DNA of 64,000 nucleotides. It comes from Pseudomonas abietaniphila (GTDB lineage Bacteria; Pseudomonadota; Gammaproteobacteria; Pseudomonadales; Pseudomonadaceae). Position numbers and translations under genes: made by a program. The notes beneath the pieces were generated by a model that was given only the letters and a program-made list of their open reading frames with translations, did no database searches and was not told the DNA's origin. The stretch spans positions 6,014,001 through 6,078,000 of the forward strand of contig NZ_CP155619.1 of the NCBI RefSeq assembly GCF_039697315.1, given 5' to 3'. Below, one piece after another: positions 1-64,000 of the stretch; the first letter of the stretch is position 1; every line of letters begins with the position of its first letter.

Positions 1-159
1 GTAACCGGCCGCCCACAGCTTGTTCGCCAACACCTGAGCGATGACAGGCAGGCTGATCGACGTCTCGCCGATCGCAACGCCCGCCATGATTGCCAGCGCC
101 AGTACGGCGCTGACCCACAGGCCGTGGCCCAGCCATCGACACACACTCATGCGGTTCAT
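1..159 (-). CDS. FecCD/BtuC-type ABC transporter permease, N-terminal fragment
   Basis: This is the first ~53 residues of an inner-membrane permease; the rest lies beyond the left edge. The visible part has a short basic N-terminus, one hydrophobic segment (about residues 16-28) and the GETSIS-type stretch typical of FecCD/BtuC permeases just after TM1. The ATG at 159 overlaps the stop of the upstream binding-protein gene (ATGA), so translation is probably coupled. A second ATG at 150 is possible. Because the operon sits behind a cobalamin riboswitch, the likely cargo is a corrinoid or a related metal chelate rather than a siderophore; that is inference. Confidence 0.75.
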   Translation of the reverse strand, partial: MNRMSVCRWLGHGLWVSAVLALAIMAGVAIGETSISLPVIAQVLANKLWAAGY

Positions 160-1169
160 GGCGCAGAGGTGGCGCTTTGAACGGCAGCGCCGAGCTGCTC
201 GATACCGTCGAACAGCCTCACGCTGGATTCCATTGCGCTGGCGTCCATGATCACGATGCGATTGTGCTTCACCGCGTCCATGTTGCGCGTCACCGGATCG
301 GATTTGAGAAACGCCAGTTTCTTTTCATGATCGTCGGCCGGGAAGCGCCGGCGGTCCATGCGAGCGATCACCAGAATCGTCGGATTGGCCTTGGCGATGG
401 TTTCCCAGCCAACGGTGGGCCACTCTTCATCGGAATCGATGACATTGCGCATGCCCAGCGTGTCGAGCATGAAATTGGGGATGCCCTTGCGGCCGGCGAC
501 AAAAGGGTCAGTGTCGAGGTCAGGGCTGGAAAACCAGAACACCGCCGAAACGTCGTGGCTGCCATGGTTTTTCGCCTGTTCAACGGCCTTGGCCAGACGC
601 GCCTGATAGCCGGCGATCAGCTGTTGTCCGCGATCCTGTACGTAGAAGATCAGCGCCAGTTGAGCCAGGGTCTTGTACAGCGTCTCGACGTTGAAGGCCG
701 CCAGGCGCGTGCCGTCCGCGCCCACCCGGTTGTTCTTGCCCTCACAGTCGGACGGCAGGATGTAGGTCGGGATGTTCAGGTCGTGAAACTGTTGCCGGGT
801 ACCGACTGCGCCTTGAGGTCCGACCATCCATTCGAACTGAACCGGGACGAAATCCGGGCGTTTGCCAACCACCGACTCGAAGCTGGGTGCGTTGTCGGCC
901 AGGCGATCAATCGTATTGTTGGCGTCCTTGAATTGAGGCAGTACGTCGTTGAACCACAACGACGTGCCGATCACCTGTTGGCTGAGCCCCAGTGCGTAAA
1001 GCATTTCCGTTGCGGCCTGGCCGATGGTCACGGTTTTTTGCGGTGCCTGGGCGAATGTCAGCGGTACGCCGCAGTTGTCGACCGTCAGCGGGTAATGCGT
1101 TGACTCAGCGAGGAGCGGGCTAGACAGCGTCAGACTGGCGAGCAACAACCAAAGGCGGCGCAGCGACAT
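156..1169 (-). CDS. Periplasmic ABC-transporter substrate-binding protein (BtuF/FecB type), riboswitch controlled
   Basis: A 337-aa class III solute-binding protein that would capture a corrinoid or metal chelate in the periplasm and deliver it to the permease encoded next. It has an N-terminal signal peptide (MSLRRLWLLLASLTLSSPLLA) with cleavage likely after LLAES, then the typical first lobe with TIGQAATEMLYALGL, and a second lobe with SPDLDTDPFVAG. The ATG at 1169 is chosen because GGAG sits about 10 nt upstream and it starts exactly at the signal peptide; the longer in-frame reading to 1280 runs into the riboswitch leader. The stop overlaps the permease start. Automatic annotation would probably say iron-siderophore binding; the upstream cobalamin riboswitch argues for corrinoid uptake, but the ligand is not provable from sequence. 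Confidence 0.8.
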   Translation of the reverse strand: MSLRRLWLLLASLTLSSPLLAESTHYPLTVDNCGVPLTFAQAPQKTVTIGQAATEMLYALGLSQQVIGTSLWFNDVLPQFKDANNTIDRLADNAPSFESVVGKRPDFVPVQFEWMVGPQGAVGTRQQFHDLNIPTYILPSDCEGKNNRVGADGTRLAAFNVETLYKTLAQLALIFYVQDRGQQLIAGYQARLAKAVEQAKNHGSHDVSAVFWFSSPDLDTDPFVAGRKGIPNFMLDTLGMRNVIDSDEEWPTVGWETIAKANPTILVIARMDRRRFPADDHEKKLAFLKSDPVTRNMDAVKHNRIVIMDASAMESSVRLFDGIEQLGAAVQSATSAP

Positions 1170-1267
1170 GAGCGGGGATCTCCAGTAAACCTGTTGGCCG
1201 AAAGGGCAGGCACTGGAAAGCACATCCCGGCTCGCCGCTGAAAAGACAGGGCAAGTGCAGATCGCGA

Positions 1268-1301
1268 AAAAGACGCGCACGGGTGTCCTTCCCGGACACC
1301 C
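1268..1301 (-). terminator. Stem-loop between riboswitch and coding region (possible expression platform)
   Basis: On the minus strand an 8-bp perfect stem (GGGTGTCC / GGACACCC, 1281-1301) lies just downstream of the cobalamin aptamer and is followed after about 7 nt by TCTTTTT (1268-1274). The position fits an intrinsic terminator acting as expression platform, but the T-run is not directly next to the stem, so the role is tentative. Confidence 0.4.
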
Positions 1302-1319
1302 CGCCGGTGAATGATTGAC

Positions 1320-1497
1320 GCTTGCCGGCAGGTCTCCTGACTGGCGCGTCCTCGCCCGGCTTCAGCCTTCCCGGTTTGACCCAGTGGCATTCTTGAAGCA
1401 GGGCTCAGCGCCTACAGTTGCGGGGACAGTTCCGTTTGAGCCTGGCAGAGCAGGGCCCGTGGATTCCCTATTAATTCCGAGTGGAAACCGGCGGCGG
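1320..1497 (-). promoter_or_regulatory. Cobalamin riboswitch
   Basis: Read on the minus strand, the leader contains the conserved cobalamin-aptamer boxes in the right order: AATAGGGAA near 1463-1472, the B12-box-like CCCCGCAACTGTA near 1411-1424, GCCACTG near 1382-1388, CCGGGAAGGC near 1365-1374 and the 3' box CAGGAGACCTGCC near 1326-1339. In known members, binding of adenosyl- or other cobalamins reduces expression of the downstream gene. It lies directly upstream of the binding-protein/permease operon, which makes that operon part of the vitamin B12 regulon. Confidence 0.93.
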
Positions 1498-1559
1498 GGA
1501 TACTAAACGATTCGCTGGCATGAGGCGAATGCACCGCCGGTCTATCGCTCACCGACGCT

Positions 1560-2288
1560 TCAATTCTGCAGACGAAACGGCCAGCCAACGACGCTCTTCG
1601 GCCGCGGCGTGGCGTAGGTGCGGACCTTCGAGGTCTTGAGGCCCAGACGTACCAGCGATTCGGCCAGTGCCACGGCCGCTGTCACGCCATCAACCACCGG
1701 AACACCGGCGCGGTCGCGAATCATCTGATCAAGGCCGGCCATTCCTCCGCAGCCCAGGCAGATCACTTCCGCTTTATCTCGGGTGACGGCTTCAACGGCC
1801 TGCTCGGCGATGGCTTCCAGCGCGCGGTCCGGTTTTTCCTCCAGTTCCAGCACGCTCATGCCGCTGGCGCGCACCGAGGCGCAACGCTCGTAGACGCCCG
1901 CCAGTTTCAGCCGGTCCTCGATCAACGGCACCGCCCGATCCAGCGTGGTCACCACCGAGTACTTGTGGCCCAACAGCATCGCCAGGCTTGCGGCCGCCTC
2001 GGTAATGTCCACCACGGGTACTTCCAGCAGCTCCTGCAGACCTTCGCGGCCGTGCTCGCCATAGCCAGCCTGAATCACCGCATCGTAGGGTTCGTCGTAG
2101 GACAGTACCCGGTCCATCACCGCGATGGCCGCCAGGTAGCTTTCGAAGTTGCCTTCCACCGACTCCGCACCGAAGCGCGGGGTCAGCCCGATGATTTCCG
2201 TGCCGGGAGACGCAACGCTGCGGGCCTGCTCGGCGATGGTCTGGGTCATCGATTCGGTGGTGTTCACGTTGACGATCAAAATACGCAT
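1560..2288 (-). CDS. Asp/Glu/hydantoin-racemase-fold protein lacking the first catalytic cysteine
   Basis: A 242-aa protein of the Asp/Glu/hydantoin racemase superfamily (N-terminal MRILIVNVNTTESMT, typical of hydantoin and allantoin racemases). Classical two-base racemases use one Cys in an ACFxD-like loop and one in LGCxGM. Here the second is present (C180 in LGCGGM), but the first position reads AGYGEHG, with glycine at residue 75. Arylmalonate decarboxylase has the same Gly/Cys pattern, so activity may be decarboxylase- or isomerase-like rather than racemisation. ATG 2288 is preferred (GAGAG upstream); a TTG at 2315 overlaps the stop of the transporter gene. It lies directly downstream of an NCS1 permease, so the substrate is probably a ureide or hydantoin-like compound; this is inference. 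Confidence 0.75.
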   Translation of the reverse strand: MRILIVNVNTTESMTQTIAEQARSVASPGTEIIGLTPRFGAESVEGNFESYLAAIAVMDRVLSYDEPYDAVIQAGYGEHGREGLQELLEVPVVDITEAAASLAMLLGHKYSVVTTLDRAVPLIEDRLKLAGVYERCASVRASGMSVLELEEKPDRALEAIAEQAVEAVTRDKAEVICLGCGGMAGLDQMIRDRAGVPVVDGVTAAVALAESLVRLGLKTSKVRTYATPRPKSVVGWPFRLQN

Positions 2289-2311
2289 GGGGGGACGACT
2301 CTCGCTTGCGA

Positions 2312-3820
2312 TCAATGCTGGGTGCTTTGCACGGCAATGGCCTGGCCACTGACGTCTTTGAATGTGTTGCGCCGGTCGGCCAGCAACAGGTAAAGCGCCG
2401 CGCCAATGGCAGCGCCCATCAGCCAGGAAAACGGCGACACCGAATCGAAGGCCGGGACCAGCGCGGTAATCGTGGAAATGATTGCCGCCGGGATAAACGC
2501 CCAGACGGCACGCAGGTTGACCCCGCGCGAGTAGTGGTAGGCGCCGGCCGGATCTTCGGTGTAAAGCTGTGGCACGTTAACCCGTCCTTTGCGCAGCAGC
2601 CAATAATCGGCGGTGATCACGCCGTACAACGGGCCGAGCAGGGCGCCCAGGCCCGACAGGAAATACACAATCACCAGCGGGCTGTTGTAGAGGTTCCACG
2701 GCAGGATCAGCACCGCCACCGTTGCGCTGAGCATCCCGGCTCGGCGGAAGGTCAGGTAGCGTGGCGCCAGACTGCTGAGCACGAAGGCGGGTGCAACAAA
2801 GTTGGCCATGATGTTCACCGCCACGGTGACGATGAGAAACGCCAGGCAACCCAACACCAGGAAAAAGGTGCTCGGAATGCTCTTGATGATGTCCGTCGGG
2901 CTCTGGATGATCTGGCCGTTGATGGAGAACTGGGCGCCGCAGAGGATCACGGTGATGAACGCGAACAACAGCACGTTGACGGGCAGCCCCCAAAAATTGC
3001 CTTTGCGAATGGTTTTCTTGCAGGGGGCCGAGCGCGAGAAATCGCAGAAGTTAAGGATCAGCGTGCCGTAAATCGCCAGCCACAACGCGCTGCCCGCGAA
3101 GATACTGCGCCACATCTGAGCGCCTTCCAGTGGCGTTTTCGTTGACCAGGCGATCTGACCGTTGGCCTGGGTGAACATCCAGATGGCGAGGCTGGCGACG
3201 GTGAGCAGGATCACGGGACCGGCGAAGGCTTCATAACGGCGAACCATCTCCATGCCGTACGCAAGAATCACGAATTGCACGGCCCAGATGCTGACAAAGC
3301 ACAGCCAGCCCAGGGTTGAAAGGCCGAGCCAGGCATCGTGATCGTAGTCGGCGAGCGCCGGGTCCAGGGCAGTGAGCAGAACCCTTAGGACGACAGAGGC
3401 CAGGTAAGTCTGAATGCCGAACCACGCGATGGCGATCACCGCGCGGATCAGCGCAGGAATGCGTGCGCCGAATATGCCGAAGCTGATCCGGCTGACTACG
3501 GGGAAAGGTACGCCGGTCTTCTGGCCCATGTCGCCGGTCAGGTTCATGCAGAGGTACACCAACGCTGCGCCGATGGCCAGAGACAGCATGATCTGCCAGC
3601 CACCAAGGCCCAATGCATAGAGGCCAATGGCGAACGAGTAATTGGCGAGATTGTGTACATCATTGGTCCACAGGGCAAAGATACTGTATCCACCCCATGT
3701 TCGGCCTTCAGTCTTGCTGGGCGCAAGATCAGGGTTGTACAGACGGGGACTGAGCGCCGGATGATCGACGGTCGCGGCCTGTGTGGCAAGGGCTGAATCC
3801 AGGGTGTTGTCTACTGGCAT
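2312..3820 (-). CDS. NCS1-family nucleobase/allantoin/hydantoin:cation symporter
   Basis: A 502-aa inner-membrane protein with about 12 hydrophobic segments. Family hallmarks are the N-terminal LYNPDLAPSKTEGRTWGGYSIF region, the WTNDVHNLANYSFAIGL stretch of TM1, and PFPVVSRISFGIFGARIPAL. These match NCS1 transporters such as Mhp1 (hydantoin) and PucI (allantoin). The ATG at 3820 has GGAG about 10 nt upstream; a TTG at 3829 is too close to that site. The transporter starts the two-gene unit with the racemase-fold enzyme. A TGTATACA palindrome lies just upstream. Substrate within the nucleobase/ureide range is inferred from family and neighbour. Confidence 0.85.
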   Translation of the reverse strand: MPVDNTLDSALATQAATVDHPALSPRLYNPDLAPSKTEGRTWGGYSIFALWTNDVHNLANYSFAIGLYALGLGGWQIMLSLAIGAALVYLCMNLTGDMGQKTGVPFPVVSRISFGIFGARIPALIRAVIAIAWFGIQTYLASVVLRVLLTALDPALADYDHDAWLGLSTLGWLCFVSIWAVQFVILAYGMEMVRRYEAFAGPVILLTVASLAIWMFTQANGQIAWSTKTPLEGAQMWRSIFAGSALWLAIYGTLILNFCDFSRSAPCKKTIRKGNFWGLPVNVLLFAFITVILCGAQFSINGQIIQSPTDIIKSIPSTFFLVLGCLAFLIVTVAVNIMANFVAPAFVLSSLAPRYLTFRRAGMLSATVAVLILPWNLYNSPLVIVYFLSGLGALLGPLYGVITADYWLLRKGRVNVPQLYTEDPAGAYHYSRGVNLRAVWAFIPAAIISTITALVPAFDSVSPFSWLMGAAIGAALYLLLADRRNTFKDVSGQAIAVQSTQH

Positions 3821-3840
3821 GTTCAACAATCTCCGGCGCT

Positions 3841-3868
3841 ATTTGTATTTGTTTTTGTATACAGTGCG
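3841..3868. promoter_or_regulatory. Candidate GntR-type operator upstream of the NCS1 transporter
   Basis: The stretch contains the 8-bp palindrome TGTATACA (3856-3863) inside TTGTATACAG, flanked by repeated TTTGTATTTG. TTGTATACAA-like palindromes are typical binding sites of FCD-type GntR regulators. It is only 20-40 bp upstream of the transporter start, where a repressor site would overlap a promoter. No GntR gene is in the window, so this is inference. Confidence 0.4.
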
Positions 3869-4027
3869 CAGGCAAGACTATCGGAAATGACAGATGAGTC
3901 AACGAGAAGGTTGCAGAAGGGGCAGGCACTGCCTTGAACGGTCACGTGATTCAGGGGCCGTCCAGAGGACGCAAGAGGCAGGCTTGCCTTCCACGGCCTC
4001 TGGCCAGCATCAACCGCCCGATTGCAT

Positions 4028-5023
4028 TCAGGGTTTAGCGGGCACCGGCGCTTGTGCGGCGATGAACCCCTGATCCCGCATCGCTTGCCAGAAGCCATCC
4101 GGCACCGGGGCGTGAAGCGCGGTGACGTCTTCGATGAGGCGTGAAGGCCGGCTGGCACCGGGAATCACGGCAGCAACCAGCGGGTTGGCGAGCACGAATT
4201 GCAACGCCGCCGATTTGATATCGACCTGGTACTGCCGGGCGATTTCCTGAATGTGCGCGACCTTGTCGAGCATCGCTTGCGGCGCCTCCTGATACTCGAA
4301 ATGCTTGCCGCCCACCAACACGCCGGAACTGTAGGGGCCGCCGATGACGAATTCGGCGTTGTGCTCACGGGCTTTGGCAAACAGACGCTGCAAAGGCTGG
4401 TCGTGGTCCAGCAACGAATAGCGCCCGGCCAGCAGGAAGCCGTCAGGCTGCGCTTCGGTGAGGTCCAGGGTCAGTTCGCAGGGTTCGACCCGGTTCACGC
4501 CCAGTCCCCAGGCCTTGATCACGCCTTCTTCGCGCAAACGCGTGAGGGTGCGGAAGGCGCCTTTGCGAGCAATGTTGAAATGCTCGATCCATTCGTCGCC
4601 GTGAGCGTCCTGCGCCACGTCATGCACGAACACGATGTCCAGCCGGTCGGTGTTCAGCCGTTCGAGACTGGCCGCAATAGAGCGCAGGGTGGCATCGGCC
4701 GAATAGTCGGTCACGATCTTGTTTTTCAACCCGTCGCTGAATGGGCCGCTGCGCGCGTCCGGGTCCAGTTCGTCGGAGATCAGCCGACCAATTTTCGTGC
4801 TGAGGGTGTACTGGTCGCGCGGCAGGTGCGCCAGTGCCTTGCCCAGTCGCTGTTCGGACAAGCCAGCCCCGTAGATCGGTGCGGTGTCGAAATAGCGAAT
4901 GCCCTGGTCCCAGGCAGCGTGCACGGTGGCAGCCGCCTCATCTTCGCTGATGTCGCGAAACATGTTGCCCAGTGGCGCGGCGCCAAAGCCGAGGCGGCCG
5001 ATGATCTTGTCGTGCAGACTCAT
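4028..5023 (-). CDS. Aldo/keto reductase, D-threo-aldose 1-dehydrogenase type
   Basis: A 331-aa NAD(P)-dependent TIM-barrel oxidoreductase. It starts MSLHDKIIGRLGFGAAPLG, continues with the active-site segment FDTAPIYGAGLSEQRLG (Asp and Tyr of the tetrad) and a following TKIGR (Lys). This pattern is typical of L-fucose / D-threo-aldose 1-dehydrogenases, which oxidise the C1 of L-fucose or D-arabinose to the lactone. ATG 5023 has AGGA about 8 nt upstream, and the longer reading upstream lacks similarity to anything expected. It faces away from the ClpP-like gene. It is separated from the NCS1 gene by about 200 bp, so it may be its own unit. Confidence 0.8.
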   Translation of the reverse strand: MSLHDKIIGRLGFGAAPLGNMFRDISEDEAAATVHAAWDQGIRYFDTAPIYGAGLSEQRLGKALAHLPRDQYTLSTKIGRLISDELDPDARSGPFSDGLKNKIVTDYSADATLRSIAASLERLNTDRLDIVFVHDVAQDAHGDEWIEHFNIARKGAFRTLTRLREEGVIKAWGLGVNRVEPCELTLDLTEAQPDGFLLAGRYSLLDHDQPLQRLFAKAREHNAEFVIGGPYSSGVLVGGKHFEYQEAPQAMLDKVAHIQEIARQYQVDIKSAALQFVLANPLVAAVIPGASRPSRLIEDVTALHAPVPDGFWQAMRDQGFIAAQAPVPAKP

Positions 5024-5252
5024 TGAGGTGTCCTGTCTGGCGTCATGGAGGTCCGGGTGTACGCTGTGCAGCGAGCGCCCGGTGTTGTTTACTGATCGTT
5101 GATTGAAGCAGGAGTTCTGGCGGACAGCGGCTGATGCGGTGGAATCCATCGAACGCCGGTTTGCACCCTGGGACGCACCATGCAACTTTTCCCGGCGGTG
5201 GGGCTTCCAACGTTTCAGGCCGCAGCGATTATCCGGAATGGGAGGGCAGTAG

Positions 5253-5810
5253 ATGAGCGAGCACATCATCCATTTCCATTGTGGGGTCGATCAGACCAGC
5301 ACCGAGCATTTCCGCGATCGTTGCCTGGAGGCCCTTGGCAAGGGCGCGACCGGCCTGTTGTTGAACCTGTCCACCGCCGGCGGTAGTACGGCGCTGGGGT
5401 TCACGATCTATAACTTTCTGAAGTCTCTTAAGGTGCCGATCCGCGCGCTGAACAGCGGCAATATCGAATCCATGGGCATCGTCATCTACCTTGCCGCCGA
5501 GGAGCGCATCGCCTGCCCGCATTCGCGATTCCTGATTCACCCGATGACCTGGTACTTCAGCCAGAGCTCCGTCGATCATTCACGCATGCGCGAATACCTG
5601 CGCAGTCTCGACAACGACCTGCAGCGTTACGTGAACATTTACCTGAGCGAAACCGAGGGCGCAGCGCACCCGCTGGACATCGGTCGATGCCTGTCGGCGG
5701 AGGAGAAGGTCATTCGTGCCGAGGACTCGCTGGGCTGTGGGATTGCCCATCGTGTCGAGCAACTGCAATTTCCCGAGGACGCGGTCCACTGGACCGTCAG
5801 CGGAAGCTAA
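5253..5810 (+). CDS. Orphan ClpP-like serine protease
   Basis: A 185-aa protein with the ClpP/crotonase fold. The core has a Ser in NIESMGIVIYLAAEERIA (S73) and a His in RFLIHPM (H96), matching the catalytic Ser and His of ClpP; an Asp after the SAEE segment may complete the triad. It lacks a propeptide and no Clp ATPase is nearby. Length is close to normal ClpP (about 195-215) but the sequence is clearly divergent, so it is probably an accessory paralogue and not the housekeeping subunit. The RBS GGAGGG is about 8 nt upstream of the ATG. Whether it forms its own tetradecamer or mixes with ClpP cannot be seen. Confidence 0.8.
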   Translation: MSEHIIHFHCGVDQTSTEHFRDRCLEALGKGATGLLLNLSTAGGSTALGFTIYNFLKSLKVPIRALNSGNIESMGIVIYLAAEERIACPHSRFLIHPMTWYFSQSSVDHSRMREYLRSLDNDLQRYVNIYLSETEGAAHPLDIGRCLSAEEKVIRAEDSLGCGIAHRVEQLQFPEDAVHWTVSGS

Positions 5811-5865
5811 GCTGAACCTGTTGAACCGGGTCGTGACTGACCCACCTGAACATGAGGAACCTGCC

Positions 5866-6030
5866 ATGCATACCCATTCACCGAAAGACCCGGACACAGC
5901 GCCTCAACGTGCCATTCATCCGGCGGAAGAGGGAGTAGAGGTGGACGTTGATAACGATCCGGGCAATGAAGACCCTGGGTCGCAGTTTGACCGAGACGCC
6001 ACGGTGCCGTTGATCGATCCGGACGCGTGA
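5866..6030 (+). CDS. Small acidic hypothetical protein (54 aa)
   Basis: A 54-residue, very acidic and proline-rich protein (MHTHSPKDPDTAP ... DNDPGNEDPG ... LIDPDA) with no hydrophobic segment, likely disordered and cytosolic. ATG 5866 follows GAGGAA at a good spacing. It is 55 bp downstream of the ClpP-like gene and could be cotranscribed. I do not recognise the family and assign no function. Confidence 0.6.
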   Translation: MHTHSPKDPDTAPQRAIHPAEEGVEVDVDNDPGNEDPGSQFDRDATVPLIDPDA

Positions 6031-6060
6031 GGGAGGAAAACAGCGGTAAGCCGATACTGG

Positions 6061-6093
6061 AAACAAAAGAGCGAGAGCTCTCGCCCTCGCTCG
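6061..6093 (-). terminator. Intrinsic terminator of the KGG-protein gene
   Basis: A GAGCGAG/CTCGCTC stem (6069-6075 with 6086-6092), followed on the minus strand by TTTTGTTT, lies between two convergent small genes. The U-rich tail favours termination of the minus-strand transcript. Confidence 0.65.
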
Positions 6094-6113
6094 GTTCTCT
6101 GATCAGCAGCTAA

Positions 6114-6314
6114 TCAGGATTTGCGGCCTGCGCCACCTTGTGGCATCGAGCCACCTTTTTTGCTCGCGTCATCGCGTTTCACGTCTGACGTTTTTTGACG
6201 GTCGTCTGCGACATTGCTGCCACCTGAAGCCTGGCCGCCTTTTTTGCCTGCGTCGGAGGCTTTCTGGCGATCGTTGGCGAAGTTGCCAGGGTTCGATTTT
6301 CCGGTGTTAGCCAT
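6114..6314 (-). CDS. KGG-motif general stress protein
   Basis: A 66-aa hydrophilic protein with two copies of the YciG/con-10-type stress motif: GNFANDRQKASDAGKKGGQ near residues 9-27 and a second, weaker DDRQKTSD...DDASKKGG. Such small KGG proteins are induced in stationary phase or under osmotic and desiccation stress; the molecular role is not settled. ATG 6314 has AGAGG about 10 nt upstream. The gene is monocistronic and followed by a terminator. Confidence 0.8.
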   Translation of the reverse strand: MANTGKSNPGNFANDRQKASDAGKKGGQASGGSNVADDRQKTSDVKRDDASKKGGSMPQGGAGRKS

Positions 6315-6456
6315 GATTACGTACCTCTTGTTATGAGAAGGGCGAGTCATGTGGCCCGCACTATGTGGGATGGAACAAGCGGCAGTTGGTTTAAATAATT
6401 ACGCGCCTACCAGACCAACGGCCTGATGGCACGGTGCTTACAGACGTGTCGGCGCG

Positions 6457-7059
6457 TTACTGGCAAACCTTTTCCGAGAGATCAATGCCGCCCGTGTGAT
6501 GGCTCCACATCTCCAGCAGAAAATCCGTTTCTTCGTGCCGCAGCGTGCGCATCAGCGGCAGGTGTCGGGTGAGCAGGGCGTGAGCGTCCGCACCGTGCAT
6601 GGGACAGCCGTCGATCGGATGCAACCAGTGGCACGCCAGCACCGCCCCGTCCGGTGTCAACGAGGCGGCAAGGCGTTCGATGACCTCGACGAACAATGCA
6701 GGCTCCAGGTAATACGCCCATTCGCTGATGACGATCAGATCAAACTGACCCTCGGGCCAGTCGCCCGGCAGGCATCCCTCGACGACCTGCGCGCCTTCGT
6801 ACTGGCGCAGCCGCGCACGCGCCAACTCGACCGCGCGGGTGCTCATGTCCATACACAGCAACTGGTCGCAGCGCTGCGCCAGACGCAGGCTTAATTCGCC
6901 GTTCGCACACCCCGGCTCGAACACGCGCGCGTAGCGCTGACGAGGCAGGGCAGCAAGGGTGAGGTCGCGTTTACGCTGTTCGTACCAGCGGGTGCGAAAG
7001 GCCCACGGGTCATCGCTGTCGGCGAACAGTTCGTCGAAATAGTCGGCAGGCAGGCTCAC
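6457..7059 (-). CDS. SAM-dependent methyltransferase (NodS-like), last gene of ACAD/PIG-L/MT operon
   Basis: A 200-aa class I methyltransferase. The SAM-binding motif I is VFEPGCANGELS (residues about 47-57), then an acidic residue in LLCMDMS. The start MSLPADYFDELFADSDDPWAFRTRWYE resembles nodulation-protein-S methyltransferases. It starts with GTG at 7059 overlapping the PIG-L stop (GTGA), so translation is coupled. Acting after a deacetylase, it may N-methylate a freed amine, as NodS does on chitooligosaccharides; this is inference from the family pair. Confidence 0.8.
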   Translation of the reverse strand: MSLPADYFDELFADSDDPWAFRTRWYEQRKRDLTLAALPRQRYARVFEPGCANGELSLRLAQRCDQLLCMDMSTRAVELARARLRQYEGAQVVEGCLPGDWPEGQFDLIVISEWAYYLEPALFVEVIERLAASLTPDGAVLACHWLHPIDGCPMHGADAHALLTRHLPLMRTLRHEETDFLLEMWSHHTGGIDLSEKVCQ

Positions 7060-7817
7060 AGGAACACCAATTCGAAAGGTTGAAGCAGTCGCTCCAGGGT
7101 GTCGGTGTCAAGCACGGGCGCGGCGCCGGTGCTGACATCATCGTGTAACTGGCTGGCGTGGGCGTTGATTGCCCGGCGCTTGCGTTGCAATTGCGCGTCG
7201 CTGAGCATGAATTTGCGCGCTTGCTGCCAGGGAATCCGCGGGTCGTTGGGTTCGGCCCAATGCCAGGCCCATACCGGAATCTCCAGCAAGGTGGCGCCCG
7301 TGTTCGCGACGGCCTGCGCAGCACAGTGACCGACGGCCTCATGGTCACAGTGGCCGTCGTGTCGCCACGTAGTGACGACCACGTCGGTCGGGCGCAAATC
7401 CTCGGTGAGCAGCGCGATCAAGGCGTCAGCGCGGTCGGCGACCTGACCGTCGCTCATCCCCAGCCTCTGCCAGGCGAGTCGCGGCAGATCGAAGCCAAGG
7501 GCGGTGACGGCCCGTTCGCTTTCCCGACGCCGTTCGGTACGCAGGCGCGATCGAGGCCATTGCGCGGAGTCCGGGTGGCTGCCCTCGCCATCGGTCACGG
7601 AAATCAACTGCACGTCTTCCTGCCGGTTGGCCATGGCTGCGAGCAGTCCGCCACAGGCCAGCACCTCGTCGTCGGGGTGAGGGGCCAGCACCACCAGTCG
7701 CGCTCCCGGTGGGACCAACTCGTCAATATCGATGGGGCGAACGCCGCTCAGCGCCACGCTGTTGCGCCATTCGCTCAACGGTGTGCCGCTGACGCCAAAA
7801 GGGGCTGTCTGACTCAT
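7056..7817 (-). CDS. PIG-L/LmbE-family N-deacetylase
   Basis: A 253-aa zinc-dependent deacetylase of the GlcNAc-PI de-N-acetylase family. The metal-binding HPDDE (residues 47-51 in LVVLAPHPDDEVLACGG) and the second His cluster HDGHCDHEA are both present, so it should be active. Known relatives remove an N-acetyl group from sugar conjugates (mycothiol, bacillithiol, teicoplanin, GPI precursors). ATG 7817 overlaps the stop of the acyl-CoA-dehydrogenase-like gene (ATGA). With the methyltransferase it forms a deacetylate-then-modify pair; the substrate is unknown. Confidence 0.85.
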   Translation of the reverse strand: MSQTAPFGVSGTPLSEWRNSVALSGVRPIDIDELVPPGARLVVLAPHPDDEVLACGGLLAAMANRQEDVQLISVTDGEGSHPDSAQWPRSRLRTERRRESERAVTALGFDLPRLAWQRLGMSDGQVADRADALIALLTEDLRPTDVVVTTWRHDGHCDHEAVGHCAAQAVANTGATLLEIPVWAWHWAEPNDPRIPWQQARKFMLSDAQLQRKRRAINAHASQLHDDVSTGAAPVLDTDTLERLLQPFELVFL

Positions 7818-8845
7818 AACGACCAATCCTCGGTTGTGCTGTGGGTCAGGAGTTGACCCAATTGCGCCAGATCCCGTTCCGCGTGGCTTTGCCGGATGAA
7901 CACCGGCAGGTCCACGGCCAGGCGCGCAAAATGCGGATCGCGGCAGAACGGCGTCGCGCCCAGCGCACGGCCGACATGGCGACACACCTGTTCGACGGCC
8001 ATTTCGACCTGGGCGCGAACCCGTTGCACGGGCAGTCGAGCGTCGTCAAGCGGGTGCGCATCGATCCATGCGGCACATTCCCTTAGGGCTGCAGAGGCAC
8101 CCAACAGCGCGGCGTCCACCGACCCCAGATGCGCGTCGGCATGCGGATCAGCGCGGCCCTGCTGACGTTGCCGGTGAAGGGATCGCGCGAGCGTGACGGC
8201 CGCGCCATACCAAGACGCCGCGATCCCCGCGCCGCCTTGCCAGAAACCTGGACGCTCCAGATAAGCGCCGGATTCTCCGATGCAGTGACCTGTTGCGTGC
8301 TCAAAGTGAACATCGACGCTTGCCGTGCTGCCCATGCCCACCGCCTGCCAGCCTCGCGCATCGATGCTGATCCCGGGTTCATTGAGGCGTACAGCAATCA
8401 ACTGCGGTTGATCCTGTTCGGTCCAGGCGGTGATCAGTGCGTAGTCGATCTGTTGTGCGCCGGAACACCAGGCCTTGGTGCCGTTCAGACGAACGTTATC
8501 GCCTTGTCGCTCACTGACGATGACCCGCGCCGTCGGCGGTTCGGCGGCCCAGACACCCCAGATGCCGGGATCGGGAAACGGCTCACCGCCGAGTTCTTGA
8601 AGGATGGCCAGTGCGTCGGTATGACCCTCGTAGAGTTTCAGCAACGCCAGGTCAATTCCAGCCACGTGAGCCAACTGCCGCCATCGAACCAATGTTTCTC
8701 CACCGCCCGGAAGCGGTAAGCGGTCCAGACCGCGCGCGATGCACACGCGCATCGCTTCGCAGAGTCGTTCGTCGGTCATGGGGGCATTGGGACGGCGGGC
8801 GAAAGCGGCCAGCACCGATTCAAGGCCTTCTACGTCATCTCGCAT
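7814..8845 (-). CDS. Acyl-CoA-dehydrogenase-like flavoprotein
   Basis: A 343-aa protein with an acyl-CoA dehydrogenase layout: a helical N-terminal part, a middle beta-domain with GTKAWCSGA (the GxKxWxTxA-like FAD-binding stretch) and a helical C-terminal domain. It is shorter and more divergent than fatty-acid-oxidising members (about 380-400 aa), and I cannot pinpoint the usual catalytic Glu. ATG 8845 has GGAG 9-10 nt upstream; a TTG at 8869 is less likely. It opens an operon of three overlapping genes with the PIG-L deacetylase and the methyltransferase, which suggests a biosynthetic role rather than beta-oxidation. Confidence 0.75.
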   Translation of the reverse strand: MRDDVEGLESVLAAFARRPNAPMTDERLCEAMRVCIARGLDRLPLPGGGETLVRWRQLAHVAGIDLALLKLYEGHTDALAILQELGGEPFPDPGIWGVWAAEPPTARVIVSERQGDNVRLNGTKAWCSGAQQIDYALITAWTEQDQPQLIAVRLNEPGISIDARGWQAVGMGSTASVDVHFEHATGHCIGESGAYLERPGFWQGGAGIAASWYGAAVTLARSLHRQRQQGRADPHADAHLGSVDAALLGASAALRECAAWIDAHPLDDARLPVQRVRAQVEMAVEQVCRHVGRALGATPFCRDPHFARLAVDLPVFIRQSHAERDLAQLGQLLTHSTTEDWSL

Positions 8846-9115
8846 ATTCAGTGTCTCCGCCAGGTTCAACGTCGACGCGAGGTGCGTGCGCTGTTCATGA
8901 AAGCCTGCTCATGAATGAGGCATCTGAGGGCGGGAGGGGTTCAAAAAATTCGATGACGGCGGCTGCTCTGATGGGGGCTGCTCCGTATGGCAGGTGCGTA
9001 ATAGCGTATTTCGTCGAGGTCCCTGAAGAACGGAATGCGCCTGCGCGGTTTTGTCGCACCCGGCAGTCCGGCCCATGCGAATGCCATGGGACGTGACAAG
9101 GTAGAATGGCCCCCC

Positions 9116-9493
9116 ATGAAATTCGTCCGAACCCACCAATCGCTCATTGCCTGGATCATGTACGGCCTCGTCCTGTTCAGTGGGCTGGTGTGCAGCCTGA
9201 GCCACGGGCAGATGCTGCGCGCGTTCAATCAGCTCAGCGCGGGCGTCGACTGCAGCGAGCATCACGAGCGCTCGGGGCACATGGACATGGCGCAGATGGG
9301 CGACCACGCCCAATTGATGAAACTGTCGATGACCGATTGTGCGTTTGCCGGCACGGTTGCAGTGTCGCTGGTGTTCTTCATCGGTCTGAGCTGGCTGATA
9401 CGCCGTACGCATAATGGCGTTCCACGGTCCGATTACCGGCTGCGCAGGCCGCCTCGACAGACCTTTCCCGGAATCTCCCCGCAGGCGCCCTGA
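9116..9493 (+). CDS. DUF2946-like membrane protein in copper-protein gene group
   Basis: A 125-aa protein with two hydrophobic segments (about residues 10-30 and 78-96) around a His/Met-rich loop (SEHHERSGHMDMAQMGDHAQLMK) and a Cys in MTDCAFAG. This matches DUF2946-type proteins often found beside copper genes in Pseudomonas. The loop could bind Cu(I), but that is inference. ATG 9116 is preferred because it directly precedes the first membrane segment; an in-frame ATG at 9086 is possible. The next genes downstream are an SCO protein and a PCuAC chaperone. Confidence 0.65.
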   Translation: MKFVRTHQSLIAWIMYGLVLFSGLVCSLSHGQMLRAFNQLSAGVDCSEHHERSGHMDMAQMGDHAQLMKLSMTDCAFAGTVAVSLVFFIGLSWLIRRTHNGVPRSDYRLRRPPRQTFPGISPQAP

Positions 9494-9633
9494 GCGCGCG
9501 GCGGCAGTAAAACCGGGGTATTTAGCGTTCGTCCCTTCTTCGCCGTTCCCGGCAGGGCGCTCCTGTCGGGGCGAGAAGCGAGACGAGTCAAGGCCGGCGT
9601 TGGCGCTGGCTGCTGCTTCAGAGAGTTCGTCAC

Positions 9634-10242
9634 ATGAATGATTTACTGACCCGCCGTCAGGTGGTCACGGGTCTGGGGCTGTTGGGCCTTGGGCTTCTCG
9701 CGGGTTGCGATGGATCGACCACTGCGCTCGATTTCAAATACGGCAAGGATCTGAGCAACAAGATCATGGGCCGTACCTTCAAACTCACCGACACCCACGG
9801 TGAGGTCAAGACGCTTTCCAGCTATCGCGGACTGATGCCGGTGGTGTTCTTCGGCTTCACCCAGTGCCCGTCGGTCTGCCCGACCGCCTTGGCGCGTGCG
9901 GTTCAGGCCAAGAAGTTGATGGGCGAAGACGGCAAGACCATGCAAGTGATCTTCATCACCGTCGACCCCGAACGTGATACGCCCGAGATACTCGACGCTT
10001 ACGTCAAACAGTTCGATCCGAGCTTTGTGGCCCTGCGCGGCACGCTGGAACAAACTCAGGCCGTGGCCAAGGAATTTGGCGTGTTCTACGAAAAGGTCCC
10101 GGTCGGCGACACTTACACGATGTCCCACACCGCCACCAGTTTCGTGTTCGATTCGCGCGGTAACCTGCGTCTCGGCCTGTCGCCTTCGCTCTCCGCCAAA
10201 CAATGCGCGGAAGATCTGCTCACTGTCATGGAGGTCTGCTGA
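9634..10242 (+). CDS. SCO1/SenC copper-chaperone lipoprotein
   Basis: A 202-aa thioredoxin-fold protein anchored in the membrane as a lipoprotein (hydrophobic start with a Tat-like TRRQVV and lipobox LLAGC, Cys25). The copper-binding set of SCO proteins is complete: C78 and C82 in FTQCPSVCPTAL, and H166 in YTMSHTATS. SCO proteins deliver copper to the CuA site of cytochrome c oxidase or act as periplasmic thiol reductants for it. It overlaps the PCuAC gene (TGATG), so both are made together; this SCO/PCuAC pairing is known for CuA assembly. Confidence 0.9.
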   Translation: MNDLLTRRQVVTGLGLLGLGLLAGCDGSTTALDFKYGKDLSNKIMGRTFKLTDTHGEVKTLSSYRGLMPVVFFGFTQCPSVCPTALARAVQAKKLMGEDGKTMQVIFITVDPERDTPEILDAYVKQFDPSFVALRGTLEQTQAVAKEFGVFYEKVPVGDTYTMSHTATSFVFDSRGNLRLGLSPSLSAKQCAEDLLTVMEVC

Positions 10243-10727
10243 TGACTGCTCTGTTTTCCAATGCTGTCCGGGCTGTGGTGGTGTCGCTGTTGGCGGGCGG
10301 CAGCCTGTCGGCCATCGCACAAACCAAAGTGGAAGACGCCTGGGTGCGCACCTCTGTGCCAGGTCAGCCGTCCTCGGGCGCGTTCATGCGCGTGACCGCC
10401 GACAGCGACAGCAAGCTGCTCAGTGTCAGCTCGCCGGCCGCCAAGGACGTGCAGATTCATGAGATGAGCATGACCAACGATGTGATGCGCATGGGTCCAG
10501 TGGATTCGGTGGCATTGCCTGCCGGCAAGACCGTCTCGCTTGACCCGGACGGGTACCACGTGATGCTCATGGGGCTGGTCAAGCAGATCAAGGAGGGCGA
10601 TCGGGTCCCGCTGACCCTCACGGTCGAGAACGACAAGGGCGTGCGTGAAACCATCGAGGTGCAAGCCCCCGCGCGCGCAATGATGGAAAAGATGGACATG
10701 GGCCACGATCACGACGCCATGAAGTGA
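10242..10727 (+). CDS. PCuAC-family periplasmic copper chaperone
   Basis: A 161-aa secreted protein with a signal peptide ending near SAIAQT and the PCuAC copper-binding pattern: H73 and M75 in QIHEMSM, M84 in VMRMG, then H106 and M108 in YHVMLM. The C-terminal MEKMDMGHDHD adds a second Met/His metal-binding tail. PCuAC proteins hand Cu(I) to CuA sites, often with SCO. GGAGG lies 8 nt before the ATG, and the ATG overlaps the SCO stop codon. Confidence 0.9.
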   Translation: MTALFSNAVRAVVVSLLAGGSLSAIAQTKVEDAWVRTSVPGQPSSGAFMRVTADSDSKLLSVSSPAAKDVQIHEMSMTNDVMRMGPVDSVALPAGKTVSLDPDGYHVMLMGLVKQIKEGDRVPLTLTVENDKGVRETIEVQAPARAMMEKMDMGHDHDAMK

Positions 10728-10796
10728 AGTCAACCTGGAGGTGCCGGTTGCAATGACCGGCACCAATTTTTGGCGCAAATACGTCCTGTCAGTGGA

Positions 10797-11730
10797 CGTT
10801 GAAGTGTCAGCTCCACCGCATTCGCGAGCAAGCTCCCTCCCACCGTATAAGCGTCTTCGTCAAATCGTCAGAACGACACGAACCCTGTAGGAGACGTCCG
10901 AGGTTACGAGGGCAGCGAATGTGGAGTGTCAGTCACCGTTGATGCTGCTGACCCACCGCATTCGCGAGCAAGCTCGCTCCCACCTTACTAGCGTCCTCCT
11001 CAGATCGTCAGAACGACACGGACCCTGTGGGAGACGTCCGAGGTTACGAGGGCAGCGAATGCGGAGTGTCAGTCACCGTTGATGCTGCTGACCCACCGCA
11101 TTCGCGAGCAACCTCGCTCCCACCTTACTAGCGTCCTCCTCAAATCGTCAGAACGACACGAACCCTGTAGGAGACGTCCGAGGTCACGAGGGCAGCGAAT
11201 GCAGAGTGTCAGTCACCGTTGATGCTGCTGACCCACCGCATTCGCGAGCAAGCTCGCTCCCACCGTATGAGCGTCCTCCTCAAGTCGTCAGCACGACGCG
11301 GACCCTGTAGGAGACGTCCGAGGTCACGAGGGCAGCGAATGCGGCGGGTCATCCAATGGTGATGTCGCTGACCCACCGCATTCGCGAGCAAGCTCGCTCC
11401 CACCTTACTAGCGTCCTCCTCAAATCGTCAGAACGACACAAACCCTGTAGGAGACGTCCGAGGTTACGAGGGCAGCGAATGCGGAGTGTCAGTCACCGTT
11501 GATGCTGCTGACCCACCGCATTCGCGAGCAAGCTCACTCCCACCATATGAGCGTCCTCCTCACGTCGTCAGCACGACGCGGACCCTGTGGGAGACGTCCG
11601 AGGTTACGAGGGCAGCGAATGCGGTGGGTCATCCACGGGTGATGTCACTGACCCACCGCATTCGCGAGCAAGCTCGCACCCACCGTATGGGCGTTCTCCT
11701 TACGTCGTCAGAACGACACTGATCCTGTAG
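10797..11730. repeat. Tandem array with exact 140-bp period, built of paired REP-like arms
   Basis: The block CGCATTCGCGAGCAAGCTCG recurs at 10817, 10957, 11097, 11237, 11377, 11517 and 11657, always 140 bp apart: six full units plus a partial one at the Nramp end. Each unit has arm A (the block above, ending in CTCCCAC), a linker with GTCAGAACGAC or GTCAGCACGAC, arm B (GGGAGACGTCCGAGG, then ACGAGGGCAGCGAATG) pointing the other way, and a spacer. There are two spacer types: one with TCACCGTTGATGCTGCTGAC and one with GGGTCATCCA..GGTGATGTC; the unit order is roughly A-A-A-B-A-B. It fills the gap between the convergent PCuAC and mntH genes and holds no gene I can support. Confidence 0.95.
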
Positions 11731-11732
11731 CC

Positions 11733-13061
11733 TCACGCCCGAAACATCCCCACCAGCAGCACCAGATTCAACCCGATGATCAACAGCGCAATGGCGCAGG
11801 ACAACGTCGTCAACACCGGGCCGGTCACGAAACTCCCCATCAGCTTACGGTCCGACACGAAGCGCACCAGCGGCACGATGGCGAACGGCAGTTGCATCGA
11901 CAGGATAACCTGGCTGAGCACCAGCAGTTTGGCAGTGCCTTCGGCGCCGTACAGGCTGGTGACCACCACCACGGGGATGATCGCCAGGCCTCGGGTCAGC
12001 AGGCGGCGCACCCAACCGGGGAGTTTGAGGCTAAGAAAGCCTTCCATGACGATCTGCCCGGCCAGCGTCGCGGTGACCGTGGAGTTAATGCCTGACGCCA
12101 GCAGCGCCACCGCAAACAGCGCTGAAGCGATCCCCACCCCCAGCATCGGCGACAGCAGGTGATAGGCCTCCTCGATTTCCACGACATCGGTCTTGCCGGC
12201 CTTGTGAAACACCGTCGCGGCAGTGATCAGGATCGCGGCATTGACGAATAACGCCAGCGTCAGGGCGATGGTGCTGTCGGTGACCGCCCAGCGCAGGCCG
12301 ATCCGGCGGCCTTCGTCGGTGCGTGGGTAAGCACGGGTCTGGACGATGGAGGAGTGCAGGTACAAGTTATGGGGCATGACCGTTGCGCCGATGATGCCGA
12401 TGGCCAGGTAAAGCGCAGCCGGGTTGGTCACCACCTCAGTCTTGGGGATGAACCCGGCAAACAGCTCGGCCATGTCTGGACGGGCAAGGACCATCTGGAT
12501 CGCGAAGCAGCCGAAGATGATCAACAGCAGCGCAATGACGAAGGCTTCCAGCGCCCTGAATCCTCTGCCCATCAGCAAAAATATGAGGAAGACGTCGATG
12601 GCGGAAATCACCGCGCCCCACACCAGTGGGATACCGAACAGCAGGTTCAGCGCGATCGCGGTACCGATGACTTCAGCCAGATCGCAGGCGATGATCGCGA
12701 TTTCGCAGGCGATCCACAATGCAATGCAGACGGGACGGCTGTAACGTTCCCGGCACGCGCGGGCCAGGTCCCAGCCGGTCACGATGCCGAGTCGGGCAGA
12801 CAGTGCCTGCAAGACGATCGCCATCAGATTGGAAAACAGAATGACCGAGAGCAGCAGGTAACCGAATTGCGAACCACCCGCAAGGTCCGTCGCCCAGTTG
12901 CCCGGGTCCATGTAGCCGACGGCAACCATGTACCCAGGACCGGTGAAGGCCAGCAGGCGCTTGAACCAGTTCCCGGTCTTGGGCACGGCAACACTGGCAC
13001 TGGGCATGCCGCCGCCCAACGTGTCGTCGCCGGGATTGGCCCGGTTCTTTATCGGTTGCAT
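11733..13061 (-). CDS. mntH: Nramp-family Mn2+/Fe2+ transporter MntH
   Basis: A 442-aa proton-coupled divalent metal importer of the inner membrane with about 11 hydrophobic segments. The metal-site motifs are intact: DPGN in TM1 (residues 52-55) and MPH in TM6 (229-231). The size is slightly longer than E. coli MntH (412 aa) because of a 30-residue polar N-terminus. ATG 13061 has only a weak GGGA site. A DtxR/MntR-like palindrome about 90 bp upstream suggests manganese control. Its 3' end touches the 140-bp repeat array. Confidence 0.92.
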
Positions 13062-13143
13062 CAGTCGCTGTCCCGCTCAGGTGAGGGCCGCCGTGCACAC
13101 GGAGAGAGGTGCCGCTGCGCGCAGTGTGCGTAGCTTCGGTTGC

Positions 13144-13165
13144 GTAGCTAGGGTTAGCCTAATAA
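13144..13165. promoter_or_regulatory. Candidate MntR (DtxR-type) operator upstream of mntH
   Basis: The minus strand reads TTAGGCTAACCCTAGCTA, close to the TTAGGTTAGGCTAACCTAA consensus of DtxR/IdeR/MntR-family regulators. It lies about 90 bp upstream of mntH and overlaps the stop codon of the glycosyltransferase gene. Metal-dependent repression of mntH is the expected role; the match is imperfect. Confidence 0.45.
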
Positions 13166-13819
13166 CGTTTGAGCCGCCAGTGAATTTAGATAATCGCCAA
13201 AGCCTTCCTTGCACCGGCAATGCTTGCGCGCGCTGGTCACGACACTGTTTCGCGCGGTCCACACAATCGCCGCGCCGGTTCGCTCCAGATCTTGAACAAG
13301 GTGCACGTCCTCATGGGCCTTCAGCGCCCTGAACCCTCCGGCACGTCGGTATGCCGCCGAGGACACACCCAGGTTCGCGCCATGAACGTGTCGGTGTCCA
13401 TCAACCGGGCGGTACAGCGCGTCGTAACGCAGGCGGACCTGTTCGGAGTGTTCGGACCAGTCCCCCACCTCGACGATTCCGCATACGGCATCGACCCCGA
13501 ACGCCACCTGCTCGGAGAGCCACGCATAGGGCACCACGGTGTCGGCGTCGGTAAACGCCAGCCAGCGGGCGCCTCGCTCGAGCATCAACTGTGCCCCTGC
13601 CGCGCGCGTCATGCCCACATTACGGTGTTGGCAGGCGTGCACGAGTACACCATGGCTGCGGGCAATCCGTTCGGAGTCATCGGAACAGTCATCGAGCATG
13701 ATCAGGATCTCCACCGCCTCGCCCCCCAGGTCTTCGTGACCGGAAGCGGCCACCAATGACTTGATGCAGTCATCCAGAAAGTCTTCTTCGTTGTGCGCGG
13801 GGACGATGATTCCAATCAT
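13154..13819 (-). CDS. Family-2 glycosyltransferase
   Basis: A 221-aa soluble GT-A-fold glycosyltransferase: N-terminal MIGIIVPAHNEEDFLDDCI, a LDDCSDDS segment and the metal-binding DAD (residues 91-93 in AFTDADTVVP), with HGANLGVS further on. It is short and has no membrane segments, so it acts in the cytosol or at the membrane face. A TTG at 13825 is a possible earlier start. It may belong functionally with the acyl-CoA-dehydrogenase-like/PIG-L/methyltransferase operon at 6.4-8.8 kb, which has the same orientation; copper genes, the repeat array and mntH now lie between. Confidence 0.85.
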   Translation of the reverse strand: MIGIIVPAHNEEDFLDDCIKSLVAASGHEDLGGEAVEILIMLDDCSDDSERIARSHGVLVHACQHRNVGMTRAAGAQLMLERGARWLAFTDADTVVPYAWLSEQVAFGVDAVCGIVEVGDWSEHSEQVRLRYDALYRPVDGHRHVHGANLGVSSAAYRRAGGFRALKAHEDVHLVQDLERTGAAIVWTARNSVVTSARKHCRCKEGFGDYLNSLAAQTLLG

Positions 13820-13964
13820 GGGCAAGTCTCATGTCGGGGCTTGCGATGATCGCGTGGGCCTATCTATCTCGACGAGCGAGTGAAACATTGGTTTCAAGTT
13901 TTTTCGTTTACGAAGACGAGTTGTCGCGGCGAGGGGGAGAATTGAAGGCAGTTGAAAAAAGTTT

Positions 13965-14103
13965 GAATTAGTTGCGTTCGAGCCGCTCATACACCGTGAG
14001 TGCGAGAGCTCCCCCGGTGGTCTGTACGTCGCTGTCTTCCACCGGGGTTATCGATTCCCCAAACGCATCGACGCCGCTTAAAGCGGCGTCGATGCGTTTT
14101 TCG
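13965..14103 (+). ncRNA. Candidate small RNA with two stem-loops
   Basis: A gap without reading frames holds two ordered stem-loops on the plus strand. The first pairs CCCCGGTGG (14012-14020) with CCACCGGGG (14039-14047) around an 18-nt loop. The second is a 14-bp GC-rich terminator hairpin with a T-run. No gene on the plus strand lies upstream to need that terminator, since the glycosyltransferase runs the other way. This is the usual look of a trans-acting sRNA such as the RgsA/P16 class in Pseudomonas, but I cannot confirm identity. The 5' end is uncertain. Confidence 0.45.
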
Positions 14104-14105
14104 TT
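14061..14105 (+). terminator. Strong intrinsic terminator
   Basis: A perfect 14-bp stem (CGCATCGACGCCGC, 14064-14077, with 14083-14096), TTAAA loop and trailing TTTTTCGTTT on the plus strand; AAA on the other side gives weak activity on the minus strand. It probably ends the candidate sRNA and may also stop the minus-strand pfpI-like transcript, which ends at 14132. Confidence 0.85.
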
Positions 14106-14131
14106 TCTGCTTTGCGAACAAATTCGACGGT

Positions 14132-14695
14132 TCAGGCGGCCTGCAGTGATTTGCCGATGGCTTCGTTGAACGCTGGCAGGTCATCCGGGGTGCGTGAGGT
14201 GATCAGCGTCCAGCCGTTGGCCGGGCATTCTTTGACTTGCGTGTCGACCCAGTCAGCGGCGTCGGCGTTCAGCAGATCGGTTCGCACGCTGGGGTAGGAG
14301 GTCAGTGTCTTGCCGGCGATAACGCCCGCATCGATCAACAACCAAGGCCCATGGCAGATCGCGGCGACGGTTTTGCCTGCCTTGGCGAACTCGCTGACCA
14401 GACGTTGCGCGTCGCGGTCCTGGCGCAGGGTGTCAGCGTTGACGGTGCCACCCGGAATCACCAGTGCATCGAATTGATCGGCCGACAAGCCTGCCAGCGT
14501 GGTGTCCGAGGTCACGCTGGTGTCTTTTTCAGTGTCCTGGAGGAAGGTCTGGGCGGCGCCGCCCTTGATTGTCGCGTGCGTCACCGTCGCGCCCATGTCT
14601 TTCAGCGCCTGCAGCGGCTTGAGCAGCTCATCGCGCTCGATGCCGGTGTTGGCGGTGATGATCAGAACCTTCTTGCCGTTCAGTTGGCTGCTCAT
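14132..14695 (-). CDS. PfpI/DJ-1 family protein (YhbO-type glyoxalase/deglycase/peptidase)
   Basis: A 187-aa cytosolic DJ-1/PfpI-superfamily protein. The nucleophile elbow AICHGPW (C114, H115) and an N-terminal Glu (near GIERDEL) form the typical active site. Close relatives are E. coli YhbO and Pyrococcus PfpI, described as stress-protective glyoxalase/deglycase-like enzymes or peptidases. ATG 14695 starts at MSSQLNGKKVLIITANTG. It stands alone and is followed by a bidirectional hairpin. Confidence 0.85.
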   Translation of the reverse strand: MSSQLNGKKVLIITANTGIERDELLKPLQALKDMGATVTHATIKGGAAQTFLQDTEKDTSVTSDTTLAGLSADQFDALVIPGGTVNADTLRQDRDAQRLVSEFAKAGKTVAAICHGPWLLIDAGVIAGKTLTSYPSVRTDLLNADAADWVDTQVKECPANGWTLITSRTPDDLPAFNEAIGKSLQAA

Positions 14696-14835
14696 GATGT
14701 GATTCCTCTGTAGTGAGATTGCACCCGCTAAAACGGGTGGTGTCGGCTCTCAGAGGGAATCGAAAAAGTGAAGTTCAGCCCGATTGCATCACCGGTATCG
14801 GCGTCGATCAGACACGACCCAGAGGCAAGGCCGGT

Positions 14836-15171
14836 TCACAAGCACTCGCGTGCCGCTTTTTCCAGAGCACTTTGACCGAACGCCGAGGCAAGCGGTGCGC
14901 GCTGATACAGGAACACACGGGTGTTGGGGTTGCCCTTGAACACTTCGAGAATATCGTCTTGCGACAACTTGCCGGAGATCAGCAGTTTGTAGTGACCCTT
15001 GCCCTCGGCCATCGTGGTTTCAGGCCTCAGTTTTTGCCATTTAGGGAAAACGCATTGGGCATAGTCCGCGGCGGGCTTGGGGGTTTCCAGTTTGACGGAA
15101 GGATTATTCGGGGTAGAACCACAGCCCGCCAGGCTCACGGCCAGCACACTTGTCAGCAGTAAAAGACGCAT
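14836..15171 (-). CDS. Hypothetical lipoprotein (111 aa)
   Basis: A 111-residue protein with a clear lipoprotein signal (MRLLLLTSVLAVSLAGC, Cys17), then a polar domain with three Cys in total (Cys17, one in YAQCVFP, one in AARECL). The mature part has mixed alpha/beta character. I do not recognise the family. It sits alone between the pfpI-like gene and a 500-bp gap. Confidence 0.7.
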   Translation of the reverse strand: MRLLLLTSVLAVSLAGCGSTPNNPSVKLETPKPAADYAQCVFPKWQKLRPETTMAEGKGHYKLLISGKLSQDDILEVFKGNPNTRVFLYQRAPLASAFGQSALEKAARECL

Positions 15172-15672
15172 CTATTTCGTCCTGAAATCAGAGAGTGAGA
15201 TGACTTTAGAAGGCCGCACGCGCTAGCGCCATATCAACTCAACATCATTGATGGTCCATGCCGCGGGCATTCGGAAGTGTTTGTTCTAGTTCGACTTGAT
15301 ACAAAAGGCGAAGTCGGTAAACGCTATCATTTGCGCTAGCACACTTCGAGCCTGTTACGAGTGGGCGCGTATGTTGACGAGCTAATGTCCAAATGAAAAG
15401 AGCGCCACCGAAAAAATCCTCGATGACCGTTCGTAGGAGCAAATGAATATTAGCCGCCGTTGGCGTGTTCACCCCAAGAACACCGTCCGGCACTGGATGA
15501 TCCAGCCGCCGGATCTCACGGTACCTGTGCGCACACGGTCTCTGGGGGCCACACGCTGTTGTCTGCGTTGTCGCGAGATGTGCTGAAGCGTTGATTGCCC
15601 TGCGGCAATGGCCTTCGTTTTGCACCGGCTCTGTTTGCGGTTTATGACCAGAACAAGAAGGTGGAGGTAGTT
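15172..15672. other. 500-bp intergenic region, no gene supported
   Basis: Between a minus-strand lipoprotein gene and a plus-strand secreted-protein gene. Reading frames here show no plausible start or protein character. It probably holds two divergent promoters. The plus-strand gene is preceded by GGAGG at 15663-15667. Confidence 0.5.
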
Positions 15673-16410
15673 ATGCGATTCAAACAAGCAATCCTGGCGC
15701 TTGCCATCGGTGGGGTGCTGTCGGCATCCACCGTCCTGATCCCCGATCCGATCTCCCATTCCAGCGCATACGCCAAAGATGGTGGTGGTGGTGGTGGTGG
15801 TGGTGGTGGTGGTGGTGGTGGCGGCGGCGGTAATGGCGGCGGAGGCGGTGGCAACGGAGGCGGCGGCGGAAATGGCGGTGGCGGAGGCGGTCACGGTGGT
15901 GGCGGCGGAAATGGCGGTGGCGGAGGCGGCCACGGAGGTGGCGGTAACGGTGGTTCCGGCGGCGGCAGTGGCGGTGGCGGCTCAGGTGGTTCCGGCGGCG
16001 GCAACAGTGGCGGCGGTGGCAACAGCGCTGGCAACGGTCACGGCGGCAACGACCACGGCAATGATCACGGTGCTCGCGGCGATGACCATGGCAACCACGA
16101 CGCGGGCCATCGCGGCGAACACGCACAAGCAGGCGATGATCATGGGGGTGTCCACCGGTCTGGAGAAATCGGCGACGACCATGGCGTCCACAGGGCGGGC
16201 GAGGTCGGCGATGACCACGGCGTGCACAGGGCCGGCGAAATCGGCGATGACCACGGCGTGCACAGGGCCGGCGAGATCGGCGATGACCGTGGCGTGCACA
16301 GGGCCGGCGAAATCGGTGATGACCGGGGCAACCATGCTCTGGGCGAAGTAGGAGACGATCGCGGCAATCATGCCAGAGGTGAGCCAGGCGACAACCGCGG
16401 CGGTGCCTGA
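15673..16410 (+). CDS. Secreted glycine-rich repeat protein with GDDHG repeats
   Basis: A 245-aa exported protein. It has a signal peptide (MRFKQAILALAIGGVLSAS...) with cleavage likely near AYAKD, then about 100 residues that are almost pure glycine with Asn, His and Ser, then an Asp/His/Gly-rich part, and finally a C-terminal run of roughly six 12-residue repeats of the type AGEIGDDHGVHR. GGAGG is 6 nt before the ATG at 15673. The His/Asp-rich repeats could bind metal; the Gly-rich part is likely disordered. It lies just before a multicopper oxidase that also ends in a Gly/Ser tail. Function unknown. Confidence 0.75.
   Translation: MRFKQAILALAIGGVLSASTVLIPDPISHSSAYAKDGGGGGGGGGGGGGGGGGNGGGGGGNGGGGGNGGGGGGHGGGGGNGGGGGGHGGGGNGGSGGGSGGGGSGGSGGGNSGGGGNSAGNGHGGNDHGNDHGARGDDHGNHDAGHRGEHAQAGDDHGGVHRSGEIGDDHGVHRAGEVGDDHGVHRAGEIGDDHGVHRAGEIGDDRGVHRAGEIGDDRGNHALGEVGDDRGNHARGEPGDNRGGA
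15781..15830 (+). repeat. GGT trinucleotide microsatellite inside the glycine-rich gene
   Basis: About 13 uninterrupted GGT triplets from 15781, running into GGC triplets, all in frame as Gly codons. Slippage would add or remove glycines without a frameshift. Confidence 0.95.
16141..16390 (+). repeat. In-frame 36-bp repeats encoding AGEIGDDHGVHR
   Basis: About six head-to-tail copies of a 36-bp unit encode GDDHGVHRAGEI and its variants (H to R and V to N changes accumulate toward the 3' end: GDDRGVH, GDDRGNH). Copies near the middle are almost identical at DNA level, so the repeat number is probably variable between strains. Confidence 0.85.
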
Positions 16411-16789
16411 GGTGTAAGGATCGGACCGGGCGAAGCCGCGAGTGTCGGCTTCCCGGGCCGGTCATGACCCAGTCGAGTCCCCAACATCTTGTGAATTTCC
16501 CCATGTCTGCGGGGCCTTGTCCCCGCAGCGAACAACGACCATGCCAACTCCCATTCTTAAATCGTTACGACTTTTTTCGGTGAAAACCGCGCCGTAGCTG
16601 CGTCGGCTTGCCATCGTTTTGCCTTTATCACGTCGTGCTTCAACTCTGGCAAGGGATTTGCCCCTTCACCCACTACCTGCAGGCGCTTCTCCGTGCGACG
16701 GGCCGCAACAAGCCGTCGATGCGCAGCGCTTAACCAGGGCAGTCGGATGAAACACAAATGCCCCTGTGCATGAGTTGAAGGTGAATCAC
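16411..16789. other. Intergenic region before the multicopper oxidase, no gene supported
   Basis: Contains a weak hairpin (GAAGCCG...CGGCTTC near 16434-16457) after the glycine-rich gene without a T-run, then about 300 bp with no convincing frame. It probably carries the oxidase promoter; I see no clear regulator site. Confidence 0.45.
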
Positions 16790-19714
16790 ATGAAACAACC
16801 TGCGCGTTTAAAGTTTCCCCCCATCCACGGGTTTCAGCTTTTGCGCGGATCGTCCGCGGTATTGATGGCCCTGACCATGGGTCTGACCGGTGTCCAGGCC
16901 GGGCCGATCGACAACGAAGATCAGCCGCCTCCCACCGACCCCTCGGCCTACTACGACCCTCCCGCCGATCCGGCCGCTGCACTGAATAATCTGCTGACAC
17001 TGCCGGAAGCCAATGAAGGCGCTATCGATCTGCCGAACGATGTAAAAGGCACGCGTGCCACCACGAGGATCGAAAACGTCTTGCCGCCATCGGCGCAAAC
17101 CAGCTTCAACTTTCCCACCAATGGCAAGCCGAGCCCGTTGTTCGGCGCACAGCCCTTCACCCAGCCGGTGTTGCTGTTCGAAGAGTTTGGCCCGACCAAA
17201 CTCGACCCGACCGCCTCGCCGTCGCTGATCCCGTTCCCGGTGCCGACCCTCGGCCCAGGCCCCGCGCAGGATCCTACCAACGTCGCTCGCAGCGGTCCTT
17301 CGCCTGACGCACTGGCAGCGTTTCTCGCGCAACCGGGTCTGACGCCGTTCCCGACGCAGTTTGCCAACTCGCTGGACCGCAACCCGTGGCAGGCACAGAT
17401 TCAGGATTTCCTGAACCGTCGCGTGGACGCGCCCGCCGAAGGGCGTCCGCCAGGAAAAGGCTGGTCACATCAGCGCTGGAATGAGTTCTACCCGCAGATC
17501 GCCTACAAGACCGTGCAAACCGGCGCTCATTCCAACAGTGGGTTTCGGGATCACCTGCAGTTGCACGATTACAAGGGCGGGGAGTGGGGACCTGGCGGGT
17601 TGAATTACTACCCGGATGGCAGCACCAACCACGGCGGTACCGCCAGTGGCATCGGCGTGCGTATTCACCCGTTGATGCCGATTCAGGAGCACAACTCGGT
17701 GTGGACGTTCGACGGCACGCTGCCGCCCAAACTGCTGATGGTGCGTTACGGCCAGCCTGTGTTGATGCGTCACTACAACGGCTTGCCGATCGATCCGTCG
17801 GCCAATAAAGGATTCGGTCTGCACACCATTTCCACCCACGAACACAATGGCCACAACCCGGCTGAAAGTGACGGGTACGCCAACGCGTTCTTCTTTCCGG
17901 GGCAGTACTACGACTATCGCTGGCCGATGCAATTGGCGGGTTACGACACCATTAACACCAACGCCAAGGACCCTCGCGCAGCGTTTCCTTGCGCGCCAGG
18001 TGAAACCCTGTGGGTCAACGACGATTCACCGGGCCTGAAGACCTGTGATCACGGCACGATCAAAATCCGGGGTGACTGGCGCGAAACCATGAGCACCCAC
18101 TGGTTCCACGACCACATGATGGATTTCACCGCCCAGAACGTCTACAAGGGCAACGCGGCGATGATGAACTACTACAGCGCCCTGGACCGCGGTAACGAAG
18201 CCATCGACGACGGCGTCAACCTGCGTTTCCCCAGTGGCTCGACCCTGGCGTGGGGTAACCGCGATTACGACGTCAACCTGACGGTCGCCGACAAAGCGTG
18301 GGATCAGGCCGGGCAACTGTGGTTCAACCCGTTCAACACCGATGGCTTCCTCGGCGATGAAATGGTCGTGAACTGGGGCTACAAGCCTTACCTGGACGTG
18401 CGCGCCCGCAGCTACCGTTTTCGCATCCTCAACGGCTCGGTTTCGCGTTACGTGAAGATCGCCGTGGTGCGGGAAATCAAAGGCAACGGCGGTGAGTTTC
18501 CTGGTCCGAAAGACTCTGGCGTGTCCTACGCCCGTGTGCCTTTCCACATGATCGCCAACGACGGCAACATCATGGAACACACCGTGCCCTTTGACGGCAC
18601 CATGGACCTGGACGGTGACGGCGACCTGAAAAACAACTTCGGCATTCTGCCGACCCAAGGCATCGCCGAACGCTACGACATCATCATCAACTTCTCGAAA
18701 AACGGCATCAAGGCGGGTGACAAGCTGTACTTCGTCAACGTCATGGAACACGAAACCGGCAAAGGACCGAAAGGCGAAGTGCCGCTGGCAGACGTGTTGT
18801 CCGAGAAATACCTGGCCGTCATCAAGCAAGGCAGCAAGGGGCCGCAGTGGGACAAGGGTGATCCGGTGGTGGGCAAGTTCATGCAGATCAACGTCAAGCC
18901 TTATACCGGGCAGGACCTGAGTATGGATCCGGTGGCGTACGAGCCGGCCAAACCGGGCAAGCCTGAAGGCAAGACGATGATTCCGCTGACCCTGCACCGC
19001 GACAACGCCGCTGACATCGCGCTGTTGGGCCAGGCACGCCATCGCACCTTTATCTTCGGTCGTTCCGACGGCACGGATTCGGTGCCATGGACCATCAAGA
19101 CCGATGGCGGTCTGGGATTCAACATGGACCCACGCAGACTGTCTGCCGGTATGCACCTGGCCAACGGCCCAGAACCGGCGGGTTATCAAGGCACCGGTAC
19201 GCTGGAAGTCTGGAAAATCCAGAACGGCGGCAACGGTTGGACTCACCCGGTGCATGTGCACTTCGAAGAGGGGATCGTCCTGAGTCGCGGCGGCAAGGCG
19301 CCACCTGAGTGGGAAAAATGGGCGCGCAAAGACGTCTACCGCATCGGTACCGACAGTGGCGACAACGTCGAGATGGCAATCCATTTCCGCGAATTCGCCG
19401 GGACCTACATGGAGCATTGCCACAACACCCAGCATGAAGACAACTCGATGCTGCTGCGTTGGGACATCGAACACCCCGGTCAATTCCAGCTGATGCCAAC
19501 GCCGCTGCCCACTTGGGATGGCGTGGGGTATGTCGCTTCCGCGGCGTTGCCTACCTACCACGACGGTGATGGCAGCGGTCCTACGGTCAAGCTGGCGGCA
19601 GCGGTGACCACGCCCAGCAACTCGGGTGGTTCAACGTCGGGAGGTGGCGGCTCGGGTGGGTCGGGCTCTGGCGGATCGGGCTCCGGCGGATCGGGTTCCG
19701 GTAAAGGCAAATAG
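16790..19714 (+). CDS. Large exported multicopper oxidase with Gly/Ser-rich tail
   Basis: A 974-aa multicopper oxidase. All four copper-ligand motifs are present and in order: HEH (350-352), HWFHDH (437-442), HPVHVHF (819-825) and HCH-x3-H-x4-M (876-887, with axial Met). Type 1 and trinuclear sites should therefore be complete. An N-terminal signal peptide (about residues 1-40, ending near VQAG) sends it to the periplasm or beyond. It is much longer than CueO/CopA (about 500-600 aa), owing to a roughly 200-residue proline-rich N-terminal region and inserts; the end is a GGSGSGGSG tail. Manganese or organic substrates are possible, as for some large Pseudomonas oxidases, but not provable. ATG 16790 has AAGGTG about 7 nt upstream; GTG 16766 is less likely. 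It is followed by an SCO-cytochrome c gene. Confidence 0.88.
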   Translation: MKQPARLKFPPIHGFQLLRGSSAVLMALTMGLTGVQAGPIDNEDQPPPTDPSAYYDPPADPAAALNNLLTLPEANEGAIDLPNDVKGTRATTRIENVLPPSAQTSFNFPTNGKPSPLFGAQPFTQPVLLFEEFGPTKLDPTASPSLIPFPVPTLGPGPAQDPTNVARSGPSPDALAAFLAQPGLTPFPTQFANSLDRNPWQAQIQDFLNRRVDAPAEGRPPGKGWSHQRWNEFYPQIAYKTVQTGAHSNSGFRDHLQLHDYKGGEWGPGGLNYYPDGSTNHGGTASGIGVRIHPLMPIQEHNSVWTFDGTLPPKLLMVRYGQPVLMRHYNGLPIDPSANKGFGLHTISTHEHNGHNPAESDGYANAFFFPGQYYDYRWPMQLAGYDTINTNAKDPRAAFPCAPGETLWVNDDSPGLKTCDHGTIKIRGDWRETMSTHWFHDHMMDFTAQNVYKGNAAMMNYYSALDRGNEAIDDGVNLRFPSGSTLAWGNRDYDVNLTVADKAWDQAGQLWFNPFNTDGFLGDEMVVNWGYKPYLDVRARSYRFRILNGSVSRYVKIAVVREIKGNGGEFPGPKDSGVSYARVPFHMIANDGNIMEHTVPFDGTMDLDGDGDLKNNFGILPTQGIAERYDIIINFSKNGIKAGDKLYFVNVMEHETGKGPKGEVPLADVLSEKYLAVIKQGSKGPQWDKGDPVVGKFMQINVKPYTGQDLSMDPVAYEPAKPGKPEGKTMIPLTLHRDNAADIALLGQARHRTFIFGRSDGTDSVPWTIKTDGGLGFNMDPRRLSAGMHLANGPEPAGYQGTGTLEVWKIQNGGNGWTHPVHVHFEEGIVLSRGGKAPPEWEKWARKDVYRIGTDSGDNVEMAIHFREFAGTYMEHCHNTQHEDNSMLLRWDIEHPGQFQLMPTPLPTWDGVGYVASAALPTYHDGDGSGPTVKLAAAVTTPSNSGGSTSGGGGSGGSGSGGSGSGGSGSGKGK

Positions 19715-19743
19715 CGATCCGAGGGGTCGGGGAGGGTGACGTC

Positions 19744-20778
19744 ATGTTCCAGATGCTTCGCAGCGCGGCCATTGCAGTGACCGTATCGATGATCGCCATG
19801 GTCTGGGGCAGTCTTCCCGGTGTGGCCGGTGAAACACCTTCGGCCACACCGTGGGGGCAAGACTTCTTTCCCAACACGGCATTGATCAATCAGGACGAAC
19901 AGCCGGTGCATTTCTACGACGACCTGATCAAGGGCAAGGTGGTGGTGATCAACTTCATCTTCACGTCGTGCACCGACTCCTGTCCGCTGGAGACCGCGAG
20001 GCTGCGCCAGGTACAGAGGCTATTGGGCGACCGGGTCGGCAAGGACGTGTTTTTCTACTCGATCAGTATCGATCCCGAAACCGACACGCCAGCGGTGCTC
20101 AAGCAGTACGCCGCCAAGTTCAAGGTGGCGCCGGGCTGGCAGTTTCTGACCGGCAACAAGGACGACATTGTGGAACTGCGCCGCAAACTGGGGTTGTTCA
20201 TCGAAGGCGTCGACAACGGCAGGACCACGGACCATAACCTCAGCTTGATCGTCGGCAACCAGACGACCGGGCGCTGGATGAAGGCCTCGCCGTTCGAGAA
20301 CCCCTACATCCTGGCGGATCAACTGGGCAACAGTCTGCAGAACTGGAAAGTTGCCAGCGAACATCTGGACAGCTACGCGAATGCGCCTGACGTGCGTGCG
20401 CCGAGCCTGGGTGAACAGATCTTTCGTACCCGTTGCAGCGCCTGTCACACCTTGGGGCATGAAGGGGAGGAAGCAACCGGCTTGCGGGGCGTCGGACCCG
20501 ATCTGCTCGGTGTGACCCGTCAACGCGACGGCTTGTGGCTGGGGCGCTGGCTCAAGGAACCGGACGTGATGCTGGCCGAGAAGGATCCGCTGGCCATGAG
20601 TTTGTACGAGGCCTACAACAAGGTGGCGATGCCCAACCTGCGGATGGCCGACAATGACATCGCCGAGGTCGTGCGGTACCTGGAGGAGGAGACGGACCGT
20701 CAGCAGCCGGTGACTCACATGGCAGGGGATGACCTGCATGCCGGGCACGCAGGTCATGAGGGGCATCATATGCAATGA
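19744..20778 (+). CDS. SCO1-cytochrome c fusion protein
   Basis: A 344-aa exported two-domain protein. After a signal peptide (to about residue 29) comes an SCO thioredoxin domain with C76 and C80 in SCTDSCP and H164 in TTDHNLS, then a C-terminal class I cytochrome c with CSACH (231-235) and a later MPNLRM that can supply the axial Met. A His/Asp/Met-rich tail (AGDDLHAGHAGHEGHHMQ) ends the protein. It starts 29 bp after the oxidase stop with GGAGGG upstream, so both form one operon. A likely job is copper insertion into, or electron transfer from, the multicopper oxidase; that is inference. Confidence 0.9.
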   Translation: MFQMLRSAAIAVTVSMIAMVWGSLPGVAGETPSATPWGQDFFPNTALINQDEQPVHFYDDLIKGKVVVINFIFTSCTDSCPLETARLRQVQRLLGDRVGKDVFFYSISIDPETDTPAVLKQYAAKFKVAPGWQFLTGNKDDIVELRRKLGLFIEGVDNGRTTDHNLSLIVGNQTTGRWMKASPFENPYILADQLGNSLQNWKVASEHLDSYANAPDVRAPSLGEQIFRTRCSACHTLGHEGEEATGLRGVGPDLLGVTRQRDGLWLGRWLKEPDVMLAEKDPLAMSLYEAYNKVAMPNLRMADNDIAEVVRYLEEETDRQQPVTHMAGDDLHAGHAGHEGHHMQ

Positions 20779-20839
20779 GCTGTTTGCCTGGAGGGCCGTT
20801 GCCGGTCTGCTCGTTGTTGTTCGGTTTTAAGCGTTCATC

Positions 20840-20900
20840 GCGCACTGCTCGTTGACATTGCTCGTTTAGCGGATAAAGTGAGCGTAAACGAGCAATCGAG
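20840..20900. promoter_or_regulatory. Inverted repeat operator upstream of the GH3 gene
   Basis: A perfect 12-bp inverted repeat (ATTGCTCGTTTA at 20857-20868 and TAAACGAGCAAT at 20885-20896), with further GCTCGTT/CGAGCA half-sites on both sides. It ends about 18 bp before the GH3 start codon, so it probably overlaps the promoter. The regulator is not in the window. Confidence 0.55.
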
Positions 20901-20914
20901 CACTGGGTGAATAA

Positions 20915-21997
20915 ATGTCAAACCAACTGCAACGCGCCGCCTATTCAGTCCTCCTGCCAGCGTTTTCCGGACTGGAACTGGACGACACCGTGCGCCGTTA
21001 TCTAAGCCGGGGCGGGGTGTCGATCCTGCTGGGTGAGACCCGCGATGAGTACCTGGCGCGCAACATGAGTTTCGAGCGGCGTCGCTCCGAGACTCATGCG
21101 CACTTCATGGGCATCGCCGAACAGGCTGCTGCCTGCGCGGACTCGCCGGTGCTGGTGGCAGTGGACCAGGAGCTGGGCGGCATCCAGCGCCTGCACCGGC
21201 TGGTGCCTGGCATGCCGTCGGCCGATGCGCTGAAAGGCATGAGTGCCGATGTGATTGAAGCGCGCAGCTACGAGATGGCCAGTTCGGCGCGGGTCATGGG
21301 TGTGAATCTGTTCCTGGCGCCGATTGTCGATGTGGTGACGGGCGTCAATCCGTGGTTGCACCATCGTAACCTGGGGCCAGACCCGGCCGAGGTCTCGCGT
21401 ATTGCCTGTGCGTTCATTCGCGGCGTGCAGCGGGCCGGTGTCATTGCAACCGCCAAGCATTTCCCCGGTCATTACCAGACCGAGCACGACCCAGCAGTGG
21501 CGCGCGCAACCGTGCCCGGTCCGGTTGACGCGCTGGAGGATGGCCTGGATGTGTTCCGTCAGGTGATTGCGGCGGGCGTTCAGGCCGTCATGCCTGGACC
21601 GGCGGTGTTTCCGGCGCTGGATCCGTCGCAATCGGCAAGCACCTCGCAGAGAGTCATTGGCCTGTTGCGTGACACGCTCGCATTCGACGGCCTGATCATT
21701 TCCGATGACCTGGATGCAGTGTCGATTCTGCGTGACAACAGCATCACCGAAACCGCCGTGACCGCCTTGAAAGCGGGCGCGCACCTGTTGCTGGTGTCGA
21801 GCGAGTCGGGTCTGGACGGCATTGCCCAGGCAATCGTTGATGCCGTGGAAAACGGCGAGCTGGATCGACAGCAACTGCTCAATGCAGCGAACAGGGTCCG
21901 CCATCTCGCGCAGTCTTCCCGAGCGCAGGTCGAGTCCGGTTTGTATGTGTCGTACCCGATTTCCGGCGGTCATCTGACCCGTCGGGTGCCGCTGTGA
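20915..21997 (+). CDS. Family GH3 glycosidase (beta-N-acetylhexosaminidase-like)
   Basis: A 360-aa cytosolic protein with a GH3 TIM barrel. Key parts are VAVDQELGGIQRL near residues 81-93, the family signature KHFPGH (181-186) and the nucleophile region ISDDLDA (about 262-268). The length and the KHFPGH signature fit the NagZ-like branch, but NagZ usually has KHFPGHGD and this has KHFPGHYQTEHD, so it is not the housekeeping NagZ. Substrate unknown. A strong inverted repeat directly upstream suggests control by a dedicated repressor. Confidence 0.8.
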   Translation: MSNQLQRAAYSVLLPAFSGLELDDTVRRYLSRGGVSILLGETRDEYLARNMSFERRRSETHAHFMGIAEQAAACADSPVLVAVDQELGGIQRLHRLVPGMPSADALKGMSADVIEARSYEMASSARVMGVNLFLAPIVDVVTGVNPWLHHRNLGPDPAEVSRIACAFIRGVQRAGVIATAKHFPGHYQTEHDPAVARATVPGPVDALEDGLDVFRQVIAAGVQAVMPGPAVFPALDPSQSASTSQRVIGLLRDTLAFDGLIISDDLDAVSILRDNSITETAVTALKAGAHLLLVSSESGLDGIAQAIVDAVENGELDRQQLLNAANRVRHLAQSSRAQVESGLYVSYPISGGHLTRRVPL

Positions 21998-22098
21998 ACG
22001 AGGGGCAGCAAGACACCGGTTTGCGGTAGGCAGGAGCAGGGTTGCGCTGCACAATGCACCCACGCCAAAAGACCTCACCTGCCAAGAGTCTGCTGCCC

Positions 22099-22506
22099 AT
22101 GTTCACACCTCTTACCTATGCACACCTGCTGCAAGTCGCTCGTCGTTCCAGTGCCGTGACTCAACCCTGTGCCTGCCTGGCCAAATCCTTCGCGGGATGG
22201 GAAGGGCTGCCGGTCTCGATCAAGGAGAGGCAGTTGCGTGAAATCGGCTCCTTGATCGCCGCCGAGGAAGAAGACCTGACCCTGAATGAATACCACCCGG
22301 GCGGGACCTCTTATTGGTCCGAAAAGGCGCCCATCGCTCCGCAATTCTTTCCCTACAACCGCTGCAAAGTCTGTGAGTGCGTGGACTGCGGCCGCGTCTA
22401 TTTGCGTTACGCGGAAGCCGGGGCCTACCACATCGAGCAGCGTATTCGCAGCCTGGATCCGGCACTGATGGTCGATGTGGCGTTCGAAGGGGTCGGGCGT
22501 GCCTGA
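22099..22506 (+). CDS. Conserved hypothetical protein with Cys-rich zinc-ribbon-like motif
   Basis: A 135-aa cytosolic protein. The C-terminal third holds CKVCECVDCGRVYLRY, four Cys in CxxC-like spacing plus a following His, as in a small zinc ribbon. The N-terminal part is helical. Start 22099 is uncertain, since the upstream ribosome-binding site is weak and an in-frame ATG at 22054 exists. I do not recognise a named family. Confidence 0.65.
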   Translation: MFTPLTYAHLLQVARRSSAVTQPCACLAKSFAGWEGLPVSIKERQLREIGSLIAAEEEDLTLNEYHPGGTSYWSEKAPIAPQFFPYNRCKVCECVDCGRVYLRYAEAGAYHIEQRIRSLDPALMVDVAFEGVGRA

Positions 22507-22611
22507 GGTTGCGTGGCGTCGCTCAATTTGACGCGCCGCTCTTCATTTGTGCTCCGCCAACGCAGGCTTTAACCTTCGCGGCATGCCTTTCACCACAAAA
22601 GGAAACGCCTG

Positions 22612-23376
22612 ATGAGTTGGTCAGCGAAGCAGTATTCGATGTTCGAGCAGCAGCGCACCCGTCCGGTCCGCGATCTGGTGGCAGCGATCCCGACCCGGGA
22701 CGTGAAGACGGCGATCGATCTGGGCTGCGGCCCGGGCAACTCCACCGAGGTGCTCGCTGAGCGTTTCACCGGCGCGCAGATTACCGGCATGGACAGCTCC
22801 GACGACATGCTCAAGGACGCCCGTCAGCGATTGCCAAACCTGAGCTTCGAGCTGGCTGACATTGGTCGCTGGAACCCGCCGCAGGCGTACGACGTTATCC
22901 TCGCCAACGCCTCCTTGCAGTGGGTGCCTGACCATGCGCAACTGTACCCGCGTCTGGTCAGCCGGCTGAATCCGGGCGGTAGCCTGGCCGTGCAAACCCC
23001 GGACAACCTTGATGAGCCGGCACACCGACTGGCGCGCGAGATCGCCGCGAACGGCCCGTGGGCGGACAAGATTGCCTCGGTCAAACACCCTGACCGGCAT
23101 CCAGCGGCCTATTACTTCGAGCTGCTGCAACCGCACTGCGCGGATGTCGATGTCTGGCGTACGACCTATCATCACCCGTTGGCGGGCGGCCATGCCGCTG
23201 TGGTCGAGTGGTTCAAGGGCTCCGCGCTGAGGCCCTATCTGCAAAAGCTGGATGAGCGCGAGCAAAAGGCCTTTCTCGACGCGTACCTGATGGCGATCAG
23301 TCAGGCCTACCCAGCGCTGGACGACGGCACCGTGCTGTTGCCGTTCCCGCGTTTGTTCATCGTTGCTGTGCGCTGA
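22612..23376 (+). CDS. tam: Trans-aconitate 2-methyltransferase
   Basis: A 254-aa class I SAM methyltransferase that monomethylates trans-aconitate, a toxic isomer that forms from cis-aconitate and inhibits aconitase. Motif I is AIDLGCGPGNSTEVL; the protein also has the Tam-typical ANASLQWVPDH and the start MSWSAKQYSMFEQQRTRPV. Length matches E. coli Tam (252 aa). The tricarballylate genes 5 kb away also make cis-aconitate, so the two loci touch the same metabolite. Confidence 0.9.
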   Translation: MSWSAKQYSMFEQQRTRPVRDLVAAIPTRDVKTAIDLGCGPGNSTEVLAERFTGAQITGMDSSDDMLKDARQRLPNLSFELADIGRWNPPQAYDVILANASLQWVPDHAQLYPRLVSRLNPGGSLAVQTPDNLDEPAHRLAREIAANGPWADKIASVKHPDRHPAAYYFELLQPHCADVDVWRTTYHHPLAGGHAAVVEWFKGSALRPYLQKLDEREQKAFLDAYLMAISQAYPALDDGTVLLPFPRLFIVAVR

Positions 23377-23388
23377 GTGGAGCTTGCC

Positions 23389-23892
23389 ATGACCGATGCC
23401 GAAAGCCCGCTGGCCTCGCGCCTGATTCGCAACTTCAACGACGTGCCCTTGCAGGACGAGCGGCGCGAGCCGCTTTATCAAAGTCAGTCGGCGCGCCTGG
23501 GTACGGGCACGGCGGCGCAGAAGCTGGGGGCGTCGGTGGACATCGTTCCTCCCGGCAAGCGTTCATGCCCTTACCACTTTCATTACGCGCAAGAGGAGAT
23601 GTTCGTGGTCGTCGAAGGCCAGGGCACGCTGCGGGTCGCCGGGCAGATGCTGCCGATTAAAAGCGGCGACGTGATCTTCATTCCTCCTGGCCCCGAATAC
23701 CCGCACCAGCTCATCAATACCTCGAGCGCGCCGCTCAAGTACCTCTCCATCAGCACCCGAGAAACGCCCGAAGTCTGCGAGTATCCCGATTCCGGCAAAT
23801 ATCAGGCGATGGTAACGATTAACGGGGCCCGGGCATTCACGGCGGTGCATCGTCCGCAAACCCGCCTGGATTATTGGGAAGGCGAGCCCTGA
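23389..23892 (+). CDS. Cupin-domain protein
   Basis: A 167-aa protein with a single cupin barrel: PYHFHYAQEEMFVVVEGQGTLRVAG carries the His-x-His...Glu metal-binding set of cupin motif 1, and PPGPEYPHQLINTS provides motif 2. The ATG at 23389 has GGAG 7 nt upstream, 12 bp after the tam stop, so it is cotranscribed with tam. The likely ligand is a small acid or sugar; no specific function can be assigned. Confidence 0.75.
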   Translation: MTDAESPLASRLIRNFNDVPLQDERREPLYQSQSARLGTGTAAQKLGASVDIVPPGKRSCPYHFHYAQEEMFVVVEGQGTLRVAGQMLPIKSGDVIFIPPGPEYPHQLINTSSAPLKYLSISTRETPEVCEYPDSGKYQAMVTINGARAFTAVHRPQTRLDYWEGEP

Positions 23893-23927
23893 TCTTCACA
23901 CGTTCATGTCCTGTTGTTTGTGTAAGA

Positions 23928-23962
23928 GCGATTGGTTATAACGATAGATCGTTTCGGTCTAC
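23928..23962. promoter_or_regulatory. Candidate CysB-type promoter element
   Basis: GATTGGTTATAACGAT followed by the palindrome AACGAT-AG-ATCGTT (23940-23953) precedes the TauE/SafE gene. TTATAAC-rich sites of this kind are common upstream of sulfur-starvation genes in Pseudomonas, and the downstream gene is a sulfite-exporter-like protein. Regulation by CysB is inference. Confidence 0.35.
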
Positions 23963-24028
23963 TGTCTTTATAAGAAAGGTCGCTATCCTGCGCGCCAGCT
24001 TTTTTTCGCAGTTGCGCATTCGTTAGGC

Positions 24029-24820
24029 ATGACAATGGATTTTGGCAATATAGGTTTCGTCGTTGCAGGTTTGCTGGTCGGGTTCATTGTCGGCATGACA
24101 GGTGTCGGAGGCGGCTCGCTGATGACCCCGATCCTGCTGTGGTTCGGAATCAATCCGGCCACGGCCGTGGGCACCGATCTGCTGTACGCCGCCATCACCA
24201 AGAGCGGTGGCGTTCTGGTGCACAAAAAGAACGACAACATCGACTGGGGCATCACCGGTTGGCTCACGCTTGGCAGTGTCCCGGCTGCGGGGCTGACCCT
24301 GTGGTTCCTCAGCAGCCTGCACACCGCGCCTGAGGCAATGAACTCGGTGATCAAACAGGCGCTCGGTTTTGTGCTGCTGCTGACCGCGCTGGCCATCTTC
24401 TTCAAAAAGCGCTTGCTCGTCTTCGCCCACCGTCATGCCGGTGATCACTATCGCCTGAGCGACAAGAGTCTCAATACCTTGACCGTGGTGACGGGCGTGG
24501 TGCTGGGTGTCATGGTCGCGTTGACCTCCATCGGCGCGGGCGCGCTGGGCACCGTCGCGTTGTTCATCCTCTATCCTTTCCTCGACACACGTCGACTGGT
24601 CGGCACCGAGATTGCCCACGCCGTTCCCCTGACCCTGATTGCCGGGCTCGGTCACGCCAGCATGGGCAACATGAACTGGTCGATGCTGGGCTTTCTGTTG
24701 ATGGGGTCGCTGCCGGGCATCTATATGGGCAGCCATCTCACGGGCCGAATTCCAGACGCCATCCTGCGTCCGTGCCTGGCCGTGATGCTGATTGCCATCG
24801 GCTACAAACTGGCGTTCTGA
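24029..24820 (+). CDS. TauE/SafE-family sulfite/organosulfonate exporter
   Basis: A 263-aa inner-membrane protein with about eight hydrophobic segments in two repeats. Each repeat opens with the family's glycine-rich core (GMTGVGGGSLMTPILL and ALTSIGAGALGTVALF). Members export sulfite or sulfoacetate-type anions, or take up sulfur compounds. ATG 24029 begins MTMDFGNIGF. It stands alone behind a promoter with a possible sulfur-control motif. Confidence 0.85.
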   Translation: MTMDFGNIGFVVAGLLVGFIVGMTGVGGGSLMTPILLWFGINPATAVGTDLLYAAITKSGGVLVHKKNDNIDWGITGWLTLGSVPAAGLTLWFLSSLHTAPEAMNSVIKQALGFVLLLTALAIFFKKRLLVFAHRHAGDHYRLSDKSLNTLTVVTGVVLGVMVALTSIGAGALGTVALFILYPFLDTRRLVGTEIAHAVPLTLIAGLGHASMGNMNWSMLGFLLMGSLPGIYMGSHLTGRIPDAILRPCLAVMLIAIGYKLAF

Positions 24821-24866
24821 GTCGGGCCTCGCTGCCCTCGGTTGTAGCCTTTAGGAGACCTGATGG

Positions 24867-25439
24867 ATGGAGATCATCGCCGAGCCCCAACTGATTCGCC
24901 TGGTCACAGAACGTCTTGTCCTGCGCCCGGCCCTGGGCGGTGATGCAGCGCAGATCCAGGCCTACAACATCAGCAACCGCAAGCATTTGCAGCCGTGGCA
25001 GCCAACGCGTCCTCCGGGTTTTTACGCGATCGAGAACATCATTCGTCGCATCAGTTTCATTGAGCACGAACGGCTCGCCGGACGCGGCCTGCACCTGTTG
25101 ATCTGTGAGCGGGACAGTGGCGAGTTAATCGGAGAGTGCAACTTCAGCAACATCGTCCTCGGCGTTTTCCAGGCCTGTCATCTGGGCTATTCACTGGCTG
25201 AGCATGCACAGGGCAGGGGGCTGATGACGGAGGCGCTGCGCAACGCCATTGCCTACGTGTTCGAGGACCTGCAGTTGCATCGGATCATGGCCAACTATCG
25301 GCCCGAAAACGAACGCAGTGCACGGGTGCTGTCAGGACTGGGGTTCCAGCGGGAAGGCTTTGCCCGTTCCTACCTGAAGATCAATGGTGAGTGGGCAGAT
25401 CATGTGCTGACGGCGCTGGTGAATCCCGTTCAGCTGTAG
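24867..25439 (+). CDS. GNAT N-acetyltransferase, RimJ-like
   Basis: A 190-aa GCN5-type acetyltransferase. The acetyl-CoA loop is in LGYSLAEHAQGRGLMTEALRNAI (QGRGLM), and the C-terminal NERSARVLSGLGFQREG is typical of ribosomal-protein-alanine acetyltransferases (RimJ/RimL). Start MEIIAEPQLIRLVTERLVLRP fits that family. A plausible role is N-terminal acetylation of a ribosomal protein, but paralogues with other substrates are common. Confidence 0.8.
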   Translation: MEIIAEPQLIRLVTERLVLRPALGGDAAQIQAYNISNRKHLQPWQPTRPPGFYAIENIIRRISFIEHERLAGRGLHLLICERDSGELIGECNFSNIVLGVFQACHLGYSLAEHAQGRGLMTEALRNAIAYVFEDLQLHRIMANYRPENERSARVLSGLGFQREGFARSYLKINGEWADHVLTALVNPVQL

Positions 25440-25457
25440 TGGTCACCTCTCATCAAT

Positions 25458-25498
25458 ACGCCGGGGATCATTCGGTCATACGAATGATCCCCGGCGCA
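25458..25498. terminator. Bidirectional hairpin between convergent genes
   Basis: Perfect 15-bp stem GCCGGGGATCATTCG / CGAATGATCCCCGGC (25460-25474, 25481-25495), 6-nt loop, midway between a plus-strand and a minus-strand gene. It lacks a T-run, so it may act as an mRNA-end stabiliser or a weak terminator for both. Confidence 0.6.
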
Positions 25499-25508
25499 CG
25501 GTGACTCA

Positions 25509-25838
25509 TCAGCAGAGCTTGTCGATAACGCGCAACCCAGGCTCCTTCTGCGCGCTGCCCCATTCACTGCTCAGGGTGTCGAGTACCTGACCAAGGAACT
25601 GCTTGTCGGCGGCAGCCTTCTTGCCGACGTAGCCCTGGCCCTTGCGGTACATCTTCAATCGCGCACGCATGTGCGGGTGTTGTTCGTCGAACTGTTGCTC
25701 CTCGGTGCACGCACCCAGGCCGTCCATATGCACATCACCTTTCTCACAGACCCAGAGAATATGGCTATCGAGGGAGTCCTTCTGCGCCGCGAACAGTCGA
25801 GCCAGTTGATCAATAGTAGGTTGATTGTTCAGATTCAT
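25509..25838 (-). CDS. Hypothetical protein (109 aa)
   Basis: A 109-aa soluble protein, mostly helical, with Cys in WVCEKGDVHMDGLGACTEEQQ and a terminal Cys. AAGGGG lies 10 nt upstream of the ATG, which supports the start. It stands alone. I do not recognise the family. Confidence 0.65.
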   Translation of the reverse strand: MNLNNQPTIDQLARLFAAQKDSLDSHILWVCEKGDVHMDGLGACTEEQQFDEQHPHMRARLKMYRKGQGYVGKKAAADKQFLGQVLDTLSSEWGSAQKEPGLRVIDKLC

Positions 25839-26491
25839 GATCGGATACCCCTTTGTGCCTATTCGTTAATCTATCTGGTTAGTTCAAACGTAATGGCGAA
25901 TCGTCCATCGATCCGCAGTCCTTTCCATCGCTGACAAACAAGGTCCGTCGGTACACAGAGCCGGTGCCGGGCGTTATGGATGTAGTGGAGAGAAGAGGCT
26001 GCTACGGAATGAGTCGATCCAGAGGAGAGAATCAGCGGGCGTCATGAGGACACTGGCGACGATGCGTGGTCGACCACAAGTGTCATGAGGACGTTTCGCC
26101 AGCGCTCGGCCTATGGGTCGATCATGCCGGTTCAGCTTCGTCAATCTGCCTTGTGGGCAGCACACATCCAGAGGATGTTCGACGGCTACGTCGAACGGGC
26201 CCGGAATACTTTTGCCAGCTCTCCCGATCGGGGAGACGCTTGAACTATGCCGTTACGAAAAAGCTTCGTCAACCATTTTGTAGTGAATATTTTCGCTCGC
26301 TACATATTTTGTAGTTTCAATACACAAAGGTCGATTCGTGACTACAAAGTCAGTGAAATCGGGGCTCTTAAAGGCACGGAAAGCTGTCTGGGGAAAATCA
26401 ACAGGCGCGGAAGATTGCGTGTCAGGGCGAACTCGATACACAGTAACCGGTGCACCTGCCTGCTGACTTAACCCTACCTTTGAGGATGAAT
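25839..26491. other. 650-bp AT-richer intergenic region with repeated TTTGTAG motif
   Basis: No supported gene. It has the palindrome CTCCCGATCGGGGAG at 26221-26235 and, from about 26240, a visibly AT-richer stretch with two direct copies of ATTTTGTAG 31 bp apart (26275 and 26306) and an inverted CTACAAA at 26342. The repeated element resembles regulator binding sites for the ammonia-lyase gene that follows. Two copies of GTCATGAGGAC occur near 26041-26095. Confidence 0.5.
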
Positions 26492-27475
26492 ATGGATACC
26501 CTCGCCATTTCGACCCCCGTACTACCCAGCTATGACGACGTAGTCGCTGCCGCCAGACGCATTGAAGGCCACGCCCACAGGACGCCGGTCCTGACCTCGC
26601 GCACGGCGAACCGCGAGCTGGGCGCCGAGGTGTTCTTCAAGTGTGAAAACTATCAGCGGATGGGCGCCTTCAAGTTTCGTGGCGCTTTCAACGCGTTATC
26701 GAAGTTCGACGCCACGCAACGCAGGCACGGCGTGGTCGCATTTTCCTCCGGCAACCATGCGCAAGGCATCGCACTGTCGGCTCAACTGTTAGGCATTCCG
26801 GCCACCATCGTCATGCCCCACGATGCACCGGCTGCCAAGGTCGCCGCGACGAAGGAGTATGGCGCGACGGTCGTGGTCTACGACCGCTACACCGAAGATC
26901 GCGAGGCGATCGGGCGGCAACTCGCTCAGGAGCATGGCCTGACCTTGATCCCGCCTTACGATCACCCGGACATCCTTGCCGGGCAGGGTACGGCAGCGAA
27001 AGAACTGTTCGAAGAGGTCGGCGCACTGGACACGCTGTTCGTTTGTCTGGGGGGCGGTGGGTTGCTCAGCGGGTCGGCGTTGGCGACGCGCGCGCTGGCA
27101 CCCGATTGCAGGTTATACGGGGTCGAGCCCGAAGCCGGGAACGACGGTCAGCAATCGCTGCGCAGCGGGAGCATCGTCAAGATCGACACGCCGAAAACCA
27201 TCGCCGATGGCGCGCAAACCCAGTACCTGGGCAATTACACCTTCGGCATCATCAAGCGCGATGTCGACGACATTCTCACCGCCAGCGACGCGCAATTGGT
27301 CGAGGCCATGCGTTTCTTCGCCGAGCGCATGAAAATGGTGGTTGAGCCCACCGGCTGCCTGGGATTTGCAGCCGCGCGCGCCATGGCGAGCGAACTGAAG
27401 GGGCAGCGGGTCGGTGTGATCATCAGCGGCGGCAACATCGATCTGAACACTTACTCCAAGCTGCTGACGCGCTAG
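26492..27475 (+). CDS. PLP-dependent threonine/serine/3-hydroxyaspartate ammonia-lyase
   Basis: A 327-aa fold-type II PLP enzyme. The Schiff-base Lys is K61 in GAFKFRGAFNAL, the phosphate-binding glycine loop is CLGGGGLLSG, and SSGNHAQG is also present. There is no C-terminal ACT domain, so it is the short, catabolic type. Sequence and length fit threo-3-hydroxyaspartate ammonia-lyase / serine-threonine dehydratase, releasing ammonia and a 2-oxo acid. ATG 26492 is chosen because GAGG sits 6 nt before it; the ATG at 26486 is too close. Confidence 0.85.
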   Translation: MDTLAISTPVLPSYDDVVAAARRIEGHAHRTPVLTSRTANRELGAEVFFKCENYQRMGAFKFRGAFNALSKFDATQRRHGVVAFSSGNHAQGIALSAQLLGIPATIVMPHDAPAAKVAATKEYGATVVVYDRYTEDREAIGRQLAQEHGLTLIPPYDHPDILAGQGTAAKELFEEVGALDTLFVCLGGGGLLSGSALATRALAPDCRLYGVEPEAGNDGQQSLRSGSIVKIDTPKTIADGAQTQYLGNYTFGIIKRDVDDILTASDAQLVEAMRFFAERMKMVVEPTGCLGFAAARAMASELKGQRVGVIISGGNIDLNTYSKLLTR

Positions 27476-27555
27476 CCCTCGCAGCGCGAGCGAAGTGTCT
27501 GTGGCGGCCAGCGGCAACGGCTGGAGCGCGTTGCCGCTGACGCGCCGTGCGACGA

Positions 27556-28857
27556 TCAGGCGGACTTGGCCACCCAGGCTTTCTGACGACGGTACAACAC
27601 CAGTGTTGCCGATAGACCGCAGACTGCAGCGAACATCAGCCAGTAAGCCGGGGAAGCCTTGTCGCCAGTGGTTTGTACCAGGAACGTCGACATGGCCGGT
27701 GTGAAGCCGCCGAAAATCGCCGTGGCCAGACTGAATGCCAGTGAAAAGCCTACTACTCGCACGTTCTGCGGCATGACTTCGGTCAGCGCCGCCACCATCG
27801 CACCGTTGTACATCCCGAAGAAGAACGAGAAATACAGCAGAACCACCAGCAAGCGTTCGAAGCTGGCCGCTGCCGCCAGCCAATGCATGGCCGGGTACGC
27901 GGTGAAGATGCACAGCAGCGAGATGCCCAAGAGCAAAGGGCGGCGGCCGATACGGTCGGAAATCGCGCCACCGATCGGCAACCAGATGAAGTTGGTGAGC
28001 CCCACGAACAGCGTCACGATCAGGCTGTCAGTGGTGCTCAGGTGCAGCACGGATTTGCCGAACGTCGGGGTGTAAACGGTGATCAGGTAAAACGTCGTCG
28101 TGGTCATTGACGCCAGCAGTCCGCCGGCGAGCACTGTGCGCCAGTTGTCGCGCATCGAGCGGAACACCTCACGGGCGCCTGGGTGATGCGTGCGGGCCTT
28201 GAACGCCTCGGTTTCCTGAAGTGAACGACGAATCACGAAGATGAACGGGATGATCACGCAGCCGATGAAGAACGGCACGCGCCAGCCCCACGCAGCGATC
28301 TGGGTGGCGTCCAGCCAGGTATTGATGCCGTAGCCCAACGCCGCTGCGAGGATGATCGCGATCTGTTGACTCGCCGACTGCCAACTGGTGTAGAAGCCGG
28401 TACGGCCCGGCGTGGCGATTTCCGCCAGGTACACCGACACTCCGCCCAGCTCGGCCCCTGCCGAGAATCCCTGCAACAGACGCCCCAGCAAGACCAGAAA
28501 GGGCGCCGCCAGACCGATGCTGGCGTAGCCAGGCACCAATGCAATCAGCACGGTGCCGCAGGCCATGATCGAGAGCGTCACGATCAGCCCCTTGCGACGA
28601 CCGACCCTGTCAATGTAAGCGCCCAGGATGATTGCGCCGAGCGGTCGCATGAGGAAACCCGAACCGAACACGGCGAAGGTCATCATCAGCGAGGCGAATT
28701 CGCTGGTCGCCGGGAAAAAGGTCTGGGCGATGTACGTGGCGTAGAAGCCGAACAGGAAGAAATCGAACTGTTCGAGAAAGTTGCCGCTGGTGACCCGAAC
28801 GATGGCGGCGAATTTCGCCGCTCGCGGTTGGGGCGTTGGAGGTGTGGTATTCGTCAT
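27556..28857 (-). CDS. tcuC: Tricarballylate/citrate:proton symporter (MFS)
   Basis: A 433-aa major facilitator superfamily importer with 12 hydrophobic segments and the GRRKGL and RIGRR loop motifs. The sequence ([32 protein letters not shown]) fits the citrate/tricarballylate-H+ symporter group. It is the last gene of the tcuABC operon, 59 bp after tcuB. Start ATG 28857 ([10 protein letters not shown]). It would bring tricarballylate or citrate into the cell for TcuA. Confidence 0.9.
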
Positions 28858-28916
28858 GGCTTCGGTGCGCTCGATATTGTTATTGGAATGAAAGGTCGGT
28901 TTGGCAGGACTCGGGA

Positions 28917-30074
28917 TCAATCGCTGCCGGCGTTGATCGGGTTGGGTTGGCGTTTTTCGATGGAAAACTTGAGCAGCGCTGCGCTGCGGAAAATGCCGTG
29001 AGCGAATTTGCTGTAAGGCATCGTCAGAAAGAACGCCATGACGAACCCCAGGTGCAGGGCCAACAGCAGGCCAAGCGCGGCCGTTTCGCGAAACGCCAGC
29101 AAGGCCAGGCCACTGATGCTCAAGGCCAGCAGCAGGGCGATGAATCCGCGGTCCATGGGTTTCTGATGCGCGTCGCCCTGCGCGGGATTGCGCCGCAGGT
29201 TCAGCCACAGCAAACCGGCGGGGCCGATCAACAGACCGATGCCGCCCGCAATGCCGAGCAACACCGGCAGGCTGAGAACCGGGTAGGGCGCGTGCCAGTT
29301 CATCAAGAAGTGGTAGAGCGTGGCGACGCCGGTCGCGGCAAAGCACAGCATGAAGCCGTAAAAGGTCAGATGGTGGAAACGCCGCCGCCACAGGGTGAAG
29401 CGGTCGTCCTCGTTGTTGCAGCCTTGGCCGTGGCCGCCGTCCAGGTACTTCAGCTGCGCGACGTTGGCCGTGGCTTCCAGCGCGGCCGACGTTTTGATGG
29501 CCCCTGAGGCTTCCCCGGGGGTGACCTCGCGCCAGAACCGGCGCACGCCAATACCGAGCGCCAGCACTGCAAAGCCGAACACTGCACCGAACATCAGCGC
29601 CAGTGTGTTGTGCGGGAAAATGCCGTAGAAGTTTCCGCCGGGCATCGCGGTGAACAGGTTGCCCATGACCAGCAGCGCCAGGCACAGGAACAGCGCCAGC
29701 CCCGCACCCGTCGCCAGGGCGAGGGTCAAACCGTTGCGGTGATAGAGTTTGCCCAACGGTTTGGGCCAGGCGTATTCGGCGTAGGTCTCCAGTCGCACCT
29801 TCGCCATGGCCTTCGGCACGTTGACCGCGAACTCATGGGGCGCGGCGTATTGGCATGCGCTCAGGCAGGCGCCACAGTTGTGGCACAGGTTGGCCAGATA
29901 ATGAATGTCCGCCTGGGCGAATTCCAGACGTCGGGTCATCGCCGGGAACACCGCGCAAAACCCCTCGCAATACCGGCAGGCGTTGCAGATGGTCATCTGC
30001 CGCTGCACTTCGCTTTCTTCCAGGTTCAGTACCGGGATCAACTGGCCCGGTGTCGAAGGATCAAACAGCTGCAT
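28917..30074 (-). CDS. tcuB: Tricarballylate utilization iron-sulfur/membrane protein TcuB
   Basis: A 385-aa protein with an N-terminal pair of Cys clusters (C30, C33, C36, C40 and C64, C67, C70, C74) that fit two Fe-S centres, then about six membrane segments with His residues that could hold heme. TcuB reoxidises the reduced FAD of TcuA and passes electrons to the quinone pool, as established in Salmonella. Its ATG overlaps the 3' end of tcuA by 14 bp, so translation is coupled. Confidence 0.92.
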
Positions 30075-31515
30075 GGTGCGATTCCGTATTCACTGGAGAA
30101 GAGGCAAAACCCGCGGAGGCAGCGGCTTGGGTGCCGGCTATTCGCCCAAAGGCAGTGCCGATGGCCATGCCGATGCCGGCGGTGTAGCCCTTGCCCAGTA
30201 CGTTGCCGGCCATCATTTCTCCGGCGACGAAAAGGTTGGGGCTTGCCTTGCCCTTGAAGTGCACGGCGGCCGTTTCATCGGTTGCCAGCCCCAGATAGGT
30301 GAAGGTCACACCGGGTTTGAGCGGGTAGGCGTAGAAAGGCGGTTTGCTCAGCGGGCGGGCCCAATGTGTTTTGGCCGGAGTCAGGCCCTCGGTGTGGCAA
30401 TTGTCCAGTGCCGTGTGGTCGAACGTGCCGACCTGGCAGGCGCGGTTGTAGCGCTCGACCGTGTCGACGAATGCGGCTTCGGGCAGACCCAATTTGCCTG
30501 CGAGTTCTGCCAGCGACTGTGCCTGAGTGCCGGGAAATACGGGCGGCATGAAGCGGCCGATGGCCTGCTGATCGATGATCGAATACGCCTGCTGTCCCGG
30601 TTGTCCGGCCACCAGTCGGCCCCAGATGGCGTAGCGTTTGGGCCAGAAGTCCTCGCCTTCGTCATAAAAGCGTTCGCCGTCGCGGTTGACCACCACGCCC
30701 AGTGATACGCAGTCGATGCGGGTGCAGATGCCACCGTCGTACAGCGGCGCGCGGGCGTCGATGGCGACCATGTGCGCCTGGGTCGGGTCGCCGATGATGT
30801 CGGCGCCCAGATCGATCATGCGGCGCAGCAGTACGCCGGTATTGAAGCGTGTCCCTCGGATCAGGAAATTATCGGACGGCCATTCACCGCGCTCATTCTG
30901 GCCCCAGGCTTCGCGCAGCCACTCCCGGTTGGATTCAAAGCCGCCGGCTGCGAGTACACACGTGCGCGCTTCGATGCGTTCGGCTGGCAGGCGCAGCCCG
31001 TCGACTTCACGTTCGGCGAGATGCGCAGCGACAAACACGCCGTCCTTGAGTTCGATATCGCTGACCTGGGCGTTGTAGCGGATTTTTACGCCCATGCGTT
31101 CGGCGCTGCGGAAATAGGCGTTGACCAGTGCTTTGCCGCCGCCCATGAAAAACGCATTGGTACGCGCCACATGCAGGGCACCGGACAGCGGTGGCTGGAA
31201 GTGCACGCCGTGGGAACGCATCCAGTCGCGGCACGATGACGACGCGCGAATGGCCAGGCGGGCGAGCTTTTCGTTGGTCAGGCCTTCTGTCACTTTGAGC
31301 AGGTCCTGCCAGTATTCTTCTTCGGGGTAAGCGTCCGCCAGCACGTCTTGCGGGGCATCGTGCATGCAGCGCAGGTTGCGCGTGTGCTGCGAGTTACCGC
31401 CCCGCCAGACCTTGGGCGAGGCCTCCAGCAGCATCACGCTCGCACCGGCCTCGCGCGCCATCAACGCAGCGCACAACGCTGCGTTGCCGCCCCCTATGAC
31501 TAGAACATCGATCAT
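30061..31515 (-). CDS. tcuA: FAD-dependent tricarballylate dehydrogenase TcuA
   Basis: A 484-aa flavoprotein of the fumarate-reductase/succinate-dehydrogenase flavoprotein group. The dinucleotide motif [14 protein letters not shown] starts at residue 7, with GGNSQHTRN for flavin binding and [18 protein letters not shown] near the C-terminus. It oxidises tricarballylate to cis-aconitate, which enters the TCA cycle. ATG 31515 has GAGGAG 5-6 nt upstream; the longer upstream reading has no sense in this family. It is the first gene of the operon. Confidence 0.93.
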
Positions 31516-31701
31516 TGTGTCTCCTCGAACGCTGGCAGTCAGACTCAGGCGCTGCAAGCGATGGAGGCACAGTAGGGAAAAGCGGGGCGGCCTCGAAAGA
31601 CCGGATTCGCCGTGGGGGTGTTTAGTTTTAGTAAAGGGTCGAGCATGACCCAACCTCTTGATTACGCCGAGCGTTTTCTTGAGCAGGGCACCGCGCTGAG
31701 G

Positions 31702-31801
31702 GTGGGAGCCAGCTTGCTGGCGAATGTGGATTGTCATTCACCGTTGATGTACCTGATCCATCGCATTCGCTGCCCTCGTAACCTCGGACGTCTCCCACAG
31801 G
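31702..31801. repeat. REP-pair element, copy 1 (related to the 140-bp array)
   Basis: About 100 bp beginning GGGAGCCAGCTTGCTGGCGA and ending in CTCGTAACCTCGGACGTCTC, then CCACAG. The spacer TTCACCGTTGATGTACCTGA is shared with copy 2 and with the spacer of the 10.8-11.7 kb array. Arms are swapped relative to that array. Confidence 0.9.
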
Positions 31802-31888
31802 AACGGCGTCGGCCCACTCATCAGTGTCCAAGCTTCAGGCTTGAGCGAAGCGAGCTGTTGCACAAATAGATGCGCAGAGTTCCGACCT

Positions 31889-31988
31889 TTGGGAGCCAGC
31901 TTGCTGGCGAATGCGGGTTGTCATTCACCGTTGATGTACCTGATCCATCGCATTCGCTGCCCTCGTAACCTCGGACGTCTCCCACAGG
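31889..31988. repeat. REP-pair element, copy 2
   Basis: Almost identical to the copy at 31702, in the same orientation, 187 bp downstream. The unit between the copies is unique, so this is a dispersed duplication and not a tandem array. Confidence 0.9.
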
Positions 31989-32059
31989 TATGCCGGCAAT
32001 GGCGAAACATGGCCAGGCATCGAACCTGTTGGAGCTTGTTTGTTGGCCATCGGGCATTA

Positions 32060-33004
32060 TCAGCCTTCTCCGATCCAGCTCGCGCCCGGCCATTGTTGCT
32101 GGCTGACCAGTTGCCGGGCGACGTCGGTGATGACCACACGGGTGGCCAGCGCCGCCGGTGAGAGTTCGTCGTCGGTCAGGGTCGCCAACAGATTGCGTCG
32201 TCCCACATGCTCGTCGGCGATCTGGACCAGCGACAGCCCCGATTCACCCTTGAGCGCCGCCGCCGCGCCGGGCTGAATGGTCGCTGCATGTCCGGCACGT
32301 ACGGCGTTCATCAACACGGCCAGGCCGTCGATTTCCATGATGATGTTCGGGACGACACCGGCACGCTCGAACGCTGTCATCAAGGTCGAGCGCAAGCCAT
32401 GTTGCGCACTCGGGGCCACCAGCGGCAGGTGCCCGAGCTCAGCCAGATGAACGCTGGCGCCGGTAGGGGAATCGGGCAGCGACGGCGAGGCGATGACAAA
32501 CAGTTTTTCGTCGAGCAGCGGGGTGACGCTCCAGCGTTTTCCGCCTTCGAGCTGAAACAGGATCGCCAGGTCGATCTGCCGTGCATTGAGCTGAGCAGCG
32601 AGGTGCCCGGAAAGCATTTCCACCAGGTGCAACTGAATGTCCGGGTAGCGCGCACGCATGGCGTTGATCAGCGGCAGTGCCAGCACAGTGGCAGTGGTGG
32701 GCGGCAGACCGACGCTGACATACCCGCTCATGCGCCCGCGATGCGCCGCCAGAATGGCATTGTCGGCCTGGCGCAAGGTCAACTGCGCGTGATGCAGAAA
32801 CGCCAGGCCTGCGCTGGTGGCCGTCACGCCGGTGGTGGTGCGATTAAGCAGACGGGTGCTGAGTTCGCTTTCCAGCTTTGCGATCTGCTGGCTCAGCGCC
32901 GAGACGCCGACGTCGAGTTCCAGCGCGGCGCGACCCAGGCTGCCGAGTTCGGCAATCTTCACGAAGTAGCGCAGTTGGCGTAGTTCCACAGGGACGGGCT
33001 CCAT
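32060..33004 (-). CDS. tcuR: LysR-family regulator of tricarballylate utilization
   Basis: A 314-aa LysR-type transcription factor with an N-terminal winged HTH (ELRQLRYFVKIAELGSLGRAA...SALSQQIAKLE, residues 7-47) and a C-terminal periplasmic-binding-like effector domain. Its position upstream of tcuABC in the same orientation matches the known tcuRABC arrangement, and in Salmonella TcuR activates the operon with tricarballylate. The start is ATG 33004. Confidence 0.88.
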   Translation of the reverse strand: MEPVPVELRQLRYFVKIAELGSLGRAALELDVGVSALSQQIAKLESELSTRLLNRTTTGVTATSAGLAFLHHAQLTLRQADNAILAAHRGRMSGYVSVGLPPTTATVLALPLINAMRARYPDIQLHLVEMLSGHLAAQLNARQIDLAILFQLEGGKRWSVTPLLDEKLFVIASPSLPDSPTGASVHLAELGHLPLVAPSAQHGLRSTLMTAFERAGVVPNIIMEIDGLAVLMNAVRAGHAATIQPGAAAALKGESGLSLVQIADEHVGRRNLLATLTDDELSPAALATRVVITDVARQLVSQQQWPGASWIGEG

Positions 33005-33227
33005 AAGCGTTCAAGACGTTCTAGCGTACAAAGGCGCGCAGCAGTGTACATGCACAGGTCGGCGCCGTTTGCGATGCCGTGCACCAATAAGCGCCTGCCG
33101 CGCGCGCGTAACGTCGCAATTCGGGCATTTTTTCGGGCGGATTTTGGATGCGGCAGCGCAGACTCACGAAGCGCATTGATGGCACTCTGCTTGCAGTGTT
33201 CCCACCCTACACGGAGGGAGATGCCGA

Positions 33228-34613
33228 ATGTTTTCACTGCGCGCCAACAAACGCCGGGCCCATGACGATGATGCCCTGAACCTGTTGTTCGATGACCTGG
33301 ACCTGACGGTGCAGCTTTCCGAACATTCGCCGCTGAATGCGCGTTTGAACGGCTTCAGCAAGACGTTGCACGAGCGTCTGGCCGAGAGTCTGGCGGCGTC
33401 CGTGGACATCGCCGCCCACGCGCCGGAGCTGGCGCGCATCGCCCGGGCCACCGAGCAGAGCGGACAGATGCTCGCCCAGGCTTCGGAACTGATCGCCAGC
33501 GCCAGCGAACAGGTCAGCACCTCGCTCGACACCGAGCTGGTTCCTGGCGCGGCACAGGTGGCCAAACTGTCCAGCGAAGTGACGCTCACCTTGCGCCAAT
33601 GTCAGCAGACGGGTGAACAGGTACTTGATCAGGTTGACGCCATCGGCGCGAGCGAACAGAAGCTGGAGTCGGTGATCGGGCAGTTATTCGGTCAGCTCGA
33701 GGAGGTCAGCCAGGTGCTCGGTGTGATCGCCAGCATCTCGCAGCAGACCAACCTGCTGGCGCTGAACGCGGCAATCGAAGCCGCGCGGGCAGGGGAGCAC
33801 GGGCGCGGTTTTGCGGTGGTTGCCGATGAGGTCAGACGACTGGCCGGGCACACCACCGAGTCTACCGCCCGCGTCAGCCAGATCATCGAACGCTTCCGTG
33901 CCGACATGGACCAGTTGGGGGCTGCCGGCAAGACCATGCACGCCGCCGTGGCCGATGGGCGGCAAGGCATGACCCGTATGGGCGAGGACCTGCTGAGCAC
34001 GCAGGCGGCCATGGATCAACTGGATCAGCGGGTGGGTCATATTGCATCCGGCACCGAGCATATCGGCATCGCCGTGCACGCCATCAACCGCGATGTCCAG
34101 AACATCGCCGGAGTAGCGGCGGAGCTTCTCGGTAACGCAGGTCAGGTGTTGACCCACAGTGATGCGGTGCGCACCAGTGGCGATCACCTGTTGAATGGAC
34201 TGGGCGGTTTCCGCCTGCAGATGCACAAGGCAATACAGGCCAGCGTCGAGCGTCTGGGCAGTGAGGCGGCGATGCACGGCGACGTGCAGGCAGCCGAGCG
34301 CTTCATGTTCGAGACATTGCAACGCGATCAGCGTTTCGAGTTGTTTTACATGGTGGACCGCAATGGCACGCAGGTCAGCGAGAACATCGGGCTGGAAAAA
34401 GACAGCGCGTCACCCAGCTGCAAGGGCCGCAACTGGTCTCAGCGTCCGTGGTTCAGGGAAGTGGCAGAACAGCTCACCAGCCACATCACGCCGGTGTACC
34501 GATCTTCGGCAACGGATGCGTTCTGCGTGACGGTGTCGGTGCCGATCTTTGCCGCGAACGGGCAATTGCACCGGGTGTTGGCGGCGGACGTGAGGCTGTC
34601 GGCGTTATTGTGA
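33228..34613 (+). CDS. Soluble chemoreceptor with N-terminal signalling domain and C-terminal sensor
   Basis: A 461-aa MCP-type protein without membrane segments. The conserved signalling tip lies at residues about 164-206 ([40 protein letters not shown], shown split: [20 protein letters not shown] then [15 protein letters not shown]). The C-terminal ~110 residues (from about 350) resemble a PDC/Cache-like sensor: [19 protein letters not shown] ... [19 protein letters not shown]. The usual order is sensor first, so here it is reversed. No C-terminal CheR-docking pentapeptide is visible. RBS GGAGGG upstream. It should signal from the cytoplasm. Confidence 0.82.
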
Positions 34614-34650
34614 GACGGACAAACGGGACTTGGCGGGAGGGATGCAAAGC

Positions 34651-34742
34651 TTGTGGGAGCGAATTCATTCGCGATGCGTCAATACAGACGACAACACTGT
34701 GTCGTCTGAAAGCCTTTCGCGAGTGAATTCGCTCCCACAGGG
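34651..34742. repeat. REP/BIME pair in the mcp-glgX gap
   Basis: TGTGGGAGCGAATTCATTCGCGATGCG faces CTTTCGCGAGTGAATTCGCTCCCACAG with about 40 bp between. The first is given as TGTGGGAGCGAATTC plus ATTCGCGATGCG. This is the GAATTC-type REP common in Pseudomonas, different from the 140-bp array arms. It sits between convergent genes, where it can stabilise mRNA ends or stop transcription. Confidence 0.85.
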
Positions 34743-34795
34743 TGACAGGAGATGCCGTCGGAACGGTTCTTGAACCCAAGAAACGTGCGAAGCGG

Positions 34796-36982
34796 TTAAG
34801 CCTGATCTCCCTTCTGCAGTTCAAACAGCAGCAATGAACGCGGCGTCACAGTGTATTCGGTGCCGAATTCAAACGTGTCCTTGCCTTTGATTTCGGGCTG
34901 ATTGGTATCGATCAGGCTGGTCCAGTTCACACCTTCGGGTACCTCCGGCAGGGTGAAATTGACGCCTTCATGGTGCGAGTTGACCACCAGCAGCAAGGTC
35001 GCTTCGGAGCCACGACGACGAATGCCGGTTTCCTGCGCACGGCCGTCCATCAGCATGCCCAGGCAGCGGCCATTGGCATCTTGCCATTGCTCAATGGTCA
35101 TCTCGTCGCCACTCGGCGACAACCAGGTAACGTCTTTCACGCCGAGGTCTTCGTTGTAGTCACCCACGAGGAAACGGCCGCGACGCAGGATCGGATACGC
35201 CATGCGCAGCTTGATCAGGCGTTTGACGAACTTGTGCAGCGCCTTGCCGTCTTCGTCCCAATCCCAGTTGACCCAGCCAATCTCGCTGTCCTGACAGTAG
35301 GCGTTGTTGTTGCCGTGCTGGGTGCGGGCGAACTCGTCACCGGCCACCACCATCGGCGTGCCTTGGGAAAACAGCAACGTGGCGAAGAAGTTGCGCATCT
35401 GGCGCAGACGCAGGGCGTTGATTTCCGGGTCTTCAGTCGGGCCTTCGACGCCATGGTTCCAGGAGCGGTTGTCGTTGCTGCCGTCCTGGTTGTTCTCGTC
35501 GTTGTCCTCGTTATGCTTGTCGTTGTAGGACACCAGGTCGTGCAAGGTGAACCCATCGTGTGCCGTGACGAAGTTGACCGATGCGTACGGCCGGCGACCG
35601 CGCTGGTTGAACATATTGCCCGAGGCCGTCAAACGGCTCGCGAGGTCGGCCAACTGACCCTCGTCGCCTTTCCAGAACGCGCGCACGGTGTCGCGGAATT
35701 TGTCGTTCCATTCGGCCCAGCCCGGCGCGAAGTGGCCGACCTGATAGCCGCCAGGACCGCAGTCCCAAGGCTCGGCAATCAGTTTGACCTGGCGCAGCAC
35801 CGGGTCTTGGCGACAGGCCACGAGGAAGCTGTGGCGCTCGTCGAAGCCGTCGTGATAACGGCCAAGGATGGTCGCCAGGTCGAAACGGAAACCGTCGACG
35901 TGCATTTCGCTCGCCCAGTAGCGCAGTGAGTCAGTGACCATCTGCAGTACGCAAGGGTGGCTCAGGTCGAGTGTGTTGCCGGTGCCGGAATCGTTGATGT
36001 AGAAGCGTTTGTCGTCCGGCATCAGGCGGTAGTACGAGGCGTTGTCGATGCCGCGCATCGACAGGGTCGGGCCGCGTTCGTTGCCTTCGGCGGTGTGGTT
36101 GTAGACCACGTCGAGGATCACCTCAAGCCCCGCATGGTGCATGTGCGCAACCATCTCCTTGAACTCGGCGATCTTGCCGTGGGCGAGGAAACGCGGGTCA
36201 GGCGCGAAGAACGCGATGGTGTTGTAGCCCCAATAGTTCGTCATGCCCTTTTGCAGCAAGTGCTGGTCGTTGACGAACGCATGGATCGGCAGCAGCTCGA
36301 CCGATGTCACGCCCAGACCTTTGATGTGCTGAATGACGTCATCGACCATCAAACCAGAGAACGTGCCTTTCAGCTCCTCGGGTACGGATGGGTGACGCAT
36401 GGTGAAACCACGGGTGTGGGTCTCGTAGAAAATGGTTTTTTCCCACGGCACATTGACCCGCTGATCGCGGCCCCAGGTGTAGGCAGGGTCGATGACCTTG
36501 CACTTGGGCACGAAGGGCGCGCTGTCGCGTTCGTCGAAGCTCAGATCGTCGTCCGGGTGGCCGATGGTGTAACCGAACAAAGCCTCGGACCACTTCAGTT
36601 TGCCAACCAGTTGTTTGGCGTAGGGGTCGATCAGCAGCTTGTTGTGGTTGAAGCGGTGGCCGTTTTTCGGGTCGTAAGGGCCGTATACACGGTAGCCGTA
36701 AACCAGCCCGGGGTGAGCGTCGGGCAAATAACCGTGGAAAATCTCATCGGTATATTCGGGGAGTTCGATGCGCTCCAGTTCTTCCTCGCCGGTGGAGTCA
36801 AACAGGCACAGCTCGACCTTGGTTGCGTTGGCCGAAAAAATGGCGAAGTTGACGCCCAGGCCATCCCAGTTGGCGCCGAGGGGGAAGGGCAGGCCTTCAC
36901 GAATGCGCGTCGCATTGACCTGCGGGCCGTCTGCCTGGGCGGATTCATTCTGGGGTGTTGTGTTCTTCTCTTGCTTGCTCAT
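34796..36982 (-). CDS. glgX: Glycogen debranching enzyme (isoamylase type)
   Basis: A 728-aa GH13 enzyme that hydrolyses alpha-1,6 branch points of glycogen or limit dextrins. It has an N-terminal CBM48-like part and the four GH13 regions, including ILDVVYNHTAEGN, GFRFDLATILG, KLIAEPWDCG and VTAHDGFTLHDLV. Length fits bacterial GlgX/isoamylase (about 650-720). It is the last gene of the glgA-treZ-malQ-treY-DUF2934-glgX run, 186 bp after the DUF2934 gene. In the trehalose route, debranching frees linear chains for TreY. Confidence 0.94.
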   Translation of the reverse strand: MSKQEKNTTPQNESAQADGPQVNATRIREGLPFPLGANWDGLGVNFAIFSANATKVELCLFDSTGEEELERIELPEYTDEIFHGYLPDAHPGLVYGYRVYGPYDPKNGHRFNHNKLLIDPYAKQLVGKLKWSEALFGYTIGHPDDDLSFDERDSAPFVPKCKVIDPAYTWGRDQRVNVPWEKTIFYETHTRGFTMRHPSVPEELKGTFSGLMVDDVIQHIKGLGVTSVELLPIHAFVNDQHLLQKGMTNYWGYNTIAFFAPDPRFLAHGKIAEFKEMVAHMHHAGLEVILDVVYNHTAEGNERGPTLSMRGIDNASYYRLMPDDKRFYINDSGTGNTLDLSHPCVLQMVTDSLRYWASEMHVDGFRFDLATILGRYHDGFDERHSFLVACRQDPVLRQVKLIAEPWDCGPGGYQVGHFAPGWAEWNDKFRDTVRAFWKGDEGQLADLASRLTASGNMFNQRGRRPYASVNFVTAHDGFTLHDLVSYNDKHNEDNDENNQDGSNDNRSWNHGVEGPTEDPEINALRLRQMRNFFATLLFSQGTPMVVAGDEFARTQHGNNNAYCQDSEIGWVNWDWDEDGKALHKFVKRLIKLRMAYPILRRGRFLVGDYNEDLGVKDVTWLSPSGDEMTIEQWQDANGRCLGMLMDGRAQETGIRRRGSEATLLLVVNSHHEGVNFTLPEVPEGVNWTSLIDTNQPEIKGKDTFEFGTEYTVTPRSLLLFELQKGDQA

Positions 36983-37168
36983 GTGTATTCCTGACGTGCG
37001 AATGATTTCCTGAGGGCGAACAACGCCTGTGTCGCAGGCGGGGACTGCGCCATTCCTGATCCATTGATAAAAACAGGCGGGTAGATGCCGCAGGGTGTAT
37101 CGATCGTTTTCAGGCGATCCCTGCGGCAGAGGTTTGCTGCGCGATGGGTACTCGTCGGAGACGAATAC

Positions 37169-37597
37169 TCAGGGCGCGGGTGGCTTGGCGGCCGGAGGTG
37201 CTTTTTTCGCTGCGGGTTTGGCGGCGGGCTTGGCCGCAGGTTTTGCAGCAGGCTTGGCGGCGGTCGCGTCGGCGCCGCTGGCGGCAACCTTCGGCTTGGC
37301 AGCAGGCTTTGTCGGTGCCTTGGCAGCAGGCTTGGCCGCTGGTTTAGGCGTGGCCTTTTCAGCAGGCTTTGCCGCCGCTTTGGCCGCAGGTTTTGCAGCT
37401 GCCGCTTTGGGCTCAGCCTTGCTGTCTGGCTTGGCCTTCGAGGCTTTGCCGGCAGCAGGTTTCTTCGGCGCTTTGGCCTCGGCGTCTGCCAGCTTGCGGG
37501 CCATTTCCCAATGGCGCGCATCCTGACCGTGAGGCTTGCCTTCCGTTTCCCAGATTTGGTGGGCTAGCTCGCTGATTCTCTTTTCGTCGGCACTCAT
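37169..37597 (-). CDS. DUF2934 protein with Ala/Lys/Pro-rich tail
   Basis: A 142-aa protein. The first ~40 residues (MSADEKRISELAHQIWETEG ... ARHWEMARKLADAEA) form a DUF2934 helical domain found in short proteins of trehalose/glycogen loci. The rest is a highly charged Ala-Lys-Pro repeat (AAKPAAKPAAKP) like the tails of histone-like or ribosome-binding proteins. DUF2934 function is unknown. It starts 17 bp after the treY stop and is probably cotranscribed. The upstream longer frame has no family support. Confidence 0.82.
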   Translation of the reverse strand: MSADEKRISELAHQIWETEGKPHGQDARHWEMARKLADAEAKAPKKPAAGKASKAKPDSKAEPKAAAAKPAAKAAAKPAEKATPKPAAKPAAKAPTKPAAKPKVAASGADATAAKPAAKPAAKPAAKPAAKKAPPAAKPPAP

Positions 37598-37614
37598 CTC
37601 GACACTCCCGGGTA

Positions 37615-40413
37615 TCACAAAGTTTGAATAAGCAGGTTTACAGAAAATTCCTTGAGCGCTGCGCTGAGCGACAATTCCTTGTTGGTTGTGACTGTAGCCT
37701 GCGAAAAAAGTCCCTTCCAATTTGGATTTGAATCAGCGAACGGCAGGATGATTCGTGTATCGCCCCAATTTGCTGCGTTGATGAATGGAGTTTGCGCGGT
37801 GCCCATTAGTTCAGCCGGCAAACGTGGAACCACAACAATAGCCCGCTTACCTCCTTTTTCCCGGGCAAATGCCAGGACGTGCGCAGCCTGTTCACCGATC
37901 ACGTCAAGCGGTTGGTATCGACCTTCACTGAACAGGTCAGGGTATTGATTACGCAGCATGAGCACCTGCGCGATCAGTGCCTGTTTGATCCGGCCGTCCT
38001 GCCACTGGGCAAGCAACTCGGTGAGCGCCACGGACTCGCCCAAGGCGCGTTCGCGAGCGGGGTAATCCACCGGACGTCGATTGTCCGGATCCACCAAACT
38101 GAAGTCCCAGAATTCAGTGCCCTGATACAGATCGGGAACACCGGGCACGGTCATTCGCAGCAAAGTTTGCGCCAGACTGTTCAAGGCGCCCGCCGGGGCG
38201 ATTCGATTGGCCGTGGCACCGATGGATTGACGCAAGGCGAGGGCATCGGGGCTCAGCAACAGGTGCTGCAAGAACTCACGGCAGGCCGTTTCATAAGCTT
38301 CGTTGGGCGCACTCCAGCTGCTCTGGAGTTTGGCTTCGCGCAAGGCTTTTTCCTGCCACTGCGTGAGGCGCTTGGCGTAGTCCTGAAAAGCGCTTTCACC
38401 CTCCAGGCCAAGCGGCCAACTGCCCAGAATGGCTTGGTAGAGCATCAGCTCGTCACCAGGGCTGATGTGGGTGTCGGCAGCCTTCAGCGGTGCCGAGAGT
38501 TGCTGCCAGCGCTCGACCTGTTCTGTGTACCAATCCGCCTGTTCACTGAGCACGGCAAGGCGTGTCCGAGTGTCCTCGCCGCGCTTGTGGTCGTGGGTCG
38601 CAGTGGTCAGCAGGTTGTCCGGAAAGTGTGCACCGCGTTCGATGCACACGTTGTGGAACGCTTCCACCGGTGCACTGAAATGTTGCGGATGAAAGCCCAC
38701 ATCGTTGCGCGACAGCAGCACCGCGGAGCGATAGAACGAGGTGTCTTCGACCGATTTGGCTGCCACTGGCGAGGTCAACTGCTGGAAGCGGTTGTGGGCT
38801 TTGCGGCGCATCTCGCGCAGAGGACCTGTCGGGTAGTCGCGCAGACGTTCGCCCCCCAGCCAACGCTGGAGGTAGTCGAGCACCGGCCAGTCGCCCTCGC
38901 TGAGCATCTCGCGTGCACCCGTCATCGCCTGCTGGAAGAAACGTTCATCCGCTTCGGAACGCCCGCTGGCGGTAATGTAAGTGCGATAGACCGGAAAATT
39001 GCTGACCAGTGCCAACAGTGAGCGGCGGATGGCGCCCAGGGTCAGGTCGCGGCTCATGACGTCACTGCGCGCCACTTGGAGCAATGCCTGGGCGAGGTTT
39101 TCGAAGTCCCCGGCCAGGGTGCCGTGAAGGACCAGATCCCGCGCCTCCAGCACCTCTTGATTGAAGTCTGCCGTGCGCCCGCTGATCCGGCTCCACAGTT
39201 CGCCCAGTACGGCTTCGCCTTTCGGATCGTGCTGCAGCAGCGACACTTGGTTCATGAACTCATAACCGGTCGTGCCGTCGACATTCCAGTCCTGGCGCAG
39301 TGGCTCATCGGGGCCCAGGATTTTCTCGACGAAGATCGGCACATGATCCAGTTCGGTGCCTGCCGGGCGCTGACTCAGCAGGCTGTCAACGCGTCGCCGC
39401 AGCTTGCGGCAATAGCCGCGTGGATCGGCGAGCCCGTCGATATGGTCAATGCGCAGGCCGTCTACCAAGCCTTCTGCGATGAGTTCGAAAATCTTCGCAT
39501 GGGTGGCTTCGAACACCTGCGAACGCTCGACCTTGAGGCCGCCCAGTTCGTTGATGTCGAAGAAGCGTCGCCAGTTGATGTCGTCCCCGGCCGTGCGCCA
39601 GCTGGCCAGGCGGTAGTCCTGATGTTCGAGCAGACGGTGCAGCTGCTTGAAGCCTTCCGGCTGACGGGAGTCGAACTGCGCCAGCCCGGTTTCGATGGCG
39701 TGCGTCAGGTCCGGATGGGCCTTGAGCAGCGCCACAAGATCCGCCTTGATGTCCAGCGCTTCCTGGTAGGCGTCTGCGTGCTCGTCAAGCCGCGCAAAAC
39801 GCTCCGCCAGTTGATCCAGTTCCGGACGGCTGGCGGCCTTCAGCAACGGGCCGTAGGTGCCCGGGTTGATGGGGAAGTGGTGCTGATAATGTTCAACGCG
39901 GAAACTGCCGTGCTCAGCATCGAAGCGTAACGGGACTTCGCCGTTCTGCAGCACGGTGCCGTAGTCGGTGCTGAGAAACGGCAGGAGCAGTTGCCCCTTG
40001 AGCAGCGGGTCAGGCGAATTCCACTGGATGTCGAAGAACTTCGCATACGGACTGCGTTGGCCCCATTCCAGCAGGTCCAGCCACCAGGGATTATCGGCCC
40101 CGCCGACGGCCATGTGATTGGAAACGATGTCCAGAATCAGCCCCATACCGTGTTCCCGCAGCGCGGCAACCAGGCGGCGCAATGCGGGCTCGCCGCCCAG
40201 TTCAGGGTTGATGACCCTCGGGTCGACCACATCGTAGCCGTGCATCGAACCCGCTCGCGCCTTGAGCAACGGCGAAGCGTACACGTGGCTGATGCCGAGC
40301 CTGGCGAAGTAGGGCACCAGGCGTGTCGCGTCATCCAGGGTGAAGTCTTTATGAAACTGCAGGCGTTGTGTCGCACGCAGGGACTTGAGGAGTGGATTGA
40401 CAGACTGACTCAT
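37615..40413 (-). CDS. treY: Malto-oligosyltrehalose synthase
   Basis: A 932-aa GH13 enzyme that turns the reducing end of a malto-oligosaccharide into a trehalose unit (alpha,alpha-1,1). The GH13 regions are clear: ILDIVSNHMAV, GLRIDHIDGLADP and FVEKILGP. Length is in the TreY range (about 700-960). Its ATG overlaps the malQ stop (ATGA). TreZ then releases trehalose. Confidence 0.95.
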   Translation of the reverse strand: MSQSVNPLLKSLRATQRLQFHKDFTLDDATRLVPYFARLGISHVYASPLLKARAGSMHGYDVVDPRVINPELGGEPALRRLVAALREHGMGLILDIVSNHMAVGGADNPWWLDLLEWGQRSPYAKFFDIQWNSPDPLLKGQLLLPFLSTDYGTVLQNGEVPLRFDAEHGSFRVEHYQHHFPINPGTYGPLLKAASRPELDQLAERFARLDEHADAYQEALDIKADLVALLKAHPDLTHAIETGLAQFDSRQPEGFKQLHRLLEHQDYRLASWRTAGDDINWRRFFDINELGGLKVERSQVFEATHAKIFELIAEGLVDGLRIDHIDGLADPRGYCRKLRRRVDSLLSQRPAGTELDHVPIFVEKILGPDEPLRQDWNVDGTTGYEFMNQVSLLQHDPKGEAVLGELWSRISGRTADFNQEVLEARDLVLHGTLAGDFENLAQALLQVARSDVMSRDLTLGAIRRSLLALVSNFPVYRTYITASGRSEADERFFQQAMTGAREMLSEGDWPVLDYLQRWLGGERLRDYPTGPLREMRRKAHNRFQQLTSPVAAKSVEDTSFYRSAVLLSRNDVGFHPQHFSAPVEAFHNVCIERGAHFPDNLLTTATHDHKRGEDTRTRLAVLSEQADWYTEQVERWQQLSAPLKAADTHISPGDELMLYQAILGSWPLGLEGESAFQDYAKRLTQWQEKALREAKLQSSWSAPNEAYETACREFLQHLLLSPDALALRQSIGATANRIAPAGALNSLAQTLLRMTVPGVPDLYQGTEFWDFSLVDPDNRRPVDYPARERALGESVALTELLAQWQDGRIKQALIAQVLMLRNQYPDLFSEGRYQPLDVIGEQAAHVLAFAREKGGKRAIVVVPRLPAELMGTAQTPFINAANWGDTRIILPFADSNPNWKGLFSQATVTTNKELSLSAALKEFSVNLLIQTL

Positions 40414-42479
40414 CGATCACGCTCCGCAGCTTGTTGGCGCGCCGAGGCCAGGATTTCCAGTCGTCGTGCAGCGTTGGTATTGTCCAGCAAGGTTGAGGTG
40501 TCTCCGGGTAATCGCCGACGCCAATTGGGATGGCTGTCGATGGTACCGGGCAGGTTGGCCTGCTCCTCTATTCCCAACGCATCTTCGATCGGCAGTAGCA
40601 CGAGTGGCGCACGGGTGTGACCCAGATAGCGCACGCTGCCATCAATGAGGTCGCTGTCGTTGCTGTCGTACATCCCGTAGTTTTGCTTCAACGCCGCGCG
40701 CAGGCCATGACGCTCGCGTTCGCGGCCTTCGCGCCAGTGACGCTCGGTGTCGTCGTCGATATGGCCCAAGGTTTTGTTCCACTCAATGTCCAGTTCGCTC
40801 AGCCAGCCAGTCAACGTTGGCAGGTCATGGGTGCTGGTGGTCGCCAACGCGTCGTCTGACCATTTGATGATCGGTTTGAAATGCCCGTTGTCTTGTTCGA
40901 ACAGCAGCACGCGCATGCCCAAGATGCCGCGGGTAGAGAGTTTTTCGTGCAGGCCCTCGGGCACCGTGCCGAGGTCTTCCCCCAGCACGACAGCCTTGTG
41001 GCGCCACGACTCCAGGCACAGCAGGCGCAGCATGTCGTCCAGCGGGTAATTCAGGTAAGCACCTTCGCTGGGCGGTGAACCCATCGGCACAACCCATAAG
41101 CGCTGCAGGCCCATCACATGGTCGATGCGCAGACCGCCGGCGTGGGCGAGGTTGGCCCGGAGCATTTCGATGAACGCGCGGAAACCATTGCGTTTGAGGC
41201 CCGTGGGCGAGAACGCCGAAATGCCCCAACTCTGACCCGAACGGTTGAGAATGTCGGGTGGCGCGCCGACGGTCAGCGCCGACAGCAATTCGTCCTGACG
41301 ACTCCAGGCCTGGCTGCCCGCACCGTCGGCGCCGACCGCCAGATCGCCGATCAGGCCGACGCTCATGCCGCTGCTGCGCGCGGCCGTTTGCGCACGCTCC
41401 AGGCCCCGCGCAATCAGCCACTGAGCGAACGCATGGAAGCCGATCTGCTCGCTATGGCTGGCGGCGAATTCATCGATTGCCTTGCTGCGCGGGCTCTTGT
41501 ATTGCTCCGGCCACTCGTGCCAGTTGCCGCTGATACCCAGCAACTCGCACTGGTCGCGCATGGCTTCGAACCGACAGTGGTTCTCCAGCGCTTCGCCGCC
41601 TGCATGGCGAAAACTGTTGAAGTCTTCATGCAGCGGATGGTCACTGCTGATGAACCCAGCGTACAGCGCGCGAAACACTTTCCATTTGGCCGAGGCAGCG
41701 GCAGGCCAGTCGATCAACGGCAGGTTTTCAAGGCGCTTGAGTTCTTCGCCAAGGCCCGTCTCCTCAATGGCCATGCGCACGGCGCGCTCACCCAGGATCG
41801 TGCCCGGTGCTGCGTACAGTGCGTTGAGGAACAGACGACTCGACGGTGAATACGGGCTGAAACGTTCGCTGTCATTGGCGAACATGGCGTGGACCGGACT
41901 GATCGCAATGGCGGCCGCGCCGCGCTCACCGGCCGAACGCGCAAAAGTTTCCAGGGCCTGGGTATCGCCAAACCCGCCGTCGCCTTCGCGGCGCAAATAG
42001 TACAGCTGCAACGTCAGGCCCCATGCACGGGGCACGGTAACGTCGGTGGCCATGGCCAGGGTGTAGGCGGTCTTCGGTGCGACAGCGATGGTCAGGTGTT
42101 GGCCATCAATCACCAGTTGCTGATAACCCACGGTCGCCAAGGCAGGCAACTCGGCCTTGGCGGTGAGTTTAGCATCGAGGCGAGCGCCGTCCTCCAGCTC
42201 CAGCACGAAGGGCGTCTCAGGCTTGAACCAGGGTGAGAGGTCAAGGTTGGTGCCATGGTCGACCGTCAGCAGCGGTGGAGGGGTTGTGGAAAGGCTCTGG
42301 TCTTGCAGACGCTTGAGGCTTGCGGTGATCTGTTCATCGTTTTCAGCCGGGTAGCCGAGGCCGTCAAGGACCCTGCGTAATGCCTCTGGGCTTACCCGTT
42401 GCGGTCGTGCGTTGGCGTCTTTCCAGTCGACCGATAATCCTGCCTCGGCCGCCAGCATTTCCAGTTGCTCATTGCTCAT
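40410..42479 (-). CDS. malQ: 4-alpha-glucanotransferase (amylomaltase)
   Basis: A 689-aa GH77 enzyme that transfers alpha-1,4-glucan segments, feeding chain-length adjustment between GlgX, TreY and GlgA. The core holds GLRIDHVMGLQRLWVVP and VLGEDLGTVPEG. ATG 42479 follows GGAGGA at 6 nt and overlaps treZ by 11 bp, so expression is coupled. Confidence 0.94.
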   Translation of the reverse strand: MSNEQLEMLAAEAGLSVDWKDANARPQRVSPEALRRVLDGLGYPAENDEQITASLKRLQDQSLSTTPPPLLTVDHGTNLDLSPWFKPETPFVLELEDGARLDAKLTAKAELPALATVGYQQLVIDGQHLTIAVAPKTAYTLAMATDVTVPRAWGLTLQLYYLRREGDGGFGDTQALETFARSAGERGAAAIAISPVHAMFANDSERFSPYSPSSRLFLNALYAAPGTILGERAVRMAIEETGLGEELKRLENLPLIDWPAAASAKWKVFRALYAGFISSDHPLHEDFNSFRHAGGEALENHCRFEAMRDQCELLGISGNWHEWPEQYKSPRSKAIDEFAASHSEQIGFHAFAQWLIARGLERAQTAARSSGMSVGLIGDLAVGADGAGSQAWSRQDELLSALTVGAPPDILNRSGQSWGISAFSPTGLKRNGFRAFIEMLRANLAHAGGLRIDHVMGLQRLWVVPMGSPPSEGAYLNYPLDDMLRLLCLESWRHKAVVLGEDLGTVPEGLHEKLSTRGILGMRVLLFEQDNGHFKPIIKWSDDALATTSTHDLPTLTGWLSELDIEWNKTLGHIDDDTERHWREGRERERHGLRAALKQNYGMYDSNDSDLIDGSVRYLGHTRAPLVLLPIEDALGIEEQANLPGTIDSHPNWRRRLPGDTSTLLDNTNAARRLEILASARQQAAERDR

Positions 42480-44283
42480 CCTGTTCCTCCACAACGTCAC
42501 TCGATATCAGGCTGACAATGGCCGTGTATGGATTGAGGTTGCCGTGTTGGGAAAGTTCTGCCGATTTTGGATGGGATTCATGAAGAACATGCTGCACCTG
42601 GTGTTCGTCGATCTTGACCGTGTGCGCCCCAAGGTTGAGATCGATGCGCAGGGTGCTGCCATCACCCAACAGCCAGCGTGCGCTGACGGCTTTGTCGGCC
42701 AACACCTCGGCGCCAAGGGCCCTGGCCCCCGGCAGACGTGGCACGATGTGTTCGCGACGGATCTCCAGCAGCGTTCGATACAGTTCCAGCCAGCTGCGAT
42801 GGTCCTGACCCTTGTCGGTTTCCAGCAGCAGAGCGTCCACGGCCGGGCGTGACGCCTCAAAGGTCTGAACGGCATTCGGGTCCGGGATGCGTTCGCGTTG
42901 AGCGGGGTCCGCGAATGCGGCGAAGTCGGCGAATTCGCCGCGGCGACCTTCGCGAACAGCATCGGCCAGCTCGTCATGGAAGTCAGTGAAGAACAGAAAC
43001 GGTTCGCTGGCACCCCATTCATCGCCCATGAACATCAGCGGGATCATCGGTGACAGCAGCAGCAGGGCGGTCGCCGCGCGCAACGCTTCGGGCGGACACA
43101 GCTGCACCAGCCGCTCACCGAGGGCGCGATTGCCGATCTGGTCGTGGTTCTGCAGGAACAGCACAAAAGCGGTCGGTGACAGGTGCGCGCTCGGTTCGCC
43201 ACGGGCGTGACCGTGGCGTGTGGACTCGCCCTGATACACGAAACCTTCGCCCAACAGGCGAGCGAGCTTGTGGGTGGGTTGCTGGGCAAAATCGGTGTAG
43301 TACGCATCCGTCTCGCCGGTCAACAGGACGTGCAGGGTGTTATGGCCGTCATCGTTCCACTGCGCGTCGTAACCCTGATCCATGCGGCTGGCTTCGTTGA
43401 ACTCGTTCTCCAGCATCAGCCAGACATGGCGCTCCTTTGACGTCTTCTGCCGGACACGTTGCGCCAGTTCCTCAAGGAACGTCGGGTCTTCGATGGCGTG
43501 CACCGCGTCGAAACGTAGACCGTCGAAGCGATAGTCCAGCAACCACATCAGGCTGTTGTCGATAAAGAAGTCACGCACTTCACGACGCCGGAAATCAATG
43601 GCGTCGCCCCATGGCGTCTTCTTGTCGCTGCGGAAGAAGTGCTTGGCGTAGCTTCCCAGATAATTACCGTCCGGTCCGAAGTGGTTGTAGACCACGTCCA
43701 GGATCACCATCAGACCCAGCCCGTGGGCCGTGTCAATCAGGTGCCTGAGCTGCTCCGGTGTGCCGTAGGACGACTGGGGCGCGTATGGCAAGACGCCGTC
43801 GTAGCCCCAATTGTGGTCGCCGGGAAATTGCGCGATGGGCATCAGTTCGATGGCCGTGATGCCGGTATCGGCCAAGCGCTGCAGGTGGCGTTCTACCCCG
43901 GCAAAACCGCCCAGAGCGCCCACGTGCAATTCGTAGATGACCGCTTCATGCCAAGGGCGTCCGCGCCATTCGGCGTGGTGCCACTGATAGGCGTCCGGGT
44001 CGATGACCACGCTGTGGCCATGCACCTCGCCGACCTGAGCCCGGGAAGCCGGGTCAGGTACCAGAAGGTTTTCATCGATTTTGTAGCGGTATCGCGTGCC
44101 CGCCAGGCATCGTGTTTCGAGGACAAACCAGCCGTCTTCCTGCGGCAGCAGGGCCAGTGACGGCCCATCCTCTATCTCGACACTGACGTAATAGGCATCC
44201 GGCGCCCAGAGGGCAAACCGGGTGTGTTCGGGATCCAGCAAGACGGCGCCGTGGCGCCAGCTCTTATCCGTGCGCGAAGGCAT
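42469..44283 (-). CDS. treZ: Malto-oligosyltrehalose trehalohydrolase
   Basis: A 604-aa GH13 enzyme that cleaves the alpha-1,4 bond next to the terminal trehalose made by TreY. Typical parts are VILDVVYNHFGPDG, GLRFDAVHAI and LENEFNEASR. N-terminal CBM48-like domain. It lies 26 bp after glgA and overlaps malQ. Confidence 0.94.
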   Translation of the reverse strand: MPSRTDKSWRHGAVLLDPEHTRFALWAPDAYYVSVEIEDGPSLALLPQEDGWFVLETRCLAGTRYRYKIDENLLVPDPASRAQVGEVHGHSVVIDPDAYQWHHAEWRGRPWHEAVIYELHVGALGGFAGVERHLQRLADTGITAIELMPIAQFPGDHNWGYDGVLPYAPQSSYGTPEQLRHLIDTAHGLGLMVILDVVYNHFGPDGNYLGSYAKHFFRSDKKTPWGDAIDFRRREVRDFFIDNSLMWLLDYRFDGLRFDAVHAIEDPTFLEELAQRVRQKTSKERHVWLMLENEFNEASRMDQGYDAQWNDDGHNTLHVLLTGETDAYYTDFAQQPTHKLARLLGEGFVYQGESTRHGHARGEPSAHLSPTAFVLFLQNHDQIGNRALGERLVQLCPPEALRAATALLLLSPMIPLMFMGDEWGASEPFLFFTDFHDELADAVREGRRGEFADFAAFADPAQRERIPDPNAVQTFEASRPAVDALLLETDKGQDHRSWLELYRTLLEIRREHIVPRLPGARALGAEVLADKAVSARWLLGDGSTLRIDLNLGAHTVKIDEHQVQHVLHESHPKSAELSQHGNLNPYTAIVSLISSDVVEEQDEQ

Positions 44284-44309
44284 CCGTTACCCCTTTTCCA
44301 GTTCATGAA

Positions 44310-45896
44310 TCAGTATTGCAGCGCAGCACCCACGTTCTTCTTCAGCAGTTCCTGATAAAGGTCGGCATAGGGTTCAACCGCTTTGTGCCAGTCGAACGGG
44401 GCAGCCATGGCGCGGCAACGCATGGCGTTAAGCAGTGGTGGATTTGCGAAGACTTTGAATGCGCGTGTGAGCGCTTCGGTGTAGCTCTCCACCGTGGACT
44501 CGTCGAACAGGAAGCCGGTGCAACCGTCTTCGATGGTGTCGGCCAGGCCGCCCGTGCGGCGCGCGACCGGCAAAGAACCGAAACGCTGGGCGTACATCTG
44601 GCTCAGCCCGCACGGTTCATACCGCGACGGCATCAGCAGGAAGTCGCTGCCGGCAAACATACGGCGGGCGTCGGTTTCGTTGAAGCCGACGCGCACGCTG
44701 ATCTGACCGGGAAAGCGGGCGGCGAGGGCGCGCATGGCGTCTTCTTCGTCCGGTTCACCGCGGCCGATGATCGCGATCTGGCCACCGTTGTTGACGATGT
44801 GCTCGGCGACGCCGATGGTCAGGTCCAGACCCTTCTGATAAACCAGGCGCGAGACGACCGCGAACAGCGGGCCGGTCGACGGTTCAAGCTCGAACAACTC
44901 ACGCACGTGGTCAGCGTTGATCTCTTTGCGGGTCCACTCATTAGGACCGAAGCGGCAGATTAGGTGTTCGTCGGTCGCGGCATCCCAGCTTTCATCAATG
45001 CCGTTGGGAATACCGCTGAGCTGACCTCTGTTGGCCTTGCTCTGCAGGAAGCCTTCCAGGCCGCAACCGAAGTCTGGCGTGGTGATTTCCTTGGCGTACG
45101 TCGCGCTGACGGTGGTGATGTGACTGGCATAGGCCATGCCCGCCTTGATGAACGACAGACGGCCATAAAATTCCATGCCATCCGGCCCCAGCGCTTCGTC
45201 CGGAATACCCAGTTCGCGGCTCGATGCGGTGCTGACAAACCCCTGATACGCCAGGTTGTGAATGGTGAAGATGCTTGGGGTGGTTTGACCGCGCCACTTC
45301 ATGTAAGCCGGGGCAAGGCCCGCTGGCCAGTCGTGGGCGTGAACGAGTTCCGGGCACCACTGGGTTTTCACCGCACCGGCGGCGAAGTCGGCGGCTGCCA
45401 GCCCCAGACGCGCAAACCGAATGTGGTTGTCCGACCAGTCGCGGCCATGGTTGTCGCCATAGGGGGTGCCTTCACGCTCATACAGTTCAGGGCAGATCAG
45501 AACATAAATGACCAGACCGTCTTTCATGTCCATACGGCCGATCTTGCAGGGAGGCAGTGCGGCATGGCCGCTCAGTTCGCTAATGATGTGGATCGGGTTA
45601 CCGCTATTGATGACCTGTGGATAGCCGGGGATCAGCACGCGTACATCGTGTAGGTGGCGCATGGCGCGCGGCAGTGCAGCAGACACATCACCCAGACCGC
45701 CGGTTTTCACCAGATCGGCCATCTCCGAGGTGACGAACAGGATTTTCTTTCTGTTCGCCATCGACATGCCTGGTTGTACAGGGGGCAGTTGCAGCAAAGG
45801 TGCGCTCGTCGTTGCGAAGACCGGCAGATGGGTCAGCTCGCTGGCCGGCTGATTAAAACTCTCTCCCTTCTGGGTTTTGACAGCGGCACTAATCAT
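44310..45896 (-). CDS. glgA: Glycogen synthase (ADP-glucose type)
   Basis: A 528-aa GT5 glycosyltransferase that extends alpha-1,4-glucans from ADP-glucose. The ADP-glucose motif KTGGLGD starts at residue 64. The N-terminus carries a 45-residue extension before ANRKKILFVTSEMA. ATG 45896 has GGAG 8 nt upstream, which supports this start. It is the first gene of the operon; no terminator is seen before treZ. Confidence 0.93.
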   Translation of the reverse strand: MISAAVKTQKGESFNQPASELTHLPVFATTSAPLLQLPPVQPGMSMANRKKILFVTSEMADLVKTGGLGDVSAALPRAMRHLHDVRVLIPGYPQVINSGNPIHIISELSGHAALPPCKIGRMDMKDGLVIYVLICPELYEREGTPYGDNHGRDWSDNHIRFARLGLAAADFAAGAVKTQWCPELVHAHDWPAGLAPAYMKWRGQTTPSIFTIHNLAYQGFVSTASSRELGIPDEALGPDGMEFYGRLSFIKAGMAYASHITTVSATYAKEITTPDFGCGLEGFLQSKANRGQLSGIPNGIDESWDAATDEHLICRFGPNEWTRKEINADHVRELFELEPSTGPLFAVVSRLVYQKGLDLTIGVAEHIVNNGGQIAIIGRGEPDEEDAMRALAARFPGQISVRVGFNETDARRMFAGSDFLLMPSRYEPCGLSQMYAQRFGSLPVARRTGGLADTIEDGCTGFLFDESTVESYTEALTRAFKVFANPPLLNAMRCRAMAAPFDWHKAVEPYADLYQELLKKNVGAALQY

Positions 45897-46498
45897 CGTT
45901 TTCTCCCATTCGATACGCAGTGTTGGTACAGCACTAGATTTGTAATTGGCCATGTCCGTTGGCCACGCACACAAGACCTACGCAAAATCGATACCCATTT
46001 ACCGACTGCATAGTGAAGGACAAGGTGAAAGCGGCCTCTGCTCGGGCTTCAACAAATAGCATAGGCGCTCTATTGTGCTGACCCAGCGCATTTGCAGAAG
46101 TTTCGACTTTTTTTCCGGGAAATGTCTGGCACGCGGGCTAGCACCTTTCTGTAGGAAAAAATTCATGTCGCTACACAAACTCCCTGACCGCGCAGTGCGC
46201 TGTTCTGGCGCACGCTGAGAGGGAAAAACCCCTCGAATACCGTCGGTCGGATTGTTCGACAATCAAACTGGTGCAGCTTGGCAAGCATAGCTACGGCTGG
46301 CTTTTTTGCGACCGGCCGGTCACAAAGTGAGACGTGTCGCCTTTTCTCGGTGCAGCAGGGATCAAATCTTGTGCGCAACGAGAAATTTCCTACTTCTGTA
46401 TAGGGATATCTTGGTGCGCTCCACGGTAGAATCGTCGCCACGCGGCAAACGGCGTCCCTGCCTGTTGCCTGATACCCCCTGAGTTGTAGAGGAAGTCA
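45897..46498. other. 600-bp intergenic region between divergent genes, no gene supported
   Basis: It separates glgA (minus) from an acetyltransferase gene (plus) and must hold both promoters. Features are homopolymer T-runs (TTTTTTT near 46107, TTTTTT near 46301), the imperfect hairpin GCGCTGTTCTGGCGCACGC at 46197-46215, and ACCGGCCGGT at 46312-46321. I see no frame with coding character. Confidence 0.5.
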
Positions 46499-46990
46499 AT
46501 GCAAGCCCCTGAGGTTCTGGTCCTGCAAGCCAGCTACACCAACCCGGTCCACGCTGAAGCCATCGGTTTCCTGCTTAATCAATATGCTGAAGACGCCATG
46601 GGCGGCTGCGAATCCTTGTCGCTGGACACCCGTCAGCAATTGGCGATCGAGCTCGCCAAACGTCCCCATGCGTTCAGCGTGCTGGCGTTCATCGCGGGTG
46701 AGCCGGTCGGGCTGGTCAATTGTTTCGAAGGTTTTTCGACCTTTGCCTGCCGCCCCCTTGTGAATATCCATGACGTTGTCGTCATCGCGTCCGCACGAGG
46801 CCAGGGCATCAGCCAGAAAATGCTCACCAAGGTCGAAGAGATCGCGCGCCAGCGCGGCTGCTGCAAAATGACCCTGGAAGTGCTGGAAGGGAATGAAGTG
46901 GCGCTCGGCGCCTATCGCAAGCTCGGGTTTTCCGACTACCAGCTCGACCCGCAGATGGGCCGGGCGTTGTTCTGGCAAAAGACGTTGTAA
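46499..46990 (+). CDS. GNAT-family N-acetyltransferase
   Basis: A 163-aa acetyltransferase. The acetyl-CoA-binding motif is VVIASARGQGISQKML (RGQGIS), followed by LEVLEGNEVALGAYRKLGF, a typical GNAT C-terminal segment. Start MQAPEVLVLQASYTNPVH. The substrate cannot be deduced. GAGGAA precedes the ATG. Confidence 0.8.
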   Translation: MQAPEVLVLQASYTNPVHAEAIGFLLNQYAEDAMGGCESLSLDTRQQLAIELAKRPHAFSVLAFIAGEPVGLVNCFEGFSTFACRPLVNIHDVVVIASARGQGISQKMLTKVEEIARQRGCCKMTLEVLEGNEVALGAYRKLGFSDYQLDPQMGRALFWQKTL

Positions 46991-47017
46991 GCGTCATCAG
47001 ACAGCGGGTCTGATTCA

Positions 47018-47110
47018 AACCTGTGGGCGAATTCATTCGCGATGCATGCGTACGGCCGAGACCTCTTTTTTGAATGTTCCGGTGCTTCGCGACTAAATTC
47101 GCTCCGACAA
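47018..47110. repeat. REP/BIME pair downstream of the acetyltransferase
   Basis: GTGGGCGAATTCATTCGCGA at 47022-47041 faces TTCGCGACTAAATTCGCTCC near 47086-47105, a degenerate GAATTC-type REP pair like the one at 34.65 kb. The rest of the gap to 47450 contains a possible leader frame (separate entry). Confidence 0.75.
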
Positions 47111-47268
47111 ATGATCCGCTGCGCAAACAGTGCCGTCCGATGTCGGACGGCTACATGATCCAGGTGTTGCTCCGGCAACACTGTTCAAAACATTTGTAAC
47201 AGTTCTGTCCTGTGAGGTACTTCCCGCAGCAAGATAGGATCGCCTCCCGTATTCAACTCAGGACGCCC

Positions 47269-47448
47269 ATGTCTCTTTCACTGGAACCTCCCAGTTGCCG
47301 ATCCCGTTCGCTGAACGTTCTCGGCTGCCTTTCGCTGCTCCGCGCTGATCTGTGCCTCTCCAACACCCCATTTGCGTTCATCGTCCCGCTTAACGGCGCG
47401 TCGGTCGTGAGCGTGCCTGCCCTGTCGCCGTCGAAAAGGAATCACTGA
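47269..47448 (+). CDS. Possible leader peptide upstream of the TerC-CBS gene (59 aa)
   Basis: A 59-residue frame with an AGGA site 6 nt before ATG 47269. It ends only 2 bp before the next ATG, so translation of the large gene could be coupled to it; the AAGGA of the next gene lies inside its last codons. The peptide (Ser/Leu-rich, Cys-containing) resembles no family. It may equally be chance. Confidence 0.3.
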
Positions 47449-47450
47449 CC

Positions 47451-48998
47451 ATGGAATGGATTGCGGATCCTACGGCCTGGCTTGGCCTGCTGACGCTCAT
47501 CGTGCTGGAGCTGGTGTTGGGCATCGACAACCTGGTGTTCATTGCCATCCTCGCCGACAAGCTTCCACCGGAGCAGCGCGACCGCGCGCGGGTGCTGGGG
47601 TTGTCGCTGGCGTTGATCATGCGCCTCGGCCTGCTGGCGAGCATTTCCTGGATGGTGACGCTGACCGAGCCCTTGTTTGAGGTCTTTAGCAAGAGCTTTT
47701 CAGGCCGAGACCTGATAATGCTGTTCGGCGGCATCTTCCTGCTGTTCAAAGCGACGATGGAATTGCACGAGCGGCTGGAAGGGCATGTCGCGCAGAAGAC
47801 CGGCAGCACGACCTACGCGTTGTTCTGGCCGATCGTCGCGCAGATTGTTGTGCTCGACGCCGTGTTCTCGCTTGACGCGGTGATCACGGCGGTGGGCATG
47901 GTCGACGAACTGTCGATCATGATGATTGCGGTCGTGTTCTCCATCGCCATCATGATCATCGCCAGCAAACCGCTGACGGCCTTCGTCAATGCGCACCCCA
48001 CGGTGATCATGCTGTGCCTGGGCTTTTTGATGATGATCGGCTTCAGCCTGACAGCCGATGGTCTGGGATTTCACATACCCAAAGGCTATCTGTACGCGGC
48101 GATCGGTTTTTCAATCCTCATCGAGGTCTTTAACCAGATCGCGCGTTCGCGGCGCAAGCGCAGCCTCAAGGGGCATTTACCCCGTCGCGAACGCATGGCT
48201 CACGCTGTGCTGCGCCTTTTGGGCGGTCGCAAACCCGGTGTTGAGGAAGTGGGGGAGGACATCGTCGACATGCTGGAGGGCGACTCCGAGGAACCCGTCT
48301 TCGATCGTCGGGAGCGCGTCATGATCAGCGGTGTGCTGCAGCTGGCGCAGAAGCCGATTCGCAGCGTGATGACAGCGCGTACCGATGTCGACATGATCGA
48401 CCTGAATGACGACGAAGCCGTTATTCGTCAGCGACTGGTGGCTTCGTCCTACTCAAGGCTGCCGCTGATACGCGGTGGGCGGGTGGAAGAGCCACTCGGC
48501 TTCGTGCACAAGAAAGAGTTGCTCAACGGGCTGCTCACGGGTTCAAGCCCCAGCCTTGAACACCTGACGCGCACCACGATCAATCTGCTCGACAGCTTTT
48601 CGATTCTCAATGCGCTCGACCAGATGCGTGCAGAGTCCACTCACATTGCCTTTGTGGTGAACGAGTTCGGCGATTTTGTCGGCATTCTCAGCATGACTGA
48701 CATCCTGGAGTCCATTGCCGGAGAACTGCCGGATGCGAGTGAAGCGGACGGCCCGGATCTGGTGGAAGAGGGTGACAGCGTGCAGGTCAATGCGGCGATG
48801 AACCTGACTCATCTGCGCGAGCGAATCGGCTTCAAGGCCCCCGTCACCGATGAATATCAGACGCTGGCGGGATTGATCATGAGCCTGCTGGATCGTTTGC
48901 CGGCGTCGGGTGATGAAGTGATCTTGGATGGCTGGAGCCTGAAAGTGGTCCGAGTGCAGGAGCGTCGCGTGACCCGCGTACTGATGCGCAGGCTCTGA
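47451..48998 (+). CDS. TerC-family membrane protein with CBS pair and CorC/HlyC domain
   Basis: A 515-aa inner-membrane protein. About seven membrane segments form an N-terminal TerC domain with acidic membrane motifs ([15 protein letters not shown] and [14 protein letters not shown]). Next comes a cytosolic CBS-domain pair ([14 protein letters not shown] ... [19 protein letters not shown]) and a C-terminal CorC_HlyC-type domain. The layout matches YoaE/YegH-type proteins, linked to metal or ion efflux; the ion is unknown. A strong terminator follows. Confidence 0.87.
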
Positions 48999-49014
48999 TG
49001 GCAACGCGTGGATG

Positions 49015-49049
49015 AAAGAAGGCCTGCATTGCGCAGGCCTTCTTTTTAA
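49015..49049 (+). terminator. Intrinsic terminator of the TerC-CBS gene
   Basis: AGAAGGCCTGC (49017-49027) pairs with GCAGGCCTTCT (49033-49043), followed by TTTT. It lies 20 bp after the stop codon. Confidence 0.92.
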
Positions 49050-49104
49050 CATCGGAGCTTCTGAATGCCGGAGCTCCTTAATGTAGGCGCTCAGTACTGA
49101 CAGA

Positions 49105-50850
49105 TTACTGTTTGGCCACCTCGGGCGTCGCTGGAGGTTGTTTGGCAACCTTCTCCATCACCGCGAAATCACTCAAGCCCTTCTGCGCATAGGGGTCGCC
49201 AATCAGGCGTGGCCGAGCCTTGAAGTCCAGGCTGACGAGACTCTTGGTAGTGTCCAGTTCATCGAAGCTCAAACCTGCCAGCTGCGCCCAGGTGTGGACC
49301 AGATTGGAGCTGGTGTACGGACGGTCATGAATGCTGTCGAAGTTCCAGTCGTGTGTCTGCCGCCATTTGGGTGAGGCGTAGGCAATGAACGGCACTGTGT
49401 ACATCGGGATCGTCGGTTTGGCTTCGTTTCTGCCGAGGGTGTTATGGCCAGCGGAATCGTAGACGTCCTCGCCATGGTCGGACAGGTACAGCAGGAAGCC
49501 GTTCGGGTCGGCCTTGGCGTAGGACTTGATCAGGCTGGACACCACGAAGTCGTTGTACAGCACGGCATTGTCGTAGCTGTTGTAGAGCTCCAGTTTGCTG
49601 TCATCGATCGCGGCGGGTACGCCGTCACGGCCGGTGAACTTTTCATAGTCCTGCGGATACCGGTACTGATAGCTCATGTGCGTGCCCAGCAGGTGGACGA
49701 CGATCAGCTTGCGCGGTGCGGCATCGGTCAGCGCCTTGGCAAACGGTTCCAGCACATCGCCGTCGTACTGGCGGGCGTTCTGGTTGCGGTTGTTGTTCAG
49801 GTACACCTGCTCGTCAGCCTGTTCGGAAAACGTCGTGAGCATGGTGTTGCGCTTGGTCATCGTCTGCTGGTTGGTGATCCAGAAGGTTTTGTAACCCGCC
49901 TGTTTCATCACGCTGACGATTGAAGGTGTCTTCAGGTACAGGTCCGGGTTTTCTTCGTCGGCGAACGTTAGAACCTGTTGCAGGGCTTCGATGGTGTAAG
50001 GGCGCGGGGTGATCACATTGTTGAACACCTGCAGCTGATCTTTCATCGCGTCCAGGTTCGGCGTGGTCTGGCGTGGGTAGCCATAAAGGTGCATGCGACC
50101 CCGGTTAGTGGATTCGCCGATCACCAATACCAGCGTGGTGGGAAGACCGGCCTGCTGGTCCTTGAGGTTCTTCAACGGCGCAATGTTGCTGCTGCTGGTC
50201 AGCATGCCCTGCATGCTGTCCAGTTGCTGCGTGTAGCGGTGGTAGGCCACCAGCATTTGCCATGGCACCGCCGGTTCGATACGCGATTCGAACGCTTCGA
50301 GGCCCGATGCAGTGTCCTCGTGACGCGACATCTGTTTGGCCAGCGGGTAGCCGACGATGGCCACCAACAGTGCCGTCGAAACCACCCAGGCGCGGCCGCG
50401 TGGCATGTAAACCGGGCGCAGACGCGTCCACAGGAAAATCGCGAAGGCGGTGTGGGCGATGAATGCCAGCACGATCCACCAGGCGAAATACTGGGTCATG
50501 TACTCGCCCGCTTCAGAGATGTTCGACTCGAACATGATGAAGATGACGCTTTGCGAGAACTCTTGCTGGTAGATGAAGAAGTAGCCGAGGCTCGCCATCG
50601 AACACGCCCACAGCACAACGCCAATGACGGCCGCCATGATTCGGGTCTTGTTGGGGAACAGGAGCATGGGCGCGAGCCAGATGCCGCTCATCACGAACGC
50701 CTGACGAAACCCTGCGAAGCCGGTAATGCCGGTCAGCTGAATAAGCAGTTGGGTGATACCGGAAAAATACCAGAAGAAGACGAACAGCCAGACCAGGCCG
50801 GTCCAGTCAAAACCCTTCGGAGCCGGTGAGCTCCCTTTCATAGTTGCCAT
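49105..50850 (-). CDS. cptA: CptA-type phosphoethanolamine transferase
   Basis: A 581-aa inner-membrane enzyme: about five membrane segments (to residue ~175) and a periplasmic sulfatase-fold domain. The nucleophile is T248 in VIGESTNRGRMHLYGYP, and SDHGEDVYD with downstream His form the metal site. It adds phosphoethanolamine to the lipid A core heptose or a similar lipid target. It lacks the lipid A/polymyxin EptA-specific context. ATG 50850 has GGAG 8 nt upstream. Confidence 0.82.
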   Translation of the reverse strand: MATMKGSSPAPKGFDWTGLVWLFVFFWYFSGITQLLIQLTGITGFAGFRQAFVMSGIWLAPMLLFPNKTRIMAAVIGVVLWACSMASLGYFFIYQQEFSQSVIFIMFESNISEAGEYMTQYFAWWIVLAFIAHTAFAIFLWTRLRPVYMPRGRAWVVSTALLVAIVGYPLAKQMSRHEDTASGLEAFESRIEPAVPWQMLVAYHRYTQQLDSMQGMLTSSSNIAPLKNLKDQQAGLPTTLVLVIGESTNRGRMHLYGYPRQTTPNLDAMKDQLQVFNNVITPRPYTIEALQQVLTFADEENPDLYLKTPSIVSVMKQAGYKTFWITNQQTMTKRNTMLTTFSEQADEQVYLNNNRNQNARQYDGDVLEPFAKALTDAAPRKLIVVHLLGTHMSYQYRYPQDYEKFTGRDGVPAAIDDSKLELYNSYDNAVLYNDFVVSSLIKSYAKADPNGFLLYLSDHGEDVYDSAGHNTLGRNEAKPTIPMYTVPFIAYASPKWRQTHDWNFDSIHDRPYTSSNLVHTWAQLAGLSFDELDTTKSLVSLDFKARPRLIGDPYAQKGLSDFAVMEKVAKQPPATPEVAKQ

Positions 50851-51187
50851 CAAGCGCTCCAGCTATGGATCTTTCGCGCGACTTGGCCAGGCCGTCGCGT
50901 CGTGCAGGCGTGAGGACCGGTCTGGACGACAGTGATCGGCAGACAGCTCACAGAGGTGCGGGAGTATGGTGAGGGGCAGGTGAAAAAAATGTGAGCCAGA
51001 TGACACAATCGGGTTCTGGAAGCACGAAATCCTTAATTTTCAAGGAGCAGGAACATTACAGAATGTGTCTGGTCCGACCAAAGGCGATGGGAAGAGGCGG
51101 GTATCGTCAGCGCGAACGGGGTTCACAGGCGGGGTACGGCAAGCCGGCGGATCGGGCTTGCCGCGAACAATCTGAGGGAACGGGGGA
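50851..51187. other. Intergenic region before cptA, with a hairpin near 51136-51163
   Basis: No gene supported. The stem CGGCAAGCC...GGCTTGCCG (51136-51163) lies downstream of the small coiled-coil gene on the minus strand and may mark its mRNA end, without a T-run. The stretch near 51000-51060 is AT-richer. Confidence 0.45.
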
Positions 51188-51361
51188 TCAGGCCTGCAAG
51201 GCGGTGCCGGGTGCTGCGAGCTGGGCGTGCTGCAACATCAGCGTCAGCTGGGCAACTTTCTTTTGCAACTGATCGCGTTCGGCCTTGAGCTGGCTCAGCT
51301 CGTCGCGACGAACGGTAACGTACAGAGTCTGTGGAACGCTTGCCGGTAGTACTGTGCCCAT
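51188..51361 (-). CDS. Small coiled-coil protein (57 aa)
   Basis: A 57-residue frame: MGTVLPASVPQTLYVTVRRD, then a heptad-like stretch DELSQLKAERDQLQKKVAQL and a short polar end. Leu at every seventh position suggests a coiled coil, so it may dimerise. AGGTGA sits 4-5 nt before ATG 51361. I found no named family; a Pseudomonas-specific small protein is likely. Confidence 0.65.
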   Translation of the reverse strand: MGTVLPASVPQTLYVTVRRDELSQLKAERDQLQKKVAQLTLMLQHAQLAAPGTALQA

Positions 51362-51675
51362 TGCTCACCTCGCAAATGGCGGGATTCAACTTCGTAAGGT
51401 TCAAGCAATGACGCTATCGCTACCCGACGTGTCCATGCTCCTACCTCTATCGGCGCGAATTCTGATTTCTTTTGAGAAAAAAAGGAACTTTTTTATTTTT
51501 TATTGTCGCGAACGTTTCCTGATCGCGAAAACCGGCGTCATAGGGCAGGCTTGACGCCTGAACATGAAACTATTTTCACCGGGAAACCTTCGTTTGCCTC
51601 CCCGGACTAACCCTACATGCGGCACTGGGCTATAAAATGAGGCACCCCTGTTTACGAATTAAGGAGCACCTCTAC
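51362..51675. other. Leader region of gnd-zwf, no gene supported
   Basis: The 314-bp gap has a strongly AT-rich patch near 51475-51510 (TTTTGAGAAAAAAAGGAAC, then TTTTTTATTTTTTATTG), which probably holds the promoter for gnd. AAGGAG at 51661-51666 is the ribosome-binding site of gnd. Confidence 0.5.
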
Positions 51676-52653
51676 ATGCAACTCGGGATTGTTGGACTAG
51701 GCCGCATGGGCGGCAACATCGCACGTCGACTGATGCTCAATGGCCACACCACTGTGGTCTATGATCGCGATGAGCAGTCTCGCACCGTGCTCGCCAACGA
51801 AGGTTCGACGCCAGCCAATGACCTCAAGTCACTGGTCGCCGCACTGGAAAAGCCGCGAGCCGTCTGGGTGATGTTGCCTGCTGGCGCTCCAACCGAAGAC
51901 ACCATCAATGTGCTTGCCGACCTGCTCGATAAAGATGACGTGATCATCGACGGTGGCAACACCTTCTACAAAGACGACGTTCGTCGTTCCATCGCGCTGA
52001 AGGAAAAAGGTCTGCATTACGTCGATGTCGGCACCTCCGGCGGCGTCTGGGGCCTGGAGCGCGGTTATTGCATGATGATCGGCGGCGAGACCGAGGTGGT
52101 TGATCGCCTGGACCCGCTGTTCAAGACCCTCGCGCCTGGCATCGGTAACATCCCGCGCACCAAGGACCGTGCGAAGGATGCCGATCCGCGTGCCGAGCAC
52201 GGCTACATCCACGCCGGCCCTCCGGGTGCAGGGCACTTCGTGAAGATGATCCACAACGGCATCGAATACGGAATGATGCAGGCCTTCGCAGAGGGCTTCG
52301 ACATTCTGAAGACCAAGAACTCGGACAACCTGCCGGCCGAACAACGCTTTGATTTGAACCTGGGCGACATCGCCGAGGTGTGGCGTCGTGGCAGCGTGGT
52401 CTCGTCCTGGCTGCTGGACCTGACTGCCGACGCACTGGCAACCGACCCGCAACTGAATGCGTACTCCGGCTCCGTGGCCGACAGCGGTGAAGGCCGCTGG
52501 ACCATCGAAGCCGCCATGGAGCAGGCGGTACCGGTTCCGGTGCTGTCGACTTCGCTGTTTGCCCGCTTCCGCTCCCGTCAACAAAGCACGTACGGCGACA
52601 AAATGCTGTCCGCCATGCGTTTCGGTTTTGGTGGTCATAAGGAACCAAAATAA
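51676..52653 (+). CDS. gnd: 6-phosphogluconate dehydrogenase, short (NAD-type) form
   Basis: A 325-aa enzyme that oxidatively decarboxylates 6-phosphogluconate to ribulose-5-phosphate. The nucleotide motif GLGRMGGN is at residues 7-14, the substrate site in [10 protein letters not shown], and [15 protein letters not shown] holds the catalytic Lys/Glu region. At 325 aa it is the short form, in contrast to the ~468-aa NADP form. It overlaps zwf by 1 bp. Confidence 0.92.
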
Positions 52654-54176
52654 TGGGTTTATCCCGCAGCAAGCAAAAGGCTCCGGTCGCTCCGGCGACC
52701 ACGCTCTTCCTGTTCGGCGCCCATGGCGACCTGGTCAAACGGCTGTTGATGCCGGCGCTCTACAACCTGTTCCGTGACGGACTGGTTGGCGAGAACCTGC
52801 ACATCGTCGGCGTTGACCACAACACCGTCAGCGACGCCGATTTCGCCAAAAAGCTTGAGGACTTCATTCGTCAAGAGGCGGCCAACAAGGTCGCCCAAGG
52901 TGGAGAAGAGCCTTTGGACCCGGCGCTGTGGGGCAGCCTTGCCAAACGGATCACCTACATCACAGGCGATTTTCTCGACGATGGCACCTACTCAGACATC
53001 GACGCGAAGATCAAGAGCACCGGCACGCAAAATGCGGTGTTCTACCTGGCGACCGCGCCGCGTTTCTTCAGTGAAGTGACCAAACGGCTCGGCTCCTCGG
53101 GGCTGATGGTCGAGGGCGACGACTATTTCCGTCGCGTGGTGATCGAGAAACCGTTCGGCCACGACCTGCCCAGTGCAGTCGCGCTGAACAACTGCTTGCT
53201 GAAGGTGATGAGCGAGAAGCAGATCTACCGGATCGACCATTATCTGGGCAAAGAAACGGTTCAGAACATTCTGGTCAGCCGTTTCTCCAACGGCCTGTTC
53301 GAGTCGTTCTGGAACAATCACTACATCGATCATGTGCAGATCACTGCGGCTGAAACCGTGGGCGTCGAAACCCGCGGCAGTTTCTATGAAACCACCGGCG
53401 CGCTGCGGGACATGGTGCCCAATCACCTGTTCCAGCTGCTGGCCATGGTTGCCATGGAACCGCCGGCAGCCTTTGGCGCCGACGCGGTGCGGGGCGAGAA
53501 GGCCAAGGTGGTCGGTGCGATCCGGCCGTGGTCGGAGATGGAGGCATTGGCCAACTCGGTGCGCGGTCAGTACAGCGAGAGCACGGTCGGTGACAAGAGC
53601 GTGCCGGGCTACCGTCAGGAAGATCGGGTTGACCCTCAGAGCAACACGGAAACCTACGTGGCGCTCAAGGTCATGATCGACAACTGGCGCTGGGTCGGCG
53701 TGCCGTTCTATCTTCGCACCGGCAAGCGCATGAGTGTGCGGGATACCGAGATTGCGATCTGCTTCAAACCTGCGCCGTATGCCCAGTTCCGTGACACGGA
53801 CGTGGATCGGGTGGAACCTAACTTCCTCAAGATCCAGATCCAGCCTGACGAAGGCATGTGGTTCGACCTGCAGGCCAAAAAGCCGGGGCCAACCCTCGAC
53901 ATGCAGACCATCGAGCTGGGTTTCGCCTACAAGGACTTCTTCGAGATGCAGCCGTCGACCGGGTATGAAACCCTGATTTACGACTGTCTGACCGGAGACC
54001 AGACCCTGTTCCAGCGCGCCGACAACATCGAAAACGGCTGGCGTGCGGTGCAACGGTTCATTGATGCATGGGCCAAGGATCCGCACGTCGAGATGTATAA
54101 CGCCGGTGAAGACGGCCCGTCAGGCGCCGATGAACTGCTGGCGCGTGACGGTCGCAGTTGGCAGCGACTCGGATGA
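52653..54176 (+). CDS. zwf: Glucose-6-phosphate 1-dehydrogenase
   Basis: A 507-aa enzyme, first step of the oxidative pentose phosphate and Entner-Doudoroff routes. It has FGAHGDLVKRL at residues 21-31 (the usual form has GASGDLA) and the active-site RIDHYLGKE (193-201). It is coupled to gnd (TAATG) and overlaps the HAD gene (ATGA). The pairing with short-form Gnd suggests a secondary G6PDH locus rather than the one with pgl/eda; inference. Confidence 0.93.
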   Translation: MGLSRSKQKAPVAPATTLFLFGAHGDLVKRLLMPALYNLFRDGLVGENLHIVGVDHNTVSDADFAKKLEDFIRQEAANKVAQGGEEPLDPALWGSLAKRITYITGDFLDDGTYSDIDAKIKSTGTQNAVFYLATAPRFFSEVTKRLGSSGLMVEGDDYFRRVVIEKPFGHDLPSAVALNNCLLKVMSEKQIYRIDHYLGKETVQNILVSRFSNGLFESFWNNHYIDHVQITAAETVGVETRGSFYETTGALRDMVPNHLFQLLAMVAMEPPAAFGADAVRGEKAKVVGAIRPWSEMEALANSVRGQYSESTVGDKSVPGYRQEDRVDPQSNTETYVALKVMIDNWRWVGVPFYLRTGKRMSVRDTEIAICFKPAPYAQFRDTDVDRVEPNFLKIQIQPDEGMWFDLQAKKPGPTLDMQTIELGFAYKDFFEMQPSTGYETLIYDCLTGDQTLFQRADNIENGWRAVQRFIDAWAKDPHVEMYNAGEDGPSGADELLARDGRSWQRLG

Positions 54177-54988
54177 GTGATTCCACGCAACCCCTCCGTT
54201 TCCTGTTGTCGGACATCGATGGCACGTTGCTGCGGCCCGATCACAGCCTGAGTCAGGCCAACATCGACGCCGTGCGTCAATTGCGCGAATCCGGCATCCA
54301 TTTCACCATCGCCAGCAGCCGTCCACCGAGGGCCATGCGTCAGCAGATCGAAGCCTTGGGCATCGATCTGCCGACGGTGGCGTTCAACGGCGCCAACATC
54401 ATCAGGCCCGATGGCAGCCTGCTCAAGGCTCACCGTATTGCGCCCGAAGCGGCACGGACCAGCCTTGAGTTGTTCGCCGCAGAGCGGGTGTCGGTGTGGG
54501 TGTTCGCCGACGATCAGTGGCTGTTGCTCGACCCGCAAGGGGATTACGTCGAGCATGAGCGCAACACGCTGGGGTACGACTTTGTTCAGGTCGAGCATTT
54601 CGATGGCTACCTCGATCGCATCGACAAGATCGTTGCCGCCAGCAAGGATTTCGAGCTGCTCAAGCGGCTTGAAGTCCAGCTCAACCCGCTGATCGCGGAC
54701 ACGGCGCGTGCGGCCCGCTCGCAGTCCTATTACCTGGACGTCACCGCGCTCGATGCCAACAAAGGCACGGCGCTGGAAACCTTGTCCGAGGAATTGGGCG
54801 TGGCGCTGGCGCACACGGCGGCCATTGGTGATGCAGGAAACGATGTGGCGATGTTCCTGCGTGCCGGGTTGTCGATCGCGATGGGGCAGGCGGAAACGGC
54901 GGTCAAGAGCCAGGCCAACTACGTCACCGGCAGCAATGTCGAGGACGGACTGGCAACGGCCATCGAGCGCTACATCCTGCCGCGCTGA
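54173..54988 (+). CDS. Cof-type HAD-superfamily phosphatase
   Basis: A 271-aa HAD-IIB hydrolase. The catalytic Asp pair is D14 and D16 in LLSDIDGTLL, with SSRPPRAM and GDAGNDVAMF for the remaining motifs. Usual substrates are sugar phosphates or PLP. It starts within the zwf stop and could recycle a sugar phosphate of this pathway. Confidence 0.85.
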   Translation: MSDSTQPLRFLLSDIDGTLLRPDHSLSQANIDAVRQLRESGIHFTIASSRPPRAMRQQIEALGIDLPTVAFNGANIIRPDGSLLKAHRIAPEAARTSLELFAAERVSVWVFADDQWLLLDPQGDYVEHERNTLGYDFVQVEHFDGYLDRIDKIVAASKDFELLKRLEVQLNPLIADTARAARSQSYYLDVTALDANKGTALETLSEELGVALAHTAAIGDAGNDVAMFLRAGLSIAMGQAETAVKSQANYVTGSNVEDGLATAIERYILPR

Positions 54989-55182
54989 CGGCAGGCCCCG
55001 AATGACCTGTGGGCGTGAGGGTGCTCGCGAGGGCCGCCACGTTTCGCTGCCTGGCAGTGGAGCGTCGGCATTCATGATGACGCTCACGCCCGCCGGTTCT
55101 CCGGTTTCTTCGCGACCGAAGTCGTCGGCACAGCGGCTTGCTGTGACCGATGGTCGCGTACACCAAGAGGGAACATTGCCCC

Positions 55183-56997
55183 ATGGCTGTATTGATTGAA
55201 GAGTATGCGCTGCTCGGCAACTGCCGGACGGCGGCGCTGGTGGCCCGCGACGGGTCGCTGGACTGGTTGTGTTTTCCGCGTTTCGACGCACCTGCCTGCT
55301 TTGCAGCCCTGCTGGGCGACAGCGACAACGGTCGCTGGAAAATCGCGCCCACTGAGCCCGGATGCCAGTCACGGCGCAGCTATCGCGATGGCACGCTGAT
55401 TCTTGAAACCCTGTTCACCACCGACACCGGTCAGGCGATGCTGATCGACTTCATGCCGATGGAAACGGAGAGCAGCGTTGTACGCGTGGTGGTGGGGGTG
55501 ACGGGGACAGTCGATTTCACGATGGATCTGGCGATCCGTTTTGATTATGGCAGTACAGTGCCGTGGGTCGAAAAGCGAGACCCTCACACCATGACCGCCG
55601 TGGCAGGTCCCGAGATGCTGGTGCTGCGAACGCCTGCCGAACTGCACCCACTCGATCATCACACGGAAAGTCGTTTTACCGTCACGGCGGGGCAGCGCTT
55701 CGGTTTTGCGCTGGCGTGGCAAGCCTCCCATGAGCCGGTGCGCGAGTCGTTCGATATCGAGCAGGCGTTGAAGCAGACTGAGGCTTTCTGGCGAGAATTT
55801 TCGGATCGCTGCCCGGATGTCGGGCCATGGACTGATCAGGTGAAGCGCTCGCTGATTACCCTGAAGGCCATGACCTATGCGCCTACCGGCGGCATCGTCG
55901 CGGCGGTCACCACTTCATTGCCCGAACAACTGGGTGGTGAGCGCAATTGGGATTACCGGTTCTGCTGGTTGCGGGATGCGACCATGACGCTGCTGGCGTT
56001 CATGAACCTGGGCTACTACGAGGAGGCGACGGCCTGGCGCAACTGGCTGTTGCGGTCGGTGGCGGGGAACCCGGAGCAGGTTCAGATCATGTATGGCCTG
56101 GGCGGCGAGCGGCGTTTGCCGGAGTACCAGCTGCCATGGTTGAGTGGCTATGAAGGTTCGCGCCCGGTGCGGATCGGCAACGCGGCGGCCACGCAGATGC
56201 AACTGGACGTGTACGGGGAAGTGGCTGATGCCATGACTCAGGCCCTGAAAAGCGGCTTGCCCCGCCTGCCGCGCAGCACGGAAATCCAGAAAGTCATCAT
56301 GCCGTTCCTGGAGAACGTCTGGCACCTGCCGGATGCGGGTATCTGGGAAATTCGTTCCGAGCCTCGGCACTTTACTCACTCCAAGGTCATGGCGTGGGTT
56401 TCGTTTGATCGCAACGCCGGTGTGCTGGCGCAAAGTGATCATCCGGAAGAGCGCGAGCGAGGCCTGCATTACCGCAAGATCGCTGACGAAATCCATGCCG
56501 ACGTCTGCAGCAAAGGGTTTGATGCGCAACTGGGCAGCTTCGTGCAGACCTACGGTGGCAAGGAACTCGATGCCAGCCTGTTGCAGATCGCGCTGACCGG
56601 ATTCCTGCCAGTGGACGATCCTCGGGTCAGCGGCACCGTGGCGCAAATCGAGCGGTCGCTTATGCAGGATGGCTTGCTGCTGCGCTATGACAGTGAACGC
56701 AGCACCGATGGTGTGTCGGGCAGCGAAGGCACGTTCCTGGTCTGCTCGTTCTGGCTGGCGGATGTGTACGTGCTGCAGGGCCGCGATCAGGAGGCGAGCG
56801 ACTTGTTTGATCGACTGTGCGGTCTGTGCAATGACGTCGGCCTGCTCGCCGAACAGTACGACCCGCGCGCACGCCGCATGCTGGGCAACTTCCCGCAAGC
56901 GTTCAGCCATATCGGTATCATCAATACGGCGTTGAACCTGCATCGGGTGGTGTGCCCGGTCAAGACGCGGGCTGCGGCAGACGTCGTAACAACCTGA
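55183..56997 (+). CDS. GH15 glucoamylase/trehalase-like enzyme
   Basis: A 604-aa cytosolic protein with an N-terminal beta-sandwich domain (GNCRTAALVARDGSLDWLCFPRFD is typical of this group) and an (alpha/alpha)6 barrel, with NWDYRFCWLRDA in the catalytic region. Bacterial GH15 proteins hydrolyse alpha-glucans or trehalose; some are trehalases in actinobacteria. The setting near the pentose phosphate genes, and the glg/tre block 10 kb upstream, fit a role in releasing glucose for this route. ATG 55183 has AAGAGGGAA upstream. Confidence 0.85.
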   Translation: MAVLIEEYALLGNCRTAALVARDGSLDWLCFPRFDAPACFAALLGDSDNGRWKIAPTEPGCQSRRSYRDGTLILETLFTTDTGQAMLIDFMPMETESSVVRVVVGVTGTVDFTMDLAIRFDYGSTVPWVEKRDPHTMTAVAGPEMLVLRTPAELHPLDHHTESRFTVTAGQRFGFALAWQASHEPVRESFDIEQALKQTEAFWREFSDRCPDVGPWTDQVKRSLITLKAMTYAPTGGIVAAVTTSLPEQLGGERNWDYRFCWLRDATMTLLAFMNLGYYEEATAWRNWLLRSVAGNPEQVQIMYGLGGERRLPEYQLPWLSGYEGSRPVRIGNAAATQMQLDVYGEVADAMTQALKSGLPRLPRSTEIQKVIMPFLENVWHLPDAGIWEIRSEPRHFTHSKVMAWVSFDRNAGVLAQSDHPEERERGLHYRKIADEIHADVCSKGFDAQLGSFVQTYGGKELDASLLQIALTGFLPVDDPRVSGTVAQIERSLMQDGLLLRYDSERSTDGVSGSEGTFLVCSFWLADVYVLQGRDQEASDLFDRLCGLCNDVGLLAEQYDPRARRMLGNFPQAFSHIGIINTALNLHRVVCPVKTRAAADVVTT

Positions 56998-57036
56998 CGC
57001 GACGTCAGCCTGCAGACGTGAGCTTGCTCGCGACGT

Positions 57037-57720
57037 TCAACGCGCCTTGCGGAACGTAAAATTGATGCGCTGCTCACCCAGTTGCGGGTGCTCGGCCTGT
57101 CTGACCGGCATCACGCCGTGAAACCTCAGGCGGTCTTCGCCGCCCCAGACCACTACGTCGCCGTGAAACAGCGGCACCCGTTGAGTGGCGTCGGTGCGGG
57201 CCTGCCCGCCAAAAAGGAACATGGCCGGGATGCCGAGTGAAATCGACACCACCGGCCATTCATACCCAAGCTCGTCTTTGTCCTGATGCAACGACATTTT
57301 TGCGCCCGGAATGTAGCGGTTGATCAGGCAGGCGTCCGGGAGAAAATCGGCGAAACCCGCAGCGTCGGCGGCCGAGCGCGCCAGCTCAATGAACACCTCA
57401 GGCATCTCGGGCCAGGGCTGTCCTGTCTGTGGATCGATGCGGGTGTACTGATAGCCGCTGCGATCGGTGATCCAGCCAAACTGCCCGCAACTGCTCAGCC
57501 CCACCGACATCGTGTGGCCCCCGGGCGTGACCATGTTGCGGAAGGGCGCGCGGGTGAGCACTGACTCCAGAGCGGGCAGCAAGCGATCAATGAAGGGCAG
57601 GGCGAAGCCGCGAAACACAAAGGAGCGAGGGCCTATTTGTTCGGACGCCGAAGGTTGCGGCGTGTCGTCGTCGGCAAACAGGTCGAGGGTAGCGGGTGTC
57701 GTGCCTTTGCGTTGCATCAT
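57037..57720 (-). CDS. alkB: AlkB-type DNA demethylase
   Basis: A 227-aa Fe(II)/2-oxoglutarate dioxygenase that repairs N1-methyladenine and N3-methylcytosine. The Fe ligands are H145 and D147 (LHQDKDE) and H201 (RFHGV); R218 in QRINFTF binds 2-oxoglutarate. Length is close to E. coli AlkB (216). Confidence 0.93.
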   Translation of the reverse strand: MMQRKGTTPATLDLFADDDTPQPSASEQIGPRSFVFRGFALPFIDRLLPALESVLTRAPFRNMVTPGGHTMSVGLSSCGQFGWITDRSGYQYTRIDPQTGQPWPEMPEVFIELARSAADAAGFADFLPDACLINRYIPGAKMSLHQDKDELGYEWPVVSISLGIPAMFLFGGQARTDATQRVPLFHGDVVVWGGEDRLRFHGVMPVRQAEHPQLGEQRINFTFRKAR

Positions 57721-57746
57721 CGCGGCGTTACCGGTTGCAGAGAGTG

Positions 57747-57926
57747 TCAGAGTGCCTTGCTGACTTTGACATCGCTGATCACATCATCGCTGCCGCTGTG
57801 CATTTTTTGCAGCGCAGCCAGGGCTTCTTCGGCAGAAGGCGATTGCAACAGAGCAAACTCGAAGCGGCGTTCACCATTGAGCTTGTAGCTGATGGCATAT
57901 TTGACGACAGGGGCAGATGCAGTCAC
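57747..57926 (-). CDS. Small conserved protein (59 aa), GTG start
   Basis: A 59-residue frame with AAGGAA upstream of a GTG start at 57926. It reads MTASAPVVKYAISYKLNGER and continues with RFEFALLQSPSAEEALAALQ; the strand-helix pattern suggests a small alpha/beta fold. It is too short for many gene callers. It lies between the DUF1883 gene and alkB on the same strand. I do not recognise it. Confidence 0.65.
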   Translation of the reverse strand: MTASAPVVKYAISYKLNGERRFEFALLQSPSAEEALAALQKMHSGSDDVISDVKVSKAL

Positions 57927-58006
57927 GTTGTGTTCCTTGAAAAGCGGATGGAGGAGCGTGCAGCGACAAAGCTTTCACGCCTTGCGGTGTTTAATGCACA
58001 CGACGA

Positions 58007-58312
58007 TCAGCTCAGGCGCGATGAAGTACGGCGTACGATTTTGATCGAATGCGTGAACGTCGTTTTGCGACCGCCGTTTGTGTCCAGCTTGCGCCCGGCG
58101 GTATCGATGGTGATGTTCCAGAAGCCGGTGCTGGGCACCGCGATCTTGGCCGGGAAGCGATCAAATGCGCCGCCGTGATAGGTATGGCGCCCGCCGTTTT
58201 TGAAACTGCGGAAATTCGCGTCGCTCATCAGGCGTATGTTGCAGAGCTGGGAGCACTCGATGACGACCATGTCGTCTTCGTTGAGGTGCTCGCGCTGGTG
58301 TACGAATTTCAT
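58007..58312 (-). CDS. DUF1883-type small protein
   Basis: A 101-aa beta-rich protein that starts MKFVHQREHLNEDDMVVIEC and contains SFKNGGRHTYHGGAFDRFP, as in DUF1883. GGAGAC precedes ATG 58312. Members are often found as single domains or fused to TIR or other effector domains; function unknown. Confidence 0.75.
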   Translation of the reverse strand: MKFVHQREHLNEDDMVVIECSQLCNIRLMSDANFRSFKNGGRHTYHGGAFDRFPAKIAVPSTGFWNITIDTAGRKLDTNGGRKTTFTHSIKIVRRTSSRLS

Positions 58313-58481
58313 GGGTGTCTCCGGAGACAGGGCATTCTCGAAAACCCGAAACGATAGCACGGTGCGCGCTGGCATTGTTCGCAGGCGCATTGTTATCGTG
58401 GGATTAGCGGCAAAAAAAGTGAGACGAGCACGGACTTTATCGAGCTCCGGCTTGTCGTAGCACCTTTACTGGAGGGATTGT

Positions 58482-58838
58482 ATGAAACTGGCTGTTGTTG
58501 TTCTGGCCCTGGCGATGACCGGTTGTGCTTCGGTGGCAGATATCGAGCACACGCCACCGACCATGAGTGTGATGTCGGGCAAGAACCCTCAGGAATACTC
58601 CGAGTGCTTCATCGCAAGAATCAGTGACAGTCGCAAGCCTCCGCAGATCGAGGCCCATCACGAGGGATTGCGCATCATCGTCCCGCAGAAATTCTCCAGC
58701 GAGACGCCGACCGCGATTGTGGATGTCGAGAAACGCTCAGGGGGCAGTTCAATCAAGCTGTTCGAAAGCGGTGGCAACAACCCGCTCAGGCCCAAGGATA
58801 TACAGCACGCGGTGACCGCCTGCATTTCAGGGGCATGA
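58482..58838 (+). CDS. Hypothetical lipoprotein (118 aa)
   Basis: Lipoprotein signal MKLAVVVLALAMTGC (Cys15), then a compact mature domain with two further Cys (SECFIAR and TACISGA) that may form a disulfide. GGAGGG upstream. The family is unknown to me. Confidence 0.75.
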   Translation: MKLAVVVLALAMTGCASVADIEHTPPTMSVMSGKNPQEYSECFIARISDSRKPPQIEAHHEGLRIIVPQKFSSETPTAIVDVEKRSGGSSIKLFESGGNNPLRPKDIQHAVTACISGA

Positions 58839-58871
58839 TGCCCCTTGGATTGACTGCTCGATCAGCTCAGG

Positions 58872-59153
58872 CTATTTGCACACCACGAGGACGGTGCGCG
58901 TCTTGTAGTTGCCGACATCGACACCCAGCGTCCTGTCGGCGTCTTTGGGTTGCGGCGTGCCGTTGGTGCTGACGATGTTGTAGCCAGTTCCCGCGCATGA
59001 GGCATCGGCCTTTTCATAACAGGCGGCCCAGGACATGGCTTCGCCGGAGCAGTCGATGCTCAGGGCTTGTTTGCCGTCTTTGAGGTAGGTGTCTTGTGCA
59101 GTTGCGCAGCCGGTCAGGCCCAGTACAACAAGGATGGACAGGTTCTTGATCAT
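58872..59153 (-). CDS. Hypothetical lipoprotein (93 aa)
   Basis: Lipoprotein signal MIKNLSILVVLGLTGC (Cys16), mature part with five further Cys (DCSGEA, AACYE, SCAGTG, VVCK), so probably disulfide-rich. It lies convergent with the other small lipoprotein gene. No family recognised. Confidence 0.72.
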   Translation of the reverse strand: MIKNLSILVVLGLTGCATAQDTYLKDGKQALSIDCSGEAMSWAACYEKADASCAGTGYNIVSTNGTPQPKDADRTLGVDVGNYKTRTVLVVCK

Positions 59154-59257
59154 TTCTAATGCTTCGCGATGAGGGCCGGGTTCAATAAACAGCTTTTGTG
59201 AGACTGACAGGCTGTGCCATCGTTCCGGCATCATCCAAACAAATTTTCATGCTTGAA

Positions 59258-59291
59258 CGCCGCTCAGGCCTGCTTGCGTGGCCTGAGCGGC
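59258..59291 (-). terminator. Hairpin downstream of the 59-aa gene
   Basis: Perfect 11-bp stem CCGCTCAGGCC / GGCCTGAGCGG (59260-59270, 59280-59290), loop 9 nt. It lies 15 bp after the minus-strand stop but has no adjacent T-run. Confidence 0.5.
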
Positions 59292-59305
59292 AGGCCGCAA
59301 GCAAA

Positions 59306-59485
59306 CTATTTGTCGCTGCGACGACGCGGAGCAGGTGTGTCCTCGAACACGGCGGCGACTTCCACAGCGCTGCTTTCGCTGTCGAAGGGGCCCGCGACGG
59401 CTTCCTGGTCGTGGCCGACAAGCCACCATTTGCCATCCTGCAGTTTCTTGATCTGGTACCCGTTTACAGTTTTGACTTCCGACAT
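59306..59485 (-). CDS. Small conserved protein (59 aa)
   Basis: A 59-residue frame starting MSEVKTVNGYQIKKLQDGKW, then WLVGHDQEAVAGPF; it has a beta-rich start and a basic end (PRRRSDK). A GAGATGG site is upstream of ATG 59485. The sequence looks protein-like and ends cleanly just before a hairpin. Unknown family. Confidence 0.6.
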   Translation of the reverse strand: MSEVKTVNGYQIKKLQDGKWWLVGHDQEAVAGPFDSESSAVEVAAVFEDTPAPRRRSDK

Positions 59486-59844
59486 CGATCCATCTCGATT
59501 AGTGATTCAGGCCGTCATGATACGGTGCAATGGCATTATTTTCCTACGCAAACCAGCGAAGCGGGCTACGCTTGATCCTGTCATGAGGCGGTGGTTTTGA
59601 GGGGGATGGATGCCCTCATGCGAATGACAGGACGGACATCGAACGACCCTTCAACGGTAAAACGTTTGCGAGCAGCCATTGGCTGTTTGTTGATGTTCGG
59701 TGGTCGTAATATCCGGAAAGGTGCGGAACTATCTTCGCAACTATTCCTCTACCATGGCAGCGAACGGCCAGTGGCAGGCATTGTAACGTGATCGCCGCCT
59801 GATTAGACTGCGCCGCAACACCCCCAGCCCCATCAAGGACTTAT
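59486..59844. other. Intergenic region before galU, no gene supported
   Basis: It holds the galU promoter; AAGGA at 59835-59839 is its ribosome-binding site. A 66-codon frame at 59591-59791 lacks a ribosome-binding site and protein character. Confidence 0.5.
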
Positions 59845-60687
59845 ATGATCAAGAAATGCTTGTTCCCTGCAGCCGGTTACGGCACTCGCTTTTTGCCAGC
59901 GACCAAAGCCATGCCTAAAGAGATGCTGGCAGTTGTCAACAAGCCACTGATCCAGTACGGCGTGGAAGAAGCACTTGCTGCGGGTTTGAATGAAATTTCC
60001 ATCGTCACCGGTCGCGGCAAGCGCGCGCTGGAAGACCATTTCGACATCAGCTATGAACTGGAACACCAGATCAAAGGCACCGACAAAGAAAAATACCTGG
60101 TCGGTATCCGTCGTCTGATCGACGAGTGCAGCTTTTCCTACACTCGTCAGACCGAAATGAAAGGCCTGGGTCACGCAATCCTCAGCGGCCGCCCGCTGAT
60201 CGGCAACGAGCCGTTCGCCGTGGTGTTGGCGGACGACCTGTGTGTGAACCTGGAAGGCGAAGGCGTTCTGGCCCAGATGGTCAAGCTGCACAAGCAATAC
60301 AAGTGCTCGATCGTCGCGATCCAGGAAGTCGACCCGAACGAAACCAACAAGTACGGTGTGATCGCCGGTGAAGAGATCAAGCCAGGTCTGTTCCGTGTGA
60401 CTGATATGGTCGAGAAGCCAAAGCCGGAAGACGCACCGTCGAACCTGGCGATCATTGGTCGCTACATCCTGACACCAGACATTTTCGAAAAAATCGAAAA
60501 CACCGAGCCGGGCAAGGGTGGCGAAATCCAGATCACCGACGCCTTGATGAAACAGGCGGCTGAAGGCAACGTGCTGGCTTACAAATTCAAAGGCCAGCGT
60601 TTCGACTGCGGCGGCGCTGAAGGCTACGTTGAAGCGACCAATTTCTGCTTCGAGCACTTCTACAAGACCGGCAAATCCACTCAGTGA
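59845..60687 (+). CDS. galU: UTP-glucose-1-phosphate uridylyltransferase
   Basis: A 280-aa nucleotidyltransferase that makes UDP-glucose for LPS, exopolysaccharide and glucan pathways. The GYGTRFLPATKAMPKEM start and VNKPLIQYGVEEA are family signatures; ADDLCVN binds metal and UTP. Length matches Pseudomonas GalU (279). A UUCG-loop terminator follows. Confidence 0.95.
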   Translation: MIKKCLFPAAGYGTRFLPATKAMPKEMLAVVNKPLIQYGVEEALAAGLNEISIVTGRGKRALEDHFDISYELEHQIKGTDKEKYLVGIRRLIDECSFSYTRQTEMKGLGHAILSGRPLIGNEPFAVVLADDLCVNLEGEGVLAQMVKLHKQYKCSIVAIQEVDPNETNKYGVIAGEEIKPGLFRVTDMVEKPKPEDAPSNLAIIGRYILTPDIFEKIENTEPGKGGEIQITDALMKQAAEGNVLAYKFKGQRFDCGGAEGYVEATNFCFEHFYKTGKSTQ

Positions 60688-60727
60688 TTTGGCAGTGTCG
60701 GTGATTTGACCGACAGCTGTACTGCAA

Positions 60728-60758
60728 ACAAGGCCACCTTCGGGTGGCTTTGTCGTTT
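60728..60758 (+). terminator. Intrinsic terminator of galU
   Basis: AAGGCCACC-TTCG-GGTGGCTTT (60730-60751) with a stable UUCG tetraloop, then GTCGTTTCT. One G-U pair in the stem. Confidence 0.85.
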
Positions 60759-60824
60759 CTGTCCTACAGACCTTGCCGAGCGCGCTGGAGCGGTTATGCT
60801 AGCCCTCCTGCCTAGGAGAAAGAA

Positions 60825-62180
60825 ATGAGCTACGACTTCGACCTGTTTGTGATCGGCGCCGGTTCCGGTGGTGTTCGCGCTGCACGTTTTTCCGCAGGCT
60901 TCGGTGCCCGTGTGGCGGTCGCCGAAAGCCGTTATCTGGGGGGGACGTGTGTCAACGTCGGTTGTGTGCCGAAGAAGTTGCTGGTCTACGGTGCGCATTT
61001 CTCCGAAGACTTCGAACAGGCCAAGGGGTTTGGCTGGACCAGCGGTGAGGCCGAGTTCGATTGGCCGACCCTGATCGCCAACAAGAATCACGAAATCCAT
61101 CGCCTGAATGGTGTGTATCGCAATCTGCTGGCCAACAGCGGCGTGACCCTGATGGAAGGGCATGCGAAGTTGCGCGGCCCGCACGAAGTCGAAATCAACG
61201 GCCAGGTCCACACCGCCGAACACATCATGATCGCGACCGGTGGCTGGCCGCAGACGCCGGATATCCCAGGCCGCGAACACGCCATTACCTCCAACGAAGT
61301 GTTTTTCCTCGAACAGATGCCCAAGCGTGTCGTGGTGGTGGGCGGTGGTTACATTGCCGTTGAATTTGCCTCGATCTTCAATGGTCTCGGCGCCGACGTC
61401 ACGCTGATGTACCGCGGTGAATTGTTCCTGCGCGGTTTTGACGGCAGTGTGCGCACGCACCTGCACGAGGAGCTGGCCAAACGCGGCATGGACATCTGCT
61501 TCAAGACCGAAATCGATGCAATCGAGAAGCTTGCGGACGGCACCTTGCAGCTGACGCTGAACGACGGCAGCAGCTTCAATACCGATTGCGTGTTCTATGC
61601 CACCGGACGCCGTCCGATGCTGGACAACCTCGGCATGGAAACCGTCAACGTCGAGCTCGACGACAAAGGCTTCGTCAAGGTCGATGAGCATTATCAGACC
61701 ACTGAGCCGTCGATCATCGCGGTAGGCGACGTGATTGGCCGGGTTCAGCTGACACCGGTCGCGCTGGCAGAGGGCATGGCGGTCGCTAGACGTCTATTCA
61801 AGCCTGAACAGTACCGTGCCGTGGATTACAACCACATCCCCACCGCAGTGTTCAGCCTGCCCAACATTGGCACCGTCGGGCTCACCGAGGAAGAGGCTAA
61901 AAAAGCGGGCCACGAGGTGCAGGTTTTCGAAAGCCGTTTCAGGCCCATGAAGCTGTCGCTCACGAGCAATCAAGAGCGCACGCTGATGAAACTGGTGGTC
62001 GACACCCAGACCGATCGCGTACTGGGTTGCCACATGGTCGGCCCGGATGCCGGTGAGATCATCCAGAGCCTGGCGATTGCGCTCAAGGCTGGCGCGACCA
62101 AGCAGATTTTCGACGACACCATTGGCGTTCATCCGACGGCGGCCGAAGAGTTCGTCACCATGCGTACCGCGACACGCTGA
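60825..62180 (+). CDS. gor: Glutathione-disulfide reductase
   Basis: A 451-aa FAD enzyme that reduces GSSG with NADPH. The FAD motif is [12 protein letters not shown], the redox-active disulfide is C42/C47 in [11 protein letters not shown], and the C-terminal [11 protein letters not shown] carries the catalytic His. Length matches E. coli Gor (450). Confidence 0.95.
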
Positions 62181-62291
62181 CACCGGGCGTCATTGCGCCG
62201 ATGTCGCCCGGCCTCATGGATGAGGACCGGTTGAGCACTTGTTTCTGAAGGACGGACCCACTTTTTGACCAGCAAGAGTTTTTCGGCATCC

Positions 62292-64000
62292 ATGCCCTTG
62301 AATCCCTCTGCGCCTGACGATCAACCGACCGATCAGCAGTCGCCCGCCATCGAAAAAGCGTTGCACGAGAGTGAGCGGCAGTTCCGCACGCTCGCGGACA
62401 ACATGAGTCAGTTGGCGTGGATTGCCGATCCTGTCGGTCGGATTTACTGGTACAACGCGCGCTGGTACAGCTACACGGGCACGTCCCATGAAGCGATGAT
62501 GGCGTTGGGTTGGCGATCACTTCATCACCCCGATCATCTGGAGCGTGTGGATTCCCGGATGCGCCGTTGCTTTGCCACCGGATCGATCTGGGAAGACACG
62601 TTCCCGTTGCGCGGCAAAGACGGTCTGTATCGTTGGTTCCTGTGCCGAGCACTGCCCATTCGGGATGAGCAGGGCGGTATCACTTATTGGCTGGGTACCA
62701 GCACCGACATTACCGCACAGGTCAAGGCAGAGGATGCGCTGCGTGAGCTCAATGAAAGCCTGGAGCGGCGTGTCGCGGAGCGGACGCGCGAGCTGGCGGC
62801 AATCAACGAGCGCTTGCAGATCGAGATCACCGAGCGTGCTCAGGCTGAAGAGGCGTTACGCCACGCGCAAAAGATGGACGCCATTGGGCAGTTGACGGGC
62901 GGCATTGCCCATGACTTCAACAACATGCTCACGGGTGTGCTGGGCGCATTGGACCTGATTCGGCGTCGAGTCGCTGCCGGGCGGGTGTCGGAGATTGATC
63001 GTTATATCGAGGCTGCGACGAGTTCGGCGAATCGTGCGGCCTCGCTGACCCATCGGCTGTTGGCGTTCGCAAGGCGCCAGTCGCTGAATACGCGCCCGGT
63101 GGACATCAATCACATGGTCGAGTCCATGGAGGAGTTGCTGCGGCGCACGATTGGCGAAAGCATTGAGCTGGAAATCGACCTGAACAGCTCGCTGCGGTTG
63201 ACCCACACCGACGAGCACCAGCTTGAAAACGCACTGCTGAACCTGGTGATCAATGCGCGCGACGCCATGCCTGACGGCGGCCGTTTGCTGATCCAGACTG
63301 AAGTCGTGCATGTGGCCGTGCTGCACGATGCACTCACGCCGGGTGATTACGTGCGCTTGAGCGTGCAGGACACGGGCACCGGTATGTCCAGCGACGTCAT
63401 CGCCCGCGCTTTCGATCCTTTCTTCACCACCAAACCCATCGGTCAGGGCACAGGCCTTGGGTTGTCGATGGTGTACGGCTTTATCAACCAGACCGGTGGC
63501 CAGGTGCAGATCGATAGCGCTGAAGGCCAGGGCACGCGCATCGACCTGTATCTGCCGTGTCACTTCGAAGCGAATGAGCGACAGGTGCCAACGAATGAAG
63601 ACCCGGCCCCGCCTCGGGCCAGTCAGGGCGAGCGCGTGCTGGTCGTCGAGGACGAGCCGGATGTGCGGATGTTGGTGGTCGACGTGCTGCGCGAGCTCGG
63701 CTACTCGGTAGACGTGGCGTCGGACGGCGCGGCGGCGTTGCCGATCCTGCTGGGGTCTGGCCGTATCGATCTGTTGGTGACCGATGTCGGGCTTCCGGGC
63801 ATGAATGGGCGGCAGCTCGCAGAAATCGCCCGCCAGCACCGGCCTGACCTGCGCGTGCTGTTCATGACGGGGTATGCGCGCAATGCCCAGGTGCGAGGAG
63901 ACTTTCTCGAGAGTGGCATGGACATGCTGACCAAGCCCTTCAGTATCGACGAGCTGGCTCAGCGAGTGCGCGGTCTGATCGAAGCGCCGTCGGACGGCGC
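62292..64000 (+). CDS. Hybrid sensor histidine kinase (PAS-HisKA-HATPase-REC), 3' end outside window
   Basis: At least 569 residues are visible. Order: PAS domain ([20 protein letters not shown] to about residue 145), a coiled linker ([18 protein letters not shown]), HisKA with the phospho-His in [12 protein letters not shown], an HATPase domain with [17 protein letters not shown] and GTGLGLSMV, and a receiver domain ([13 protein letters not shown] ... [11 protein letters not shown], with phosphorylatable Asp). The kinase is soluble, with no membrane segments. ATG 62292 is used; a TTG at 62265 has a better upstream AAGGA, so the start is uncertain. The signal is unknown. Confidence 0.85.

Follow-up and report, generated by a model that had tools for sequence, protein, structure and literature searches.

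The tandem array that separates a copper chaperone gene from mntH in the window (the 64,000-nucleotide stretch of Pseudomonas abietaniphila DNA analysed here) consists of six 97-bp chimeric REPINs in tandem, each joining a canonical REP arm to a longer arm that is likely a bulged hairpin, with 43-nt spacers between them. The spread of the bulged arms is likely due to a cognate RAYT transposase, the gene of which is found elsewhere in the genome, and the copy number of the array likely changed by unequal recombination or slippage; taken as a whole, we consider this account probable. What is new is the bulged arm class together with its RAYT group, whereas the array itself is of a known kind.

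Each unit of the array is composed of a 97-bp REPIN and a 43-nt spacer, which make up the 140 nt of the period, and the six REPINs point their GTRGGAG heads outward (Table 1). In each REPIN, a long (bulged) arm comes first, then a core of 47 nt whose two halves are GGTGGGTCAG-like and inverted, and finally a canonical arm in the opposite orientation; the loop of the long arm is GAGGTTACGA in four of the six cases and GAGGTCACGA in two. An earlier note on this DNA had described seven 20-bp blocks from 10817 to 11657, and we confirmed their positions, with successive copies exactly 140 nt apart. Moreover, the tandem-repeat search (TRF) that it had proposed recovered the array (10813-11730, period 140, 6.6 copies, 89% matches, 0% indels). 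The note had called the array perfect, which holds for the spacing but not for the sequence, the full 140-nt units differing pairwise at 4 to 22 of 140 sites. It had correctly recognized paired, oppositely oriented REP arms in each unit, though it did not notice how one of them departs from ordinary REPs. Comparison of the units also reproduced the A-A-A-B-A-B order of the linkers and the extra changes common to the units at 11237 and 11517. Furthermore, the suggested growth via a two-unit block is supported, since the two copies of this block differ at 13 of 280 sites, compared to 17 to 22 of 140 sites between A and B units.

Table 1. Features of the array and its surroundings (positions in the window; "bulged" refers to the predicted hairpin)
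Feature	Position	Strand	Details
Copper chaperone PCu(A)C gene, left neighbour	10203..10727	+	PF04314; stop at 10727
Terminator-like stem-loop with T run, 3' of the chaperone gene	10740..10772	+	The sole one detected in 10600-11900; shuffles mean 0.8
Whole tandem array	10813..11730	.	Period 140, TRF
Unpaired left end	10817..10886	.	First 43-nt spacer, preceded by a canonical arm on the - strand with its head at 10843
Mixed REPIN 1	10887..10983	.	97 bp; bulged arm (+) starts at 10887, with loop at 10900-10909; core of 47 nt; canonical arm (-) ends at 10983
Mixed REPIN 2	11027..11123	.	Loop 11040-11049
Mixed REPIN 3	11167..11263	.	Loop 11180-11189 = GAGGTCACGA
Mixed REPIN 4	11307..11403	.	Loop 11320-11329 = GAGGTCACGA; core B-type
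Mixed REPIN 5	11447..11543	.	Loop 11460-11469
Mixed REPIN 6	11587..11683	.	Loop 11600-11609; core B-type
Two-unit block, two copies	11097..11656	.	11097-11376 and 11377-11656; 13/280 sites differ
Right end	11684..11730	+	Last spacer, followed by a seventh bulged arm reduced to a GTAG stub; ends 2 nt away from the stop codon of mntH
mntH, right neighbour, convergent	11733..13061	-	NF001923; stop at 11733-11735

As the earlier note had stated, the array fills a convergent gap between two metal genes, whose products we assigned to PCuAC (PF04314, + strand) and MntH (NF001923, - strand). The array was rejected as the terminator of the chaperone gene, since a terminator-like site belonging to that gene already lies ahead of the array. 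A structured RNA family was likewise rejected, as a search of 10700-11800 against Rfam gave no match at E values up to 1, and no promoter-like site was detected in 10600-11900. Elsewhere in the window, we could observe a Cobalamin riboswitch (RF00174, 99 bits, 1310-1507, - strand) and a frame at 15595-16410 (+), Gly rich and then made of DDHG repeats, which lies upstream of a 982-amino-acid frame at 16766-19714 (+) that, from its His motifs, we take to resemble a multicopper oxidase; TRF gave periods of 15, 36 and 39 in the former frame.

The mntH array is ordinary in its own genome, where it is one of many. The genome search for the unit, also proposed earlier, returned 137 BLAST matches to the 140-nt unit in the one-contig genome, and the arm pattern GGTTACGAN{3,9}GCGAA matched 382 times, compared to 0 times for the pattern reversed; thus, the arms of the array are not due to chance. 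Among the matches listed, we examined 59 loci chosen by a match to the 140-nt unit or to an arm pattern containing GGTTACGA, leaving out the places at 2652071, 2885297 and 2994754. These loci hold 236 long and 82 canonical arms, with 67 clusters of long arms, 30 of which have at least three arms. The view that such an array is unusual is contradicted by these clusters, as well as by the tandem REPIN clusters described in the relevant passages of PMC3116915. The note had added that identical arrays scattered over the genome would speak against its proposal: many similar arrays are indeed present, but they are not identical.

As in REPs, the bulged arms carry a GTRG head at the foot of the palindrome (GTGGGAG in 123 and GTAGGAG in 105 of 236), and they are extragenic and multicopy, with 382 arms and no cluster inside the genes called by a crude codon-based caller. 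The 246 pairs of neighbouring arms comprise 96 head-out, 109 head-in and 41 pairs facing the same way, with head-out and head-in pairs alternating in the arrays. Moreover, as in REPINs, the arms are inverted at a fixed spacing, with 33 of 48 mixed pairs at a head-out distance of 96 and 26 of 44 bulged pairs at one of 106. The period differs between arrays, from about 98 to 335. Spacer identity has a median of 0.91 within arrays (135 pairs) and of 0.48 between arrays (4716 pairs), so amplification of the REPIN seems to have included the DNA that flanks it. The similarity of the spacers within an array also led us to reject a CRISPR, in which spacers are unlike one another. By single linkage at 70%, which may chain, 17 of 19 spacer families are confined to one locus, and one family, including the mntH array, extends over 18 loci. 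We also noticed that the arm variant GGTTACGAGGGTCGCGAA forms a long array at locus L101 (G000 2072763-2077636), with nine copies among the matches listed, eight of them 191 to 215 apart.

In Pseudomonas fluorescens SBW25, the sections of Bertels and Rainey (2011, PMC3116915) devoted to clusters describe the amplification of flanking DNA with the REPIN and report 16 ordered tandem REPIN clusters that include it, the largest comprising four REPINs and one REP over more than 700 bp. The arrays considered here are similar in having near-identical REPINs and flanks in tandem and RAYT genes beside clusters, and the mntH array, with six REPINs, is larger than the largest reported in those sections. 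The mixing of classes within an array has a precedent too, since the same sections present highly ordered GI-GIII arrays of SBW25 in which two REP classes are mixed with a 184-bp period. However, GI, GII and GIII appear there as short-loop palindromes of near-equal size, whereas here one arm is 10 nt longer and has a conserved loop and, different from SBW25, the mixed pair keeps the canonical REPIN core. GTAG repeats (Di Nocera 2013, PMC3733652) are also described as dimers reiterated in tandem with flanking DNA; their loops span 2 to 20 bp across families, and those of the Pseudomonas families, compared by their description in the text only, are short.

The arrays show a preference for gaps between convergent genes. 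With a crude gene caller, and leaving out six clusters at locus ends, the 55 array gaps were found to be 32 convergent, 21 codirectional and 2 divergent, compared to 6, 34 and 16, respectively, of 56 other gaps in the same loci. It could be argued from this preference, from the beginning of the mntH array 2 nt after the mntH stop codon and from the failure to find a terminator-like site on the mntH strand in 10600-11900 that the array is kept for a function, with its hairpins ending or stabilising the mntH transcript or insulating the convergent genes and the spread of the arms being secondary. A possible effect at the mntH 3' end is the main rival to a small role in the host, and we regard such a function as improbable. 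In fact, a shortage of divergent gaps would also be expected from the purifying loss of insertions into promoters, and at the mntH site the copy number ranges from 0 to 6 among relatives, with a different spacer in Pseudomonas sp. NFACC02. Six bulged arms occur here, one in P. abietaniphila ATCC 700689, two in NFACC02 and none in G085; thus, the copy number has changed between close relatives. At the site of ATCC 700689, a canonical arm and a single long arm are separated by the same 43-nt spacer, without forming a whole REPIN; that of NFACC02 has two long arms 154 apart; G085 presents a short gap without arms, and G020 and P. graminis show canonical or other repeats. The change in copy number was probably due to unequal recombination or slippage, and the array may have gained units here instead of losing them in ATCC 700689; it would have no strong effect on the host beyond its position directly downstream of the mntH stop codon.

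With regard to the long arm, selection by head and tail alone yielded 191 arms in the 59 chosen loci, of which 176 have exactly GAGGTTACGA as their loop; since these loci were chosen by the unit or by a pattern containing GGTTACGA, this conservation is unselected as far as the arm is concerned but selected for the locus. The stems vary (GACGTCC/GGGCAGC, GCTGCTG/CAGTGGC, GACGTCG/CGGCAGC, GCAATCG/CGGTCGC and others). For 30 distinct stem-loops of related sequence, retained after dropping six sequences without such a loop, the covariation score was 0.379, compared to 0.224 (sd 0.023) in shuffles, 82.4% rather than 72.9% of the stem cells were paired and 19 rather than 9.3 cells had two-sided changes, with 0 of 500 shuffles as high in each case; in the same set, four pairs had changes on both sides and 10 pair types occurred, values not above those of shuffles (3.7 and 9.5). 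Stem pair 2 is unpaired in 10 and stem pair 3 in 22 of the 30 distinct arms, and a stem slid by -3 still pairs 74.8% of the cells. DNA folding provided weak thermodynamic proof of a hairpin, as the stem-loop type of the mntH array did no better than shuffles (z of 0.79, and of 0.54 for the whole arm). Wobble T-G pairs favour one strand, with a mean of 5.75 pairs of 7, and the opposite strand, with fewer pairs (5.14), was rejected as the structured one.

We suggest that the long arm is likely to form a bulged hairpin, in which GAG....CGA may represent a small loop together with a G-C pair and two G.A mismatches. The latter reading is helped by the loops of relatives (GAGGTCACGA, GAGGTACGA, GAGGCACGA, GAGCTGTGCGA and GAGCCGTGCGA), in which the middle varies but the ends do not. 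The canonical arm is a short, generally perfect palindrome like Group 3 REPs, to which, in the relevant sections of PMC8266576, Pseudomonas REPs mainly belong; the bulged arm, with its 10-nt loop and frequent mismatches at stem pairs 2 and 3, is not. The interrupted stem predicted here is similar to that of the E. coli group 2 REPs which the same sections discuss with TnpA_REP, where the mismatches are conserved and needed by the enzyme. However, different from E. coli group 2, the RAYT considered here groups with the Pseudomonas RAYTs of short REPs, and the bulge is read from sequence only. In the literature searched, in which the REP papers were represented by passages or selected sections, we found no description of the long-arm loop, and the papers listed for the loop decamer were, by their titles, not on REPs.

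The genome contains three genes for Y1 transposases. One of them, at G000 5412573-5413028 (NF047646, 155.1 bits; nearest solved structure PDB 4er8, E value of 1.2e-7), has long-arm arrays on both sides, as is typical of a RAYT flanked by its own REP, while the other two are flanked by other REPs; in the flanks read, the canonical arm class was found beside none of the three. A second RAYT of the genome (locus L050, 16-1345) follows an array of REP pairs of its own, GTAGGAGCGTGGCTTGTCCCGCGA, with a spacing of about 239. Among 80 relatives of the RAYT in named genomes, the exact loop occurs near the gene only in P. abietaniphila ATCC 700689 (RAYT 96% identical) and Pseudomonas sp. NFACC02 (85%). 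With a broader definition, GAG-N3-5-CGA arms with a paired stem occur at 7 of 112 RAYT loci, compared to 0 of 112 in the reversed control. In a tree of 48 rows chosen from the 112, without group 2 (E. coli-type) proteins, these seven RAYTs, including the one that lies between two long-arm arrays in this genome, cluster together (93/81, not starred; recovered in 94% of 200 bootstrap trees) and are surrounded by RAYTs whose REPs are canonical. When the exact loop (4 rows) is marked on the tree of all 112 rows, two changes are needed and the two sub-groups lie in an open fork. Only two alignment positions (V83 and V86 of the query) set the seven RAYTs apart. The data do not show a switch at a single syntenic RAYT site, as a trmK-like neighbour is common only to P. 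abietaniphila and NFACC02, both with bulged arms. Arm counts with a stricter pattern broadly follow the RAYT type: 267 in ATCC 700689, 149 in NFACC02, 64 in G085, 9 in P. graminis and 0 in P. batumici. Among 199 Pseudomonas genomes sampled, five others have 10 to 17 arms (G155, 17; G115, 16; G182, 13; G184, 12; G020, 10), and no RAYT of the bulged type was seen at the one RAYT locus considered in each of G115, G182 and G020.

The RAYT at 5412573-5413028 may be the enzyme that cuts and moves the bulged arms. The invariant loop, the co-varying stem and the strand preference of the wobble pairs (5.75 vs 5.14 of 7) would also suit a binding site of another protein, or an RNA element, carried along by ordinary REPs rather than being a RAYT substrate. 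However, the arms flank RAYT genes of one group, at 7 of 112 loci, and 44 pairs consist of two bulged arms without any canonical arm, so that we judge this alternative quite unlikely. Finally, although short reads can miscount 140-bp repeats, a false array or a wrong copy number due to assembly is very improbable, given the one-contig genome, the graded differences between units with their two-unit pattern and the similar arrays in contigs of ATCC 700689 and NFACC02. Our best reading is a RAYT/REP pair specific to this lineage, whose mixed REPINs have been amplified in tandem.

The exact canonical arm occurs 136 times in the genome. Among the matches listed, 14 canonical head-out pairs have cores of 46 to 50 nt, and 47 nt is the commonest length in canonical (6 of 14), mixed (33 of 48) and bulged (26 of 44) head-out pairs alike, with counts that are not independent, since the arrays repeat the same REPIN. 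The consensus cores are also alike in the three kinds. It follows from the shared 47-nt core that canonical, mixed and bulged REPINs typically measure 87, 97 and 107 bp, respectively. The simplest reading of the common core length is that the arms were exchanged within a fixed REPIN frame, and mixed REPINs would have arisen by replacement of one arm of a canonical REPIN. We could also notice, in some arms of both types (L012, L013, L017, L029, L045 and others), that a common stretch, GGTCTGGGC..CGGACGAATGCGG, takes the place of the 3' half of the stem, as if arm halves had been exchanged.

In the sections of Nunvar (2013, PMC3686654) on RAYT-linked REPs, sorted into classes PF1 to PF22, it is proposed that the REPs of orthologous RAYTs can change, an orthoswitch whose mechanism, according to the same source, can only be guessed. 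The canonical arm fits PF10 and is, like the bulged arm, a REP of the RAYT-linked kind treated there, whereas the GAG-N3-5-CGA loop is in none of the 22 PF sequences. We may tentatively hypothesize, while leaning against rather than toward it, that the mixed REPINs are preserved intermediates of a REP switch. In this view, a RAYT lineage would have exchanged its short, perfectly palindromic substrate for a bulged hairpin with tandem G.A mismatches, a G-C pair and a GNNA/GNA loop, and would thereby have reached independently the kind of REP known from E. coli. The change would have proceeded arm by arm within the 47-nt frame (87, 97 and 107 bp), with a transposase tolerating unlike ends.

How RAYTs and REPs change together is an open question, on which a group of RAYTs with bulged REPs among relatives with canonical REPs bears directly. 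Mixed REPINs, with an old and a new arm in the same frame, bear on whether a REPIN with unlike ends can move; they offer natural substrates for the hairpin features read by the RAYT and may show how repeats change their partner enzyme.
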